This document shows, piece after piece, positions 1 to 53,184 of a stretch of 53,184 nucleotides of DNA. The notes under the pieces are model-generated. The model was not told the DNA's origin. It did not search any database and saw only the letters and a program-made list of their open reading frames with translations. A program made the position numbers and the translations under genes. Source of the stretch: Bacteroidota bacterium (GTDB lineage: Bacteria; Bacteroidota; Bacteroidia; Bacteroidales; Prolixibacteraceae); NCBI GenBank assembly GCA_024278975.1, contig JAJRSD010000112.1, positions 1 to 53,184 on the forward strand. Reading direction: 5' to 3'. The first letter of the stretch is position 1, and the number at the start of each line of letters is the position of its first letter.

Positions 1-1
1 A

Positions 2-418
2 CTATAGCAAAGGCATGCTTTACGGCTAGAAAAGGCATTGCCCATATTGAACGAACTTGGCAAATGGATTATCGAAACTTACAAAACCGCCCTGCCAAAA
101 TCGCCAATGGGCAAGGCAACGGCATATTGCATTCCCCGATGAGATAAACTGATGAATTACCTAAAAGATGGCTCGTTGGAGATAGACAATAATTTTGCGG
201 AAAATGCTATCCGTCCCATTGCTTTGGGCAGAAAGAACTACCTGTTTGCAGGCTCGGCACGTGGGGCAGAAAGGGTAGCAATGTTTTACTCATTTTTTGT
301 GACATGCAAAAAGAACAACGTGAACCCGTTCGAGTGACTAAAAAAAGTGTTAAAAGTAATACCGCACCACAAAGTAAACAGGCTGGACGAGCTGCTTCCC
401 CAAAACCTGAAGATATAA
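2..418 (+). pseudogene. IS66-family transposase, C-terminal remnant
   Basis: Reading frame 2 gives the C-terminal third of an IS66-type transposase: an ALPILNELGKW segment, then DGSLEIDNNFAENAIRP, ALGRKNYLFAGS and a final RLDELLPQNL tail. The stretch LEIDNN..ENAIRP is the most conserved part of the IS66 DDE domain. The frame is broken by a TAG at 5-7 and by TGA at 140-142 and 335-337. Both TGA codons stand where the family has tryptophan (R-W-DKL and NPFE-W-LK), so each is a TGG to TGA change. The gene runs in from outside the window, so the N-terminus is not visible. It is non-functional as it stands. Confidence 0.85.
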
Positions 419-645
419 TCCACCCAGTTTAATGCAAAGAAAAACATTATACAACAACTTTCTATGACCTATTTGGTAGAAGGGGATGCTTAGAGATTGA
501 TAAATGTCCCGTTTTTGAAATTGCTTCACATTTCATGGATATTTAGGACGAAGCTGCTCCCCTCTCGCAGTTTTAGTTTTTGTTGATATTTTTTTTTAAT
601 AATTCAATAGAATTTACAGATGGCAGGAAAACCAAAACGCATGAG
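419..645. other. Gap between IS66 remnant and dksA-like gene
   Basis: No convincing gene. It should contain the right end of the IS66 copy, but no terminal inverted repeat can be identified without the left end. From 620 a short plus-strand peptide begins MAGKPKRMS, which resembles the N-terminus of IS21-type IstA transposases in Bacteroidota; similarity ends where the 3' end of the neighbouring minus-strand gene begins, so at most a scrap of a second insertion sequence is present. Confidence 0.4.
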
Positions 646-646
646 T
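620..646 (+). mobile_element. Possible IS21 istA start, truncated
   Basis: The peptide MAGKPKRMS followed by unrelated residues looks like the first nine residues of an IS21-family IstA protein. This rests on recalled family resemblance of a very short string and could be chance. Confidence 0.25.
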
Positions 647-978
647 TACTGCGAACATGCCACACAACTTCGTGCTTGTGGCATAAATAAAATCCGTCCC
701 AGCGGAATTGGTTTATGACAACGAATACATATTCCAAAATCATCATCGTCAATTTTCGTGAGTGCCATATTCAGATTTTTTAATTTCATAACTGCTTTTC
801 GCAGAGCTGCTTCAACAACACTTTTATTGTTTATGGCATCCATCCGCGAGATTCTGCCAATGGCATTTTCGGGTTCAATTGGGCGTGTTAATTCTTTATA
901 TTCTGCAACCTTTTGTTCGGTTTTCAGAATTTCAGATTCAATTTTATTTTTGATTTCTATTTTATTGATTTTAATCAT
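646..978 (-). CDS. DksA/TraR-type C4 zinc-finger protein
   Basis: A 110-residue protein with a predicted coiled coil over residues 5-75 and a C-terminal C4 zinc finger (C-I-R-C near residue 86 and C-V-A-C at the end). This is the layout of the short DksA/TraR family, which binds RNA polymerase through the secondary channel and changes promoter choice, often with (p)ppGpp. A RelA/SpoT-type synthetase lies at 7825-10020, but nothing here links the two directly. It stands alone on the minus strand between an IS66 scar and ftsY, 165 bp from ftsY. The acidic coiled-coil tip that defines active DksA is not obvious, so it may act differently from DksA. Confidence 0.8.
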   Translation of the reverse strand: MIKINKIEIKNKIESEILKTEQKVAEYKELTRPIEPENAIGRISRMDAINNKSVVEAALRKAVMKLKNLNMALTKIDDDDFGICIRCHKPIPLGRILFMPQARSCVACSQ

Positions 979-1002
979 TATGTGAAATTCAATTATTTAA
1001 AA

Positions 1003-1125
1003 ATCCCTGAAACAAGTTCAGGGTGACGTTCTAAAATTTATAATAATTAGCAGATAACGTCATGCTGAATTTATTTCAGCATCTCAGCCTTTAGAAGCAG
1101 ATTCCGAAATAAATTCGGAATGACG
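1003..1125. repeat. Three small palindromes ending in TGACG
   Basis: Three hairpins share a 7-bp stem, a 5-nt loop and an adjacent TGACG (or CGTCA in the other orientation). They are CCCTGAA/TTCAGGG at 1005-1023, TGCTGAA/TTCAGCA at 1063-1081 and TTCCGAA/TTCGGAA at 1102-1120. The second and third are inverted to each other. Stem bases differ between copies but always in matched pairs. Related hairpins occur at 16948-17030 and 31515-31538. They lie between ftsY and the dksA-like gene and may act as transcript 3' ends. Confidence 0.75.
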
Positions 1126-1143
1126 AAACACCAAAAACGTCAA

Positions 1144-2094
1144 TTATGAAAACAACGACTCAACAAATTCACGTCGTCTGAAAATCTGCAAATGTTCCAT
1201 TTTTTCGCCAATACCAATATATTTTACCGGAATTTTAAATTGGTCTGAAATACCAATCACTACCCCACCCTTTGCAGTTCCGTCTAATTTTGTAAGTGCC
1301 AGTGCTGTAACTTCGGTGGCAAGCGAAAACTGTTTAGCCTGTTCGAAAGCATTTTGCCCTGTGGAACCATCTAAAATTAGCAGAACTTCGTGCGGTGCAT
1401 TGGGAATAATTTTCTGCATAACTTTCTTAATTTTCGAAAGCTCGTTCATCAAATTAATTTTGTTGTGTAAACGTCCGGCAGTGTCAATAATTACTACATC
1501 AGCATTTGTAGCTTTAGCCGATGCAAGCGTATCAAACGCAACCGAAGCCGGGTCGGAACCCATTTTTTGCTTTATAATTGGCACGTCAACTCTTTCTGCC
1601 CAAACTTCTAACTGTTCAATTGCTGCTGCCCTAAAAGTATCGGCAGCACCCAAAACCACAGATTTTCCGGCTTGCTTAAAATTATATGCAAGTTTGCCAA
1701 TTGTTGTTGTTTTGCCAACTCCATTAACCCCAACTACCATAATTACATAAGGTCCGTCAGTATCCGGAAGTTCAAAGTCAGAAACATCAGCAGAATTATT
1801 CTCTTCTAGAAGTGCAGCAATCTCCTCCTTTAAAATAGAATTCAACTCGCTAATTCCCATGTATTTATCGTTGAGAACTCGCTCTTCAATACGCTTAATA
1901 ATTTTAAGAGTTGTATCAACACCAACATCAGAAGTTATTAAAACCTCTTCGAGATTATCAAGAACTTCGTCATCAACTTTCGACTTACCAACAACGGCAC
2001 GCCCCAGTTTCTTAAATACGCTCTCCTTTGTTTTTGAAAGTCCCTGGTCGAGATTTTCCTTTTTCTTTCTACTAAAACTTCCAAATAATGCCAT
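1144..2094 (-). CDS. ftsY: Signal recognition particle receptor FtsY
   Basis: The SRP receptor GTPase, which docks the SRP-ribosome complex at the inner membrane. At 316 residues it is the short form: an N-terminal four-helix (N) domain and then the G domain, without the long acidic A domain of E. coli. Visible motifs are G1 GVNGVGKTTT near residue 122, DTFRAAA, G3 DTAGR, and G4 TKLDGTAKGG, followed by the terminal GIGEKMEHLQ and F-V-E-S-L-F segment. It lies downstream of rpmB-rpmG-DUF4295, an order common in Bacteroidota, but a terminator-like hairpin at 2165-2194 separates it from DUF4295. It is therefore probably transcribed by read-through or from its own promoter. Confidence 0.97.
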   Translation of the reverse strand: MALFGSFSRKKKENLDQGLSKTKESVFKKLGRAVVGKSKVDDEVLDNLEEVLITSDVGVDTTLKIIKRIEERVLNDKYMGISELNSILKEEIAALLEENNSADVSDFELPDTDGPYVIMVVGVNGVGKTTTIGKLAYNFKQAGKSVVLGAADTFRAAAIEQLEVWAERVDVPIIKQKMGSDPASVAFDTLASAKATNADVVIIDTAGRLHNKINLMNELSKIKKVMQKIIPNAPHEVLLILDGSTGQNAFEQAKQFSLATEVTALALTKLDGTAKGGVVIGISDQFKIPVKYIGIGEKMEHLQIFRRREFVESLFS

Positions 2095-2164
2095 ATCTAT
2101 CCAATTTCAAGCTGTGAAAATAGTAATAATTTTGATGTAACGCTGATTAACGGTTACCGTAAAC

Positions 2165-2194
2165 AAAAAAAGCCTTCATCAAAAAATGAAAGCT
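2165..2194 (-). terminator. Intrinsic terminator after the ribosomal genes
   Basis: On the minus strand, AGCTTTCAT and ATGAAGGCT pair over 9 bp (one G-T pair) across a short T-rich loop and are followed by a run of T. It lies 25 bp past the DUF4295 stop and about 70 bp before ftsY. Confidence 0.75.
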
Positions 2195-2219
2195 CTCCTT
2201 GTATAAGAATATCGTTGAA

Positions 2220-2372
2220 TTATTTTTTGAAATAATTTTTAACGTCGTCGTTCGGAATTATCTCTTCCTTAAAAGAGTATCCGCTGGATTTTTCTGATTT
2301 TACCATTCTAATAACTTTGGCATACCCTTTACCAGCACCTTTTTGTAATGTTGCAACCGTTTTCTTTGCCAT
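2220..2372 (-). CDS. DUF4295 small basic ribosome-associated protein
   Basis: A 50-residue basic protein starting MAKKTVATLQKGAGKGYAK and ending KNYFKK, with stop TAA at 2220-2222. It matches the DUF4295 family, found in Bacteroidota directly after rpmG. From memory, cryo-EM of the Flavobacterium johnsoniae ribosome assigned this family as a large-subunit protein (bL38); I cannot verify that here. It follows rpmG by 5 bp, so it is almost certainly translated from the same message as L28 and L33. Confidence 0.9.
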   Translation of the reverse strand: MAKKTVATLQKGAGKGYAKVIRMVKSEKSSGYSFKEEIIPNDDVKNYFKK

Positions 2373-2377
2373 AACTC

Positions 2378-2560
2378 TTATTTAATTTCTTTATGAACTG
2401 TTACTTTTTTCAGAATCGGATTATACTTCTTCAATTCCATGCGCTCAGGAGTATTTTTCCTACTTTTGGTGGTGATGTATCTTGACGTTCCGGCCACACC
2501 ACTGCTCTTATGCTCTGTACATTCGAGAATTACCTGAACTCTATTTCCTTTTTTAGCCAT
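2378..2560 (-). CDS. rpmG: 50S ribosomal protein L33
   Basis: A 60-residue bL33 with the family core [34 protein letters not shown] and a C-terminal basic tail. Only one cysteine remains, so this is the zinc-free (C-minus) form lacking the paired CxxC ribbons. It sits 12 bp after rpmB and 5 bp before DUF4295 in a compact operon. Confidence 0.97.
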
Positions 2561-2572
2561 TATTTAAGCTCT

Positions 2573-2815
2573 TTAAAATTTATCGATAAAACCTTTTGCC
2601 TGAGCTTCTAACAATGCAGGTTTAACACCTTTCTTATTGATGGTACGAATACCTGCAGCAGACACATTAATTTGAACCCAACGATCTTCGTCGGATATGT
2701 AAAATTTCTTTTTAAACAGGTTTACATTGAACCTTCGCTTGGTTCTTCTTTTCGAGTGAGAAACATTGTTACCCACCATCGCCTTTTTTCCTGTTATTTG
2801 ACAAACTCGTGACAT
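2573..2815 (-). CDS. rpmB: 50S ribosomal protein L28
   Basis: An 80-residue bL28 with the N-terminal motif CQITGKK...[15 protein letters not shown] and the central [12 protein letters not shown] segment. Like the neighbouring L33, it lacks the zinc-binding cysteine set. It is the first gene of the rpmB-rpmG-DUF4295 cluster; its promoter must lie in 2816-3097. No perfect TAnnTTTG box is visible there on the minus strand, although a close variant exists around 2870-2880. Confidence 0.97.
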
Positions 2816-3097
2816 TTCTATATTATTTCTTGATTATCAATTATACTCGTTATTTTAACGGCTTGCAAAGAAAATACTTTTTTAGAGAAAAATCAAGTAG
2901 TTGGGTATGTTTTTGTATAAACAATTAACATTGAATTGTTAACTACTATATTTCTATCATTATTCTATGGTAATAAATCAGTTCAATATCCTTAAAAGAA
3001 ACTGTTTATTCTAACTTTATTTATCAAACCTACAAAAGATTTTGCTTTTGTTCTTCAAATAAATTAACTTGTATGTAACTACTTTGATTACAACAAT
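2816..3097. other. Divergent intergenic region, rpmB / membrane gene
   Basis: About 280 bp of AT-rich sequence between divergent genes, expected to carry both promoters. It contains a small dyad, AACAATT/AATTGTT at about 2918-2939. TACTTTG at about 3080 is one base short of the TAnnTTTG spacing. No gene is seen. Confidence 0.5.
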
Positions 3098-3577
3098 ATG
3101 AACAACCGATTTCTTCATCTCTCTGTTAAACGTGCAACTGTGTTGTTCCTATTGCTATCATTTTTAACTCTGTTATTGGGTGGGACAATTTATATACTTT
3201 GGCGACCGTCAGAGCATCTGTTTTTTAGCTGGATTGATGAAATTGGCTTTGGTAATTTGATAGACACGATTAGATTGCATTCCGTTTCATCGCGCTTTTT
3301 ACTACCCGACTTTGTCATTTATTCTCTTCCCAACGGATTGTGGGCATTTGCATATTCTATGCTAATCGTAGGAATTTGGTCTGGTAGTAAGTCGAAAATA
3401 AAATATTTTTGGCTGGCTACTATTCCTGTTTTGGTACTGGGCTTCGAAACCCTCCAATATTTTGAGATTATACGGGGAACATTTTCCATTCAAGACATTG
3501 CTTTTGGAATAACAGGAATTATTATTGGAATTATTGTTGGAAATAAAATAACTAAAATTAAAAATCATGAAAATTAA
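3098..3577 (+). CDS. VanZ-like integral membrane protein
   Basis: A 159-residue protein with about four hydrophobic segments (near residues 13-33, 80-95, 105-120 and 132-152). The motifs PNGLWAFAYSM and E-T-LQ...RGTFS-I-QD followed by a glycine-rich helix resemble the VanZ-like fold, in which a Glu-Gln pair and an Arg-X-Asp segment sit between the last helices. VanZ-like proteins are uncharacterised envelope proteins, one of which gives low-level teicoplanin resistance; no function can be assigned here. Its end overlaps the start of the next gene by 11 bp, so the two are translationally coupled. Confidence 0.6.
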   Translation: MNNRFLHLSVKRATVLFLLLSFLTLLLGGTIYILWRPSEHLFFSWIDEIGFGNLIDTIRLHSVSSRFLLPDFVIYSLPNGLWAFAYSMLIVGIWSGSKSKIKYFWLATIPVLVLGFETLQYFEIIRGTFSIQDIAFGITGIIIGIIVGNKITKIKNHEN

Positions 3578-5297
3578 ACTACTTAAAAAATCGTTTTGGC
3601 AATCCATGTTATCAGTAATCGTTTTTGGCATATTTATCTATTTTGCAATAGGTTCCATTCCCGGGGTAAATCAACAATCAAGAGATTTAGGAGACGGTGT
3701 TATTGAAACAGCTAAAACGTACTCGGATGGGAAAACAGAAGTTTTAACAGGAAAACACGATGAATATGGAAGATGGCACGGTCCCATTACTATTGAAAGA
3801 GATGATGGTTTTGATCTTCGGTTTACAGAGAGTGTTACTATGGTAAACGGTCAACGTCACGGACAATCGGTTACAAAGTATCCTAACGGTTCGACCCATA
3901 CTGTTTGTTACAATATGGGAAGTAGAGTTAATTGTTCAAAATCAGCCTATAAAATGGTCGGAGATTCTACTGCTTTTCAAATACTTAATTATAAATATCC
4001 TTGGTTTATGGTTACGTTAAACATGATTGGTTTCGACAGTGAATATGTTGAAACATATTTAGATACGGTTGAATTAGTGTTATCGGATTACGAATTTGAC
4101 GATGAAGATTTTGATGACAACTACAATGAGGTCATCGAAACTCTGGAAGAGACAAAATATGATAGTATTATTGGAACTAACTATGTATTACTACTTTACA
4201 GAGCATTGGAAAATATGAAAAATGCAGAATTCAGGTTAGCTACTATCGATTACTACAGAACGGATGGTGCCGGTACATATAATATACTACAAACTAAATA
4301 TCCAGGCTATATTCTTAGTATGAATGAAGCAGGAGTAAGTAATCAGGATCTCGAAGCATTCTGTTTAAAATTCGATACCATAATAGCAAGTTATGGCTTG
4401 TTAGATTTAGAAGATCCATTTTTCCCCGATAGTGCCGATACAAGAATGTACAGGGCAATGGATTCTATTTCAAACTCCGAAAAATCGGCCTCAATATTTG
4501 ATGAATTGAAAAGTGCTTCCAAATACAGTTTAAATACCAATTTCAGCAACTATTTGAATAAAATTGACCCTAAACTAAAAAAACTAATAGCAGACAATAA
4601 TCCAAAAGAAGTCGCAACATTAATTCAAATATCAATATTTGAATATTATATAACGTCAGACATTATGAGGAGTGCTGTTTGGGATGCTTACGTTTTAAAA
4701 AATGGGGTGATTGAACTACCAACCGTTACCACCGAGTTTTCTGGGAACAACTCAACAACAAGTGCTACTGTGCAAGGTTATGTTATCGAAGACGGTAATA
4801 ATACGATTATATCCAAAGGTATTGCATGGGGAACAATTTACAACCCTACACTAGACAACAACGTAGAAATAAGAGGCAACGGTACACTAACATTTTCTGC
4901 AACACTTGAAGGACTTACTGAGGGAGAAACCTATTATGCAAGAGCGTTTGCAACCAACAGTGCCGGAACAGCCTATGGTAATTGTATTAGTTTTATAGCC
5001 GAAAGCGCTTCTGGAATAGATTATAATAAGATTAAAGATCTCGATTTTAATATCTATCCCAATCCGGCCTCATCAACTACTACTTTTGCCTTTCAAAATA
5101 AAACTACCGAACGGTTAAATCTTGTTATCGTAGATTTAAACGGAAAAGTCGTTTTACAGAGAGAACTTGGTAATTTTCAACCCGGGAAAAATCAAGTTCA
5201 GCTTAATCTTTCCATTCTTCCGAATGGCATTTATAATTGCCAGTTAACTAATAATAGTTCAGTTAAAGCTAATCAAAAACTATTAATCAATCGCTAA
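3567..5297 (+). CDS. Type IX-secreted protein with MORN-like and Fn3-like domains
   Basis: A 576-residue exported protein. Residues 8-30 are a hydrophobic signal or anchor segment. Residues about 60-115 hold MORN-like motifs (YGRWHGPITIE, NGQRHGQSVTKYPNGS). A helical middle follows with no recognised domain. Around 390-475 is an Fn3-like domain of the type seen in Bacteroidota (KGIAWGT, GLTEGETYYARAFATNSAG). Residues 500-576 are a type A type IX secretion C-terminal domain (FNIYPNPASSTT, LNGKVV, LPNGIYNCQL, KLLINR). Proteins with this tail cross the outer membrane and are often fixed to the surface. It is coupled to the VanZ-like gene by an 11-bp overlap. Confidence 0.8.
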   Translation: MKIKLLKKSFWQSMLSVIVFGIFIYFAIGSIPGVNQQSRDLGDGVIETAKTYSDGKTEVLTGKHDEYGRWHGPITIERDDGFDLRFTESVTMVNGQRHGQSVTKYPNGSTHTVCYNMGSRVNCSKSAYKMVGDSTAFQILNYKYPWFMVTLNMIGFDSEYVETYLDTVELVLSDYEFDDEDFDDNYNEVIETLEETKYDSIIGTNYVLLLYRALENMKNAEFRLATIDYYRTDGAGTYNILQTKYPGYILSMNEAGVSNQDLEAFCLKFDTIIASYGLLDLEDPFFPDSADTRMYRAMDSISNSEKSASIFDELKSASKYSLNTNFSNYLNKIDPKLKKLIADNNPKEVATLIQISIFEYYITSDIMRSAVWDAYVLKNGVIELPTVTTEFSGNNSTTSATVQGYVIEDGNNTIISKGIAWGTIYNPTLDNNVEIRGNGTLTFSATLEGLTEGETYYARAFATNSAGTAYGNCISFIAESASGIDYNKIKDLDFNIYPNPASSTTTFAFQNKTTERLNLVIVDLNGKVVLQRELGNFQPGKNQVQLNLSILPNGIYNCQLTNNSSVKANQKLLINR

Positions 5298-5330
5298 TCA
5301 AATTTAAGTAATCGCTTATTTCGCAACCAT

Positions 5331-5369
5331 AAAAAAAACCGTTCCAGCAAAACTGAAACGGTTTTTTTT
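5331..5369. terminator. Bidirectional intrinsic terminator
   Basis: AAACCGTTCCAG pairs with CTGAAACGGTTT (one mismatch) and is flanked by a run of A on the left and T on the right. It therefore serves both the plus-strand type IX cargo gene and the minus-strand TPR gene that converge here. Confidence 0.85.
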
Positions 5370-5386
5370 ATGAAAACTATATCCTC

Positions 5387-6238
5387 TTATAAAACTGCTT
5401 TACAAGCATCTACAAGGGTTTTAGCATTTGCATTTGAAGAATCTAATGCTTGTGCTTTTTCAAGAATTACAATTGCAGCTTTAAACTCAACTTTAGCTTT
5501 ATCCACTTCAGCGGTATAGGCTGCATCGTCAGTTTTTAGAGTACCTGCATTAATTTTTTCGTTAGCTGCACTTAAAATTGCTGCACCTTTTTTGTATAAA
5601 ACATTTCCTTCGCCAACATAAATTTTTGCTAACGCGGGAGCCATTTTCTTGTCGCCCGGAAACATCTCAACTCCAGCTTCTAAAGCAGCTTTGTACTCGT
5701 CGTTTTTCTTTTGTTTTTTCAGAACGGCCGCTTTGTAGTACTGTGCAGTTGCTCCTTTATAACCATTTTCTACCGATTGTGTAAACCAATCAACAGCTTT
5801 ATCGTAATCTTTTCCCTTATACGCAGCTATTGCACCGTTGTAAACCAACACTTTTGCATCGCCATCAGTTGCAGCAATAGCAGCTTCGTAACTGGCAATG
5901 GCATTTGTATAATCTTTAAGTTTGCTGTACGACCGTGCTTTGTAATCGTGTGATTTTGCAACATTTGCATTTGCAGCAATTGCTTTGTCGAAATAAGTGA
6001 CAGATTTTTCGTAATTTTTGCTGTTATATGCAGCTAATCCGATATTGTAATTTATAGTCTCAGGAACCTGAACGTCACCCAAATTGCTCATTGCATCTTC
6101 GTATAGTTCAAGTGCCTTAGCATAATCTTTCCCTTTTAAGGCTTCGTTTGCCTGATTAATTTTTTCTGCTGCGTCCTGAGCAAATGTCAAAACTGTAAAA
6201 CAAACAGCAACAACTAATAATACTACTCTTTTCATCAT
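5387..6238 (-). CDS. Secreted TPR-repeat protein
   Basis: A 283-residue protein with a signal peptide (VVLLVVAVCFTVLTFAQ, predicted cut after Ala or Gln near residue 20) and about five tetratricopeptide-like repeats from residue 25 to 200 (EALKGKDYAKALELYEDAM, AYNSKNYEKSVTYFDKAI, and similar). An Ala/Lys-rich helical end follows. It is probably periplasmic, serving as a protein-protein scaffold. A minus-strand TACTTTTG box lies at 6302-6309, about 65 bp upstream, but the -33 element is poor. No specific partner can be named. Confidence 0.8.
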   Translation of the reverse strand: MMKRVVLLVVAVCFTVLTFAQDAAEKINQANEALKGKDYAKALELYEDAMSNLGDVQVPETINYNIGLAAYNSKNYEKSVTYFDKAIAANANVAKSHDYKARSYSKLKDYTNAIASYEAAIAATDGDAKVLVYNGAIAAYKGKDYDKAVDWFTQSVENGYKGATAQYYKAAVLKKQKKNDEYKAALEAGVEMFPGDKKMAPALAKIYVGEGNVLYKKGAAILSAANEKINAGTLKTDDAAYTAEVDKAKVEFKAAIVILEKAQALDSSNANAKTLVDACKAVL

Positions 6239-6414
6239 TAATTTTCTTTTTATTATTATGATTATTATTTAATTTTTATCTAATTTTTTTTCGACAAGCG
6301 TCAAAAGTAATAATAATGAATTAAAAACCTAAAATACAGTCTTTACGAATGTTGTTTTTTTAATAACAACATGAATTATCAATTATCTTGCCAACTATAT
6401 TGTATTTTCAAAAA

Positions 6415-6690
6415 CTATGGATTAAACATTTCGGGATTCCAAAAGTTCAAAATATTTTGAATAAGGTGCAAATTGTTTTTTGCTTCGGCATTGTCGGGTT
6501 CCATTTCAATAACTTTTGCGAAAGCATTTATTGCATCGCCCCAGTTTTGAAATTTTTGTTCTAAAACTCCTTTAGTAAAATAATATGCTGCCGATTCTTC
6601 AGGTTCAATATTGTTAAAAACTTTTTGGGCTGCCAGTGCTTTTTCTTCCTGAATAAGTTCCTGCACCCTTTTTAATTTTTCACTGTTCAT
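6415..6690 (-). CDS. Small TPR protein
   Basis: A 91-residue cytoplasmic protein with two helix pairs typical of TPRs (AAYYFTKGVLEQKFQNWGDAINAFAKVIEMEPDNAEAKNNL). It lies 9 bp after the glycerate kinase gene and is probably the last gene of the rsh-glxK-TPR operon. There is no signal peptide. The function is unknown. Confidence 0.75.
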   Translation of the reverse strand: MNSEKLKRVQELIQEEKALAAQKVFNNIEPEESAAYYFTKGVLEQKFQNWGDAINAFAKVIEMEPDNAEAKNNLHLIQNILNFWNPEMFNP

Positions 6691-6699
6691 TTAAATCTA

Positions 6700-7821
6700 T
6701 TACTTTTCTTTTTTGTGCGAATGCATTACATTTTTTGCCAGTTCAACAGAAACATCAAACAGAAGTTGTTTCACATTTTTTATGGCATATTCCAAATTTA
6801 TCTGATTGTTTGTTAAGCTATAAATTTTATTGAATACCGACAACGATGCTGCCAAATCTGCTTGTCCACCAATAGCAAAAACAGGTCTGTTATTTTTGTG
6901 CGCCACTTTTGCTACCGCAAATGGAGCTTTATTATTTAATGTTTGCGAATCAATTTTTCCTTCGCCGGTAATTACAATATCCGCCCATTTTACCTGTTCA
7001 TCAAAATTTAATTGATTGAGAATAAAGTTGGCTCCCGGAACAATTTCGGTATTATAAAATGCAACCAACGGAATTGCGACTCCGCCTGCCGCTCCCCCAC
7101 CTTCTATCAAATCCAGTTTCTTTCCTGTCTCAGAATAAATAATATCTACCAAATTTTTCAAACCCTTTTCCAGCTCAATTACCATATTAGAAGTTGCTCC
7201 TTTTTGAGGTCCAAAAACTGCCGCTGCACCTTTTTCTCCCAAAAGCAGATTATCCACATCGCAAATTATTTTAATCGAAATATTAGTATGATTTTTTGGA
7301 TTTTGAATGGTTTTAATTTTGGCTAAATTCTCACCATTCCCGGCAAGTTCAATTTTGTTTTTATCGTAAAATCGAAATCCAAGAGCTGCCATCATTCCCA
7401 TTCCGCCATCAACGGTTGCGCTTCCTCCAATTGCAAGAAATATTTCGGTACAACCTTTACTAATCGCATCGTTAATAAGTTGTCCGGTTCCGTACGACGA
7501 AGCTATCAGAGGATTCAACAATTTATTGTCAACCAATTTCATTCCCGATGCATCTGCCATTTCAATAATTGCAACATTTTCTGAAATTGCATATTTAGAT
7601 TGCACCGTCTCTCCAAGTGGACCCCGCACTTCAACAAAAATATTTTTAGCATTTAAACTTCGTTGCAACACTTCGCCGGTAAAATCGCCACCATCGGCAA
7701 CCGGAAGTTTTTTAATTTCAAACTCATCAGAAATCGATAGAAAAGCTTTTTCAACAATATCAGCAAAATCGAAAGCATTTAAACTTCCTTTCATCGAATT
7801 TGGTGCAATTAATATTTTCAT
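6700..7821 (-). CDS. glxK: Glycerate kinase (type 1)
   Basis: A 373-residue member of the GarK/GlxK family, which phosphorylates D-glycerate, usually to 2-phosphoglycerate. Family signatures include the start MKILIAPNSMKGSLNAFDFA, PVADGGDFTGEVL, the Gly-rich IGGSATVDGGMGMMAALGF near residue 130, GGGAAGGVA near residue 245, and VITGEGKIDSQT near residue 285. It lies 3 bp after the RelA/SpoT-type gene and 9 bp before a small TPR gene, so it is co-transcribed with both. Its product feeds the enolase step encoded at 13769. Confidence 0.93.
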   Translation of the reverse strand: MKILIAPNSMKGSLNAFDFADIVEKAFLSISDEFEIKKLPVADGGDFTGEVLQRSLNAKNIFVEVRGPLGETVQSKYAISENVAIIEMADASGMKLVDNKLLNPLIASSYGTGQLINDAISKGCTEIFLAIGGSATVDGGMGMMAALGFRFYDKNKIELAGNGENLAKIKTIQNPKNHTNISIKIICDVDNLLLGEKGAAAVFGPQKGATSNMVIELEKGLKNLVDIIYSETGKKLDLIEGGGAAGGVAIPLVAFYNTEIVPGANFILNQLNFDEQVKWADIVITGEGKIDSQTLNNKAPFAVAKVAHKNNRPVFAIGGQADLAASLSVFNKIYSLTNNQINLEYAIKNVKQLLFDVSVELAKNVMHSHKKEK

Positions 7822-7824
7822 ATT

Positions 7825-10020
7825 TTACTTCTCTCCCCTTGTAACTGAAACCACTCCTTTTACAGCACTCAGCTTATTTATTAAAAATTCGAGATGTTCA
7901 AGACTATAAACTGATACTTTTAGTACACCTTCGAACTTACCTTTGTCAGACTCAATATTTATTGAACGCATTTGTGTACCAATATCTTTGGCAATTACAT
8001 GCGAAATTTCGGTAACAATTCCCACTTCGTCAACACCAGAAATATGCAACGTAGTAAGAAATGAACTTTTACTGGTTGTATCGCGCCACTTCGATTTTAT
8101 TATACGATATGGGTAACGCTGCATCATTTCAGGTGCATTCGGACAATTGCGCCGGTGTATTTTTATCCCTTCGCTGATAGTAACAAACCCAAAAATTTTA
8201 TCGCCAAAAACGGGATTACAACATTGTGCCAGTTTGTAATTAATATTTTTCAGGTTATTATCTATAATTAAAAAATCGTCGCCGCCTTCGAAAGATAAAT
8301 CTTTGGTTTCGTCCGTTGGCAACAAATCTTCAACTTTCAGCTTGGTACTCTCCTCCTCTTTCTCTTTTTCAACAAAAATTGCTTTTACGTCAAGCGGTGC
8401 AATTTTGCCTATTGCCAGTTCGTAATAAAAATCAACTGCAAATTTAAAGTCAAAATGTTTCAATATTTTTCTGATTACCTCATCATTCAACTCTATTTTC
8501 CAGTTTTTAAATTTTCTGATTAAAGTCTCGCGCCCGTGCGAAGCCTGAACTTTGCGTTCTTCGTTTAAGCTTGTTTTAACTCTGCTTTTTGCTTTTGATG
8601 TAACCAAAAAATCTAACCAATCTAATTTTGGTTTCTGGTTTTTTGAGGTGTCGATGGAGATATGATCTCCATTTTTCAACTCATATTTTAAAGTAACTTT
8701 CTTTCCATTCACCCTGCCTCCCACGCAAGTATCTCCCAATCCCGAATGAATTTCGTAAGCAAAATCTAGCATTGTAGCACCCTGCCGTAGTTTCCTTAAA
8801 TCTCCTTTTGGGGTAAAAACAAAAACTTCGTCGCTGTAAATATCCATACTAAACTGGTCGATAAAATCAACCACATTAACATCGGGATTTTCCAAAACAT
8901 CGCGAATATTTGCCAGCCACGCATCGTATCCCGAGTTTGCCTTTCCACCTTTATATTTCCAATGAGCCGCCAATCCTTTTTCAGCAATTTCATCCATTCG
9001 TTTTGTACGAATCTGAATTTCAACCCACTTTCCCTGCGGTCCCATTACAGTTGTGTGCAAGCTTTCGTAACCGTTCGATTTTGGAATGGTAATCCAATCG
9101 CGCAGCCGTTTCGGATTGGTTTGATACTCCTCGGTAACAAATGAATAGGCAGTCCAGCAATCCGATTTTTCATCCTCCGGCTTCGACTCTAAAATAATCC
9201 GAATCGCAAACAGATCCATCACTTCGTCGAACGACACATTTTTCGTATTCATTTTATTATGAATAGACGAGATAGATTTTGTACGGGCTTTCATCGAAAA
9301 AGTAAATCCTTTCCTTTTCAGCTTCTTTTCGATGGGTTTAACAAATTCGGCAACAAAATTAGTACGCTCAGTTTCGGTCTCCTTTAATCGGTTAACAACA
9401 TAATTATACGAATCTGTTTTTTGAAATTTCAGACACAAATCTAACAACTCAGAATTGATGGTGTACAAACCCAGCCGATGCGCCAGCGGAGCATATAAAT
9501 GTACAGTTTCGGAAACTAATCGCTCCTGGATCTCGTGTTCGTAGAAACTAAGATTTCGTAAAACCTGTAAACGATCGGCAATTTTTATGATAACAACACG
9601 AACATCGCCCGCCATTGCCAACAACAATTTCCGGTAATTTTCCGAATGCAAATCAACTGTATCGGTACCCAGTGCATTAACTTTTGCCATTCCTTCTAAA
9701 ATGGAATAAACAGACTTATTACACTCCGTTTCAATATCCTCTTTAGTGGCTTTTTTCTCCAAACCTGCGTACATTACATTATGCAGTAATCCGGCAACAA
9801 TTGAATCGGGTCCCAATCCAATTTCTTTGGCAATTATTATGGCTACTTCCAACGAATGGGATAAAATAACCTCACCGGTTTTAAACCTATTTTCGCCAAT
9901 TATATTTTTAGTGAATAGAAAAGCTTTTTCGATTTTCGCCAAATCTTCCGGCTCCCAAATTTCAAGGCAAATATCTTTTAACCTGTTGTAGTGTAATATT
10001 ATTTCTTTCTGAAAATCCAT
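7825..10020 (-). CDS. Long RelA/SpoT homologue, predicted synthetase-only
   Basis: A 731-residue long RSH protein that makes (p)ppGpp from ATP and GDP/GTP. In order it has an HD-type hydrolase domain (residues about 45-165), a synthetase domain (about 225-340), a TGS domain (about 395-460, starting VFVFTPKGDL), a linker with Cys residues near 600, and a C-terminal ACT domain (about 655-731). The synthetase motifs are intact: PKSNGYESLHTTV, VEIQIRT and AHWKYKG. The substrate-specificity motif reads RLRD, close to the RxKD of bifunctional enzymes. In the hydrolase domain H55, H80 and D149 remain, but the HD pair is H80-N81 and the following ED is replaced by Y-A, so hydrolysis is probably lost. 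It heads an operon with glycerate kinase. Confidence 0.9.
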   Translation of the reverse strand: MDFQKEIILHYNRLKDICLEIWEPEDLAKIEKAFLFTKNIIGENRFKTGEVILSHSLEVAIIIAKEIGLGPDSIVAGLLHNVMYAGLEKKATKEDIETECNKSVYSILEGMAKVNALGTDTVDLHSENYRKLLLAMAGDVRVVIIKIADRLQVLRNLSFYEHEIQERLVSETVHLYAPLAHRLGLYTINSELLDLCLKFQKTDSYNYVVNRLKETETERTNFVAEFVKPIEKKLKRKGFTFSMKARTKSISSIHNKMNTKNVSFDEVMDLFAIRIILESKPEDEKSDCWTAYSFVTEEYQTNPKRLRDWITIPKSNGYESLHTTVMGPQGKWVEIQIRTKRMDEIAEKGLAAHWKYKGGKANSGYDAWLANIRDVLENPDVNVVDFIDQFSMDIYSDEVFVFTPKGDLRKLRQGATMLDFAYEIHSGLGDTCVGGRVNGKKVTLKYELKNGDHISIDTSKNQKPKLDWLDFLVTSKAKSRVKTSLNEERKVQASHGRETLIRKFKNWKIELNDEVIRKILKHFDFKFAVDFYYELAIGKIAPLDVKAIFVEKEKEEESTKLKVEDLLPTDETKDLSFEGGDDFLIIDNNLKNINYKLAQCCNPVFGDKIFGFVTISEGIKIHRRNCPNAPEMMQRYPYRIIKSKWRDTTSKSSFLTTLHISGVDEVGIVTEISHVIAKDIGTQMRSINIESDKGKFEGVLKVSVYSLEHLEFLINKLSAVKGVVSVTRGEK

Positions 10021-10102
10021 TTTAATATATTATGATACCATTGAATTCCTCCATGAGAAAACCCGTTCAAAATATAAATCCTCCTTCATTTCACATTAAC
10101 TG

Positions 10103-11743
10103 CTACAATCCTAAGACTTCAGCACCCTGCTCGAAGAAAATATCTCGCGGAATTCCGGCGTTACTAATTCTATCCAAATCTTTTTGAAGTGCTTTGCGAA
10201 TAAATCCTTTCTCTTCAATCAGTTTTTTCGCAGTTTCATAATCGCCATCACCCTGTATTTTTAAAATATCGGCCGAAAGATTTAACATTGCAACTTTCAT
10301 TTTTTCGAAATTAACACGATAAGTTCCGGTTACATCGTCGCGTGTAAATGCCCCTGTTTTCTGAAAATAATAGAACCGCATCATATTTGCTTTCCCGTGT
10401 GCACTGGCAGCCCCGAAACGTACCGAGCGAAAAATACCAGCCATAAAAGTTACAAAGTTATCCATCATATCTTTTTCGCCCATCTCACCCATTTCGTTGA
10501 GCTGATAAACACACCACAAACCGAGTATATCAGCTTTTCCCTCTTCCATAGAAGTGTAAGTGTTTTTTAAAGCCTCGCGAACTGTCGAACTTTTATTAAC
10601 GGTGTTTCCCATTCCCAAACCATGCGCCACTTCATGAAACATTGTATTCTCGAAAAATGCCTCAAACTTTACATGTTTTTGCTGATCTTTTGCAATTAGC
10701 AGTTCCGAAATTGGTATTAGTATTTTATCGAATTTCGCCTGCATCGAATTTTTAAGTTGTAATTTGCGGCTGCCTTTTGTTTCGCGAACCCGCTCGTCGT
10801 TGGGTAAATTTATGGCAATGGTTTTACTTCCTGCGTTGCAGTCGCCGGCATAATAAATGGCATCGTAAACATTCATGTCCGAATCTACTCCGGGAGTTTC
10901 ATTTTTGTATTTCTGATCGCATGGTAAAGCTTTTTGCAAACCCGGAAGTAATGCCGCATATTTAACCAGTTTTTCGCTCCAGCTTTTATCTTTTATAAGG
11001 ATAAACGATTCGTGTGCAGCTTTGTACCCAAACAGTTGGTCTTCGTAATTTTCTATTGGACCAATTATAAAATCTATGGTGTTATTTTTCATCTCCATCC
11101 ATGCAACATCGCTTTCGTAATATTCATCGGTTAAAAGTGCATCAGCACGTTTTTCGAGATAATTTTGCAGTCCTGAATCTTCGGCAAGTGCAGCAGCTTT
11201 TAACAGCAAATCAGCAGCTTTTTTAACTTGCGTTTCAAATGCGATGTGGAATGGGATAGACTTTAATATTCCGCCTTCGCCCTTTCGAATCAGTGTATAC
11301 TGACTGTTTTTTGTATTATCGTTCCACTTTTCAAATTCCTCTTTTGTAATGTTTGCAGGATAGAAATTTGCACCAACAGGCTTTGTTTTAAATCCATCAA
11401 TAAATGGTTCGTTATTATTTAAACGTTCCCAGGGACCATAATTTATTTTCAGGAATTTTTCGGTGTATTTGTCAAGTCCATCACTAAAAAGTTCATCTCT
11501 GTTTCCGTACGCTTCCATCCAATAAATTTCTTCCATTAATTTGGCAGCATCCAAAAGAATTGGCAGCATCTGTTTTTCCTTTTCGGTTAAAACAGTTAAA
11601 TCGGTTGTTAATTTAAACGAAACAAATTCGTCAGCTTTCTGTTTTATAACCTTGTTTACTTCCATTTTACTATCATTATTTGAAGTTGAATTACAACTAA
11701 ATGCTAAAGCTGCAACAATAATAATCATTAAAATATTTCTCAT
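10103..11743 (-). CDS. M49-family (dipeptidyl peptidase III-like) zinc peptidase lipoprotein
   Basis: A 546-residue protein. The signal ends in a lipobox (L-A-F-S-C, Cys17), so it is anchored as a lipoprotein. The zinc site is H370-E-V-A-H374 with the second motif E400-E-G-K-A-D405, matching the HEXX(G)H and EExxA(E/D) pair of the M49 family. Classical DPP III enzymes have the six-residue HEXXGH; this protein has the five-residue form found in some bacterial relatives. M49 enzymes release dipeptides from peptide N-termini. It stands alone, 82 bp from the rsh operon. A minus-strand TAGTTTTG box at 11769-11776 could be its -7 element. Confidence 0.8.
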   Translation of the reverse strand: MRNILMIIIVAALAFSCNSTSNNDSKMEVNKVIKQKADEFVSFKLTTDLTVLTEKEKQMLPILLDAAKLMEEIYWMEAYGNRDELFSDGLDKYTEKFLKINYGPWERLNNNEPFIDGFKTKPVGANFYPANITKEEFEKWNDNTKNSQYTLIRKGEGGILKSIPFHIAFETQVKKAADLLLKAAALAEDSGLQNYLEKRADALLTDEYYESDVAWMEMKNNTIDFIIGPIENYEDQLFGYKAAHESFILIKDKSWSEKLVKYAALLPGLQKALPCDQKYKNETPGVDSDMNVYDAIYYAGDCNAGSKTIAINLPNDERVRETKGSRKLQLKNSMQAKFDKILIPISELLIAKDQQKHVKFEAFFENTMFHEVAHGLGMGNTVNKSSTVREALKNTYTSMEEGKADILGLWCVYQLNEMGEMGEKDMMDNFVTFMAGIFRSVRFGAASAHGKANMMRFYYFQKTGAFTRDDVTGTYRVNFEKMKVAMLNLSADILKIQGDGDYETAKKLIEEKGFIRKALQKDLDRISNAGIPRDIFFEQGAEVLGL

Positions 11744-11839
11744 TTTAATTGTCTTTTTAATTTGGTTTCAAAACTACAAATTGTAAACGAAAAAGTAATA
11801 TAAAATACTGTATCAATAATAAGTTTGGTTTTAGTCATT

Positions 11840-11870
11840 GTCATAGCATGACGGGAAGTCATACCATGAC
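11840..11870. promoter_or_regulatory. Paired GTCAT-N3-ATGAC dyads upstream of ECF sigma gene
   Basis: Two 13-bp dyads, GTCATAGCATGAC (11840-11852) and GTCATACCATGAC (11858-11870), are set 18 bp apart and end 62 bp before the sigma factor start. Placement and symmetry suggest an operator or a sigma-dependent promoter region, but there is no direct evidence. Confidence 0.45.
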
Positions 11871-11932
11871 TTGCATAAAAAATTTATTGGGAATGAAGGA
11901 AATACCCCGAAAAATATTAGTTTTAGAAAATA

Positions 11933-12520
11933 ATGCAGCTTATTAATTTTAATAGAAATAAGGAAGCCCAGACTGATGCAGAACTTTTGGAGAGTTACCT
12001 GAAAAATAATAATCAGGAAATTCTGGGAGAGTTGTATTCGTATTATATGCATTTGGTTTACGGAGTTTGCTTAAAATACTTTAAAGACAGGGAGCTTGCA
12101 CAAGATGCAGTAATTGAATTGTATGAAAAGGTTTTGGTTGAAATAAATAGACATACAATTACCAATTTTAAAAGTTGGCTTTATGTAGTTACCAAAAATT
12201 ACTGTTTAATGGAGCTGCGTAAAACAAAACCGGGTAGCCATTTTTCCGTTTCGACAGATAATGAGATGGAAAATTTTATGGAAAAGAATACAGAAATGCA
12301 TCCTATTGACGAGGAACAAAATGCAAAATTGGAAAAGGCTTTGGCAGATTGTATTGCAAAACTGAAAGTAGAACAACAAAAATGTATTCAACTATTTTAT
12401 TACGAAAACAGATGTTACCGCGAAATTGCAAGCCAATTAAATATTGAGGAGAAAAAGGTTAAAAGTTTTATTCAGAACGGGAAAAGAAATTTAAAAATTT
12501 GTTTGGAAACAGAGAAATGA
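11933..12520 (+). CDS. ECF-type RNA polymerase sigma factor
   Basis: A 195-residue sigma-70 family protein of the extracytoplasmic function group. Region 2 spans residues about 28-95 (LYSYYMHLVYGVCLKYFKD, then SWLYVVTKNYCL). Region 4 spans about 130-190, with the helix-turn-helix CYREIASQLNIEEKKVKSFIQNGKRNL. The stop TGA overlaps the ATG of the next gene (ATGA), which encodes its likely membrane regulator. Upstream is a pair of GTCAT dyads that could be its own promoter or operator. Confidence 0.88.
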   Translation: MQLINFNRNKEAQTDAELLESYLKNNNQEILGELYSYYMHLVYGVCLKYFKDRELAQDAVIELYEKVLVEINRHTITNFKSWLYVVTKNYCLMELRKTKPGSHFSVSTDNEMENFMEKNTEMHPIDEEQNAKLEKALADCIAKLKVEQQKCIQLFYYENRCYREIASQLNIEEKKVKSFIQNGKRNLKICLETEK

Positions 12521-13554
12521 CCGATAAAAAATTACATATCGACAAAGAATATTTTATTCGGTATTTGGAAAATAAAATGACCGATACCGAAAGGAATCTG
12601 TTTGAAAAGGAGTTGCAAAAACATCCTTTTGAAGCGGAGGCTTTGGAAGGTTTAGCAACAATCTCGCCGGAAAATATTGAAAATGATTTAAATAAAATTA
12701 CAGCAAAAATAAAACCTCAACAGAGAAATTGTTTTAGATGTTTCGCAGCGGCAGCCTCCATTTTGCTTGTGGTTTCGGCAGGAGTTGTATGGATGGAGGT
12801 AAGAGACCAAAATATGGTATCGGAAATGGCAGAGACAAAAACATTGGAAAAACAATACAATAAACCAATTAATAACAGAGAAATTTTAATAGTTGAAAAA
12901 GATACAGAAAAAACCGATGAGGTTGAAATAACTCCTCAGATTGAAAATAAAGAGGTAACTGCAACAGCGACAAAATCAACTATTGTTGAAAATAAAATGT
13001 ATAAAAAATCGGCTGCCAAAAATAGCATTCCAAAAAAAGAGGTTACACAATTAAATAATCAAGATGAAAGTGTTGTGATTGTTGAAGATGAAACAGAGAC
13101 TGATAAACCAGAGACTAAAAGTGAAAGTTTTAGTGTTGAACCTGATAATATTACAAAAAAAAGTACCCGAGCCAAAAACATTCAGTACTACCAGGCAGCA
13201 CCGGTAAATGCAGTTGTTGGGGCGGCAGTTCCGGCTCCTCCTGCCGAACCGGAGATTGAAAGAATTGATACCAAAGCAATTCCCTCCGGTGGTTTCGAAA
13301 ATTATAAAATTTATTTGGATTCGGTTGCACTGCTTTCTGATAATTTTGATAAGAAAAAAGTTGTTGTAAAAATTCAATTTGATATTGATTCGCTGGGATT
13401 AATATCAAATTTTCAAAATAAAAACAGTGCTGACTCTCTGCTATTTTCGAGGGCAAAAGAGATAGTTTTAACAGGTCCTAAATGGTTGCCCGAAACAGAA
13501 GATGAGAAACGGGTAAAATCGACAGTTAAATTGAAGGTTGTTTTTAGAAAGTAG
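12517..13554 (+). CDS. Putative anti-sigma / membrane protein with TonB-like C-terminal domain
   Basis: A 345-residue protein. The start at 12517 is chosen because its ATG overlaps the sigma factor stop. Residues 1-60 are a short acidic/helical cytoplasmic domain (YLENKMTDTERNLFEKEL) resembling the N-terminus of anti-sigma factors. A single membrane helix lies at about 72-92 (FAAAASILLVVSAGVVWM). A long low-complexity Glu/Lys/Thr periplasmic linker with a proline-rich piece (AAVPAPPAEPEIE) follows. The last 85 residues fold like a TonB-type C-terminal domain (KKVVVKIQFDIDSLGLIS, LPETEDEKRVKSTVKLKVVF). Translational coupling argues that it senses an envelope signal and holds the sigma factor. 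The zinc-finger HxxxCxxC motif of ZAS anti-sigmas is absent. Confidence 0.65.
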   Translation: MTDKKLHIDKEYFIRYLENKMTDTERNLFEKELQKHPFEAEALEGLATISPENIENDLNKITAKIKPQQRNCFRCFAAAASILLVVSAGVVWMEVRDQNMVSEMAETKTLEKQYNKPINNREILIVEKDTEKTDEVEITPQIENKEVTATATKSTIVENKMYKKSAAKNSIPKKEVTQLNNQDESVVIVEDETETDKPETKSESFSVEPDNITKKSTRAKNIQYYQAAPVNAVVGAAVPAPPAEPEIERIDTKAIPSGGFENYKIYLDSVALLSDNFDKKKVVVKIQFDIDSLGLISNFQNKNSADSLLFSRAKEIVLTGPKWLPETEDEKRVKSTVKLKVVFRK

Positions 13555-13658
13555 ATTAGAGGCAGGGAAGAAAGTTACAGTCGCAGTTTACATTTATGTT
13601 TAACAATTTTTAAGTTAACCCAACATCAAATAATCGAAACCTGTAATACATCCATTAT

Positions 13659-13686
13659 TTTGCAAAAGAAGTAATTACTACCTTTG
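13659..13686 (+). promoter_or_regulatory. Candidate eno promoter
   Basis: TTTG at 13659-13662 and TACCTTTG at 13679-13686 fit the Bacteroidota -33 / -7 (TAnnTTTG) pattern, though the 16-nt gap is shorter than the usual 19-21. The start codon is about 82 bp downstream. Confidence 0.45.
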
Positions 13687-13756
13687 TAATGCTTTTGGCA
13701 AATCGGCATCAACTGTCTGATTTACTGATATAAACAGATATTATTATAAACAATAA

Positions 13757-15070
<1,314 letters not shown>

Positions 15071-15071
15071 G

Positions 15072-15106
15072 AGCCCCCTCCTAACCTCCCCCGAAGGGTG
15101 AGGAAT
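15072..15106 (+). repeat. CCTCC-rich stop-codon repeat, copy 1
   Basis: AGCCCCCTCCTAACCTCCCC, then a GAAGGGTGAGGAAT arm that can fold back on it. It begins 2 bp after the enolase stop. Related copies lie at 31452-31483 and, on the minus strand, 39604-39642, each at the stop codon of the gene it follows and in the same sense. Confidence 0.8.
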
Positions 15107-15133
15107 AAGAGAAAAAAATAACAGATAAAAATT

Positions 15134-15167
15134 AAAGCCGTTTTTCTTTATGAAAGACGGCTTTTTA
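15134..15167 (+). terminator. Intrinsic terminator after eno
   Basis: AAAGCCGT pairs with ACGGCTTT, extended by TTTC/GAAA, and is followed by TTTTTATTT. Confidence 0.85.
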
Positions 15168-15291
15168 TTTGGGGAATACTCGATAAATTTTCAGTAGCAG
15201 TGGACAGAGAGATGGAATTCTTTTTTTTCAACCGCTGTTTGAGCAAAAGAAAGAAAGTTTTCAATGGCAGTCGCAGACATCCTGACTTAGT

Positions 15292-15405
15292 GTAAAATAA
15301 CTTGTCGTAGAAATAAGGTAATATGGTTGTGTAGGCTATTGAATTTAATTTTCCTACTAAGGTTAAAGGTTTAAATATAAGGTTTTTAGCATTAGAGGAA
15401 AATCA
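15292..15405 (+). repeat. Dispersed repeat, copy 1 (TTGTCGTAGAAATAAGG element)
   Basis: Shares CTTGTCGTAGAAATAAGG, a GGTTGT, then CTAAGGTTAAAG and TTTAAATATAAGGTTTTTA with 39265-39365; the middle has diverged and is about 12 bp longer. It holds no open reading frame of note. Copy 2 has a right arm that folds back on the left end; this copy does not. Confidence 0.75.
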
Positions 15406-15433
15406 AAAAGGATGCTATCGCAATTTGCAAAAA

Positions 15434-15478
15434 AAGGATGACATCTTTTTCTACTCAGAATAGAAAGATGTCCTCCTT
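15434..15478. other. Strong hairpin
   Basis: AAGGATGACATCTTTTTCTA pairs with TAGAAAGATGTCCTCCTT around a short CTCAGAA-type loop, with one or two mismatches. It has no T-run on either side, so it is more likely a DNA element or RNA structure than a simple terminator. Confidence 0.6.
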
Positions 15479-15496
15479 ATCGAAAAGTGTTTTTTT

Positions 15497-15673
15497 GTTA
15501 CTACTCAGCAGCACAACTTAAATATAAAGCATTGGTCGCTATTCCGTTTTGTTATGATTTTTGTTTAAGAAAAACAAAAATCTCGCCAAAACCACTGACT
15601 CTCACAACATTTACCCCCAAGCTAAAGCATAGGGTTATTGATAATCAAAACTTTAAATCTGCTGAGCAGTAAC
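15497..15673. mobile_element. MITE-like element with 15-bp terminal inverted repeats
   Basis: GTTACTACTCAGCAG at 15497-15511 and CTGCTGAGCAGTAAC at 15659-15673 are inverted repeats matching at 14 of 15 positions. They are flanked by the direct repeat GTTTTTTT (15489-15496 and 15674-15681), which may be a target duplication, although it is low complexity. Inside is a hairpin GATTTTTGTTT/AAACAAAAATC. The right end lies against the stop codon of the minus-strand TPR gene. A 61-codon open frame fills the element but looks accidental. Confidence 0.5.
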
Positions 15674-15680
15674 GTTTTTT

Positions 15681-16931
15681 TTACTCCTCAAAAAACAGAT
15701 CTTCCTTTATTTTTTTAATACGGTCGAATGCGTAATTTACGTTTTTATCCGATTCGTTTGCCTCTTTTAAATATAGGCGATAATAGTTAAGTGCCAGAGT
15801 TTTATTCGAGTTAAACTCTTCGTAAGTTGTGGCAATCTCAAATAGTATTTCATAATTCCCAGGATTGAGTTTATTTGCTTTTTGCAAGGCTTTTATCGAC
15901 TCGGCGAACTTTCGTTGCTGACCAAGTATTTGCCCCAAATGATGATACATATCGCTCACATAATCTGGTATCGAAGCATCAATTGCCCATTGCATCATCT
16001 TTTCCGACTCCTCAAAGTTTTTCAACTTTTTAAAGCATAAACTTTTATAATACATTACTAAAGGGTCGTTTGGATTTATCGTAAACAGTTTATTAAAAGT
16101 CTCCAAAGCGTCCTCTTCAAATCCGGCAAAATATGTACTTATTCCATAATTCATTAGAACTTCGTATGATGGAGCATTCTCAATTTTCAGATATTTTGCA
16201 AAACTTATCATGGCCGGTCCATATCTTTTACTTCTAAAAAAATAATACGCACGCTCTAATATTAGTTCTGCATCGTTGGGAAATTCGTGGAGTCCTTTCC
16301 CAATTAAAACCATAATTTTACTCCCCTCTTTTTTCCAGTTATACGAATGTATTAAGTTTCCATAAGTTCCATAATCGCGAGGGTTTACCTCGAGCACATT
16401 CTCGTATAAATAAACTGCTTGTTTTCGTTCTCCAGTCCGAAACGAACAATATGCCAGTTGTTTGTTCCAATAAATATTGGTTGAGTCTTTTGTATAGATT
16501 CTGCTAAAAACTTCGTATGCCTCCTTATATTTTTTCTGATTGATATAAACCCTGCCAAGTTTCCCCGATAGCGGAAGATTATCGGGCTCTATTTCCAATG
16601 CTTTTTTATAAAAGTTAACAGCATCGGTATTATTTCCGAGAATTGACAATCCTTCAGCCATTTCACTTAAAACTTCAGTATTATCAGGTTCAATCTGCAA
16701 AGCTTCAGAATACGATTTTAACGCCGCCTGATATTTTTGAAGTCGGTTAAAAATTAATCCCTTTTTAAAATAAAGTTGCGCCGAAGGATTTTTATTTAGC
16801 TGAGTTTCAATCTCGGTTAACGCCTCTTTATAATTTTTATTAAGAATCAGCAAATCAATTTCATCTTGCGAATATGAGAAAAAAGAGATACCAAAAAGGA
16901 TAATAACTAACGAGTGTTTAATGGCTTTCAT
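15681..16931 (-). CDS. Exported TPR-repeat protein
   Basis: A 416-residue protein starting at the Met before KAIKHSLVII, which gives a proper signal peptide ending FFSYSQ. The rest is about ten TPR units (KYQAALKSYSEALQIEPDN, NTDAVNFYKKALEIEPDN, KFAESIKALQKANKLNPGN). Such proteins scaffold complexes in the periplasm or at the outer membrane. No partner is indicated, and it is separated from the next minus-strand gene by about 120 bp of palindromic repeat. An upstream ATG at 16952 would place extra residues before the signal peptide and is less likely. Confidence 0.8.
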   Translation of the reverse strand: MKAIKHSLVIILFGISFFSYSQDEIDLLILNKNYKEALTEIETQLNKNPSAQLYFKKGLIFNRLQKYQAALKSYSEALQIEPDNTEVLSEMAEGLSILGNNTDAVNFYKKALEIEPDNLPLSGKLGRVYINQKKYKEAYEVFSRIYTKDSTNIYWNKQLAYCSFRTGERKQAVYLYENVLEVNPRDYGTYGNLIHSYNWKKEGSKIMVLIGKGLHEFPNDAELILERAYYFFRSKRYGPAMISFAKYLKIENAPSYEVLMNYGISTYFAGFEEDALETFNKLFTINPNDPLVMYYKSLCFKKLKNFEESEKMMQWAIDASIPDYVSDMYHHLGQILGQQRKFAESIKALQKANKLNPGNYEILFEIATTYEEFNSNKTLALNYYRLYLKEANESDKNVNYAFDRIKKIKEDLFFEE

Positions 16932-16947
16932 GGCTTTTATTTTAAAT

Positions 16948-17030
16948 ATCATTCCCGCGAAAGTGGAAATCCTCTCAAAATTTACTATCCCACTCTCATT
17001 GAAAAGATTCCCGCCTGCGCGGGAATGACA
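16948..17030. repeat. Pair of inverted TGAC-palindromes
   Basis: TTCCCGC-CTGC-GCGGGAA followed by TGACA at 17008-17030, and an inverted, imperfect partner (ATTCCCGCGAAAGTGGAAAT) at about 16950-16969. Same architecture as the hairpins at 1003-1125: a 7-bp stem, a 4-5-nt loop and TGAC outside. Confidence 0.65.
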
Positions 17031-17052
17031 TACTTTTTTAAAGTTTTATGCT

Positions 17053-18495
17053 TTATTTTTGAAGTACAAAATTAATAGGAATAGTATAACTTACATTTAC
17101 AAACTGCCCTCTTTGTTTCCCGGGTTTCCATTTTGGCAAACTATTTACAACTCGTAAAGCTTCTGCATCAAGCGAAGGATCGACACCACGGGCAATGGAT
17201 GCATTTGCAATACTTCCATCTTTTGTAACAACAAACGAGACATAAACTTTCCCCTGAATTCCATTTTCTTGTGCAACTATAGGATAATCAACAGCATTTG
17301 CAATATATTTTCTTAATGCCAGTTCACCTCCGGAAAAGTCGGGCATCTCTTCTACAATAAAAAATATTTCAGAGCCATCGTCCAATGTCTTGGGGTAAAC
17401 AACTTTTGAACTTTTTACCACCTCATTTTCAATAATATTCATATATGTAATATTATCCTCATCTGAAACATTAATGGTTAGATGTTTATTTCTCAAAAGT
17501 TCTTTTACTGTCGCCATTGCATCTTCTCCGGTAATAGTAATTTGTTTTTCACCGATACTCAATACAATTGTCTGTTCAGTTGTAACTTCGTCTGTATCAA
17601 CCGACTCTTTTTGCTCGCAAGCAAAGGCAATTACAAGTACTGCCGCTACTAATATTCCGAAAGTAATTTTTGTAATTGCCAGTTTTGAAGATTTTATTTT
17701 TGACATCATTTTAATTCTATTTTTAATTAATGAATAATTGAAGCTGTTGGCAATAATAAGTTGACCACCAACAACCTGATTTAATAATAACTTTTTATAA
17801 TATCCGGGATTTACACCGGAAACGAGAACTGCCTGATCGGCAAGGAATTCATGATTTTCGCGAATGGCACGGCGCAACATCCACATAAACGGATTAAACC
17901 ACTGAAACACAGTTAAAAGTTCGAGAATAATTACATCGAAAGTGTGCCCCTGTTTTATATGTTCCAGTTCGTGCGTAATCATCCTGTCGTACCCTTCAGA
18001 GTTTTTAATTGAACGACCAACAAAAACATAATCTAAAAACGAAAACGGACTAACATCTTTTTCCAAAACAATAAGTTTAAATCCATCCAGTTTTTGAACT
18101 TTATTATTTCGAACTAATAAAGTGAGTTGAATCACCCGAAACAGAAACCTTCCAAAAAAAATCAAGACTCCCGCCAAATAAGCAAAAATTAATAAATTGG
18201 TTGAAAGTATTGCCTGCTCGACATTGCCCGAAATATCGTGACTGTAAATAGTTGCAACCTCCAATAGGTTACGGTAAGGAGTTACGGTAATTTCGGCAAG
18301 CATAACTGATTTAGGTGCAAAAACCTTGAATTTCAGAAAAGGCAGAATTACTGAAAACATAACCGAACCCAATAAAAATATTCTGTTTAATTTAAAGAAA
18401 GTCTCTTTTCTCAAAAAGAAAATATAGATTATTGCAAGCAACGAAATGCTCACACCCGACTCTAAAATAAAATTCACCGTGCTATTCATCTTCAA
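17053..18495 (-). CDS. BlaR1/MecR1-type M56 membrane metallopeptidase with TonB C-terminal domain
   Basis: A 480-residue membrane protein. Helices lie near residues 8-25, 38-55 and 93-115, then the M56 zinc peptidase site HELEHIKQGH near residue 190 with a downstream E-N-H-E-F-L-A-D-Q-A. A further helix is at about 275-292. The C-terminal 95 residues form a TonB domain (AQENGIQGKVYVSFVVTKDGSI, WKPGKQRGQFVNVSYTIPINF). BlaR1 proteins sense a ligand outside and cleave the BlaI repressor inside. Here the penicillin-binding sensor is replaced by a TonB domain, a common Bacteroidota variant. The gene overlaps blaI by 14 bp, so the pair is coupled. Confidence 0.85.
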   Translation of the reverse strand: MKMNSTVNFILESGVSISLLAIIYIFFLRKETFFKLNRIFLLGSVMFSVILPFLKFKVFAPKSVMLAEITVTPYRNLLEVATIYSHDISGNVEQAILSTNLLIFAYLAGVLIFFGRFLFRVIQLTLLVRNNKVQKLDGFKLIVLEKDVSPFSFLDYVFVGRSIKNSEGYDRMITHELEHIKQGHTFDVIILELLTVFQWFNPFMWMLRRAIRENHEFLADQAVLVSGVNPGYYKKLLLNQVVGGQLIIANSFNYSLIKNRIKMMSKIKSSKLAITKITFGILVAAVLVIAFACEQKESVDTDEVTTEQTIVLSIGEKQITITGEDAMATVKELLRNKHLTINVSDEDNITYMNIIENEVVKSSKVVYPKTLDDGSEIFFIVEEMPDFSGGELALRKYIANAVDYPIVAQENGIQGKVYVSFVVTKDGSIANASIARGVDPSLDAEALRVVNSLPKWKPGKQRGQFVNVSYTIPINFVLQK

Positions 18496-18868
18496 CAGAT
18501 TTATCGTTTTCCAAATCGTGCTTTACATCTTTTATTAACTCATCTAAATCAGACAAACTCATATTATCCTCTCTGGCAAAAAACGAAACCATCTCCTGAA
18601 AAGAGCCGCTGAAATAGTTGCTCATAAAGTTTTTCATATAAGTTCCGGTGTACTCCTTTTTCGAAATCAGAGGAAAATACTCGTGTGTTTTTCCGTATGC
18701 ATTGTGCCCCACAAAACCTTTCCTTTCAAGAATACGAATAATTGTAGAAACTGTATTGTATGCAGGTTTTGGAATTGGCATCTGTTCAATAATATCTTTT
18801 ACAAATGCCTTTTTCTGTTTCCAGAGAAGTTGCATTATTTGCTCTTCTGCTTTTGTTAATTCTTTCAT
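18482..18868 (-). CDS. BlaI/MecI/CopY-family transcriptional repressor
   Basis: A 128-residue winged-helix repressor. The start MKELTKAEEQIMQLLWKQ is the standard family start; an in-frame ATG 54 bp further upstream would add unconserved residues. The DNA-binding part spans residues 1-75 (PAYNTVSTIIRILERKGFVGH is the recognition region) and a dimerisation part follows. BlaI dimers bind short inverted repeats and are removed by proteolysis by the partner M56 protein, whose gene overlaps this one. Five AACTAA-N4-TTAGTT dyads lie 150-350 bp upstream and are the likely operators. Confidence 0.9.
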   Translation of the reverse strand: MKELTKAEEQIMQLLWKQKKAFVKDIIEQMPIPKPAYNTVSTIIRILERKGFVGHNAYGKTHEYFPLISKKEYTGTYMKNFMSNYFSGSFQEMVSFFAREDNMSLSDLDELIKDVKHDLENDKSVEDE

Positions 18869-18931
18869 GTGTTTATAAGTGTTTGTTTTTAATGGTAACA
18901 CATGGAACTCGCCAATAATCATGCTCCTGTG

Positions 18932-18947
18932 TATAAAAACTTTTATA
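18932..18947. promoter_or_regulatory. Dyad in the blaI leader
   Basis: TATAAAAACTTTTATA, a near-perfect dyad about 65 bp upstream of the repressor start. It could be part of the promoter or another binding site; nothing more can be said. Confidence 0.35.
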
Positions 18948-19019
18948 TGCTCGTTTCATTTTTCTTTTAGATTTAAAAATTTGAGACATGAGTATTGAGA
19001 TAACAAAAACCATGCCTTT

Positions 19020-19220
19020 AACTAATTAATTAGTTAATAAACTATTGTTTTAGTTAATTAGCATACTTTAAACTTTTTAAATTAAACTTAAAACTATCTT
19101 GGATATCCGGCACAAACATATAACTAATATCTTAGTTTTCCAACTAAATCCTTAGTTAGTTGCTGACAGAAGCCTGTATGAATTTGATTTACTGATTCTT
19201 ACACAACTAATTAATTAGTT
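19020..19220. promoter_or_regulatory. Five-site operator array AACTAA-N4-TTAGTT
   Basis: Perfect dyads AACTAA-N4-TTAGTT occur at 19020-19035, 19122-19137, 19142-19157 and 19205-19220. A fifth with one mismatch (AACTAT) occurs at 19040-19055. The first pair starts 20 bp apart (19020/19040) and so does the second (19122/19142), placing neighbouring sites about two helical turns apart. The outer two sites extend to 20-bp perfect palindromes (19018-19037 and 19203-19222). They sit between the divergent BlaI-type repressor and the porin operon and are most simply the repressor's binding sites. Confidence 0.75.
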
Positions 19221-19426
19221 GTAATTAAAATTATCTGATATATATTTCTGATGTTTGGAACAATTAATATTTTCTAAGAATAATATCAGCTTAATTAAAA
19301 CGATTAATATCACTCCTATTTCTGTTTTATTACATTAACATTTTTCATACGTGGAATAGTGTAAATTCATTCTAATTTGAAATTAAAATAAATAAGGGGT
19401 TTTGAACATTAATTCATAACAATTCG

Positions 19427-19457
19427 TTTGGCAAAACTTATAATTCTATTATTTTTG
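19427..19457 (+). promoter_or_regulatory. Promoter of the porin-paaK operon
   Basis: TTTG at 19427-19430 and TATTTTTG at 19450-19457 with a 19-nt gap match the Bacteroidota vegetative promoter (-33 TTTG, -7 TAnnTTTG). The transcript would begin near 19464, giving a leader of about 127 nt that contains a GC-rich segment around 19513-19547. The box lies 207 bp to the right of the last AACTAA dyad. Confidence 0.65.
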
Positions 19458-19590
19458 CTGTCGATATGTTAAATATAAAAAAATATTTTCACCTTTTATA
19501 TTTCTTTTTTATACGCCCGGGGTGCTAATTCTTTCATCTCGGGGGCAATCAATTATTTATTAAAACATCAACTAATCAAAACTATTTTTA

Positions 19591-20880
19591 ATGAAAAAAG
19601 TAATTTCATTTGTTTGGATATTTTGTATCCTCACAATTTCATCTTATTCTCAAGAGAAAAAAGAGAGTTCATCAAAACCATCGATAAAATTGTATGGTTT
19701 TATTAGAAACGAGTTTTATTACGATTCGTACAAAGGTTTAACCGCAGCGATGGATAATTTCTATTTGGTTCCGTTATATAAAGGAACTGATGGTAATGGT
19801 AACCACATCAACCAACAAGGTATTGCCAACCTCACAGCAATGGCAACACGATTTGGCATGAAAATTACAGGCCCTGAACTATTTGGAGCTAAATCATCCG
19901 CCAATATCGAAACTGACTTTGCAGGTATAGTAACCGAATATCCTGAAGTACTCAGAATAAGGAAAGCATTTATTAAACTCGACTGGGAGAAATCATCTCT
20001 TTTAGTAGGCCAAACCTGGCATCCGTTATGGAATGGCAGTGGTGCATTTTTTCCCAGAGTAGGCGGACTTAATACAGGAAGCCCGTTTAACCCATTTAAC
20101 AGATCGCCACAAATTGATTTCGATTACCGTATTGGAAAAGTAACTTTATCGGCAACAGCACTTTACGAACAACATTATACCTCGAAAGGTTTTTATCCTG
20201 TTCCCAATACAAACAGTAAAAATCTTGCAAAAAGAAATGCTGTAATTCCGGAAATGGTATTGGGGCTTTATTATAACTCAAACGGATTAAGTCTGGGTGT
20301 TGCCGGTCAGTATAATGCAGTAAAACCTATCGATGTTACTACAGGCAGCGATGGAAAAAGCTACACTACAAACGAACTAAACACCAGTTTAATTGGAATG
20401 GCGTATGTTGGTTATAGTAAAAACAAACTTTATATTTTGGCTAAAGGACTGGTGGGACAAAATATGGTGAACTTAACAATGTTTGGTGGCTACGGTGTAA
20501 AAGACTATAATACTACTACCGGAGCGATGACTTATACAAATTATAATAACTACTCGGCTCTGTTTAATATACTTTACGGTAAGAAATTTCAAGTAGGTCT
20601 GTTTACAGGAATCTCAGGAAATATGGGAACATCTGATCCTCTGTATAATTTCCCTGAATCGGGAGCAAAAATTGCAGGTTTATTAGCCAGCATAAAAAAT
20701 GTATATCGGGTTGCCCCACACATTGCATATAATATTAAAAATATTAATCTTGTTCTTGAATACGAAATGACCTCGGCAGATTATGGTAGTGGTACATTTA
20801 ATTTCGATGATGGTTTATATGCCGACAAAGTAAACGCAACAAACAATAGACTATTTTTAATGGTAATGTACCATTTTTAG
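19591..20880 (+). CDS. Outer-membrane porin-like beta-barrel
   Basis: A 429-residue protein with signal peptide (KKVISFVWIFCILTISSYSQ) and alternating beta-strands to a C-terminal aromatic residue (MVMYHF). It resembles DcaP-like porins of proteobacteria and Bacteroidota (IKLYGFIRNEFYYDSYKG, FGMKITGPELFGAKSS, LVGQTWHPLW). Such porins pass small, often aromatic, acids. The next gene begins 3 bp after its stop, so it is the first gene of an operon with phenylacetate-CoA ligase and a sodium symporter, which suggests it admits the same substrate. Confidence 0.75.
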   Translation: MKKVISFVWIFCILTISSYSQEKKESSSKPSIKLYGFIRNEFYYDSYKGLTAAMDNFYLVPLYKGTDGNGNHINQQGIANLTAMATRFGMKITGPELFGAKSSANIETDFAGIVTEYPEVLRIRKAFIKLDWEKSSLLVGQTWHPLWNGSGAFFPRVGGLNTGSPFNPFNRSPQIDFDYRIGKVTLSATALYEQHYTSKGFYPVPNTNSKNLAKRNAVIPEMVLGLYYNSNGLSLGVAGQYNAVKPIDVTTGSDGKSYTTNELNTSLIGMAYVGYSKNKLYILAKGLVGQNMVNLTMFGGYGVKDYNTTTGAMTYTNYNNYSALFNILYGKKFQVGLFTGISGNMGTSDPLYNFPESGAKIAGLLASIKNVYRVAPHIAYNIKNINLVLEYEMTSADYGSGTFNFDDGLYADKVNATNNRLFLMVMYHF

Positions 20881-20883
20881 GAA

Positions 20884-22200
20884 ATGATGAAAGAGTACTG
20901 GCAGGAAGAGTTAGAGGTTTCGAGTAGGAGCAGTCTGGAAAAACTTCAGATTGAACGACTGAATAAAACCATTGAATATGCAATTCAGTCTCCTTATTAT
21001 AATAAGCTATTTAACAAAAAAGGTATTTCGCCCGGCTCAATAAAAAATATTGCACAAATACAAGACTTGCCATTTACAACAAAGCAAGACTTGCGTAATA
21101 ATTTTCCCTACGGATTTTTAACACTTCCAAAAAAAGAGATTATTCGGTTACACAGTTCAAGTGGTACAACCGGCAATCCAACCGTAATTTTTCATAACAG
21201 GCACGACATAAATTCGTGGGCAAATTTAATGGCACGCTCGCTATTTTGTGCAGGAGTTCGCGACACCGATGTATTTCAAAACATCAGCGGGTACGGACTA
21301 TTTACAGGCGGACTTGGCTTTCAATACGGAATTGAAGCACTCGGATGTTTGAGTATTCCGGCCGGTGCCGGAAATAGCAAACGCCAGATTAAACTGATGC
21401 AAGACTATGGAACAACGGTTGCACATGCAATTCCAAGTTATCTCGGGCGACTTTATGAAGTTTTCGAGCAGGAGAATTTAGACCCGAAAAAAAACACTCA
21501 ACTACATACTTTAGTTATTGGTGCCGAGCCACACACCGAGGAACAACGCCAGCGAATTGAAGCAATGTTTGGAGTAAAAGCATACAATTCGTTCGGACTA
21601 TCGGAAATGAACGGTCCCGGTGTTGCTTTCGAGTGTACCTACCAAAGCGGATTACATATTTGGGAAGATGCATTTTATGTTGAAATTATAGATCCCGAAA
21701 CTTTGCAACCTGTGCCCGACGGCGAATATGGCGAGTTAGTAATGACAACACTCGACCGCGAAGCGATGCCGCTGATAAGATATCGTACCCGTGATATTAC
21801 CCGAATTATTCCTGGAAAATGCAAATGTGGAAGAGTACACCGGCGTATCGACAGAATTACCGGGCGCACCGACGATATGTTTATTATTAAAGGCTGCAAT
21901 GTTTTCCCAATGCAAATTGAAGGTGTTTTATTAAAAATACCTGAAGTTGGCTCCGACTACTTAATTACACTCGAAACGGTTAACGACGTTGACGAAATGG
22001 TTGTTGAAGTAGAAGTAAAACCAAATTGGTTTAGTGGAGATATAAGAAAATTAGACCAGCTAACAAAGCAAATTACAACACAAATAAGAGACGAAGTTCT
22101 GGCAAAGCCAATTGTAAAACTAGTTGAAAAAGGCTCTATTCCACGCGCAGAAGGAAAAGCTGTTCGTGTTGCCGATAAACGAAATAATGGGTTAAAATAG
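20884..22200 (+). CDS. paaK: Phenylacetate-CoA ligase
   Basis: A 438-residue adenylate-forming enzyme of the PaaK family, making aryl-acetyl-CoA from acid, ATP and CoA. Motifs are the P-loop-like SSSGTTGNPTV near residue 97, NSFGLSEMNGPGVAFEC near 238, the YRTRDITRI hinge near 298, a CxC pair (KCKCGRV), and the C-terminal domain with GRTDDMFIIKGCNVFPMQIE. In Bacteroidota this enzyme commonly activates phenylacetate or indoleacetate made in amino acid fermentation. The porin, ACT protein and symporter around it argue that it activates an imported aryl acid. The substrate is inferred, not shown. Confidence 0.9.
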   Translation: MMKEYWQEELEVSSRSSLEKLQIERLNKTIEYAIQSPYYNKLFNKKGISPGSIKNIAQIQDLPFTTKQDLRNNFPYGFLTLPKKEIIRLHSSSGTTGNPTVIFHNRHDINSWANLMARSLFCAGVRDTDVFQNISGYGLFTGGLGFQYGIEALGCLSIPAGAGNSKRQIKLMQDYGTTVAHAIPSYLGRLYEVFEQENLDPKKNTQLHTLVIGAEPHTEEQRQRIEAMFGVKAYNSFGLSEMNGPGVAFECTYQSGLHIWEDAFYVEIIDPETLQPVPDGEYGELVMTTLDREAMPLIRYRTRDITRIIPGKCKCGRVHRRIDRITGRTDDMFIIKGCNVFPMQIEGVLLKIPEVGSDYLITLETVNDVDEMVVEVEVKPNWFSGDIRKLDQLTKQITTQIRDEVLAKPIVKLVEKGSIPRAEGKAVRVADKRNNGLK

Positions 22201-22267
22201 ATGATTACTAAAATTACAGGTTACAAAAAACTCGAAACTTTAAACTCTAAATTTTAAACTAAAAAAT

Positions 22268-22699
22268 ATGGCATACGAAGTTTCTATTTTTCTTGAAAAT
22301 AAAATTGGCCACTTCGAGCGAATTACACAAATCCTCAAAAAGAATGAAATAAATATTCGCACGATGTCTATTAACGACACATCAAACGGATGGGGTATTT
22401 TAAATCTTTTGGTAAACAACCCACAAAAAGCGTATAAAGCTTTGGAAGCGGAAGGTGTTTCGGTTGCACTAAAAGAGATTATTGCGTTGGAAATGAAAGA
22501 TGAATCGGGCGGACTGCATGATTTATTACTCAAAGTTGCACAGGCAAAAGTAAATTTCAACAATGCAAACGGAAGAATAATTCAGGAGACAAAATCGGCT
22601 ATTCTTATTTTAGATGTACCGGATATTGCCGATTCGCAAAAGAAACTCATGGAAAATGGATTACAGATTTTAGATGATGAAAAAATATATGGAAATTAA
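22268..22699 (+). CDS. Tandem ACT-domain protein
   Basis: A 143-residue protein made of two ACT-like halves (AYEVSIFLENKIGHFERITQIL at the start and a second unit from about residue 75). ACT domains bind amino acids or related ligands and regulate partner enzymes. Stand-alone tandem ACT proteins next to paaK are common in anaerobes that ferment aromatic amino acids. It lies 67 bp after paaK and 18 bp before the symporter's small subunit. Confidence 0.8.
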   Translation: MAYEVSIFLENKIGHFERITQILKKNEINIRTMSINDTSNGWGILNLLVNNPQKAYKALEAEGVSVALKEIIALEMKDESGGLHDLLLKVAQAKVNFNNANGRIIQETKSAILILDVPDIADSQKKLMENGLQILDDEKIYGN

Positions 22700-22717
22700 C
22701 TTTAAAAATTAAATATT

Positions 22718-22897
22718 ATGTTTGGAATAAACGACCCTGCGATTTACCTTGGTTATTTAATGGCAATTATTAGTTTAATAGCCTGTATTGTTTATGGCAT
22801 TATTAACTGGAACAAAGGAATGGAAGACAGTCTGGACGAGATTGAAAAAGACCTTAATTGGGAGGATAAAGAAGAACAGATACAAAACGAAATTTAA
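22718..22897 (+). CDS. Small subunit of a sodium/solute symporter
   Basis: A 59-residue protein with one membrane helix (YLGYLMAIISLIACIVYGII) and an acidic tail (DSLDEIEKDLNWEDKEEQ). This is the shape of the small accessory protein encoded just before SSS-family symporters in many anaerobes. It ends 9 bp before the symporter start. The start at 22718 is the only ATG giving this arrangement. Confidence 0.8.
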   Translation: MFGINDPAIYLGYLMAIISLIACIVYGIINWNKGMEDSLDEIEKDLNWEDKEEQIQNEI

Positions 22898-22906
22898 ACC
22901 TTAGTT

Positions 22907-24493
22907 ATGAATACATTTACATTAGGATTTATTGTGGTAATTTACCTTTTGGCAATTACTTATTTGGGATATTTGGGATATAAAAAAACCAAGACTGCAC
23001 GAGATTATCTTCTTGCCGGTCGCGATATTCACCCATTTGTAATGGCAATGTCGTATGGAGCAACGTTTATTTCAACATCGGCAATTATCGGATTTGGTGG
23101 AGTTGCAGCTATTTACGGAATGGGATTAATTTGGTTGACCGTATTAAATATTTTGGTCGGAGTTTTTATTGCATTTATATTTTTTGGACGAATAACCCGA
23201 AAAATGGGACACAACCTCGATGCACATACTTTTCCCGAATTTTTGGGAAACCGTTTTCAATCGAAAAGAATACAGATAATTAGTGGTGCAGTAATATTTA
23301 TTGCCATGCCTTTATACGCCGCGGTTGTATTAATTGGAGGTGCACGCTTTATCGAGAGTATTTTTGAAATTGATTTCTCGATTGCTTTAACATTTTTCTC
23401 ACTTATTATTGCAGCTTATGTAATTGCCGGTGGTTTAAAAGGAGTGATGTACACCGATGCACTTCAGGGATCTATAATGTTTTTAAGCCTTTTTTTCCTA
23501 CTAATATATTCGTATATAAATTTGGGCGGTGTAACTGCTGCTCACGAAGGACTTACAAATATGGCTAACCTAGTTCCCGAAAGTCTTAGCGCAAAAGGTC
23601 ATATCGGTTGGACAGCGTTCCCCAAAATTAATTCTGCCTGGTGGTGGGTTCTGGTAACAAATATTATTCTTGGTGTTGGAATTGGTGTTCTGGCACAGCC
23701 TCAATTAATAGTTCGGTTTATGACTGTTAAAAGTAACCGAGAATTGAATCGAGCCGTTATTATTGGTGGAGTATTTATTTTTGTAGCAACAGGTTTTATT
23801 TTTACAGTTGGAGCTTTATCAAACCTGTTCTTTTTTAACGAGTCGGGCGAACTTGCAATACAAGTTGCAAAAGGAAATATAGACTTAATTATTCCGGGTT
23901 ATATTCGTGCTGCAATGCCTGAGTGGTTTGTTTACATTTTCATGCTTGCACTGCTTTCGGCAGGGATGTCAACACTAAGTTCACAATTTCATACAATGGG
24001 AACTTCAATTGGACGAGATTTTATCGAAAATCTTTTTCCAAAGAAAAAAATCAATTCAATGTTAATTTCAAAAATTGGAATTATAATAGCAATTGGAGTA
24101 AGTATTATTATCGGATACCAACTTCCGGGAAGTATTATCGCACGTGGAACCGCAATTTTCTTTGGCATTAGTGCTGCAACTTTTTTACCTGTATATTTTG
24201 CCGCACTTTATTGGAAAAGAGCCACAAAAAAAGCAGCAACATGGAGTATTGTTTCGGGAATTGCAGCAAGTGCTTTTGCTCTAACATTTTTGCATGTTAA
24301 AGAATCGGCACCTCTTGGAATTTGTGATGCAATTTTTGGACAACCAACCCTTGCAACAAAATTTCCATGGATGATTATCGACCCAATTTTAATTGCAATG
24401 CCGATATCGATTATTGTTTTAGTGGTTATTACTTTTTTTACTAAAAAAATATCGGAAGAACATTTGGACAAATGTTATAAAGGGATTAAGTAA
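22907..24493 (+). CDS. Sodium:solute symporter (SSS family)
   Basis: A 528-residue membrane protein with about 13 helices. SSS-family features include the first helix followed by DYLLAGRDIHPFVMAMSYGATFISTSAI in pieces, GGLKGVMYTDALQG near residue 178, LAQPQLIVRFMTVKS near 262, and LLSAGMSTLSSQFHTMGTS near 350. It lies directly after the small accessory subunit and ends the porin-paaK-ACT-symporter operon; a strong hairpin follows at 24504. Substrate is not readable from sequence, but context points to an aryl carboxylate. Confidence 0.9.
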   Translation: MNTFTLGFIVVIYLLAITYLGYLGYKKTKTARDYLLAGRDIHPFVMAMSYGATFISTSAIIGFGGVAAIYGMGLIWLTVLNILVGVFIAFIFFGRITRKMGHNLDAHTFPEFLGNRFQSKRIQIISGAVIFIAMPLYAAVVLIGGARFIESIFEIDFSIALTFFSLIIAAYVIAGGLKGVMYTDALQGSIMFLSLFFLLIYSYINLGGVTAAHEGLTNMANLVPESLSAKGHIGWTAFPKINSAWWWVLVTNIILGVGIGVLAQPQLIVRFMTVKSNRELNRAVIIGGVFIFVATGFIFTVGALSNLFFFNESGELAIQVAKGNIDLIIPGYIRAAMPEWFVYIFMLALLSAGMSTLSSQFHTMGTSIGRDFIENLFPKKKINSMLISKIGIIIAIGVSIIIGYQLPGSIIARGTAIFFGISAATFLPVYFAALYWKRATKKAATWSIVSGIAASAFALTFLHVKESAPLGICDAIFGQPTLATKFPWMIIDPILIAMPISIIVLVVITFFTKKISEEHLDKCYKGIK

Positions 24494-24503
24494 GTAGCTA
24501 ACA

Positions 24504-24534
24504 TTCATGCTCTCACTTCCTGTGAGAGCATGAA
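24504..24534. terminator. Strong hairpin after the symporter gene
   Basis: TTCATGCTCTCAC and GTGAGAGCATGAA form a perfect 13-bp stem with a 5-nt loop, 11 bp past the symporter stop. There is no T-run after it, so it may be a processing or stability hairpin, not a classical terminator. Confidence 0.6.
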
Positions 24535-24545
24535 TAAATAAAATT

Positions 24546-24737
24546 ATGGACGGTAGAATAAGAAAAAATATAGAGGTGGGTTTTGAAGTGGAAATTACTC
24601 AAAAGCACCACCAGCAAACCGGCGAACTGACCAATGGATTTGTAAAACGAATTTTAACAAAATCGTCCAACCATCCGCACGGTATAAAGGTACTTTTAGA
24701 AACAGGCGAAGTGGGGAGGGTGAAAAAGATACCTTAG
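24546..24737 (+). CDS. YwbE family protein
   Basis: A 63-residue protein matching the YwbE (DUF2196) family: RKNIEVGFEVEI, KHHQQTGELTNGFVKRILT, HPHGIKVLLETGEVGRVKKI. It is a small beta-rich protein of unknown function, widespread and usually alone. The tandem 57-bp repeat begins 41 bp after its stop. Confidence 0.88.
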   Translation: MDGRIRKNIEVGFEVEITQKHHQQTGELTNGFVKRILTKSSNHPHGIKVLLETGEVGRVKKIP

Positions 24738-24778
24738 AAAGTGCTCAGTCGCAGTGTTCAGCCAATACTTACTGAAGT

Positions 24779-24890
24779 GCGACTGAAAACTGCGACTGCG
24801 ACTTTCTTTATGCGACTGCAACTCTATTTTTTTCTGCGACTGAAAACTGCGACTGCGACTTTCTTTCTGCGACTGCGACTCTCTTCTCTA
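24779..24890. repeat. 57-bp tandem repeat, two units (GCGACT-rich)
   Basis: Units start at 24779 and 24836 with the shared core GCGACTGAAAACTGCGACTG; smaller GCGACT motifs occur through both units and just before them. It lies between converging genes (ywbE and the HI0933 flavoprotein) and overlaps neither. Confidence 0.8.
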
Positions 24891-24893
24891 CAC

Positions 24894-26126
24894 CTACAAA
24901 CTATTCCCTGCCAGCCATCCTGTTGAATAAGCAATCTGCAAATTATATCCGCCGGTTTCTGCATCGAGGTCAATTATTTCACCTGCGAAATATAGCCCTC
25001 TTACAAATTTCGACTCCATAGTTTTTGGGCGTATTTCGTTGGTCGAAATTCCGCCGGCAGTAATTATTGCCTCTTTAAACGAGCGGCTGTGAGAAATATC
25101 GAACCGCAAATTTTTCATTAAATGTCTGATGCGTTTCCGCTCTTTCCCTGAAACCTGATGGCATGCTTTTTCAGGATCAAGTTCCAGCAATTCAATAAAA
25201 ACCGGAATCATTGAGGCAGGTAGCCAGCTTCTGAAAATATTGATTAGTTGTTTTTTTCCATGCTCATTTAAATCGCGCTGTAAACGTCTGTCAAGTTTTT
25301 GCTCATCGAGAGCAGGTTTTAAATCGACGGTAATTTCCACTTTCTGTTCATTTTGAAGTGCTTTTACCATAATCCTACTGAGCGTTAAAATAATTAGTCC
25401 CGACAAACCAAAATGTGTAAATATCATTTCGCCAAAAGCTTCGCCCGCTTTTTTTCCGTCAATCCAAACAACGGCTTTTACGTTTTTAAGATTTAAACCC
25501 TGTAATTTCTGTGCGGTGCTTCCTTTTGTTTCCACAGGAACAAGAGCCGGAATTGGTTTTTCTATTTTATGTCCCACTTGTCGCGCCAGTTCGTAACCGT
25601 CGCCGGTAGAGCCGGTTGCAGGGTACGATTTTCCACCGGTGGCAAGAATCACTTTTTCAGCTAAAAAAATCTCACCATAAGCACGAACACCTTTTATTGC
25701 ACCATCTTCAACCAGCAATTTTTCCACCCGGTTGCCGGTTCTTATTTCAACATTTAGTTCTTTTGTCCATTTTAAAAGTGCCTGCAAAATATCGGCTGAT
25801 TTATTGCTCGTGGGGAAATATCTGCCACCCCGTTCCAAAGTAACATCGACACCATATTTTTCAAGCAAATCGATAATATCTTGCGAAAAGAATTGCGAGA
25901 ATGCGTTGCGAAGAAATTTTCCGTTTGGAAAAACGTGGGTAATAAATTCGGGGATTGTGGCATTGTTTGTAATGTTGCAGCGCCCTTTCCCGGTGATTAA
26001 CAATTTACGTCCCTCGGCACGCATCTTCTCCAATATCAAAACATTGCCACCCAATTCGGCAGCTCTGCCGGCAGCAAGCAACCCGGCCGGACCGGCTCCT
26101 ATAATTATTACATTGTATTTTTTCAT
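24894..26126 (-). CDS. HI0933-family FAD-dependent oxidoreductase (BaiN-like)
   Basis: A 410-residue flavoprotein. The N-terminal Rossmann motif is IIIGAGPAGLLAAGRAAE, followed by LEKMRAEGRKLLITGKGRCNITN, a family signature. A middle ATGGKSYPATGSTGDGYELA and a C-terminal AGEIIDLDAETGGYNLQIAYSTGWLAG complete the FAD site. The family is broadly conserved (YhiN/BaiN); one member takes part in bile acid dehydroxylation, others are uncharacterised. The start three codons into the longer frame is chosen because the conserved region begins at KKYNVIIIGAG. It is monocistronic. Confidence 0.9.
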   Translation of the reverse strand: MKKYNVIIIGAGPAGLLAAGRAAELGGNVLILEKMRAEGRKLLITGKGRCNITNNATIPEFITHVFPNGKFLRNAFSQFFSQDIIDLLEKYGVDVTLERGGRYFPTSNKSADILQALLKWTKELNVEIRTGNRVEKLLVEDGAIKGVRAYGEIFLAEKVILATGGKSYPATGSTGDGYELARQVGHKIEKPIPALVPVETKGSTAQKLQGLNLKNVKAVVWIDGKKAGEAFGEMIFTHFGLSGLIILTLSRIMVKALQNEQKVEITVDLKPALDEQKLDRRLQRDLNEHGKKQLINIFRSWLPASMIPVFIELLELDPEKACHQVSGKERKRIRHLMKNLRFDISHSRSFKEAIITAGGISTNEIRPKTMESKFVRGLYFAGEIIDLDAETGGYNLQIAYSTGWLAGNSL

Positions 26127-26366
26127 GCGGTGCAAAGGTATATTTTCCGTGGAAGTTTATCGTACACCACTATGATTTTATCAGGGCGATAGAATTCTTA
26201 TTTTATTTATAATTAGTCTCCACAAGAAAACTCACCATTTTACAGTGCTTAGTCAGAAAGCATCAAGTTCGAGGCTTGCGAAGTGCTGAATAACAATAAG
26301 TTTACTTTTGTAAATGTTTGTTTTCAGTACAAGCGTAACGAAGAAATTGGTGTTTTCCGGCAAGCA

Positions 26367-26837
26367 CTATTCACGTAATGCTCGTCTCGAAGCACGGTCA
26401 ACCAGTGTAAATATTTTATGAATGTCATCCTTTTTTGAAGATTGCTGATGACCTCGCACTTTAACCAATTCATAATCTAACAAATCAGTTAATCCATAAA
26501 ACTCCTGATAGAGTTTATAATTTTTAAGTCGTACATTTTTCCTAGAACTGAAATTGTTTTGCTCAAGCCTTTTACGTCTTCCCTGCAACCCGATAATATT
26601 CTGAGAATCGGTATAAATTATCACCTTTTGCCTTTCGTCTTTAATCTTATTTAATGCCCACAATAAAGTTTGCAACTCTAATTTCGTTGACGAACTGTTT
26701 TCAAATCTTTTCACTTGAACAAGCTTTTTTAGTGAATCCAAAGATTGATCAAAATCGTGTACAATTAAATATGCCCCAAATCCAATATTGGTTTTAACAT
26801 CTACACTTCCGTCAGTAAAAAGCATTATCATTTTCAT
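26367..26837 (-). CDS. RNase H-like nuclease
   Basis: A 156-residue protein with an RNase HI-type fold: LFTDGSVD at the start (first Asp), KLELQTLLWALNKI (Glu), IIYTDSQN (second Asp) and VRGHQQ...LVDRASRRALR (last Asp). Together these give the D-E-D-D active site of RNase H. The start chosen at the Met before KMIMLFTDGS removes 30 hydrophobic upstream residues that do not belong to the fold. The protein is shorter than, and diverged from, standard RnhA, so its substrate (RNA in RNA:DNA hybrids) is inferred. Confidence 0.75.
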   Translation of the reverse strand: MKMIMLFTDGSVDVKTNIGFGAYLIVHDFDQSLDSLKKLVQVKRFENSSSTKLELQTLLWALNKIKDERQKVIIYTDSQNIIGLQGRRKRLEQNNFSSRKNVRLKNYKLYQEFYGLTDLLDYELVKVRGHQQSSKKDDIHKIFTLVDRASRRALRE

Positions 26838-26937
26838 ATTAAAAATTTGTATGAATATAATTACAAATAAATTACAACCATCTAAAATATTAAATTTTAA
26901 AATGACACACGATAAGTTTACATTCATATTGTTTTGG

Positions 26938-27026
26938 GCACGCAGATGGCACAGATTAAACTGATTTGCACCGATATCTATCTCTTAATCAGCGATTATC
27001 TGTTGTGTCAGCGTCATCTGTGTGCT
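26938..27026. repeat. Dispersed palindromic element (GCACGCAGATG...CATCTGTGTGC)
   Basis: An 89-bp element with near-matching ends, GCACGCAGATG and CATCTGTGTGC (10 of 11 paired), and inner ACAGATTAAACTGAT / AATCAGCGATTATCTG arms. Similar elements are, from memory, scattered in many Bacteroidota genomes. It lies between the divergent RNase H and YgiQ genes. Confidence 0.6.
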
Positions 27027-27126
27027 ATTTTACAATTTATGAATTCAAAAAAAAACACATTTTGTAATACGCCCCTTAAATAGATATAATAATACTATTT
27101 TTGTTGAGTTCGTATAATAACAATTA

Positions 27127-28965
27127 ATGGCAATAAACAATCAGGAAATAACACACTGGCTTCCAACATCTAAAAAGGAGGTAGCAAAACATGGCTGGGA
27201 CGATATTGACGTAATACTATTTACCGGCGATGCATACGTTGATCATCCATCGTTTGGCGCGGCGGTAATCGGGCGTATTCTCGAAGCAGAAGGATTAAAA
27301 GTTGCCATTGTTCCGCAGCCAAACTGGACAGACGATTTACGCGATTTCAAAAAGCTGGGACGCCCAAATCTGTTTTTTGCTGTTACCGGCGGAAACATGG
27401 ATTCGATGGTAAACCATTATACGGCAGGCAAACGCAAACGAGCAACCGACGCCTACACACCGGGCGGCAAAGCAAATTTCCGTCCCGATTATGCAACAAC
27501 TGTCTATTCAAAAATCATAAAAAAATTATTCCCCGATGTGCCACTTGTAATTGGAGGAATTGAAGCGTCGTTACGGCGTGTAACACACTACGATTACTGG
27601 TCGGATAAATTGATGCCCTCCATTTTGGTCGAATCGCAAGCCGATATTTTGTTTTACGGAATGGGCGAAAAATCTATTGTGGAATTCGCCCGACTGATGA
27701 AAAAAGGTGTTCCGGTTGAAAACCTGACAACCATTGCTCAAACTTCGTTTCTAATTGACACGGATAAAAAGCATGCAACGAAAAAGAACTGGGATGAAAT
27801 TGAGTTATCATCGCATGAAGAGTGTCTGAAAGATAAGAAAATATTTGCCCGTAATTTTATGCACATCGAAGAGGAGTCGAATAAAATGGAGGCTAAAAAA
27901 CTAACTCAAAATGTGGGCGATAAAAAAATAGTCGTCAATCCGCCCTGGGCAACTTTTAACGAAAAGGAAATTGACAAATTATACGACCTCCCGTTTACAC
28001 GACTTCCGCACCCGCGCTACAATAATAAAGGTGCAATTCCTGCCTACGAAATGATTCGGCACTCAATAAATATTCACCGGGGTTGTTTTGGCGGCTGCAC
28101 ATTTTGCACAATTTCGGCTCACCAGGGAAAATTTATTACCAGCCGCTCTGAGAAATCTATTTTAAAGGAAGTTGAACAGGTTACTGAAATGCCTGATTTT
28201 AAAGGTTACATTTCCGATTTGGGTGGTCCATCGGCAAACATGTATAAAATGCAGGGCATTCATTTAGATATTTGTAAAAGCTGTAAACGTCCATCGTGTA
28301 TTTTCCCTGCAATTTGTAAAAATCTCGACACCAACCATAAACCGATGCTCGACCTATATAAAAAGGTTCGTATGAATCCGAAAGTTAAAAAAGCGTTTAT
28401 TGGCAGCGGTATTCGTTACGACATGATTCTGGAGAAAACCGGAAGAAAAGATACTGACGAAAACAATAGTAAATATTTGCGTGAAGTTATAAAACACCAT
28501 GTTTCGGGACGGTTAAAAGTAGCACCCGAACATTCGTCGGACGATGTTTTAAAGTTTATGCGTAAACCACCATTTAAACTTTTTGAGAAGTTAAACACAG
28601 AGTTCATCAAAATAAACAGAGAGGAAAAACTGAACCAACAGTTGATTCCATACTTTATTTCGAGCCACCCCGGAAGCAAATCGGAAGACATGGCAAACCT
28701 TGCCATTCAAACTAAAAAAATGAATTTCAAACTTGAACAGGTTCAGGATTTTACGCCAACACCAATGACTTTGGCAACCGTGGTTTACTACTCGGGATAC
28801 CACCCATATACAATGGAAAAAATATATACTGCCCGCGATAAAAATGCAAAAGAGAGTCAGCGGAAATTTTTCTTTTGGTACAAACGCGAATTTAAAAATT
28901 CAATTATCGGCGATCTGAGATCGAAGGGGAGAAATGATTTAATTACTGAATTATTTAAAAAATAG
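27127..28965 (+). CDS. YgiQ family radical SAM protein
   Basis: A 612-residue protein of the YgiQ/UPF0313 family. The radical SAM cluster motif is C320-F-G-G-C324-T-F-C327. It is preceded by the family N-terminal domain (GDAYVDHPSFGAAVIGRILE, and VIGGIEASLRRVTHYDYW), and the C-terminal part contains QVQDFTPTPMTLATVVYYSGYHPYT-type residues in pieces. It binds a 4Fe-4S cluster and S-adenosylmethionine. The reaction is unknown; a tRNA or other RNA substrate is sometimes suggested. A TATTTTTG box at 27096-27103 lies 24 bp upstream of the start without a clear -33 element. Confidence 0.93.
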   Translation: MAINNQEITHWLPTSKKEVAKHGWDDIDVILFTGDAYVDHPSFGAAVIGRILEAEGLKVAIVPQPNWTDDLRDFKKLGRPNLFFAVTGGNMDSMVNHYTAGKRKRATDAYTPGGKANFRPDYATTVYSKIIKKLFPDVPLVIGGIEASLRRVTHYDYWSDKLMPSILVESQADILFYGMGEKSIVEFARLMKKGVPVENLTTIAQTSFLIDTDKKHATKKNWDEIELSSHEECLKDKKIFARNFMHIEEESNKMEAKKLTQNVGDKKIVVNPPWATFNEKEIDKLYDLPFTRLPHPRYNNKGAIPAYEMIRHSINIHRGCFGGCTFCTISAHQGKFITSRSEKSILKEVEQVTEMPDFKGYISDLGGPSANMYKMQGIHLDICKSCKRPSCIFPAICKNLDTNHKPMLDLYKKVRMNPKVKKAFIGSGIRYDMILEKTGRKDTDENNSKYLREVIKHHVSGRLKVAPEHSSDDVLKFMRKPPFKLFEKLNTEFIKINREEKLNQQLIPYFISSHPGSKSEDMANLAIQTKKMNFKLEQVQDFTPTPMTLATVVYYSGYHPYTMEKIYTARDKNAKESQRKFFFWYKREFKNSIIGDLRSKGRNDLITELFKK

Positions 28966-29060
28966 TAACATAAATTAAAAGTAATTCCCTTACTTTTAAT
29001 GTTTCTAATTTTGTAGAAAAATAAAATATTCGTAACATAATATTTATAAAATTTCAGACT

Positions 29061-29816
29061 ATGAAAACAAAACACATTTTACCAATTTTCTTAATTTTTG
29101 TTATTACCGGATGTGCCGAGTTAATGCAAATTGCACAAACAGCAACAAGTGGCGACCAACCCTTAACTCAAACCGAAATAGTTAGTGGTTTAAAAGAAGC
29201 ATTGATAGTTGGAACAAATAACTCGGCAAATATTTTAGGTGTAGCCGATGGTTATTATAAAGATGAATTGGTGAAAATATTTTTACCGCCTGAAGCTGAT
29301 ATAATCGTAAAAAACATTAGCAAAATACCGGGAGGAGATCAGTTAATTGAAGATATTCTGCTAAAGATAAACCGGGCTGCCGAAGATGCTGTAAAAGATG
29401 CAAAGCCAATTTTTGTGAACAGCATAAAAACTATGACAATAACTGATGCCATTGGAATTTTAGGAGGCGAAGAAAATGCTGCCACTGAATATTTGCATAA
29501 AACTACGTACAACCAACTTTTCGAATTATACCGACCAAAAATAAAGGCTTCGGTAGAAAAAAAATTAGTTGGAAATATTTCGACCGGACAAAGTTGGGAT
29601 ATGTTAACAGAAAAGTGGAACGAAGTTGCAAAATCGCTGGTAGGGCAAATTGCAGGATTTAAACCTGTTGAAATTGAACTTGACGAATATCTAACGGATA
29701 AAGCACTCGATGGTTTATTCCTGAAAATTGCTGAAGAAGAAAAGCAGATCAGAAAAGACCCGATGGCACGTGTTAATAACATCTTAAAACGTGTTTTTGG
29801 TTCGCTTGATTCTTAG
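29061..29816 (+). CDS. DUF4197 lipoprotein
   Basis: A 251-residue protein with a lipoprotein signal (LIFVITGC, Cys near residue 14) and the DUF4197 domain: EIVSGLKEALIVGTNNSA, NRAAEDAVKDAKPIFVNSIKTMTITDAIGIL, and LDEYLTDKALDGLFLKIAEEE. The family is an all-helical periplasmic protein of unknown function. TAATTTTG at 29006-29013 could be its -7 box. Confidence 0.88.
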   Translation: MKTKHILPIFLIFVITGCAELMQIAQTATSGDQPLTQTEIVSGLKEALIVGTNNSANILGVADGYYKDELVKIFLPPEADIIVKNISKIPGGDQLIEDILLKINRAAEDAVKDAKPIFVNSIKTMTITDAIGILGGEENAATEYLHKTTYNQLFELYRPKIKASVEKKLVGNISTGQSWDMLTEKWNEVAKSLVGQIAGFKPVEIELDEYLTDKALDGLFLKIAEEEKQIRKDPMARVNNILKRVFGSLDS

Positions 29817-29968
29817 TTTTTTTTATAATTGAAAAATATTTAATAATGAAAAAGATATTAAATTGATAGTGTTGTTTTAAATTACTACTTTTCAAAAACA
29901 AAAAACAAATAACTTTTTTAGAGTTTTACCGCAAAAAAACAAATATCAATCAATTAAATATCAACTAA

Positions 29969-30370
29969 ATGCAACTTGAATTTGTAAGAATAGAAGAGGC
30001 AAACGATCTGTTAAATCAGCTAATCGAACACCATCCACATTCGATTTTCCTTATCGACCACGATTTTAAAATTAAGTTTTATAACAAAGCTTTTAAAAAA
30101 TTAACGAAAAGAGACAAAGCCGATATTCTGGAACATGAGTTTTGCGAAATTATGGGTTGTACAAAACCAAATCAAGGTAGTTTCGACAATACAAACAATC
30201 AACTTAAAGAGTTGCTTTCTGGTTCATTATCAGAACTTACTTTAATTCGCAACTTTAATGTCCGCAATAAAACAGTTACAAAACACCTTCGAATTGAAGG
30301 ACACCGTGTAGTTATGGATGGGCACAAATTCCGTTTGGTAATTATTGAAGACAGAACTCAAAAACATTAG
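29969..30370 (+). CDS. PAS-domain protein
   Basis: A 133-residue soluble protein consisting essentially of one PAS domain (residues about 20-130: SIFLIDHDFKIKFYNKAFKKLTKRDKA, with terminal FRLVIIEDRT). There is no kinase or output domain. It may bind a small ligand or cofactor and regulate a partner; the adjoining methyltransferase gene, 13 bp downstream, is the obvious candidate. Confidence 0.75.
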   Translation: MQLEFVRIEEANDLLNQLIEHHPHSIFLIDHDFKIKFYNKAFKKLTKRDKADILEHEFCEIMGCTKPNQGSFDNTNNQLKELLSGSLSELTLIRNFNVRNKTVTKHLRIEGHRVVMDGHKFRLVIIEDRTQKH

Positions 30371-30383
30371 TAGGCTTAAAATT

Positions 30384-31463
30384 GTGAGCAAAAAAATACA
30401 ACCGACCCGCCCCGAACCGATTACTTCGAATATTGACGTATTTCCGTACAATCGACGAACCGAACCGCAGGAAGCAATTGATGCGCTTATTGAAGGTTAC
30501 CACGTTTTAATTGACGATTTTTACAGCAGCGGACTTGAACTTTTAAATGAGTTAAAGCAATTCATAAAAAAAGAATATTCCGACCAATCATTTCTTGGAC
30601 AGCGTGAATTTCGCTCAGCATTTCGTGACCTTTCGCATAGAATATTACTGAAAGTTTCCAACCATAAAATCGCCGTAAAAAAAGCCCCGGAAATTGGATG
30701 GCTGGAAATTTTATATCCCGAATTTGATAAATATTTATTGCCTTTTTCGCAAGTTCAGGGTTTGAATAGTTCGTGGCAGTGGTATAAAAAAGGGATATTT
30801 ATTCCGGTATTAAAACAGAAAATACATCCCTGGTTCGGAACATATTTCCCTACCCGTTTCGAACATTTAGAACTTTTAGATAGTTGGTTGAGACGCTACA
30901 AAGGAGAAAAAAAATCGGCTTTCGATATTGGAATCGGAAGTGGAGTACTATCTTTTCAACTCATTAAAAATGGCTTTCAAAAAATTTACGGAACAGATAC
31001 AAACGCGAATGCAATTATCGGGTTGAATGAGTATTCGAATAAACAGCAAGGGAAACTGGAATTATTGCACGGTGATTTATTTGCCGGCTGCAACGAAAAA
31101 TCTGAATTGATAGTTTTTAATCCGCCCTGGTTGCCTGCTTCTCAAAATTTAGATGAAATAGACAAAGCTATTTACTACACACCAGAACTGTTTTCCAGCT
31201 TTTTTACTGAAGCAGAAAAACATCTTCAAAAAAATGGCAGAGTTGTTCTTTTGTTCTCAAATTTGGCGCAAATCGCAAAAGTTGATGACAGTCACCCCAT
31301 CGAAAATGAGTTGGTAAACGGCGGACGATTTGAAAAAGAGCTATTTATACAAAAGAAAGTTAGGTTGGCATCTAAAAAAACCAAACGAAACCAAACCTGG
31401 CGGACAGAGGAAAAAGTGGAATTATGGGTTTTGAAATTACGTAGTGATAAAAGCCCCTCCTAA
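30384..31463 (+). CDS. SAM-dependent methyltransferase with NPPW motif
   Basis: A 359-residue protein. The SAM-binding motif is AFDIGIGSGVLSFQLIKNG near residue 180, and the catalytic motif VFNPPWLPAS is near 245, as in PrmC/HemK and other amide or amine N-methyltransferases. About 170 N-terminal residues precede the domain with no recognised fold. The start is uncertain: GTG at 30384 follows the PAS gene by 13 bp and is preferred, but an in-frame TTG at 30345 overlapping the PAS gene is possible. The last four codons lie inside a CCTCC-rich repeat, so the C-terminus may have been altered by it. Confidence 0.7.
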   Translation: MSKKIQPTRPEPITSNIDVFPYNRRTEPQEAIDALIEGYHVLIDDFYSSGLELLNELKQFIKKEYSDQSFLGQREFRSAFRDLSHRILLKVSNHKIAVKKAPEIGWLEILYPEFDKYLLPFSQVQGLNSSWQWYKKGIFIPVLKQKIHPWFGTYFPTRFEHLELLDSWLRRYKGEKKSAFDIGIGSGVLSFQLIKNGFQKIYGTDTNANAIIGLNEYSNKQQGKLELLHGDLFAGCNEKSELIVFNPPWLPASQNLDEIDKAIYYTPELFSSFFTEAEKHLQKNGRVVLLFSNLAQIAKVDDSHPIENELVNGGRFEKELFIQKKVRLASKKTKRNQTWRTEEKVELWVLKLRSDKSPS

Positions 31464-31483
31464 TCTCCCCAACGTGGAGAGAT
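31452..31483 (+). repeat. CCTCC-rich stop-codon repeat, copy 2
   Basis: AGCCCCTCCTAATCTCCCC followed by AACGTGGAGAGAT. The TAA stop of the methyltransferase (31461-31463) is supplied by the TAA inside CCTCCTAATC. Confidence 0.8.
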
Positions 31484-31514
31484 AAAAAAACCAATACAAA
31501 ATTTAATGAATAGA

Positions 31515-31538
31515 CCCTGAAAAAAATTCAGGGTGACG
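31515..31538. repeat. TGACG palindrome, single copy
   Basis: CCCTGAA-AAAAA-TTCAGGG followed by TGACG. The stem is identical to the hairpin at 1005-1023, 30 kb away, with a different loop. It ends 4 bp before the stop codon of the minus-strand radical SAM gene. Confidence 0.75.
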
Positions 31539-31542
31539 TTAT

Positions 31543-32505
31543 TTAAAACAACCGCCCCTGCCAGGTATTTCGCTCCTTTAATCGTTTTTCGACTTTAGCA
31601 ACAAACTCAAAATTTTTCAACCCCCATTTTGGAGCAATTAACATTTCGAACGGTGCTTCGCTGATAAAACGCTCCACAATAATTTCGGGATTTAGTAATT
31701 CGAGATAATCAACAACCAATTCAATATAGTCTTCAACAGTAAACAGTTTAAACTCATCTGGATTTTTCGAGTACTGTTTCTCCAGCAATGTACCTTTATG
31801 AATTTGTAGTTGATGCAGTTTTAAATTATTAACGGGCAACTTTGAAATTACTTTTGCCTGTTCCAAAAAATCATCGCGTGTTTCACCGGGCAGTCCTAAA
31901 ATCAAATGTGCACAATTATTAATACCACGTTTTGCAGTCTCTTGCAATGCCAAAACAGAATCGCTAAAATTATGCCCCCTATTAATAAGATTCAGTGATT
32001 TATCGAGATGCGACTCCAGCCCAAATTCAACCATTATATAAACTTTCTTACTGAGTTCAGCCAAATAATCGAGCAGTTCGGAAGAAACAGTATCAGGTCG
32101 GGTTGAGATAACCAACCCCATAATTTTGGGATGTTGCAACGCCTCTTCGTACAATTTCTTCAAATCGTTAAACGGTGCATAGGTATTTGTATAAGCCTGA
32201 AAATAGGCAAGAAATTTCATCGCCTTATATTTCCGCGAAAAGAAATCAACTCCATCCTGAATTTGGCTTGTTACACTATTATTCAGATTTGTATAAGTTG
32301 GTTTAAACGTTTTGTTATTGCAATAAGTACAGCCACCCAACCCTTTTGTACCATCACGATTTGGGCATGTAAACCCGGCATCGATAGAAACTTTCTGTAC
32401 ACGCTCCGAAAACTTTTTCTTAAAATAACTCGAAAAGTCGTTGTACCTTTTTTTATGGCCCCAAATATAATCTGCTTCCACCATTTGTTTTTTTTGTGGC
32501 TGCAA
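31543..32505 (-). CDS. TIGR01212 (YhcC-like) radical SAM protein
   Basis: A 320-residue radical SAM protein. The start of the domain reads SIDAGFTCPNRDGTKGLGG then C-T-Y-C, giving the Cys set of the YhcC/TIGR01212 subfamily (C-x8-10-C-x2-C). Other family segments are YFQAYTNTYAP, LVISTRPDT, MVEFGLES and HLILGLPGE. The substrate is unknown. It is monocistronic on the minus strand and ends against a short TGACG palindrome. Confidence 0.92.
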   Translation of the reverse strand: MQPQKKQMVEADYIWGHKKRYNDFSSYFKKKFSERVQKVSIDAGFTCPNRDGTKGLGGCTYCNNKTFKPTYTNLNNSVTSQIQDGVDFFSRKYKAMKFLAYFQAYTNTYAPFNDLKKLYEEALQHPKIMGLVISTRPDTVSSELLDYLAELSKKVYIMVEFGLESHLDKSLNLINRGHNFSDSVLALQETAKRGINNCAHLILGLPGETRDDFLEQAKVISKLPVNNLKLHQLQIHKGTLLEKQYSKNPDEFKLFTVEDYIELVVDYLELLNPEIIVERFISEAPFEMLIAPKWGLKNFEFVAKVEKRLKERNTWQGRLF

Positions 32506-32646
32506 AAATAGATAAAAATCAGCAGTTCAAGCAACTGGTTTTTTATATTGAAAAAATAATTAAAACTTTAATCTTTTTGATGGTTTAAACGTTTTATAAA
32601 ACGAATCTTATTTCTACTTTTAAACTGACATTAAAAAGCAAAAGAT

Positions 32647-34176
32647 ATGTTCTCGGAAAAAGACAAAATTCAGATAGAAAAGCGGGGTAGTTTAATTGAA
32701 ACGGTTGAGTTACAAATTCAAAATTTCAAAAAAGGATTTCCCTTTTTGCAGATTAAAAATGCAGCTTCGGTGGGCGATGGAATTATTCGTTTAAACAGTG
32801 ATGAGTTAAACAAAAGGATTGCCTTATACGAAAAAAGAGTAGCTCAAAATACTAAACCTTTAAAGTTTATACCCGCTTCGGGAGCAGCAAGCAGAATGTT
32901 TAAAGCACTTTTTGAGGGATTAGAATTATTCGAAAAAAATATTCAGGAAAATAAAATTACTACCGGGAATAATGCTGTAAAAGAGTTTGCTGAAAAACTT
33001 GATAAATTTGCTTTTGCAACAGAATTAAAAACTGTTATCAAAAATAAAAACCAAGAGTTAAACACCAAAAACAAGATTGATTTTCTGCTAAATAAAAATG
33101 GACTGAATTACGGTACGCTACCAAAAGGACTTTTGAAATTTCATCGGTACAAAAATGGTGCACGAACACCTTTTGAGGAACATTTGGTTGAAGGTGCGAA
33201 ATATGCAAAAGACAAAACCGGGAAAGCAAAATTGCACTTCACAGTTTCGCCCGAACATCAACCTGAGTTCGAAAAACTTCTTACAAAAATAAAAAAGAGT
33301 TACGAAAATGAGTTGGCGGTCTCTTTCGATATCTCATTTAGTCAGCAAAAACCATCTACCGATACAATTGCTGTTGATTTAAATAACGAACCATTTCGCG
33401 AAAACGATAGAAATTTGGTTTTCCGTCCGGGCGGGCACGGCGCCTTAATCGAAAATTTAAATGATTTGGATGCCGATGTTATTTTCATAAAAAACATTGA
33501 CAATGTTGTACCCGACAGATTAAAAAAACCAACCATCGATTATAAAAAAGCTCTTGCCGGAGTTCTGCTAAAAAATCAGGAAAAGCTATTTCTTTATCAA
33601 AAAGAGTTAAACGAAAAACATCCGGCTGCTTTGAATCATGCTTTTCTTGCAGCGGCCTCAAACTTTCTTGAAAACACGTTAAATACAAAGCCTGCAAAAA
33701 ATCAGTATTACACCGAAAAAGAGGAGTTGTACCACTATTTAAAAGAGAAATACAACCGTCCGTTGCGTGTTTGCGGAATGGTAAAAAACGAAGGCGAACC
33801 GGGCGGCGGACCGTTTTGGGCAAAAAACAGCGACGACACAATTTCGTTGCAAGTTGTAGAGAGTTCGCAAATAGACCCGGAAAGTGTTTATCAACAAAAA
33901 ATAGTTAAAAATGCAACCCATTTTAATCCGGTTGATTTGGTGTGTGCCATAAAAAACTATAAAGGCGAAAAATATAATTTAACCGAATTCACCGACCCTG
34001 CCACCGGGTTTATTTCAAAAAAATCGAAAGACGGAAAAGAGTTAAAAGCTCAGGAATTACCAGGTTTATGGAATGGTGCGATGAGTAACTGGAACACACT
34101 TTTTGTGGAGGTTCCCATAGAAACTTTTAATCCGGTAAAAACGGTAAACGATTTGTTACGCGATCAACATTTATAA
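32647..34176 (+). CDS. DUF4301 family protein
   Basis: A 509-residue protein of the DUF4301 family, confined largely to Bacteroidota. Conserved pieces are KFIPASGAASRMFKALFEGL near residue 80, LPKGLLKFHRY near 160, LVFRPGGHGALIENLNDLDADVIFIKNIDN near 258, and RVCGMVKNEGEPGGGPFWAK near 378. The PASGAASRM and FRPGGHGAL motifs recall sugar-nucleotide transferases, suggesting nucleotide or sugar-phosphate binding, but the function is unknown. It lies 53 bp before the next TPR gene. Confidence 0.87.
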   Translation: MFSEKDKIQIEKRGSLIETVELQIQNFKKGFPFLQIKNAASVGDGIIRLNSDELNKRIALYEKRVAQNTKPLKFIPASGAASRMFKALFEGLELFEKNIQENKITTGNNAVKEFAEKLDKFAFATELKTVIKNKNQELNTKNKIDFLLNKNGLNYGTLPKGLLKFHRYKNGARTPFEEHLVEGAKYAKDKTGKAKLHFTVSPEHQPEFEKLLTKIKKSYENELAVSFDISFSQQKPSTDTIAVDLNNEPFRENDRNLVFRPGGHGALIENLNDLDADVIFIKNIDNVVPDRLKKPTIDYKKALAGVLLKNQEKLFLYQKELNEKHPAALNHAFLAAASNFLENTLNTKPAKNQYYTEKEELYHYLKEKYNRPLRVCGMVKNEGEPGGGPFWAKNSDDTISLQVVESSQIDPESVYQQKIVKNATHFNPVDLVCAIKNYKGEKYNLTEFTDPATGFISKKSKDGKELKAQELPGLWNGAMSNWNTLFVEVPIETFNPVKTVNDLLRDQHL

Positions 34177-34229
34177 AGTATTTCGTAATTCAGTGTGAAT
34201 TGTTAATTTCGCAAACTTATTTTTAGTTG

Positions 34230-35648
34230 ATGAAAGAAGAGAGAGAAAATTACAGGGATGATGATTTAATCGAAGCAGTAAACCGTTTTAAACGCTCGCT
34301 GATTTCGGGAAGAACAAAATATTTTGACGTTGCCGAGTTTGAGAGTATTGTTGAGCAGTTGCTGGAGGAGGGAGATTATAAAGGGTCGAAAATTGCTGCC
34401 GAACAGGGGATTCATATTCACCCGAATGCAGTTACATTACAACTGAAATATGCTCAGGTTCTTATTAACACCGGTAAATACAAAGAGTCGCTAAACTATC
34501 TTCGTTTTGCTGAAACGGTTGATTCGAACAATCCTGACGTTCATCTGCTAAAAGGTTCGGCGCAAATGGTTATTGGGAACGAACCGGAAGCTCTTATTTC
34601 GTTTAATAAAGCGATAAAATATGCAGGGAAAGATATTGATGAAATTTTACACAACATCAGTTCGACATATATTCAGGTTGGTAAAATTTCGAAAGCTATA
34701 TACTATTTAGAGCAGGCGAACAGGGCAAATCCGAAAAATGAGTTCGTGCTAAACGACCTGGGTTTTTACTACGACCAGGCAAGATTGTATGAAAAAAGTA
34801 TAAAATATTACAATAAATATATCGACCTCGACCCGTTTAACGATGCAGTGTGGTTTAATCTCGGAACCGTTTACAACAAAACCGACAAGCACGAAAAAGC
34901 CATTGAAGCATACGAATTTGCACTGGCAATAAATGAAGATTTTTACATGGCAATTTTTAATATTGGGAATGCACTTGCCAATGCCGAAAGATATGAAGAG
35001 GCAATAGATAAATATAGTGAATATATTGAAACTGAACCACTTAACAGCGACGCTCATTGTTATATTGGCGAGTGTTATTTAAATCTCGATGACCACGGAG
35101 AAGCAGAGTTTTACTATAATAAAGCACTGGAATTCAACAAAAAAAATGATACTGCCATATTTGGTATCGGGTTAGTTTTATGGATAAATAAAAATTATAC
35201 CGAGAGTATTAAAAGTATTAAAAAGGCCATAAAAATTGACAAACAAAATTCGGAATATTGGTTTATTCTGGGAAGGGTAAATATTGATTCGGGTAACAAC
35301 GAAGATGCTTTAAAAGCCCTAAAGCAGGCAGCCAGATTAGATGCCGGAAATATCGAAATTTGGTTAACATGGACCGATTTACTTGCAGAAAATGATGATA
35401 TAAAAGCTGCAATCCGTATTTTAAAAAGGGGAATAAAAAACAATATCGACGTTATTTTAAAATATCGTTTAGTTGCTCTTTTTCTGGAAATAAAAAACGA
35501 AAAGGAGGCATTCGAACTACTTATAACGGCAATGAAACAGGAGTTTCAACAGATCAATTATCTTTTCGATATCTATCCAAAATCGCTTAAAAACAATGGA
35601 TTAAATAAAGTTATCGACGATTTCAGGAGAGATAATAATATGGAATAG
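34230..35648 (+). CDS. TPR-repeat protein
   Basis: A 472-residue cytoplasmic protein with about eleven TPR units from residue 40 to the end (NTGKYKESLNYLRFAETVDSN, KISKAIYYLEQANRANPKN, KHEKAIEAYEFALAINED, and others). There is no signal peptide. TPRs scaffold complexes; no partner is evident. The ATG at 34230 is used; a TTG immediately before it is also in frame. Confidence 0.85.
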   Translation: MKEERENYRDDDLIEAVNRFKRSLISGRTKYFDVAEFESIVEQLLEEGDYKGSKIAAEQGIHIHPNAVTLQLKYAQVLINTGKYKESLNYLRFAETVDSNNPDVHLLKGSAQMVIGNEPEALISFNKAIKYAGKDIDEILHNISSTYIQVGKISKAIYYLEQANRANPKNEFVLNDLGFYYDQARLYEKSIKYYNKYIDLDPFNDAVWFNLGTVYNKTDKHEKAIEAYEFALAINEDFYMAIFNIGNALANAERYEEAIDKYSEYIETEPLNSDAHCYIGECYLNLDDHGEAEFYYNKALEFNKKNDTAIFGIGLVLWINKNYTESIKSIKKAIKIDKQNSEYWFILGRVNIDSGNNEDALKALKQAARLDAGNIEIWLTWTDLLAENDDIKAAIRILKRGIKNNIDVILKYRLVALFLEIKNEKEAFELLITAMKQEFQQINYLFDIYPKSLKNNGLNKVIDDFRRDNNME

Positions 35649-35673
35649 GAATGTTCTCCGTCTCTTAAATCGG

Positions 35674-35705
35674 ACAGCCTGCCCCGCAGTTGCGGGGCAG
35701 GCTGT
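35674..35705 (+). terminator. GC-rich 15-bp hairpin after the TPR gene
   Basis: ACAGCCTGCCCCGCA pairs perfectly with TGCGGGGCAGGCTGT across a 2-nt gap, followed by TGGTTTTAACCAACGG, a second small hairpin. It is far more GC-rich than its surroundings and may be a dispersed element acting as a terminator. Confidence 0.75.
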
Positions 35706-35772
35706 TGGTTTTAACCAACGGATTAAATTTCAATATTGTTTCTTATCAACAAAACAAAAATTGAATTAACAA

Positions 35773-35807
35773 TTTGTATCAGCATTAAAATAATCTACTT
35801 ATCTTCG
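35773..35807 (+). promoter_or_regulatory. Candidate promoter of the riboswitch transcript
   Basis: TTTG at 35773-35776 and TATCTTCG at 35800-35807 (7 of 8 to TAnnTTTG). The gap is 23 nt, a little long. It would start transcription just before the riboswitch. Confidence 0.35.
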
Positions 35808-35814
35808 CACCGAA

Positions 35815-36004
35815 ATTATGGTTATCCTGTTCACATTCATTGAACAGAATTAAAAGGGAATCCGGTTAAAAACCGGAGCTGTACCCGCAGCTGTAAGTTC
35901 CAATTGTGCCATGCGCAATTTGTGTTGTTGAACTTTACGCCACTGTCCGTCAATCGACGAATGGGAAGGCATCAACAACCGGAATGAGCCAGAAGACCTG
36001 CCAC
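35815..36004 (+). promoter_or_regulatory. Cobalamin riboswitch
   Basis: The conserved AAAAGGGAATCCGG...CCGGAGCTGTACCCGCAGCTGTAA block is at about 35852-35896, followed by a variable arm, then GCCACTGTCC near 35939, GGGAAGGC near 35963, and GAATGAGCC-AGAAGACCTGCC at the end. This is the cobalamin-riboswitch consensus including the B12 box. It sits about 100 bp upstream of btuB, so high B12 should shut off uptake. No classical terminator is clear after it, so control may be at translation initiation. Confidence 0.95.
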
Positions 36005-36101
36005 TATTTCAAGAATAATAATTAAGCTTCGGGGTAAAAGCTTGAGAAATATTATCGGTATTTTTCACCTGTTTATCCAAAGCTCCTTTAAATGAAATTT
36101 A

Positions 36102-38029
36102 ATGAGGAGGTTTGTTGTTTTTGGTCTTTTGATTTTGGCATCGGGATTTTGTGCAGAGGCGCAAAAAAAGATTTCGCTATCTGATACAATTCAGATTGAG
36201 GAAGTAGTCAGTTATGGCGAACTTCGGAAATACCAAAGTGGCGCAAAAATAGAAACTATTACAGCTGACCAAATTAATCTTGCAAACGAAGGCGGCATCG
36301 AAAACATTTTAAAACGTTTCTCTCCAATCTACATAAAATCGAATGCCGGTGGACTTTCAACTATCCGTTTTCGTGGTACTTCGCCCGACCATACTTCAAT
36401 TAATTTTGGTGGAATAAATGTAAACTCACTCACACTCGGCCACTCTAATTTGTCGAATATTCCATCGTTTTTATTCGATGAAATTACTTTGCAATATGGT
36501 AGCTCTTCGGCGGTAAATGGTTCGGGGTCAATTGGTGGTGCAATATATTTGGGGTTGAGCAACGATTGGACAAACGGATTAAAAGTGAGTGCAAAAACTT
36601 CTGTTGGGTCGTTTGGAGAATTTCTTACAGGTGCAAAAGTTTTTACAGGAAACGGGAAGTGGGAGTCGGTTACAAGGTTGTACTACTACGAAAAGGAGAA
36701 TAATTTCCCGTTTAATAATCCTTACATCGGCGATGTTGAAAATCCGGGTGCGGTACGCGATATTCAGCAGGGAGCATCGATAAAAAATATGGGGCTTTTG
36801 CAGGAGATGAATTATAAATTCAATGCAAAACAATTCTTTAAATCGTCGTTATGGATTGAAAATAGCTGGCAACAGATTCAGCCAAATATGCAGAGTAACT
36901 ATAATTATAAAGGTGCGCACGAGATTGATAACGATAACATCCGATTTTGGTCGGATTATACTAATAACGAGAGTTTTGTGCGTTTTAAATTGGGTGCCGG
37001 TTATGTTCACGATTATCAGGTTTACGACAAAATTGAAGAGCAGATTATTGCCACCGACCGGTTGATTGGTGAGTTTCAGGCGACTACTGATTTCGATTCG
37101 GGACTGGGGTTAAAAGCCGGGGCAAAATATAAATATATAAAACCCAATGTATATTCATATTCCGATTCGGTTATCGATTTCGAGCAGCATTTCGATATCT
37201 TCTTTTCGTCGTTTTACAGGATAACTCCGAACCTGAAGTTTACACTTAATCTGCGTCAAACATTCGTTACAAATTTCGAATCTCCGTTTACACCGTCATT
37301 GGGTGCTGAATATATTTTACGTTCCGGTAATCAATCTTTTTTCAGGTTTACTTCGGCGGTGGCAAAGAGTTTTCGCGTTCCAACATTTAACGATCGTTAT
37401 TGGGGAACTCAGGGAAATCCGAATCTGAAACCCGAGTCGGGGAAAAATTTGGAAATGGGTGCAAAATTTAATTTCGATGACGAAACGGTTAAAACCACTG
37501 TCGGAATTAATACATTTTATATGGATGTTGACAACTGGATAGAGTGGCGCAATTTTGGCGAGTGGCGTGCCGAAAATGTACAGGAAGTTGTGAGTAAGGT
37601 GTAGAACTCACTTCAAATATATCGTTTCCGTTGGGTAAAATGAGAGCCGGATTTACACTTAATTATACGTTTAATATTGTTGAGCCGGTTGCCACAATTG
37701 AGGAAAATGGATTGTTGAACAGACAGATGAATTATGTGCCAATTAATATGGCAAACTCCTCATTCAAAATAAATTATAAACGGTGGAACTTTTTTGCTGA
37801 CGGACAGTTTACGGGCAAGCGATTTACCGATGATTTTGGAGATGAGCTTCCGGCAAATTTTGTTGCCAATTGTGGAGTGGGATACAAGTTAGAGTTCCCG
37901 AAACATATACTCGACTTAATGTTTTCGGCTAACAATGTTTTTAATACCGAATATCAGAACCAAAAATATTATGCCATGCCGGGGCGTTTTTTCCGGTTCA
38001 GTATAAAATACGATTTTATTAATTATTAA
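36102..38029 (+). pseudogene. btuB: TonB-dependent cobalamin receptor BtuB, frameshifted
   Basis: An outer-membrane receptor for cobalamin, about 642 residues if intact. There is a signal peptide, a TonB-box-like region (SDTIQIEEVVSYGEL), a plug domain (residues about 45-150) and the beta-barrel to a terminal aromatic strand. The frame is lost at about 37598-37599: a GG pair where GGG is expected gives a TAG at 37602-37604, and the next frame continues exactly with the barrel (GVELTSNISFPLGKM) to the stop at 38027-38029. One missing G accounts for it. It is preceded by a cobalamin riboswitch and followed by a BtuG-like gene. It could be a real null, a phase switch or an assembly error. Confidence 0.85.
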
Positions 38030-38054
38030 ATAACTCAAATTAAAATTTTAAACG

Positions 38055-39155
38055 ATGAAAAAGTTGATTAATTATTTTGCTATGCTGTTGGTAGTAACAG
38101 CGGTTTTTACAAGTTGCAACAAAACTGAAACTCCTGACGACCCGTTTCCAAGCGATCTGATAGAAGGTTGTTATATTGTAAATTATGGAAGTTTTGGTAA
38201 GGGTGGTGCAAGTATTTCGAAGTACGATTTCGATAAAGACGAGATAAATAATTTCTATTATAAATCGCAAAATGGCGGTAACGAGTTACTCTCAAATATT
38301 CAATACGCATTGCCTTATAACGACAGTATTTTTTTAATTGGAAACGCATCTGACCAGTTAATTACGGTTAATCCTTTTATGGAACAATCGTTGAATGGAG
38401 TTACCGATAAAATTGAGAATCCGAGATTTTGTATTGCCGATGGCGACTATCTCTATATCTCTTGTTTGGGTGCAAATCCTGACTGGGTAACAATGTCAGA
38501 TTCGTACATTTCGAAATATAATATTATTACCCGGAAGGTTGAAAAGAAATATATGATTCCAGGTGGTCCCGAAGGTTTGGCAATTACGAATGGTAAATTG
38601 TACGTAGCACTAAATTATAAAAATAGCATTGCAATTATTGATTTGACAACCGAAGATATTTCGGAAATTGCAACCCCTGCAGTAAGTTCTTATTTTGTTA
38701 AAGATAACAGTGGGAATCTTTATGTAACACAGTTGAGTACTTATAATAATAGCTCAACAGAAACGGGTATTGCATATATAAACAGTGTTAAAGATGAATT
38801 GGAAGAAACTTATAAGCTGGATAATGTTAGCACAAGTTATGGGACAATGATTGAGGCAAATTTTGATTTTTCGAAAATATATGTGATTACTTCTGCCTAC
38901 GATGCCAACTGGAATTTAAAAGGTGCTGTAACTGAATTTAATGTTGCAAATAAAACTTTTGAATCGGAAAATCTGATAAGTGATATCTCAGGAATATCGG
39001 GTTTGGCCGTTAATTCGAAAACAGACGATATCTATATTTTTTCGGCACAATCGACAACCGGAGTTGGTATGATGCAAATTTATTCATCGGCCGGGAATTT
39101 TGAAAAAGAGTACGAAGTTGGCGCTTTCCCTGTTGGTGCATTTTTTCTGGAGTAG
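38055..39155 (+). CDS. BtuG-like surface lipoprotein (beta-propeller)
   Basis: A 366-residue lipoprotein (lipobox ...VFTSC, Cys near residue 22) composed of repeated beta strands typical of a propeller (NSIFLIGNASDQLITVN, GDYLYISCLGANPDW, NGKLYVALNYKNSIAIID). It follows btuB by 25 bp under the same riboswitch. In Bacteroides thetaiotaomicron BtuG is a surface propeller that caps BtuB and binds B12 extremely tightly; position and fold support that role here. Direct sequence identity to BtuG cannot be measured here. Confidence 0.75.
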   Translation: MKKLINYFAMLLVVTAVFTSCNKTETPDDPFPSDLIEGCYIVNYGSFGKGGASISKYDFDKDEINNFYYKSQNGGNELLSNIQYALPYNDSIFLIGNASDQLITVNPFMEQSLNGVTDKIENPRFCIADGDYLYISCLGANPDWVTMSDSYISKYNIITRKVEKKYMIPGGPEGLAITNGKLYVALNYKNSIAIIDLTTEDISEIATPAVSSYFVKDNSGNLYVTQLSTYNNSSTETGIAYINSVKDELEETYKLDNVSTSYGTMIEANFDFSKIYVITSAYDANWNLKGAVTEFNVANKTFESENLISDISGISGLAVNSKTDDIYIFSAQSTTGVGMMQIYSSAGNFEKEYEVGAFPVGAFFLE

Positions 39156-39220
39156 TCCACTCCGAAAAGTTTTCAGATTAATGATTTGGCTTACTGAATC
39201 CATAAAAATAAGCAGAGTAT

Positions 39221-39249
39221 CCGCCAAACGGTTCCGAACCGCTTGGCGG
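39221..39249 (+). terminator. Hairpin after the BtuG-like gene
   Basis: CCGCCAAACGGTTC pairs with GAACCGCTTGGCGG (one mismatch), followed by GTTTC. It ends the cobalamin transcript. Confidence 0.75.
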
Positions 39250-39264
39250 GTTTCAGTAAATGCG

Positions 39265-39405
39265 GTAAAATATCTTGTCGTAGAAATAAGGTAATAAGGT
39301 TGTTTCTTCATAATCCCTAAGGTTAAAGATTTAAATATAAGGTTTTTAACCTTAGTAGAAAATCATTTACCCGACAGGTACAACCTTATTTTCTTATTAT
39401 TTGTA
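39265..39405. repeat. Dispersed fold-back element, copy 2
   Basis: The left half matches 15292-15405. Here the right side, ACAACCTTATTTTCTTAT near 39380, is the inverted complement (16 of 18) of ATAAGGTAATAAGGTTGT near 39286, and an inner CTAAGGTTAAA/TTTAACCTTAG is a perfect 11-bp dyad. The whole could form a long hairpin. It lies between converging genes. Confidence 0.7.
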
Positions 39406-39511
39406 AAAATTTCAATTTACAAACAAATACTATTAATTTTTTGGTAATCCAATTATTGGCATGAGTTCTGAAACAAATTATGCCAATAGCTTTGTTGAAA
39501 TATAATTCAGT

Positions 39512-39543
39512 AAAAATCCGATACTTTACAGTACCGGATTTTA
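39512..39543. terminator. Bidirectional terminator between BtuG-like and hyd genes
   Basis: AAAATCCGATAC pairs with GTACCGGATTTT (one mismatch) with A/T-runs on both sides. On the minus strand it ends the hydCBA message. Confidence 0.75.
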
Positions 39544-39603
39544 TTATTATTAGAAGTCCCCTAAAGTCGTATGAACAAATTGATATACTCTTTCTGCATT
39601 TTC

Positions 39604-39642
39604 TTCTCTTTATTTCTCCCTTTTGGGGAGGTTAGGAGGGAC
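39604..39642 (-). repeat. CCTCC-rich stop-codon repeat, copy 3
   Basis: On the minus strand AGTCCCTCCTAACCTCCCC followed by AAAAGGGAGAAAT. It begins 3 bp after the hydA stop and is in the hydA sense. Confidence 0.8.
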
Positions 39643-39645
39643 TTT

Positions 39646-41436
39646 TTAATATCTCTGCCTTTTAGTGTATTTTGTATGAAGCAGATGGTGCGATTTTTCT
39701 CCCAACGGTTTTCCCAAAAAGTCTTTATAAAGTTTTGTAACCTCCGGGTTTTCGTGAGACTTACGAAGTGTTAAAGAACCATCTTCAGCATAAATTGCTT
39801 CGGCACGTTTTTGGCGGATTTCGGGATTGGTTGGAATTGGCTGACCGCCGCCGCCAAGACAACCACCCGGACAACCCATGAATTCAATAAAATGGTAATC
39901 GGCTTTCCCTGACTTTACTGCATCCATAACAGTTTTTGCATTAATCAAACCGTGAGCAACCGCACATTTTACTTCAACTCCATCTAAAAAAGCCCACTCT
40001 TTCAGCGGTTTTTCTATTTTAATAGTTGCCTCTTTTATTGCCTCCATTCCGCGAACAGGTTTAATATTAAGGTTCTCAAATGGCACTTCGCGGCCGGTTA
40101 CAATTTCGTAAACAGTTCGTAATGCAGCTTCCATAACACCTCCAGTAACACCAAAAATAACTCCGGCTCCCGTTGACTCGCCCATTAATCGGTCGTATTT
40201 TACCGGTTCAAGTTTATTAAAATCGAGCCCGGCTTGTTTAATAAGAATAGCAAGTTCGCGCGTTGTTAAAACATAGTCAACATCACGGTAGCCGCTGTCG
40301 TGCATTTCGGGCCGGAACGCTTCAAACTTTTTAGCTGTACACGGCATTATCGATACCGAAACAATTTTATTTGGTTCAATATTCCGGGCTTTTGCGTAGT
40401 ATGTTTTTGCCAGTGCCCCAAACATTTGCTGAGGCGATTTGCAGGTAGAAAGATGACCGAGATGCTCGGGATACAGATGTTCTATATATTTTATCCATCC
40501 CGGAGAACATGAAGTTGCCATTGGCAGTTTTACATCTTTATCGCCATCAACAATAACCTTTTTTAAACGTGTAAGCAGTTCTGTTCCCTCCTCAATAATT
40601 GTAAGATCGGCAGTAAAATCAGTGTCAAGTACCGAGTCGAATCCCAGCCGTTTGAGGGCTGCAACCATTTGTCCGGTAACTCGTGTGCCGGGTTCAAGAC
40701 CCAACTCTTCGCCCAAACCTACACGCACTGCCGGAGCAGTTTGCACAACCACATGTTTATTCGGATTTGCAATTGCCTCCCAAACCTCTTCGATATAATT
40801 TTTCTCGACCAAAGCTCCGGTGGGACAGTGGTTTACACATTGTCCGCAATTTGTACAAACTACGTCGCGCATGTGTTTTTCGAAAAATGTAGTAATTTTC
40901 ATCTGGTCGCCTTTGTGCGATACTGTTAACGCATTTACACCCTGTAATTCGGCACAGGTTCTAACACAGCGTTGGCATCTGATACATTTACTGTCGTCTT
41001 TAATTATTGATGGTGAAAACGTATCGATGGAGTACGATTTTAACGGAGCTAACTCGATAAAATCCTGAGTCATTATTTTGTAGTCTGAAGATAGTTTTTG
41101 CAGTTCGCAGTTTCCGTTGCGGTAACATTTTGTACAGTCGGCATTGTGCTCTGCCAAAAGAAGTTCAATAATATGTTTTCTTGAGTTTCTTACTTTTAAA
41201 CTATTTGTAAGAATTTCCATTCCCTCTTCGCAAGGTGTGGCACAGGCAGCAGAGAGTCTGTTTTGTCCTGCTACCTCAACAACGCAAACACGACAATTTC
41301 CGGCTACACATAAATCTTTGTGGTAACAAAGTGTCGGAATTGTTATTCCCTGTTTCTCCGCTGCTTCAAGAATCGTTTTCCCTTTTTCAATATCAACAGG
41401 AAAACCATTTATAGATATATTTATTTTATTTGCCAT
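39646..41436 (-). CDS. hydA: [FeFe]-hydrogenase catalytic subunit HydA
   Basis: A 596-residue [FeFe]-hydrogenase that makes or uses H2. The N-terminal 2Fe-2S domain has C37, C43, C48 and C51; a His-Cys 4Fe-4S segment with C101, C104 and C110 follows; two 4Fe-4S sites have C151-C161 and C194-C204. The H-cluster motifs are P1 TSCSPGW (C310), P2 IMPCTAKK (C365) and P3 FMGCPGGCLGGGGQ (C522, C526). The last 55 residues are the small-subunit-like tail. All catalytic cysteines are present. It is the third gene of hydC-hydB-hydA, so electrons come from NADH through HydB. Confidence 0.96.
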   Translation of the reverse strand: MANKINISINGFPVDIEKGKTILEAAEKQGITIPTLCYHKDLCVAGNCRVCVVEVAGQNRLSAACATPCEEGMEILTNSLKVRNSRKHIIELLLAEHNADCTKCYRNGNCELQKLSSDYKIMTQDFIELAPLKSYSIDTFSPSIIKDDSKCIRCQRCVRTCAELQGVNALTVSHKGDQMKITTFFEKHMRDVVCTNCGQCVNHCPTGALVEKNYIEEVWEAIANPNKHVVVQTAPAVRVGLGEELGLEPGTRVTGQMVAALKRLGFDSVLDTDFTADLTIIEEGTELLTRLKKVIVDGDKDVKLPMATSCSPGWIKYIEHLYPEHLGHLSTCKSPQQMFGALAKTYYAKARNIEPNKIVSVSIMPCTAKKFEAFRPEMHDSGYRDVDYVLTTRELAILIKQAGLDFNKLEPVKYDRLMGESTGAGVIFGVTGGVMEAALRTVYEIVTGREVPFENLNIKPVRGMEAIKEATIKIEKPLKEWAFLDGVEVKCAVAHGLINAKTVMDAVKSGKADYHFIEFMGCPGGCLGGGGQPIPTNPEIRQKRAEAIYAEDGSLTLRKSHENPEVTKLYKDFLGKPLGEKSHHLLHTKYTKRQRY

Positions 41437-41457
41437 TTTTTAAGTTTTTCCGGTTAA

Positions 41458-42642
41458 TTAATAGATCATCTCTTCGTGGAAATTTTCGACAATTGAAGAG
41501 AACGAATTTGCCACAGATTGTCCCAATCCACATTTTGCTGTTAACTGCATTGTCTCTGTTAACCGCATCAGTTTATCGAGATAAGATGCTGGCTTTTCGC
41601 CACGTTTTACCGCTTTAATTCCCAACAAAAGTTGCTGACAACCAACGCGGCACGGTGTACATTGTCCGCACGACTCTTCCCTGAAAAACTCGAGGTAATT
41701 GTCGAGCACATTAAACATCGAACGCGAGCTGTTGAATAGCATCATTGAGCCACCGGTTGGTAGCGATATTCCAGTTAGTTTTCCTTTAAATCCGATTGCG
41801 GCATCTTTAAACTTTTTACGTGGTACCAAAAATCCGGAAGCTCCACCTACCTGAACAGCTTTTGTGTCGCCATCGCCAAACTCGTAAACAAAATCCTGAA
41901 GGCTCATTCCCAGTTCCAGTTCGTAAATTCCCGGTTTTGGCGTGTCTCCCGAAACAGAGAAAAGTTTTGTTCCGCGTGAGTATTGAACGCCGAGATCGTA
42001 GAATTTTTTTGCACCGTATTTAAATATTGTATAAGTGTGAACAAGTGTTTCTACATTATTTATTACCGTTGGTTTTCCCAAATAACCTTTTTGTGTGGGG
42101 AATGGTGGTTTGTTGCGGGGTTCGCCGCGCCTGCCTTCCATCGACTCCATCAGTGCAGTCTCTTCTCCGCAAATATATGCGCCACTGCCCATAAAAATTT
42201 CTATTTTAAAATCGAAGTCAATTTCATTGCAGTAGTATTCAAATTCTGCAATTTCCTTTATTAATTCAGGCTCAAGAAATTTGTATTCGCCTCTAAGGTA
42301 AATGAAACCTTTCTTTGCACCTGTAACATAGCCGCAAACTGCCATTGCTGTGAGTACTTTATACGGAACTTTCGAAAGAATTTCGCGGTCTTTAAATGTT
42401 CCCGGCTCACCTTCGTCTGCATTGCAAATAATATATTTTTCGTCTGATTCTTCCTCCGAAGTAAATTTCCATTTTAACCCGGTTGGAAACCCTGCGCCTC
42501 CGCGACCTTTTAATTCCGAACTCATAAGTTCGTTTATTAATTCGCTTGGTTTTCTTTTTATGGTAGATGATAAAACTTTTTCCCAGTCGTTTTCATTTCT
42601 GAAAATAAAATCTACTCTTTTTAGTTGATGTGAATTTGCCAT
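41458..42642 (-). CDS. hydB: NADH-binding hydrogenase subunit (NuoF-like, HydB)
   Basis: A 394-residue NuoF-family flavoprotein: NADH/FMN site GRGGAGFPTGLKW near residue 47, NADEGEPGTFKDR, GAYICGEETALMESMEGRRGEPR near 155, and the 4Fe-4S motif SCGQCTPCR with a later C near 328-372. Many bifurcating HydB proteins are about 600 residues, with a thioredoxin-like N-terminus and a C-terminal two-cluster ferredoxin domain; both are missing here. It lies 21 bp before hydA and 12 bp after hydC. Confidence 0.92.
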   Translation of the reverse strand: MANSHQLKRVDFIFRNENDWEKVLSSTIKRKPSELINELMSSELKGRGGAGFPTGLKWKFTSEEESDEKYIICNADEGEPGTFKDREILSKVPYKVLTAMAVCGYVTGAKKGFIYLRGEYKFLEPELIKEIAEFEYYCNEIDFDFKIEIFMGSGAYICGEETALMESMEGRRGEPRNKPPFPTQKGYLGKPTVINNVETLVHTYTIFKYGAKKFYDLGVQYSRGTKLFSVSGDTPKPGIYELELGMSLQDFVYEFGDGDTKAVQVGGASGFLVPRKKFKDAAIGFKGKLTGISLPTGGSMMLFNSSRSMFNVLDNYLEFFREESCGQCTPCRVGCQQLLLGIKAVKRGEKPASYLDKLMRLTETMQLTAKCGLGQSVANSFSSIVENFHEEMIY

Positions 42643-42654
42643 AATTTTCTGAAT

Positions 42655-43131
42655 TTAATTTTGACCATTTTTCTTCATGTAATCAGCAAGTATTTCTCTA
42701 ACTTTTTCGGGTGTTAATTCTGTATAAACTTCGTTGTTTATTAGCATTGCCGGAGCTTTATGGCACCAGCCCAAACAGTTAGATTCCAGTAGTGAAAAAC
42801 GCTTGTCGGGTGTTGTTTCTCCCAACTTAATTTTTAGCATGTCTTGAATAGCAAACAATACTTGGTTTTTTCCTTTCATTGCACAGGCAATAGTTTTACA
42901 AATACGAATTATGTATTTGCCTGCCGGTTTTGTTTCGATAAAAGAGTAGAAAGTTGCCGTGCCGTAAACATCGGCTGCCGGAATATCTACCTCGCGGGCA
43001 AGTTCGACCATAGAATATTCCGAGAGGTAATTCTCCTGCTCTACAATTGCCTGCATAATTGGCAGAAGACTTTCTCTCTTTCTTCCATGTTGATCGGCTA
43101 GATTTTTGATTAAAGATTGTATTGAGTCCAT
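42655..43131 (-). CDS. hydC: NuoE-like 2Fe-2S hydrogenase subunit (HydC)
   Basis: A 158-residue thioredoxin-like 2Fe-2S protein. Cluster ligands are in CKTIACAMKG (C-x4-C) and NCLGWCHKAPAM (C-x3-C), as in NuoE. It passes electrons from HydB FMN towards HydA. It is the first gene of hydCBA; a minus-strand TAAATTTG box with a TTG 21 nt away lies at 43263-43294. Confidence 0.9.
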   Translation of the reverse strand: MDSIQSLIKNLADQHGRKRESLLPIMQAIVEQENYLSEYSMVELAREVDIPAADVYGTATFYSFIETKPAGKYIIRICKTIACAMKGKNQVLFAIQDMLKIKLGETTPDKRFSLLESNCLGWCHKAPAMLINNEVYTELTPEKVREILADYMKKNGQN

Positions 43132-43262
43132 AAATAAATAAATAATAAATAGTTGAAAATCAGTTATCAGTTGTTTTTGTTAAATAGAGCGCCATTTAAG
43201 GCTGGGTCGGTAGCTTTATTTTGCCATTATTTTGATATCAGGCAATTTTGTATTATTGAGAA

Positions 43263-43294
43263 CAAATTTAATCAGCAGATTTTTTAAAACCCAA
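43263..43294 (-). promoter_or_regulatory. Candidate hydCBA promoter
   Basis: On the minus strand TAAATTTG (43263-43270) fits the -7 element, with TTG at 43292-43294 after a 21-nt gap. The start codon is about 132 bp downstream. Confidence 0.4.
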
Positions 43295-43444
43295 GAAGTT
43301 GTTGTTTAACATGATGTTATTCAACATATTTATGGAAAAGTAGTTTTAGATTGTTATTCAATATAATTATTGTTTAATTGAAGTTGATCTATTTTGTGGT
43401 GGAAAATAGAATAGCATGGGAAAAATCATGTACATTCTAAATAA

Positions 43445-43600
43445 GCGATTTCAAAAAAAATTAATCTTAAAAGCGATACAACTTTAACGGTTAGCTTGGT
43501 TCCAAACACTCAAGATAAGAATCATCGTAAAAGTCAGAATGATTTACATGCCGATGCTAAAACTCCGAAAAAGTATTCCGGTCTTAATCGAAAAAGGTAA
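43445..43600 (+). pseudogene. Possible decayed 3' end of a gene
   Basis: An open plus-strand frame with no start codon reads ISKKINLKSDTTLTVSLVPN, then a basic tail ending SGLNRKR, with TAA at 43598-43600. The DTTLTVSL piece resembles the end of PEGA or carboxypeptidase-regulatory-like domains. It abuts the stop of the phosphatase-like gene. It may be a chance frame. Confidence 0.3.
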
Positions 43601-45244
43601 TTAATTATCTAATACACCATCAATAATTTCGCCCTGACATTTGTCCGGGATAGGAATTGAAAGCAATTCTGACAGAGTTGGAACAAAGTCGATTCCGTTG
43701 TATTTTCTTTTTATTTTTTTTGCCTGAACTTGTGATCCGTAAAACACCAGCGGAATATGCGACTGATCGGTGTAATTTACTCTTTTATATTTGTATATAG
43801 GTTGCCAGCCCTCTTTTAGTATAAACAGAAAATCGCCCGACCGGTTTTTCGCGTACGATTTGTATAATAACTCAAGCAAACCATTAGCAGAGCTTCCCCG
43901 TTCCAGTTGGTGCGAAGTTAGTGAGAGTTGAACACCCTCAAACTGATTGAAAAAATTCGAGGATACATTGCGAATTTCATCTAAATCTAATTTGTTCTTT
44001 TTAATTAAATCGTGGTCAAAATAAACTTGTAGGTCAGAGTAATGTTCAATCCATTTGTTGTCTCCGTAGGTAATATTTAAAAACGAAGTTAAAAGGGCAA
44101 TCGCACTTTCGATATTAAAATTATCTACCGGCATGTTAAATTCCTCTTTTAAATAATTAACCGGGTACGATGCCGAAGTATTTCCAACCAAAAAGAAAAG
44201 CACATTCTCTTTTCCAAACCTATATTCGGCCGAATCAATCAGCTCTCCTATATACTTATCGAGGTACAAATATGTGTCTTCCATTTCCAGCGAAGCCGGA
44301 CCAAACGAGCCATTTTCGTAATCCATCGACGAAAATACAGTAGTAACAAAATCGGTATATTCATCGGTGCCAATATCTTCACTTTCGAGCATTTTTAACG
44401 TAAAGTCCTTCATCATTAAATTGGCAGAAGGCGTGGTTTTAAACGGGCGAAAATCTTCGGTGCGTTTAATGTATTTACTTACGTTGTGTGGAAATGTATT
44501 GAACTCGCCAAAGTATCCTCTTTCCAACAGATAATCGTCGCGTAAACTTTCGGTGTAAGTTGCCTCAGGCAAAAGTGTTGCCCAATTCCGGTAACTGTAC
44601 ATTTCAGCATAATTTTCGCTGTTAAAAATCCGAACCCAATCGGGGAATGTGCTGATATAAAACGAACTTGAAATCATTCTTCCCGATTCTATATCAAACC
44701 AGTAAGCGCCGTCGGCAGCGTGTCCGGCGGCAAATATTGCAGTTTCGCGATTTAAAGCGGCACTAAAAACTTTCGATTTTCCTTGCGAATATATTTTTAA
44801 AACATCGGTAATTGTTGCCGAAAGTAAATTTACTGGCGACGCATTTCCCTTATCGGTATCGGCACCAACCGTAAAATAGTAATCGTCTTCGGTACATTCA
44901 ATCTCGCTCTTTTTAAGGCGGTCGTACCACGTTTTATCTATAATCCCGTGTATCGATGGATTTATTCCGGTAAACAGAGTTGCCGTTCCGGTTGCATAAT
45001 TTTGAATATGTTGAGTAAGATGAATGTTCGAGCAAACAGTTCCTTGTGTATATAGTTTTTTAAAACCGTTGTCCTGAAATTTATTCCAATAACGCTGAAT
45101 ATAATCGGGACGCATATTTTCGACAATAATACCAATAACAACTTTAGGTTTATTTTCTTGCTTATCATTGTTTTGTTGTGCAAAAATTGGGTTCGAAAAA
45201 GTGGAAATAAATAGAACTAATATTAGAAAAACAGCTTCTTTCAT
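43601..45244 (-). CDS. PafA-like alkaline phosphatase fold protein, predicted inactive
   Basis: A 547-residue exported protein (signal peptide MKEAVFLILVLFISTFSNPI...AQ) with the fold of Bacteroidota PafA-type phosphatases (MRPDYIQRYWNKFQDNGFKKL, GTATLFTGINPSIHGI, ADGAYWFD). Catalytic features of the family are missing. The first metal ligand region reads V-E-N-M-R where Asp-Gln is expected. The nucleophile loop TGPGHA is shortened to T-G-T-A. The GH after D-Y is absent (MDYENGSFGP), and the LTADHG metal motif is LVGNTSAS. The HGS motif before VPL-F-YG is replaced by T-D-Q-S. It probably binds something without hydrolysing it. The start at 45244 restores the signal peptide. Confidence 0.8.
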   Translation of the reverse strand: MKEAVFLILVLFISTFSNPIFAQQNNDKQENKPKVVIGIIVENMRPDYIQRYWNKFQDNGFKKLYTQGTVCSNIHLTQHIQNYATGTATLFTGINPSIHGIIDKTWYDRLKKSEIECTEDDYYFTVGADTDKGNASPVNLLSATITDVLKIYSQGKSKVFSAALNRETAIFAAGHAADGAYWFDIESGRMISSSFYISTFPDWVRIFNSENYAEMYSYRNWATLLPEATYTESLRDDYLLERGYFGEFNTFPHNVSKYIKRTEDFRPFKTTPSANLMMKDFTLKMLESEDIGTDEYTDFVTTVFSSMDYENGSFGPASLEMEDTYLYLDKYIGELIDSAEYRFGKENVLFFLVGNTSASYPVNYLKEEFNMPVDNFNIESAIALLTSFLNITYGDNKWIEHYSDLQVYFDHDLIKKNKLDLDEIRNVSSNFFNQFEGVQLSLTSHQLERGSSANGLLELLYKSYAKNRSGDFLFILKEGWQPIYKYKRVNYTDQSHIPLVFYGSQVQAKKIKRKYNGIDFVPTLSELLSIPIPDKCQGEIIDGVLDN

Positions 45245-45338
45245 AATCGTAAAATTTGGCTGGTAAAAGTAATAAAAGTAATGTTTCAAACAAAGGGAGT
45301 TGAGTTGTAATCATCTCAATTTTATGCTCTCGAATTAG

Positions 45339-45794
45339 TTAATGGTCTTTATAAATTACGCGGCTTATTCCGGCAGACTCGGCTACTTCAAGCATTTTTG
45401 CTAACCGGTTTGTTAAAACAAAATCAACACCCATCTCAAATACTTCTATTACCTCTTCCGCAGTATCGCCATAAAAATAGTTGATTTTAACTTTATTGGT
45501 TTTCAGCCTGTTTATATCGTTTGCTAAATTTGTGTCGTTTCGTTTTTTTTAAAGCTGAATAAAGGGATAATCGCCCTGAATTGTTTCGTCAACATATTCA
45601 ACCCTGTTTCCTTGTCGTTCCATATTACAAATCAGAATATTCCGATTTACTTTTTTCACTCCCTGCGCTGCATCAGCTTCACATGCAATAACTCCCTGAT
45701 GAATACGACCTGCTGAATTTAGAACTTTTGCAGTAGCTTTGCCCAACTCTTCGCCACCTTTTATATGAATATTAAGCCAAATGTTGCGTGGCAT
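45339..45794 (-). pseudogene. Glycerophosphodiester phosphodiesterase, broken C-terminal fragment
   Basis: From 45794 the frame gives NIWLNIHIKG, then NRNILICNMERQGNRVEYVDETIQ, then a TAA at 45549-45551. The same frame continues with VKINYFYGDTAEEVIEVFEMG and VDFVLTNRL to a TAA at 45339-45341. This is the second half of a GDPD barrel (the W/K-I-NVEIKG strand and the G-VD-I-TNRP end). The N-terminal half, with the HRG active site, is missing next to the clpB stop. Both a deletion and a nonsense codon have occurred. Confidence 0.8.
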
Positions 45795-45841
45795 TATTTA
45801 CAGTTCCTAAACTATTCATCTGATGGATTTTCAGAGTGTGC

Positions 45842-48430
45842 TCAATTCTTAAAAATCAATCCATCGTCGGAAATATCGATAATTATTGGTCGCTCTTTCT
45901 GCACATCGCCTGCCAATATTTTCTTCGACAACTCGTTCAAAACATATTTTTGCAAAACACGTTTTACCGGACGCGCACCAAAATGAGGATCGTAACCCAT
46001 TTCTGCCAACCAATTTATTGCACTCTCTGTAATTTCAATTTTCATATTTGTACTTGCAATTCGAGTTACAACTTTTTCGAACTGAAGTTTCACCACTTTT
46101 GTAATATCTTTTTTCGAAAGAGGTGTAAATACAATGGTATCGTCAATTCGGTTTAAAAACTCAGGGCGAATAGTTTTACGCAACATTTCGAGCAACTGCA
46201 TCTGAGTTTTCTCCATTATTTCATTCTGATTTCCGGCATTCAAATTATCCATATTTTGCTGAATAATTTCTGCTCCCAAATTCGAGGTCATTATAATAAT
46301 TGTATTCTTAAAATTAATGGTACGCCCTTTATTATCGGTTAATCTGCCATCGTCGAGAACTTGCAGGAACACATTAAAAACATCGGGGTGCGCCTTCTCA
46401 ATTTCATCTAACAATACTACCGAATATGGTTTATGTCGAACCGCTTCGGTAAGCTGACCTCCTTCGTCGTAACCTACATATCCGGGAGGGCTGCCAATTA
46501 AACGTGTAACCGAAAATTTCTCCTGATCCTCCGACATGTCGATACGGGTAATCATATTCTCATCGTCAAATAGGTACTCTGCCAGAGCTTTTGCAAGTTC
46601 GGTTTTCCCCACTCCGGTTGAGCCAAGAAAAATAAAAGAACCAATCGGGCGATTTTCGTCCTGTAACCCGGCACGACTTCTGCGAACAGCATCCGAAATT
46701 GCAGTAATCGCCTCCTCCTGTCCTATTACGCGTTTGTGCAGTTCGTCTTCCATCTGAAGCAGTTTTTCGCGTTCGCTTTGCAACATTTTTGTTACCGGAA
46801 TTCCGGTCCAACGTGCAACAACTTCTGCAATATCTTCCACGTCAACTTCCTCTTTAATTAAGTTGTCGCCCTCTTTTAATTTATCAAATTCAGCTTGTAA
46901 TTTCACTATTTCGTGCTCTGCCTCTTTTACTCTTCCATAACGAAGTTCGGCAACATGTTCGTAATCTCCTTGGCGCTCAGACTCTTCGGCTTCAAATTTA
47001 TACTCTTCAATTTCGGCCTTCTTTTTCTGAATCGCTTCAATAACCGACTTCTCCATTTGCCATTTTGCACGTAAAGTAGATTGCTCCTCTTTTAATTCTG
47101 AAATTTCTTTATTCAACGATTCCAGTTTATTAATGTCTTTCTCTCTTTTTATGGCTTCCCTCTCAATTTCGAGTTGCTTTACACGGCGTTCAACTTCGTC
47201 AAGTTCTTCAGGAACAGAATCTATTTCCAACCTGAGTTTTGCTGCTGCCTCATCCATTAAATCAATTGCTTTATCGGGCAGAAACCGATCTGAAATGTAC
47301 CGTTGCGAAAGTTCAACCGACGCAATTATAGCATCATCTTTAATACGTACTTTATGATGATTTTCGTATCGCTCTTTTATTCCACGCAAAATTGAAATTG
47401 CGCTTAATGTATCGGGTTCGTTTACCTGAACCACCTGAAACCGACGTTCCAGTGCCTTATCTTTTTCGAAATATTTTTGATATTCACTTAAAGTTGTAGC
47501 ACCAATTGCCTGCAACTCGCCGCGTGCAAGTTCAGGTTTTAATATATTGGCTGCGTCCATTGCACCATCACCTTTTCCGGCTCCAACAAGTGTGTGAATT
47601 TCGTCGATAAACAAAATAACCTCTCCATTCGATTGGATAACTTCGTTTACAACAGCTTTCAATCGTTCTTCAAATTCACCCTTATATTTGGCACCTGCAA
47701 TTAGCGCGCCCATATCAAGCGAATAAACCTGCTTCGATTTTAGGTTTTCAGGAACATCGCCACGAACAATTCGGTGTGCAAGTCCTTCGGCAATAGCAGT
47801 TTTTCCGGTGCCCGGTTCGCCCAAAAGAATTGGATTATTCTTTGTTCGGCGCGAGAGTATTTGCAGTATTCGGCGAATCTCTTCGTCGCGACCAATAACA
47901 GGATCGAGTTTACCTGAACGTGCCCTCTCGTTTAAATTCATTGCAAAACGGTTTAACGAGTTAAATTTATCTTCAGCAGTCTGACTATCAACTTTCGAAC
48001 CTTTGCGTAGTTCTAATATTGCTAACTCCATCTCTTTTTTAGACACTCCAGCGTCTTTTAAAAGCTGAGAAACAAAGTCTTTACTATCTAACATCGCCAG
48101 TAAAATATGTTCAACAGAAACGAACTGATCGCCCATTTTCTGTGACAATGAAATTGATTGTTGCAAAACTTTATTAGCTGTTGATGATAAAAATTGTTCT
48201 CCGCCGGTAACTTTGGGCATCGACTCAATCTGACTATCTAGTGCCTGAGTAATTATAACAGTATTTGCCCCCAGTTTTTTAAATAAAAAACCGGTTACAT
48301 TTTCTGCTGAATATAAAAGTCCCTTCAGAATATGAGCTGTTTCAACACTCTGTTGATTTTTTGCCTGTGCTATCAGAAAACCCTTTTGAATTGCTTCCTG
48401 AGATTTTATTGTGAAATTATTTAAATTCAT
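45842..48430 (-). CDS. clpB: ATP-dependent disaggregase ClpB
   Basis: An 862-residue Hsp100 protein that works with DnaK to dissolve aggregates. There is an N domain (1-150), first AAA+ domain with Walker [16 protein letters not shown] near residue 205, a long coiled-coil M domain (about 400-530), second AAA+ domain with Walker [20 protein letters not shown] near 605, and the C-terminal D2-small region ([19 protein letters not shown]). The stop is TGA. A promoter-like element lies just upstream at 48464-48495. It is divergent from pyruvate phosphate dikinase across a 573-bp gap. Confidence 0.97.
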
Positions 48431-48463
48431 AATACATTATTTTAAAATTATGTAAATCATGTT

Positions 48464-48495
48464 CAAAAATAAAACCATAACTACCTATCAGACAA
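48464..48495 (-). promoter_or_regulatory. Candidate clpB promoter
   Basis: On the minus strand TATTTTTG (48464-48471) with TTG at 48493-48495, 21 nt apart. The leader would be about 27 nt. No CIRCE-type heat-shock dyad was found nearby. Confidence 0.5.
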
Positions 48496-48609
48496 TATGT
48501 CACGTAAATTTGTATAATCATGAAATATATTCAGGAGTTTTTGTAGTAAGATGAACTTATGGCAGAATAAATATCGAAAAGTACAGTAAAATATAAATTT
48601 TAGACAAAA

Positions 48610-48638
48610 AAAACAAGGACGACCAACATCCTTGTTTT
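48610..48638. other. Perfect 10-bp hairpin in the clpB-ppdK gap
   Basis: AAAACAAGGA and TCCTTGTTTT around a 9-nt loop. On the minus strand it is followed by eight T, so it would terminate leftward transcription from upstream of ppdK. No gene supplies such transcription; it may mark a small antisense or leader RNA. Confidence 0.5.
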
Positions 48639-48817
48639 CTAATCTAACCAAATCTATATTTCTATTCTATGAAAAAAAACTTAAACTACTTTTATTTCTC
48701 GCTGCAAAACTACATAAGAAAAGAGTTAACACAACTGAACCAAAGTTAAATAATGTTAACACTTGATATTCAGTAAAATATATAGATTTTTTTCTGCTTT
48801 AATAATTTCGATTTATA

Positions 48818-48825
48818 TATATTTG
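48818..48825 (+). promoter_or_regulatory. Candidate ppdK -7 box
   Basis: TATATTTG, a perfect TAnnTTTG, with TCTG (3 of 4 to TTTG) 21 nt upstream. It gives a leader of about 170 nt. Confidence 0.45.
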
Positions 48826-49003
48826 CGCCCTGAAAAAATAGTAGAGTTTACTAATAATTATTATTACATAAACTTAAAGTTATATTACAGCATAAAACGG
48901 ATAAGTAATAGATATCAAATGTTTAGTTTATGAAAATAGAATTAATTTAGCAGCCCAAAAAATAGAAATTTCTTATCAATAATTATAACTAAAAAATAAT
49001 TTT

Positions 49004-51706
49004 ATGACGAAACATGTATATACTTTCGGAGCTGGTAAAGCAGAAGGTAAAACAGACATGAAAAACCTCCTTGGAGGTAAAGGTGCAAACCTTGCAGAGA
49101 TGAACTTAATCGGTGTGCCGGTTCCTCCGGGATTCACAATTACCACCGAAGTTTGTACAATGTACAACGAACAAGGACAAGAAACAGCGTTCGACACAAT
49201 TAAAGCAGAAGTTGAAGAGGCAGTTGCACTTGTTGAGAAATTAACAGACACAGTTTTTGGCGACAAAGAAAATCCATGCTTGGTTTCTGTACGTTCGGGT
49301 GCAAGAGCATCGATGCCAGGAATGATGGATACAGTTTTGAACCTGGGAATGAATGATAATGCTGTTGAAGGTATTACAAAAAAATCGGGAAATGCTCGTT
49401 TTGCTTGGGACTCGTATCGTAGATTTATTCAAATGTACGGCGATGTGGTTATGGAAATGAAACCTGCCAGTAAAGAAGAAATTGACCCGTTTGAAGAAAT
49501 TATTGAGGGTTTAAAAGAGGAAAAAGGTATTCAATTAGATACCGATTTCTCAACAGAAGATCTTCAAGAACTGGTTGCCCGTTTTAAAGCAGCTGTTAAA
49601 AAAGTTACTGGAAAAGACTTCCCAACAGATCCTTGGGAACAACTTTGGGGTGCTGTTGCAGCAGTTTTCGGCAGTTGGAATAACGATCGTGCTATCTATT
49701 ATCGCAGGATGGAGCAAATCCCTGACGAATGGGGAACTGCCGTAAATGTACAAGCAATGGTATTTGGAAATATGGGAGCCAATTCGGGTACTGGTGTTGC
49801 ATTTACACGCGATGCTGCAACCGGAGAAGATATTTTTAATGGTGAATATTTGATTGATGCACAAGGTGAAGACGTTGTTGCAGGTATTCGTACACCGCAG
49901 GAAATTACACTCGAAGGTTCAAAAAGATGGGCTAAACTTCAAGGCGTTAGCGAAGAAGTAAGAGCTGAAAAATATCCTTCGTTGGAAGAAGCTATGCCGG
50001 AAATGTATCGTCAGTTAAATGAAACTCAGCAAAAGCTTGAAGATCATTACAGCGATATGCAAGACCTTGAATTCACAATCCAAGACGGTAAATTATGGTT
50101 GCTACAAACCCGTAACGGAAAACGTACTGGTGCGGCAATGGTAAAAATGGCCATAGATATGTTGGAAGAAGGTCGTATTGACGAAAAAACTGCTTTGAAT
50201 AGAATTGAAGCTGGAAAACTTGATGAGTTACTTCATCCTGTTTTCGATACTGACGCAATGAAAGCTGCAACTGTATTGGCAAAAGGGTTACCTGCATCTC
50301 CGGGTGCTGCAACCGGTCAGATTGTTTTCTTTGCCGATGAAGCTGCAAATTATCCTGAGTCTGTTTTGGTTCGTACCGAAACTTCTCCCGAGGATTTGGA
50401 AGGAATGCACATTGCAAAAGGTATTTTAACTGCTCGTGGCGGTATGACCTCTCACGCCGCTGTTGTTGCCCGCGGAATGGGTAAATGTTGTGTGTCGGGT
50501 GCAGGTTCTGTAAAAATAGACTACAAAACCCGTGTAATGAATATCGATGGAAAAGAGTTCCGCGAAGGTGACTGGATTTCGTTAAATGGATCTACCGGTG
50601 AAGTTTACGATGGTAAAGTTGGAACAATGGATCCTGAGATGAGTGGCAACTTTGCTAAAATAATGGATTTAGCTAAGAAATTCACTCGCATGACTGTTCG
50701 CACAAATGCTGATTCTCCGGCCGATGCACAAGTTGCACGTGATTTTGGAGCAGAAGGAATTGGTCTTTGTCGTACAGAGCACATGTTTTTCGAAGGCGAA
50801 AGAATTAAAGCAATGCGCGAAATGATTCTTGCAAAAGAGGAGACAGAAAGACGCAAAGCATTAGATAAACTACTACCATTCCAACGCGAAGATTTCGAAG
50901 GAATTTTGGAAGCAATGGCTGGTTATGGTGTAACAATTCGTTTATTGGATCCACCACTTCACGAGTTTGTTCCTCACGAAGAAGCTAACCAAAAAATTAT
51001 GGCTGACGAAATGGGAATAACCGTTGCAGATGTTCAGGCTTTGGTTGAAGACTTGCACGAATTTAACCCAATGTTAGGGCACCGTGGTTGTCGTCTCGGA
51101 AATACTTATCCTGAAATTACCGAAATGCAGGCTCGCGCAATTATCGAAGCTGCTGTTAACCTGAAATTAAAAGGTGTCGATGCACGTCCTGAAATTATGG
51201 TTCCACTTATTGGTACTGTAAAAGAATTTAAATTGCAGGCTGAAATTATCAATGCAACTGCAGCTAAAGTGTTTGAGGAGAAAGGTGCAAAATGTGACTA
51301 TCTTGTTGGAACAATGATTGAGATTCCTCGTGCTGCAATGACCGCTGATTTGATTGCTGCCGAAGCTGAATTCTTCTCATTCGGAACAAACGATCTTACA
51401 CAAATGGCATTTGGTTATTCGCGCGACGATGCAGGTAAATTCTTACCTATTTATATCGAAAAAGGAATTTTGAAAAACGACCCGTTCCAGGTTTTAGATC
51501 AGGAAGGTGTTGGACAATTAGTGAAAATGGGTACCGAAAAAGGACGTAGCGTAAAACCAAACCTGAAAGTAGGTATTTGTGGCGAACACGGTGGCGAACC
51601 ATCATCAGTTATGTTCTGCGATAGTGTTGGTATGGATTACGTTAGTTGTTCTCCATACCGTGTACCAATTGCACGCGTTGCTGCTGCTCAGGCAAACTTG
51701 AAATAA
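49004..51706 (+). CDS. ppdK: Pyruvate, phosphate dikinase
   Basis: A 900-residue enzyme that interconverts PEP, AMP and PPi with pyruvate, ATP and Pi. The N-terminal ATP-grasp domain starts FGAGKAEGKTDMKNLLGGKG. The phosphohistidine is H484 in GGMTSHAAVVARGMGK. The C-terminal PEP/pyruvate domain ends with VGICGEHGGEPSSV containing the catalytic Cys. Length matches the family. It is monocistronic with a terminator at 51727-51763. Together with enolase it allows PPi-linked glycolysis or gluconeogenesis in an anaerobe. Confidence 0.98.
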   Translation: MTKHVYTFGAGKAEGKTDMKNLLGGKGANLAEMNLIGVPVPPGFTITTEVCTMYNEQGQETAFDTIKAEVEEAVALVEKLTDTVFGDKENPCLVSVRSGARASMPGMMDTVLNLGMNDNAVEGITKKSGNARFAWDSYRRFIQMYGDVVMEMKPASKEEIDPFEEIIEGLKEEKGIQLDTDFSTEDLQELVARFKAAVKKVTGKDFPTDPWEQLWGAVAAVFGSWNNDRAIYYRRMEQIPDEWGTAVNVQAMVFGNMGANSGTGVAFTRDAATGEDIFNGEYLIDAQGEDVVAGIRTPQEITLEGSKRWAKLQGVSEEVRAEKYPSLEEAMPEMYRQLNETQQKLEDHYSDMQDLEFTIQDGKLWLLQTRNGKRTGAAMVKMAIDMLEEGRIDEKTALNRIEAGKLDELLHPVFDTDAMKAATVLAKGLPASPGAATGQIVFFADEAANYPESVLVRTETSPEDLEGMHIAKGILTARGGMTSHAAVVARGMGKCCVSGAGSVKIDYKTRVMNIDGKEFREGDWISLNGSTGEVYDGKVGTMDPEMSGNFAKIMDLAKKFTRMTVRTNADSPADAQVARDFGAEGIGLCRTEHMFFEGERIKAMREMILAKEETERRKALDKLLPFQREDFEGILEAMAGYGVTIRLLDPPLHEFVPHEEANQKIMADEMGITVADVQALVEDLHEFNPMLGHRGCRLGNTYPEITEMQARAIIEAAVNLKLKGVDARPEIMVPLIGTVKEFKLQAEIINATAAKVFEEKGAKCDYLVGTMIEIPRAAMTADLIAAEAEFFSFGTNDLTQMAFGYSRDDAGKFLPIYIEKGILKNDPFQVLDQEGVGQLVKMGTEKGRSVKPNLKVGICGEHGGEPSSVMFCDSVGMDYVSCSPYRVPIARVAAAQANLK

Positions 51707-51726
51707 GCATCTCAAAAAATGATATT

Positions 51727-51763
51727 AAAAAAGCCGTTCAATTTATTTGAACGGCTTTTTTTT
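51727..51763 (+). terminator. Intrinsic terminator after ppdK
   Basis: AAAAAAGCCGTTCAA pairs with TTGAACGGCTTTTTT across a short loop, with A-run and T-run flanks; bidirectional in form and also able to serve the converging minus-strand gene. Confidence 0.88.
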
Positions 51764-51854
51764 ACAGAAACTGTTTAAAGTCAAAGGCGATTTTCAAGAG
51801 GAAGCAGACTTTTCCATTGGAATCACTTTGTGGCAATTTTACTTTAATCAACTT

Positions 51855-53184
51855 CTATTTTAAAGCCACTTCAATTTCAGTTAAACGACCTTTTACAGTT
51901 TCATCATTTGGACGTAAACTCAACGCTTTTTTATACCAGAACCTTGCAACATTATAGTTTTTCGCATCGAACGCTTTGGAGGCTTTTGCAACATACGAAT
52001 CAAACTGCTGTCCTGCCTGGCCCGCCATTCGTTCTGCAATTTTTTTCTGAATTTCAGCAATCTGATTCTTCGGATAAATCTCATTCGCTTTTATTCCCAA
52101 TGCCCGGTTGTACCAGCCACGCGCAACTGCCAACTCGTTATCTCTGAATGACGAATCACCCAAATCGATAAATCCCTGATAATCGCGGTCGCGCTGATTC
52201 AGCATTAAATTACCAACCAACTTATTAATCTCTGCAATACGCTGCGTTGGGTGCGGTTCGTTTGCTTTTACATCAAGCGCCTGATAATACCATGCACGCG
52301 AAACATTGTACTGTTTATTGTTAAAATACGCATCGGCTTTCTGAATAAACTGATTATAAAGGTCGGTCAGCTCTGCATCACTCTCAACATTTCGTGCATC
52401 AATTTCACTATTCATCTGGGCAATTTCCTGCTTGCGGCGCGCCAAATCTTCTGCTGCAGCTTTTTCCGCAAGAATCCGCTGTTTCTCTTTATTTAAGATA
52501 TCATCAATTTTTGCAATCTGGCTTTTAGGATATTGCTCTTCCGGTTTTACAACCAACGCCTTTTCATATTCTGTCTTCGCCTGTAAATACGATTCTGTTT
52601 TGAAAAATCCATCTGCTGCCAAAATAATTGCACGGTACTCTTCATTAAGTTTTTGTTGACGAAGAATATCTTCTATTTCCAATATTCTATCTTTTGGATG
52701 CTGCTCGTCAGGTTTTAAAGCCAGTGCTTCTTCATATTTTGTTTTCGACTCTAAATAATTTTTATTGGTAAAAAGGCGGTCGGCTTGCTGAATTAGATTC
52801 GTATAATTCTTATCCAATAACTCCTGCTCTTTTCGTGCCAATTCCAACTCATCTAAAATTTTCCCGATTTCATCAATTCTTTGTTGCGGATAAGTTTCTT
52901 CGGGTTTTATTGTTAACGCAGTTCTATATTCATTGCGCGAGTTGTCGTAATCTTTTGTATCGAAAAGGTTGTCGGCTTTTGCAATTGCATCGCTGTAATT
53001 TTTATCCTTTTCGGCTTGAAGTGCGGCAAGTCGGGCAGCTTCAGCAGCGGCGGCTTCTTCGGCAAGTCGGGCACGGGTGGTTACAATCGAATCGATTTTG
53101 GCAATCATCTCATCAGGATACGTTTCATCTGATTTGGCAGCTTTTGCATCGTTATAAGCAACTTTTGCGGCATCGAAACTTTCC
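51855..53184 (-). CDS. Long repeat protein (TPR-like), partial
   Basis: At least 442 residues, open at the window edge, with a stop at 51855-51857. It is built of about seven 50-60-residue units, each with KxYxxSRxxYxxALxxKP and then E-xYP-xxxI-xEI, as in the pieces KDYDNSRNEYRTALTIKPEE and KNYNVARFWYKKALSLRPND. Ala/Glu-rich helical stretches (AAAAEAARLAALQAEKD) lie between some units. TPR-like repeats of this kind are common in Bacteroidota envelope proteins. The N-terminus and any signal peptide are outside the window. Confidence 0.8.
   Translation of the reverse strand, partial: ESFDAAKVAYNDAKAAKSDETYPDEMIAKIDSIVTTRARLAEEAAAAEAARLAALQAEKDKNYSDAIAKADNLFDTKDYDNSRNEYRTALTIKPEETYPQQRIDEIGKILDELELARKEQELLDKNYTNLIQQADRLFTNKNYLESKTKYEEALALKPDEQHPKDRILEIEDILRQQKLNEEYRAIILAADGFFKTESYLQAKTEYEKALVVKPEEQYPKSQIAKIDDILNKEKQRILAEKAAAEDLARRKQEIAQMNSEIDARNVESDAELTDLYNQFIQKADAYFNNKQYNVSRAWYYQALDVKANEPHPTQRIAEINKLVGNLMLNQRDRDYQGFIDLGDSSFRDNELAVARGWYNRALGIKANEIYPKNQIAEIQKKIAERMAGQAGQQFDSYVAKASKAFDAKNYNVARFWYKKALSLRPNDETVKGRLTEIEVALK

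Follow-up and report, generated by a model that had tools for sequence, protein, structure and literature searches.

A conserved array of tandem dyads upstream of a BlaI-type repressor gene in Bacteroidia: a putative autoregulatory operator

We analysed a 53,184-nucleotide stretch of DNA (hereafter the window; contig JAJRSD010000112.1, family Prolixibacteraceae of the Bacteroidota) in which a BlaI-type repressor gene, a gene for an M56 metallopeptidase fused to a TonB domain and a TPR gene lie together on the minus strand, preceded by an array of inverted repeats. Beyond the array, the plus strand carries a porin-like gene (a name given in the preliminary description of this DNA; the product has no Pfam match) followed by genes for a PaaK-like ligase, an ACT_8 protein and a sodium:solute symporter. 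The features of the repressor operon and of the array are as follows.

15681..16952, minus strand: TPR protein (TPR families), third gene of the conserved operon
17053..18495, minus strand: M56 metallopeptidase-TonB_C fusion with a BlaR1-like protease half (PF05569 and PF03544)
18482..18868, minus strand: blaI, BlaI/MecI/CopY-type repressor (Penicillinase_R, PF03965), the presumed ligand of the array
19004..19014, minus strand: degenerate -7-like element CATGGTTTTTG following the proximal pair, where several relatives show TATAGTTTTTG or a similar sequence
19020..19035, no strand: downstream dyad of the proximal pair, perfect
19040..19055, no strand: upstream dyad of the proximal pair, one mismatch in the 12-base arms
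19101..19108, minus strand: recurring element GGATATCC, just downstream of the distal -7 element
19113..19120, minus strand: distal -7 element TATGTTTG (TAnnTTTG), 1 nt from the dyad and reading towards blaI
19122..19137, no strand: downstream dyad of the distal pair, in the -33/-7 spacer, a layout shared by relatives
19141..19143, minus strand: TTG resembling a -33 element, assigned to the distal promoter; in many relatives the linker has TTTG here
19142..19157, no strand: upstream dyad of the distal pair, overlapping the -33 TTG
19205..19220, no strand: fifth dyad, standing alone 63 bp from the distal pair on its upstream side with respect to blaI (putative auxiliary operator)

The product of blaI matches the Penicillinase_R winged-helix domain strongly (PF03965; 3.1e-32, 111.7 bits against a cut-off of 22.6) and also matches MecI (1okr) in a phmmer comparison (2.1e-13). 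The position aligned to the N-F bond at which the M56 proteases of bla and mec systems cut their repressors, N101/F102 in S. aureus according to the part of PMC9834060 consulted, reads F96-F97 and is invariant in 12 aligned sequences. A predicted structure of the repressor was poor (mean pLDDT 60, pTM 0.43); it was set aside and no contact map was drawn from it. The neighbouring protein matches PF05569 with 43.6 bits and has its HExxH motif as HELEH at residue 175. Pfam gave TonB_C and M56 domains only, with no beta-lactam sensor domain found on this protein, and the NCBIfam BlaR1 models fell far under their cut-off (33.9 of 400). The TPR gene belongs to a cluster with 18 members over the window and 20 compared regions, adjoining the M56 gene. 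BlaI-family matches were present in 54 of the 61 genomes searched, and a genome often has more than one: four in that of the window and between one and seven in genomes of its genus.

The array consists of four perfect AACTAA-N4-TTAGTT dyads and a near-perfect one, all within 19020..19220. They start at 19020, 19040 (the imperfect site), 19122, 19142 and 19205, with a start-to-start step of 20 bp in both pairs, exactly as first described. The half-sites recur every 10 bp and therefore all lie on one side of the helix. In many loci of the genus the outer half-sites of the proximal pair are ACCTAA and TTAGGT together, which fits a pair acting as one symmetric unit. In 16 of 22 genus loci an equivalent of the fifth site (0-1 mismatch of the 8-base core) precedes the distal pair by 61-64 bp, and in two more by 47 or 58 bp; among the four loci with none, G001 and G019 show one pair only before the contig ends.

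The perfect dyad occurs four times in the 4,651,077-base assembly, each time inside the array (mirrored control pattern, two copies), and the tandem form, allowing up to two mismatches in 24 positions, is found in that genome only as the window's two pairs (mirrored control, none). Because the perfect 16-mers and the 36-bp tandem matches of the genome all fall here, the cluster is not due to chance. Relaxed single sites behave differently: dyads with up to two mismatches number 11 in the window against 7.41 expected, a count that is not unusual by itself given that 9 of 100 shuffles reach it, and across the genome they are not enriched (636 versus 870 for the mirrored control). No regulon of further strict sites was found in this genome. 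A relaxed tandem search returned nine places (two in the control), four of which adjoin BlaI genes, namely the window's two pairs and two overlapping places at a BlaI paralogue (p76); the remaining five have no BlaI gene in their 3-kb stretch.

Promoters of Bacteroidota have the consensus TTTG at -33 and TAnnTTTG at -7. The distal promoter of the window reads TTG, 20 nt, then TATGTTTG, matching the layout of this phylum (TAnnTTTG about 19-20 nt after TTTG or TTG), and TATGTTTG is the sole minus-strand TAnnTTTG in 18861-19230. The same motif is found at the identical offset after the distal pair in 19 of 22 genus loci, and many relatives have the distal pair as TTAG-TTTG-AAAACTAA-N4-TTAGTT-A-TAnnTTTG, with the downstream dyad filling the gap between the two promoter elements; the proximal promoter of the window is degenerate. 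We also compared 67 arrays found through named BlaI relatives and 48 BlaI-adjacent stretches found through a DNA pattern (both described below). TAnnTTT lies up to 22 nt downstream of the array in 36 of the 67 (29 of them at the same offset), as against 14 of 67 in an equal length upstream, and it lies 2-3 nt past the last core in 29 of the 48 stretches, being absent from that place in the other 19. The -7 elements beside arrays mostly share one orientation, 29 reading towards blaI and one away in the named set, and 19 towards and two away among 30 arrays of the genus. Such a placement of the dyads relative to the -33 and -7 elements is typical of a repressor operator.

The sites can be compared with known operators of the family. 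CopR and CopY recognise cop boxes with the consensus RNYKACANNYGTMRNY, and two operators per promoter have been described (PMC7253601, as far as consulted). The array shares the 16-bp dyad register of these boxes, whose consensus allows six of the eight positions of the array half-site AACTAANN; it differs from them in that -3 is A, not C, and -2 holds no fixed A. Each of the four perfect sites carries the A at -3, which leaves it without the TACA-N2-TGTA core. The preliminary description had proposed a specificity different from those of BlaI/MecI and CopY, and this stands as regards the -3 base and the missing core, whereas the register turns out to be that of CopY. The staphylococcal mec operator contains ACTACATATGTAGT and hence ACTA-N6-TAGT in the same register. 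The consensus of the putative operator retains the 16-bp register of BlaI/CopY sites without the C of TACA. CopY carries a CXC copper motif at its C-terminus, which the 128-residue repressor of the window, having no cysteine, does not. In the bla and mec divergons of Bacillus licheniformis and Staphylococcus aureus, a BlaI-family repressor gene likewise sits beside an M56 protease gene, with several operators. For B. licheniformis, the portion of PMC3305447 consulted gives three operators, OP1-OP3, per control region and an OP1 oligonucleotide built on TTACATATGTAA, in which the C of TACA stands where the array has A. Autoregulation, a feature of those divergons, would be shared by the window. 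The array differs from them in its exact 20-bp tandem pairs and its TAnnTTTG promoter, and the locus differs in having no adjoining beta-lactamase gene and an M56 protein in which TonB_C takes the place of a beta-lactam sensor.

What is directly established is that the sites exist, are conserved, accompany BlaI genes and fit the promoter elements. With a 16-bp dyad register, a position before the repressor gene and several sites, the array has the traits of an operator, and we conclude that it is very probably the autoregulatory tandem operator of the blaI-M56/TonB-TPR operon, in which binding by BlaI, cooperativity, control by the protease and a signal are predicted parts. A BlaI dimer would sit on each 16-bp dyad, and two dimers 20 bp apart would be separated by about two helical turns on the same helix face. 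Since the downstream dyad of the distal pair occupies the spacer between TTG and TAnnTTTG, BlaI bound there would exclude RNA polymerase. The fifth site lies about six turns upstream and probably contributes to cooperativity or to a loop. An envelope signal would cause the M56 protease, with its C-terminal TonB domain, to remove BlaI and so turn the operon on.

The array recurs widely upstream of related repressor genes. A scan with a BlaI alignment yielded 591 relatives; the 80 best, with titles of Bacteroidota apart from two of Aminicenantes, were retained. These loci were fetched by the BlaI protein alone. In 66 of the 80, the 350 bp upstream contain tandem ACTA-N6-TAGT dyads with a spacing of 19-22 bp (up to three mismatches of 16), compared with 28 of 1600 mononucleotide-shuffled upstream regions; the tandem is missing upstream by the same measure in the other 14. 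The 20-bp step is conserved too: among the neighbour spacings of exact cores in these loci (up to 250 bp), 58 of 81 are exactly 20, and 36 bp occurs four times. Dyads at 36 bp as well as at 18-20 bp are seen upstream of the BlaI genes of L128, L139, L151 and L158, and the 36-bp spacing is a second geometry in some Cytophagales-type loci. An M56-like frame with a TonB_C-like domain, recognised by a small profile of our own, is present in 66 of the 72 named loci with enough downstream DNA.

The converse search used a DNA pattern of two ACTA-N6-TAGT dyads 20 bp apart and no protein information, across 395 genomes of the phylum. It hit 47 genomes (mirrored control, one genome), all drawn from the window's class (98 genomes), as against none of the 297 others, a restriction that concerns the tandem pattern only; the exact tandem pair was not found in 51 of the 98. 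Outside the window the pattern gave 52 array places, and 48 of these, spread over many families, have a BlaI-family gene in their 3-kb stretch, 46 of them with its open frame no more than 60 bp from the array. The assignment of the array to the BlaI-type repressor in the preliminary description is supported by this, as by the absence of any other perfect copy from the window's own genome. In the array of L199 (G321:C43:197184-197277), five ACTA-N6-TAGT dyads follow one another at exactly 20 bp, ahead of a BlaI gene.

Binding of the dyads by BlaI is itself deduced, and a different regulator might in principle bind them and merely control the blaI-M56 operons. The four places that have no BlaI gene in their 3-kb stretch (L195, L200, L205 and L236) include one before a permease gene and one between TonB genes, as this would allow. 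We nevertheless regard such a regulator as highly improbable, given the BlaI genes adjoining the great majority of the pattern's matches across many families, the agreement of the 16-bp register with that published for CopY (PMC7253601, in the part consulted), and the differing arms at BlaI paralogues of one genome, the pattern to be expected of repressors that each recognise sites of their own. At L195 (1501-1534) a tandem pair and then TATGTTTG precede a MacB/FtsX permease gene, a candidate regulon member. The pair of L200 (1501-1534), from another family, lies between two stand-alone TonB genes and is a candidate distant target, while that of L205, between HU-like and ribonuclease-G-like genes (both by eye), is perhaps a terminator.

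The three further BlaI genes in the genome of the window are each preceded by dyads stepped 20-21 bp, with arm letters of their own and ending at TAnnTTTG. Paralogue p76 has three weak ACTA-type dyads with a 20-bp step, p77 (L077 2028-2083) has three AACTGA-type dyads with 20-bp steps ending at TATGTTTG, a putative variant specificity, and p78 (by eye) has three dyads of about 17 bp with a 21-bp step. Because the stepped dyads of the paralogues differ in their arms, they argue that each repressor would read its own array. We also compared the -3 base with the recognition helix at 82 array loci (A in 57, T in 5, mixed in 20); the bases follow lineage and the counts are uncorrected for kinship, and a recognition code is not claimed.

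The preliminary description had further proposed that the array, lying between the repressor genes and the porin-paaK-ACT-symporter operon, could control the latter as well, as a divergent region common to both. The porin gene of the window is indeed divergent, starting 371 bp beyond the last dyad, but in relatives the array stays with blaI: porin-paaK flanks it in none of the 17 relatives' regions read. Porin matches are present in 33 of 37 genus genomes, and of 11 loci fetched besides that of the window, two of them cut at a contig end, the nine with upstream DNA have no exact core dyad. Moreover, the -7 elements adjoining the arrays read towards blaI, and on the plus strand 19001-19590 contains a single TAnnTTTG, at 19450, which lies 230 bp past the array. 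Shared control is very unlikely on these grounds, and we reject the link. The otherwise AT-rich porin leader has a GC-rich stretch at 19510-19550 (plus strand) with no Rfam match, and Rfam gave no match across 15000-26000 as a whole.

Tandem pairs with up to two mismatches are found in 95 of 140 genomes of the family (mirrored control, none). Within the genus, blaI is immediately preceded by one tandem pair. The positions of both pairs could be established in 20 of 37 genomes, the rest being not read that far or cut by contig ends, and in 17 of these 20 the second pair is found some 0.5-1.7 kb farther upstream, the interval holding stand-alone TonB genes (TonB_C was confirmed by Pfam in the between-pair genes of three examples). 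In the window, G022 and G026 the pair starts are 102-120 bp apart, with nothing between. Two close pairs with no gene between are also found in a sister genus, where the pair starts are mostly 142-146 bp apart, and two close pairs occur in other genera of the family as well. Beyond the array, genomes of the genus mostly have a carbon-nitrogen hydrolase gene (Pfam, one example) and an alcohol dehydrogenase-like gene (by eye), pointing into the array.

These arrangements bear on how much of the array still works. The distal part could once have driven stand-alone TonB genes that the window no longer has, leaving the array partly a relic with only part of it active. The TonB genes between the pairs of most relatives and the degenerate proximal -7 element of the window would fit such a loss; however, the distal pair retains perfect arms and a consensus -7 element, and the close pairs of the sister genus, which have no intervening gene, mean that the compact double array may be ancestral. 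We consider a partial relic possible, if somewhat doubtful, and it would be compatible with the array being the operator of the blaI operon.

The genes between the pairs in those 17 genomes hint at TonB supply as an output of the system, although the window itself has no TonB gene there. In the genus an operator pair precedes one to three such genes, whose C-terminal domains mostly share 52-73% identity with the corresponding domain of the window's M56 protein, with a few lower values. According to one table row in PMC10470040, a Porphyromonas gingivalis BlaI-family gene, with an M56 gene at the neighbouring locus tag, is lower with excess hemin, as is hmuY (LFC -1.74). From the gene neighbours in one genus, one further locus and this row, one may speculate, in a scheme rather unlikely to hold as it stands, that BlaI/M56-TonB serves Bacteroidia as a homeostat of TonB supply. 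Here the TonB-like portion of the M56 protein would compete with TonB for outer-membrane receptors, and when receptor demand exceeded TonB the protease would be switched on, BlaI cleared from the tandem operators and more TonB made.

BlaI regulators beside M56-TonB genes are known in Bacteroidota and form the same gene pair as in the window. Our searches of openly licensed papers gave no operator, signal or output for these systems, nor did they turn up the consensus, the strict 20-bp tandem over the -33/-7 spacer, its spread within the class or the TonB link; the parts are of known kinds. An operator that can be found by a plain DNA pattern allows prediction of the genes under each BlaI copy, and gives a way into a widespread system with a possible connection to the nutrient-import machinery, the array pointing to TonB supply among its outputs. 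A further suggestion is a way in which a repressor of the BlaI family could be rewired from TACA-N2-TGTA to ACTA-N6-TAGT, with the register kept and paralogues having variants of their own.

Finally, two minor elements recur in the leaders. The sequence GGATATCC just downstream of the distal -7 element is present in 8 of 22 genus loci, and GGATATYC, sought in 10 loci of the sister genus, was found in all of them (nine as GGATATCC, one as GGATATTC); the copy at 19101-19108 is possibly a second operator or a leader element. In L046, L052, L056 and other sister-genus loci, a recurring T run stands before TTTGTC or similar between the two pairs, and may act in the leader as a terminator or attenuator.
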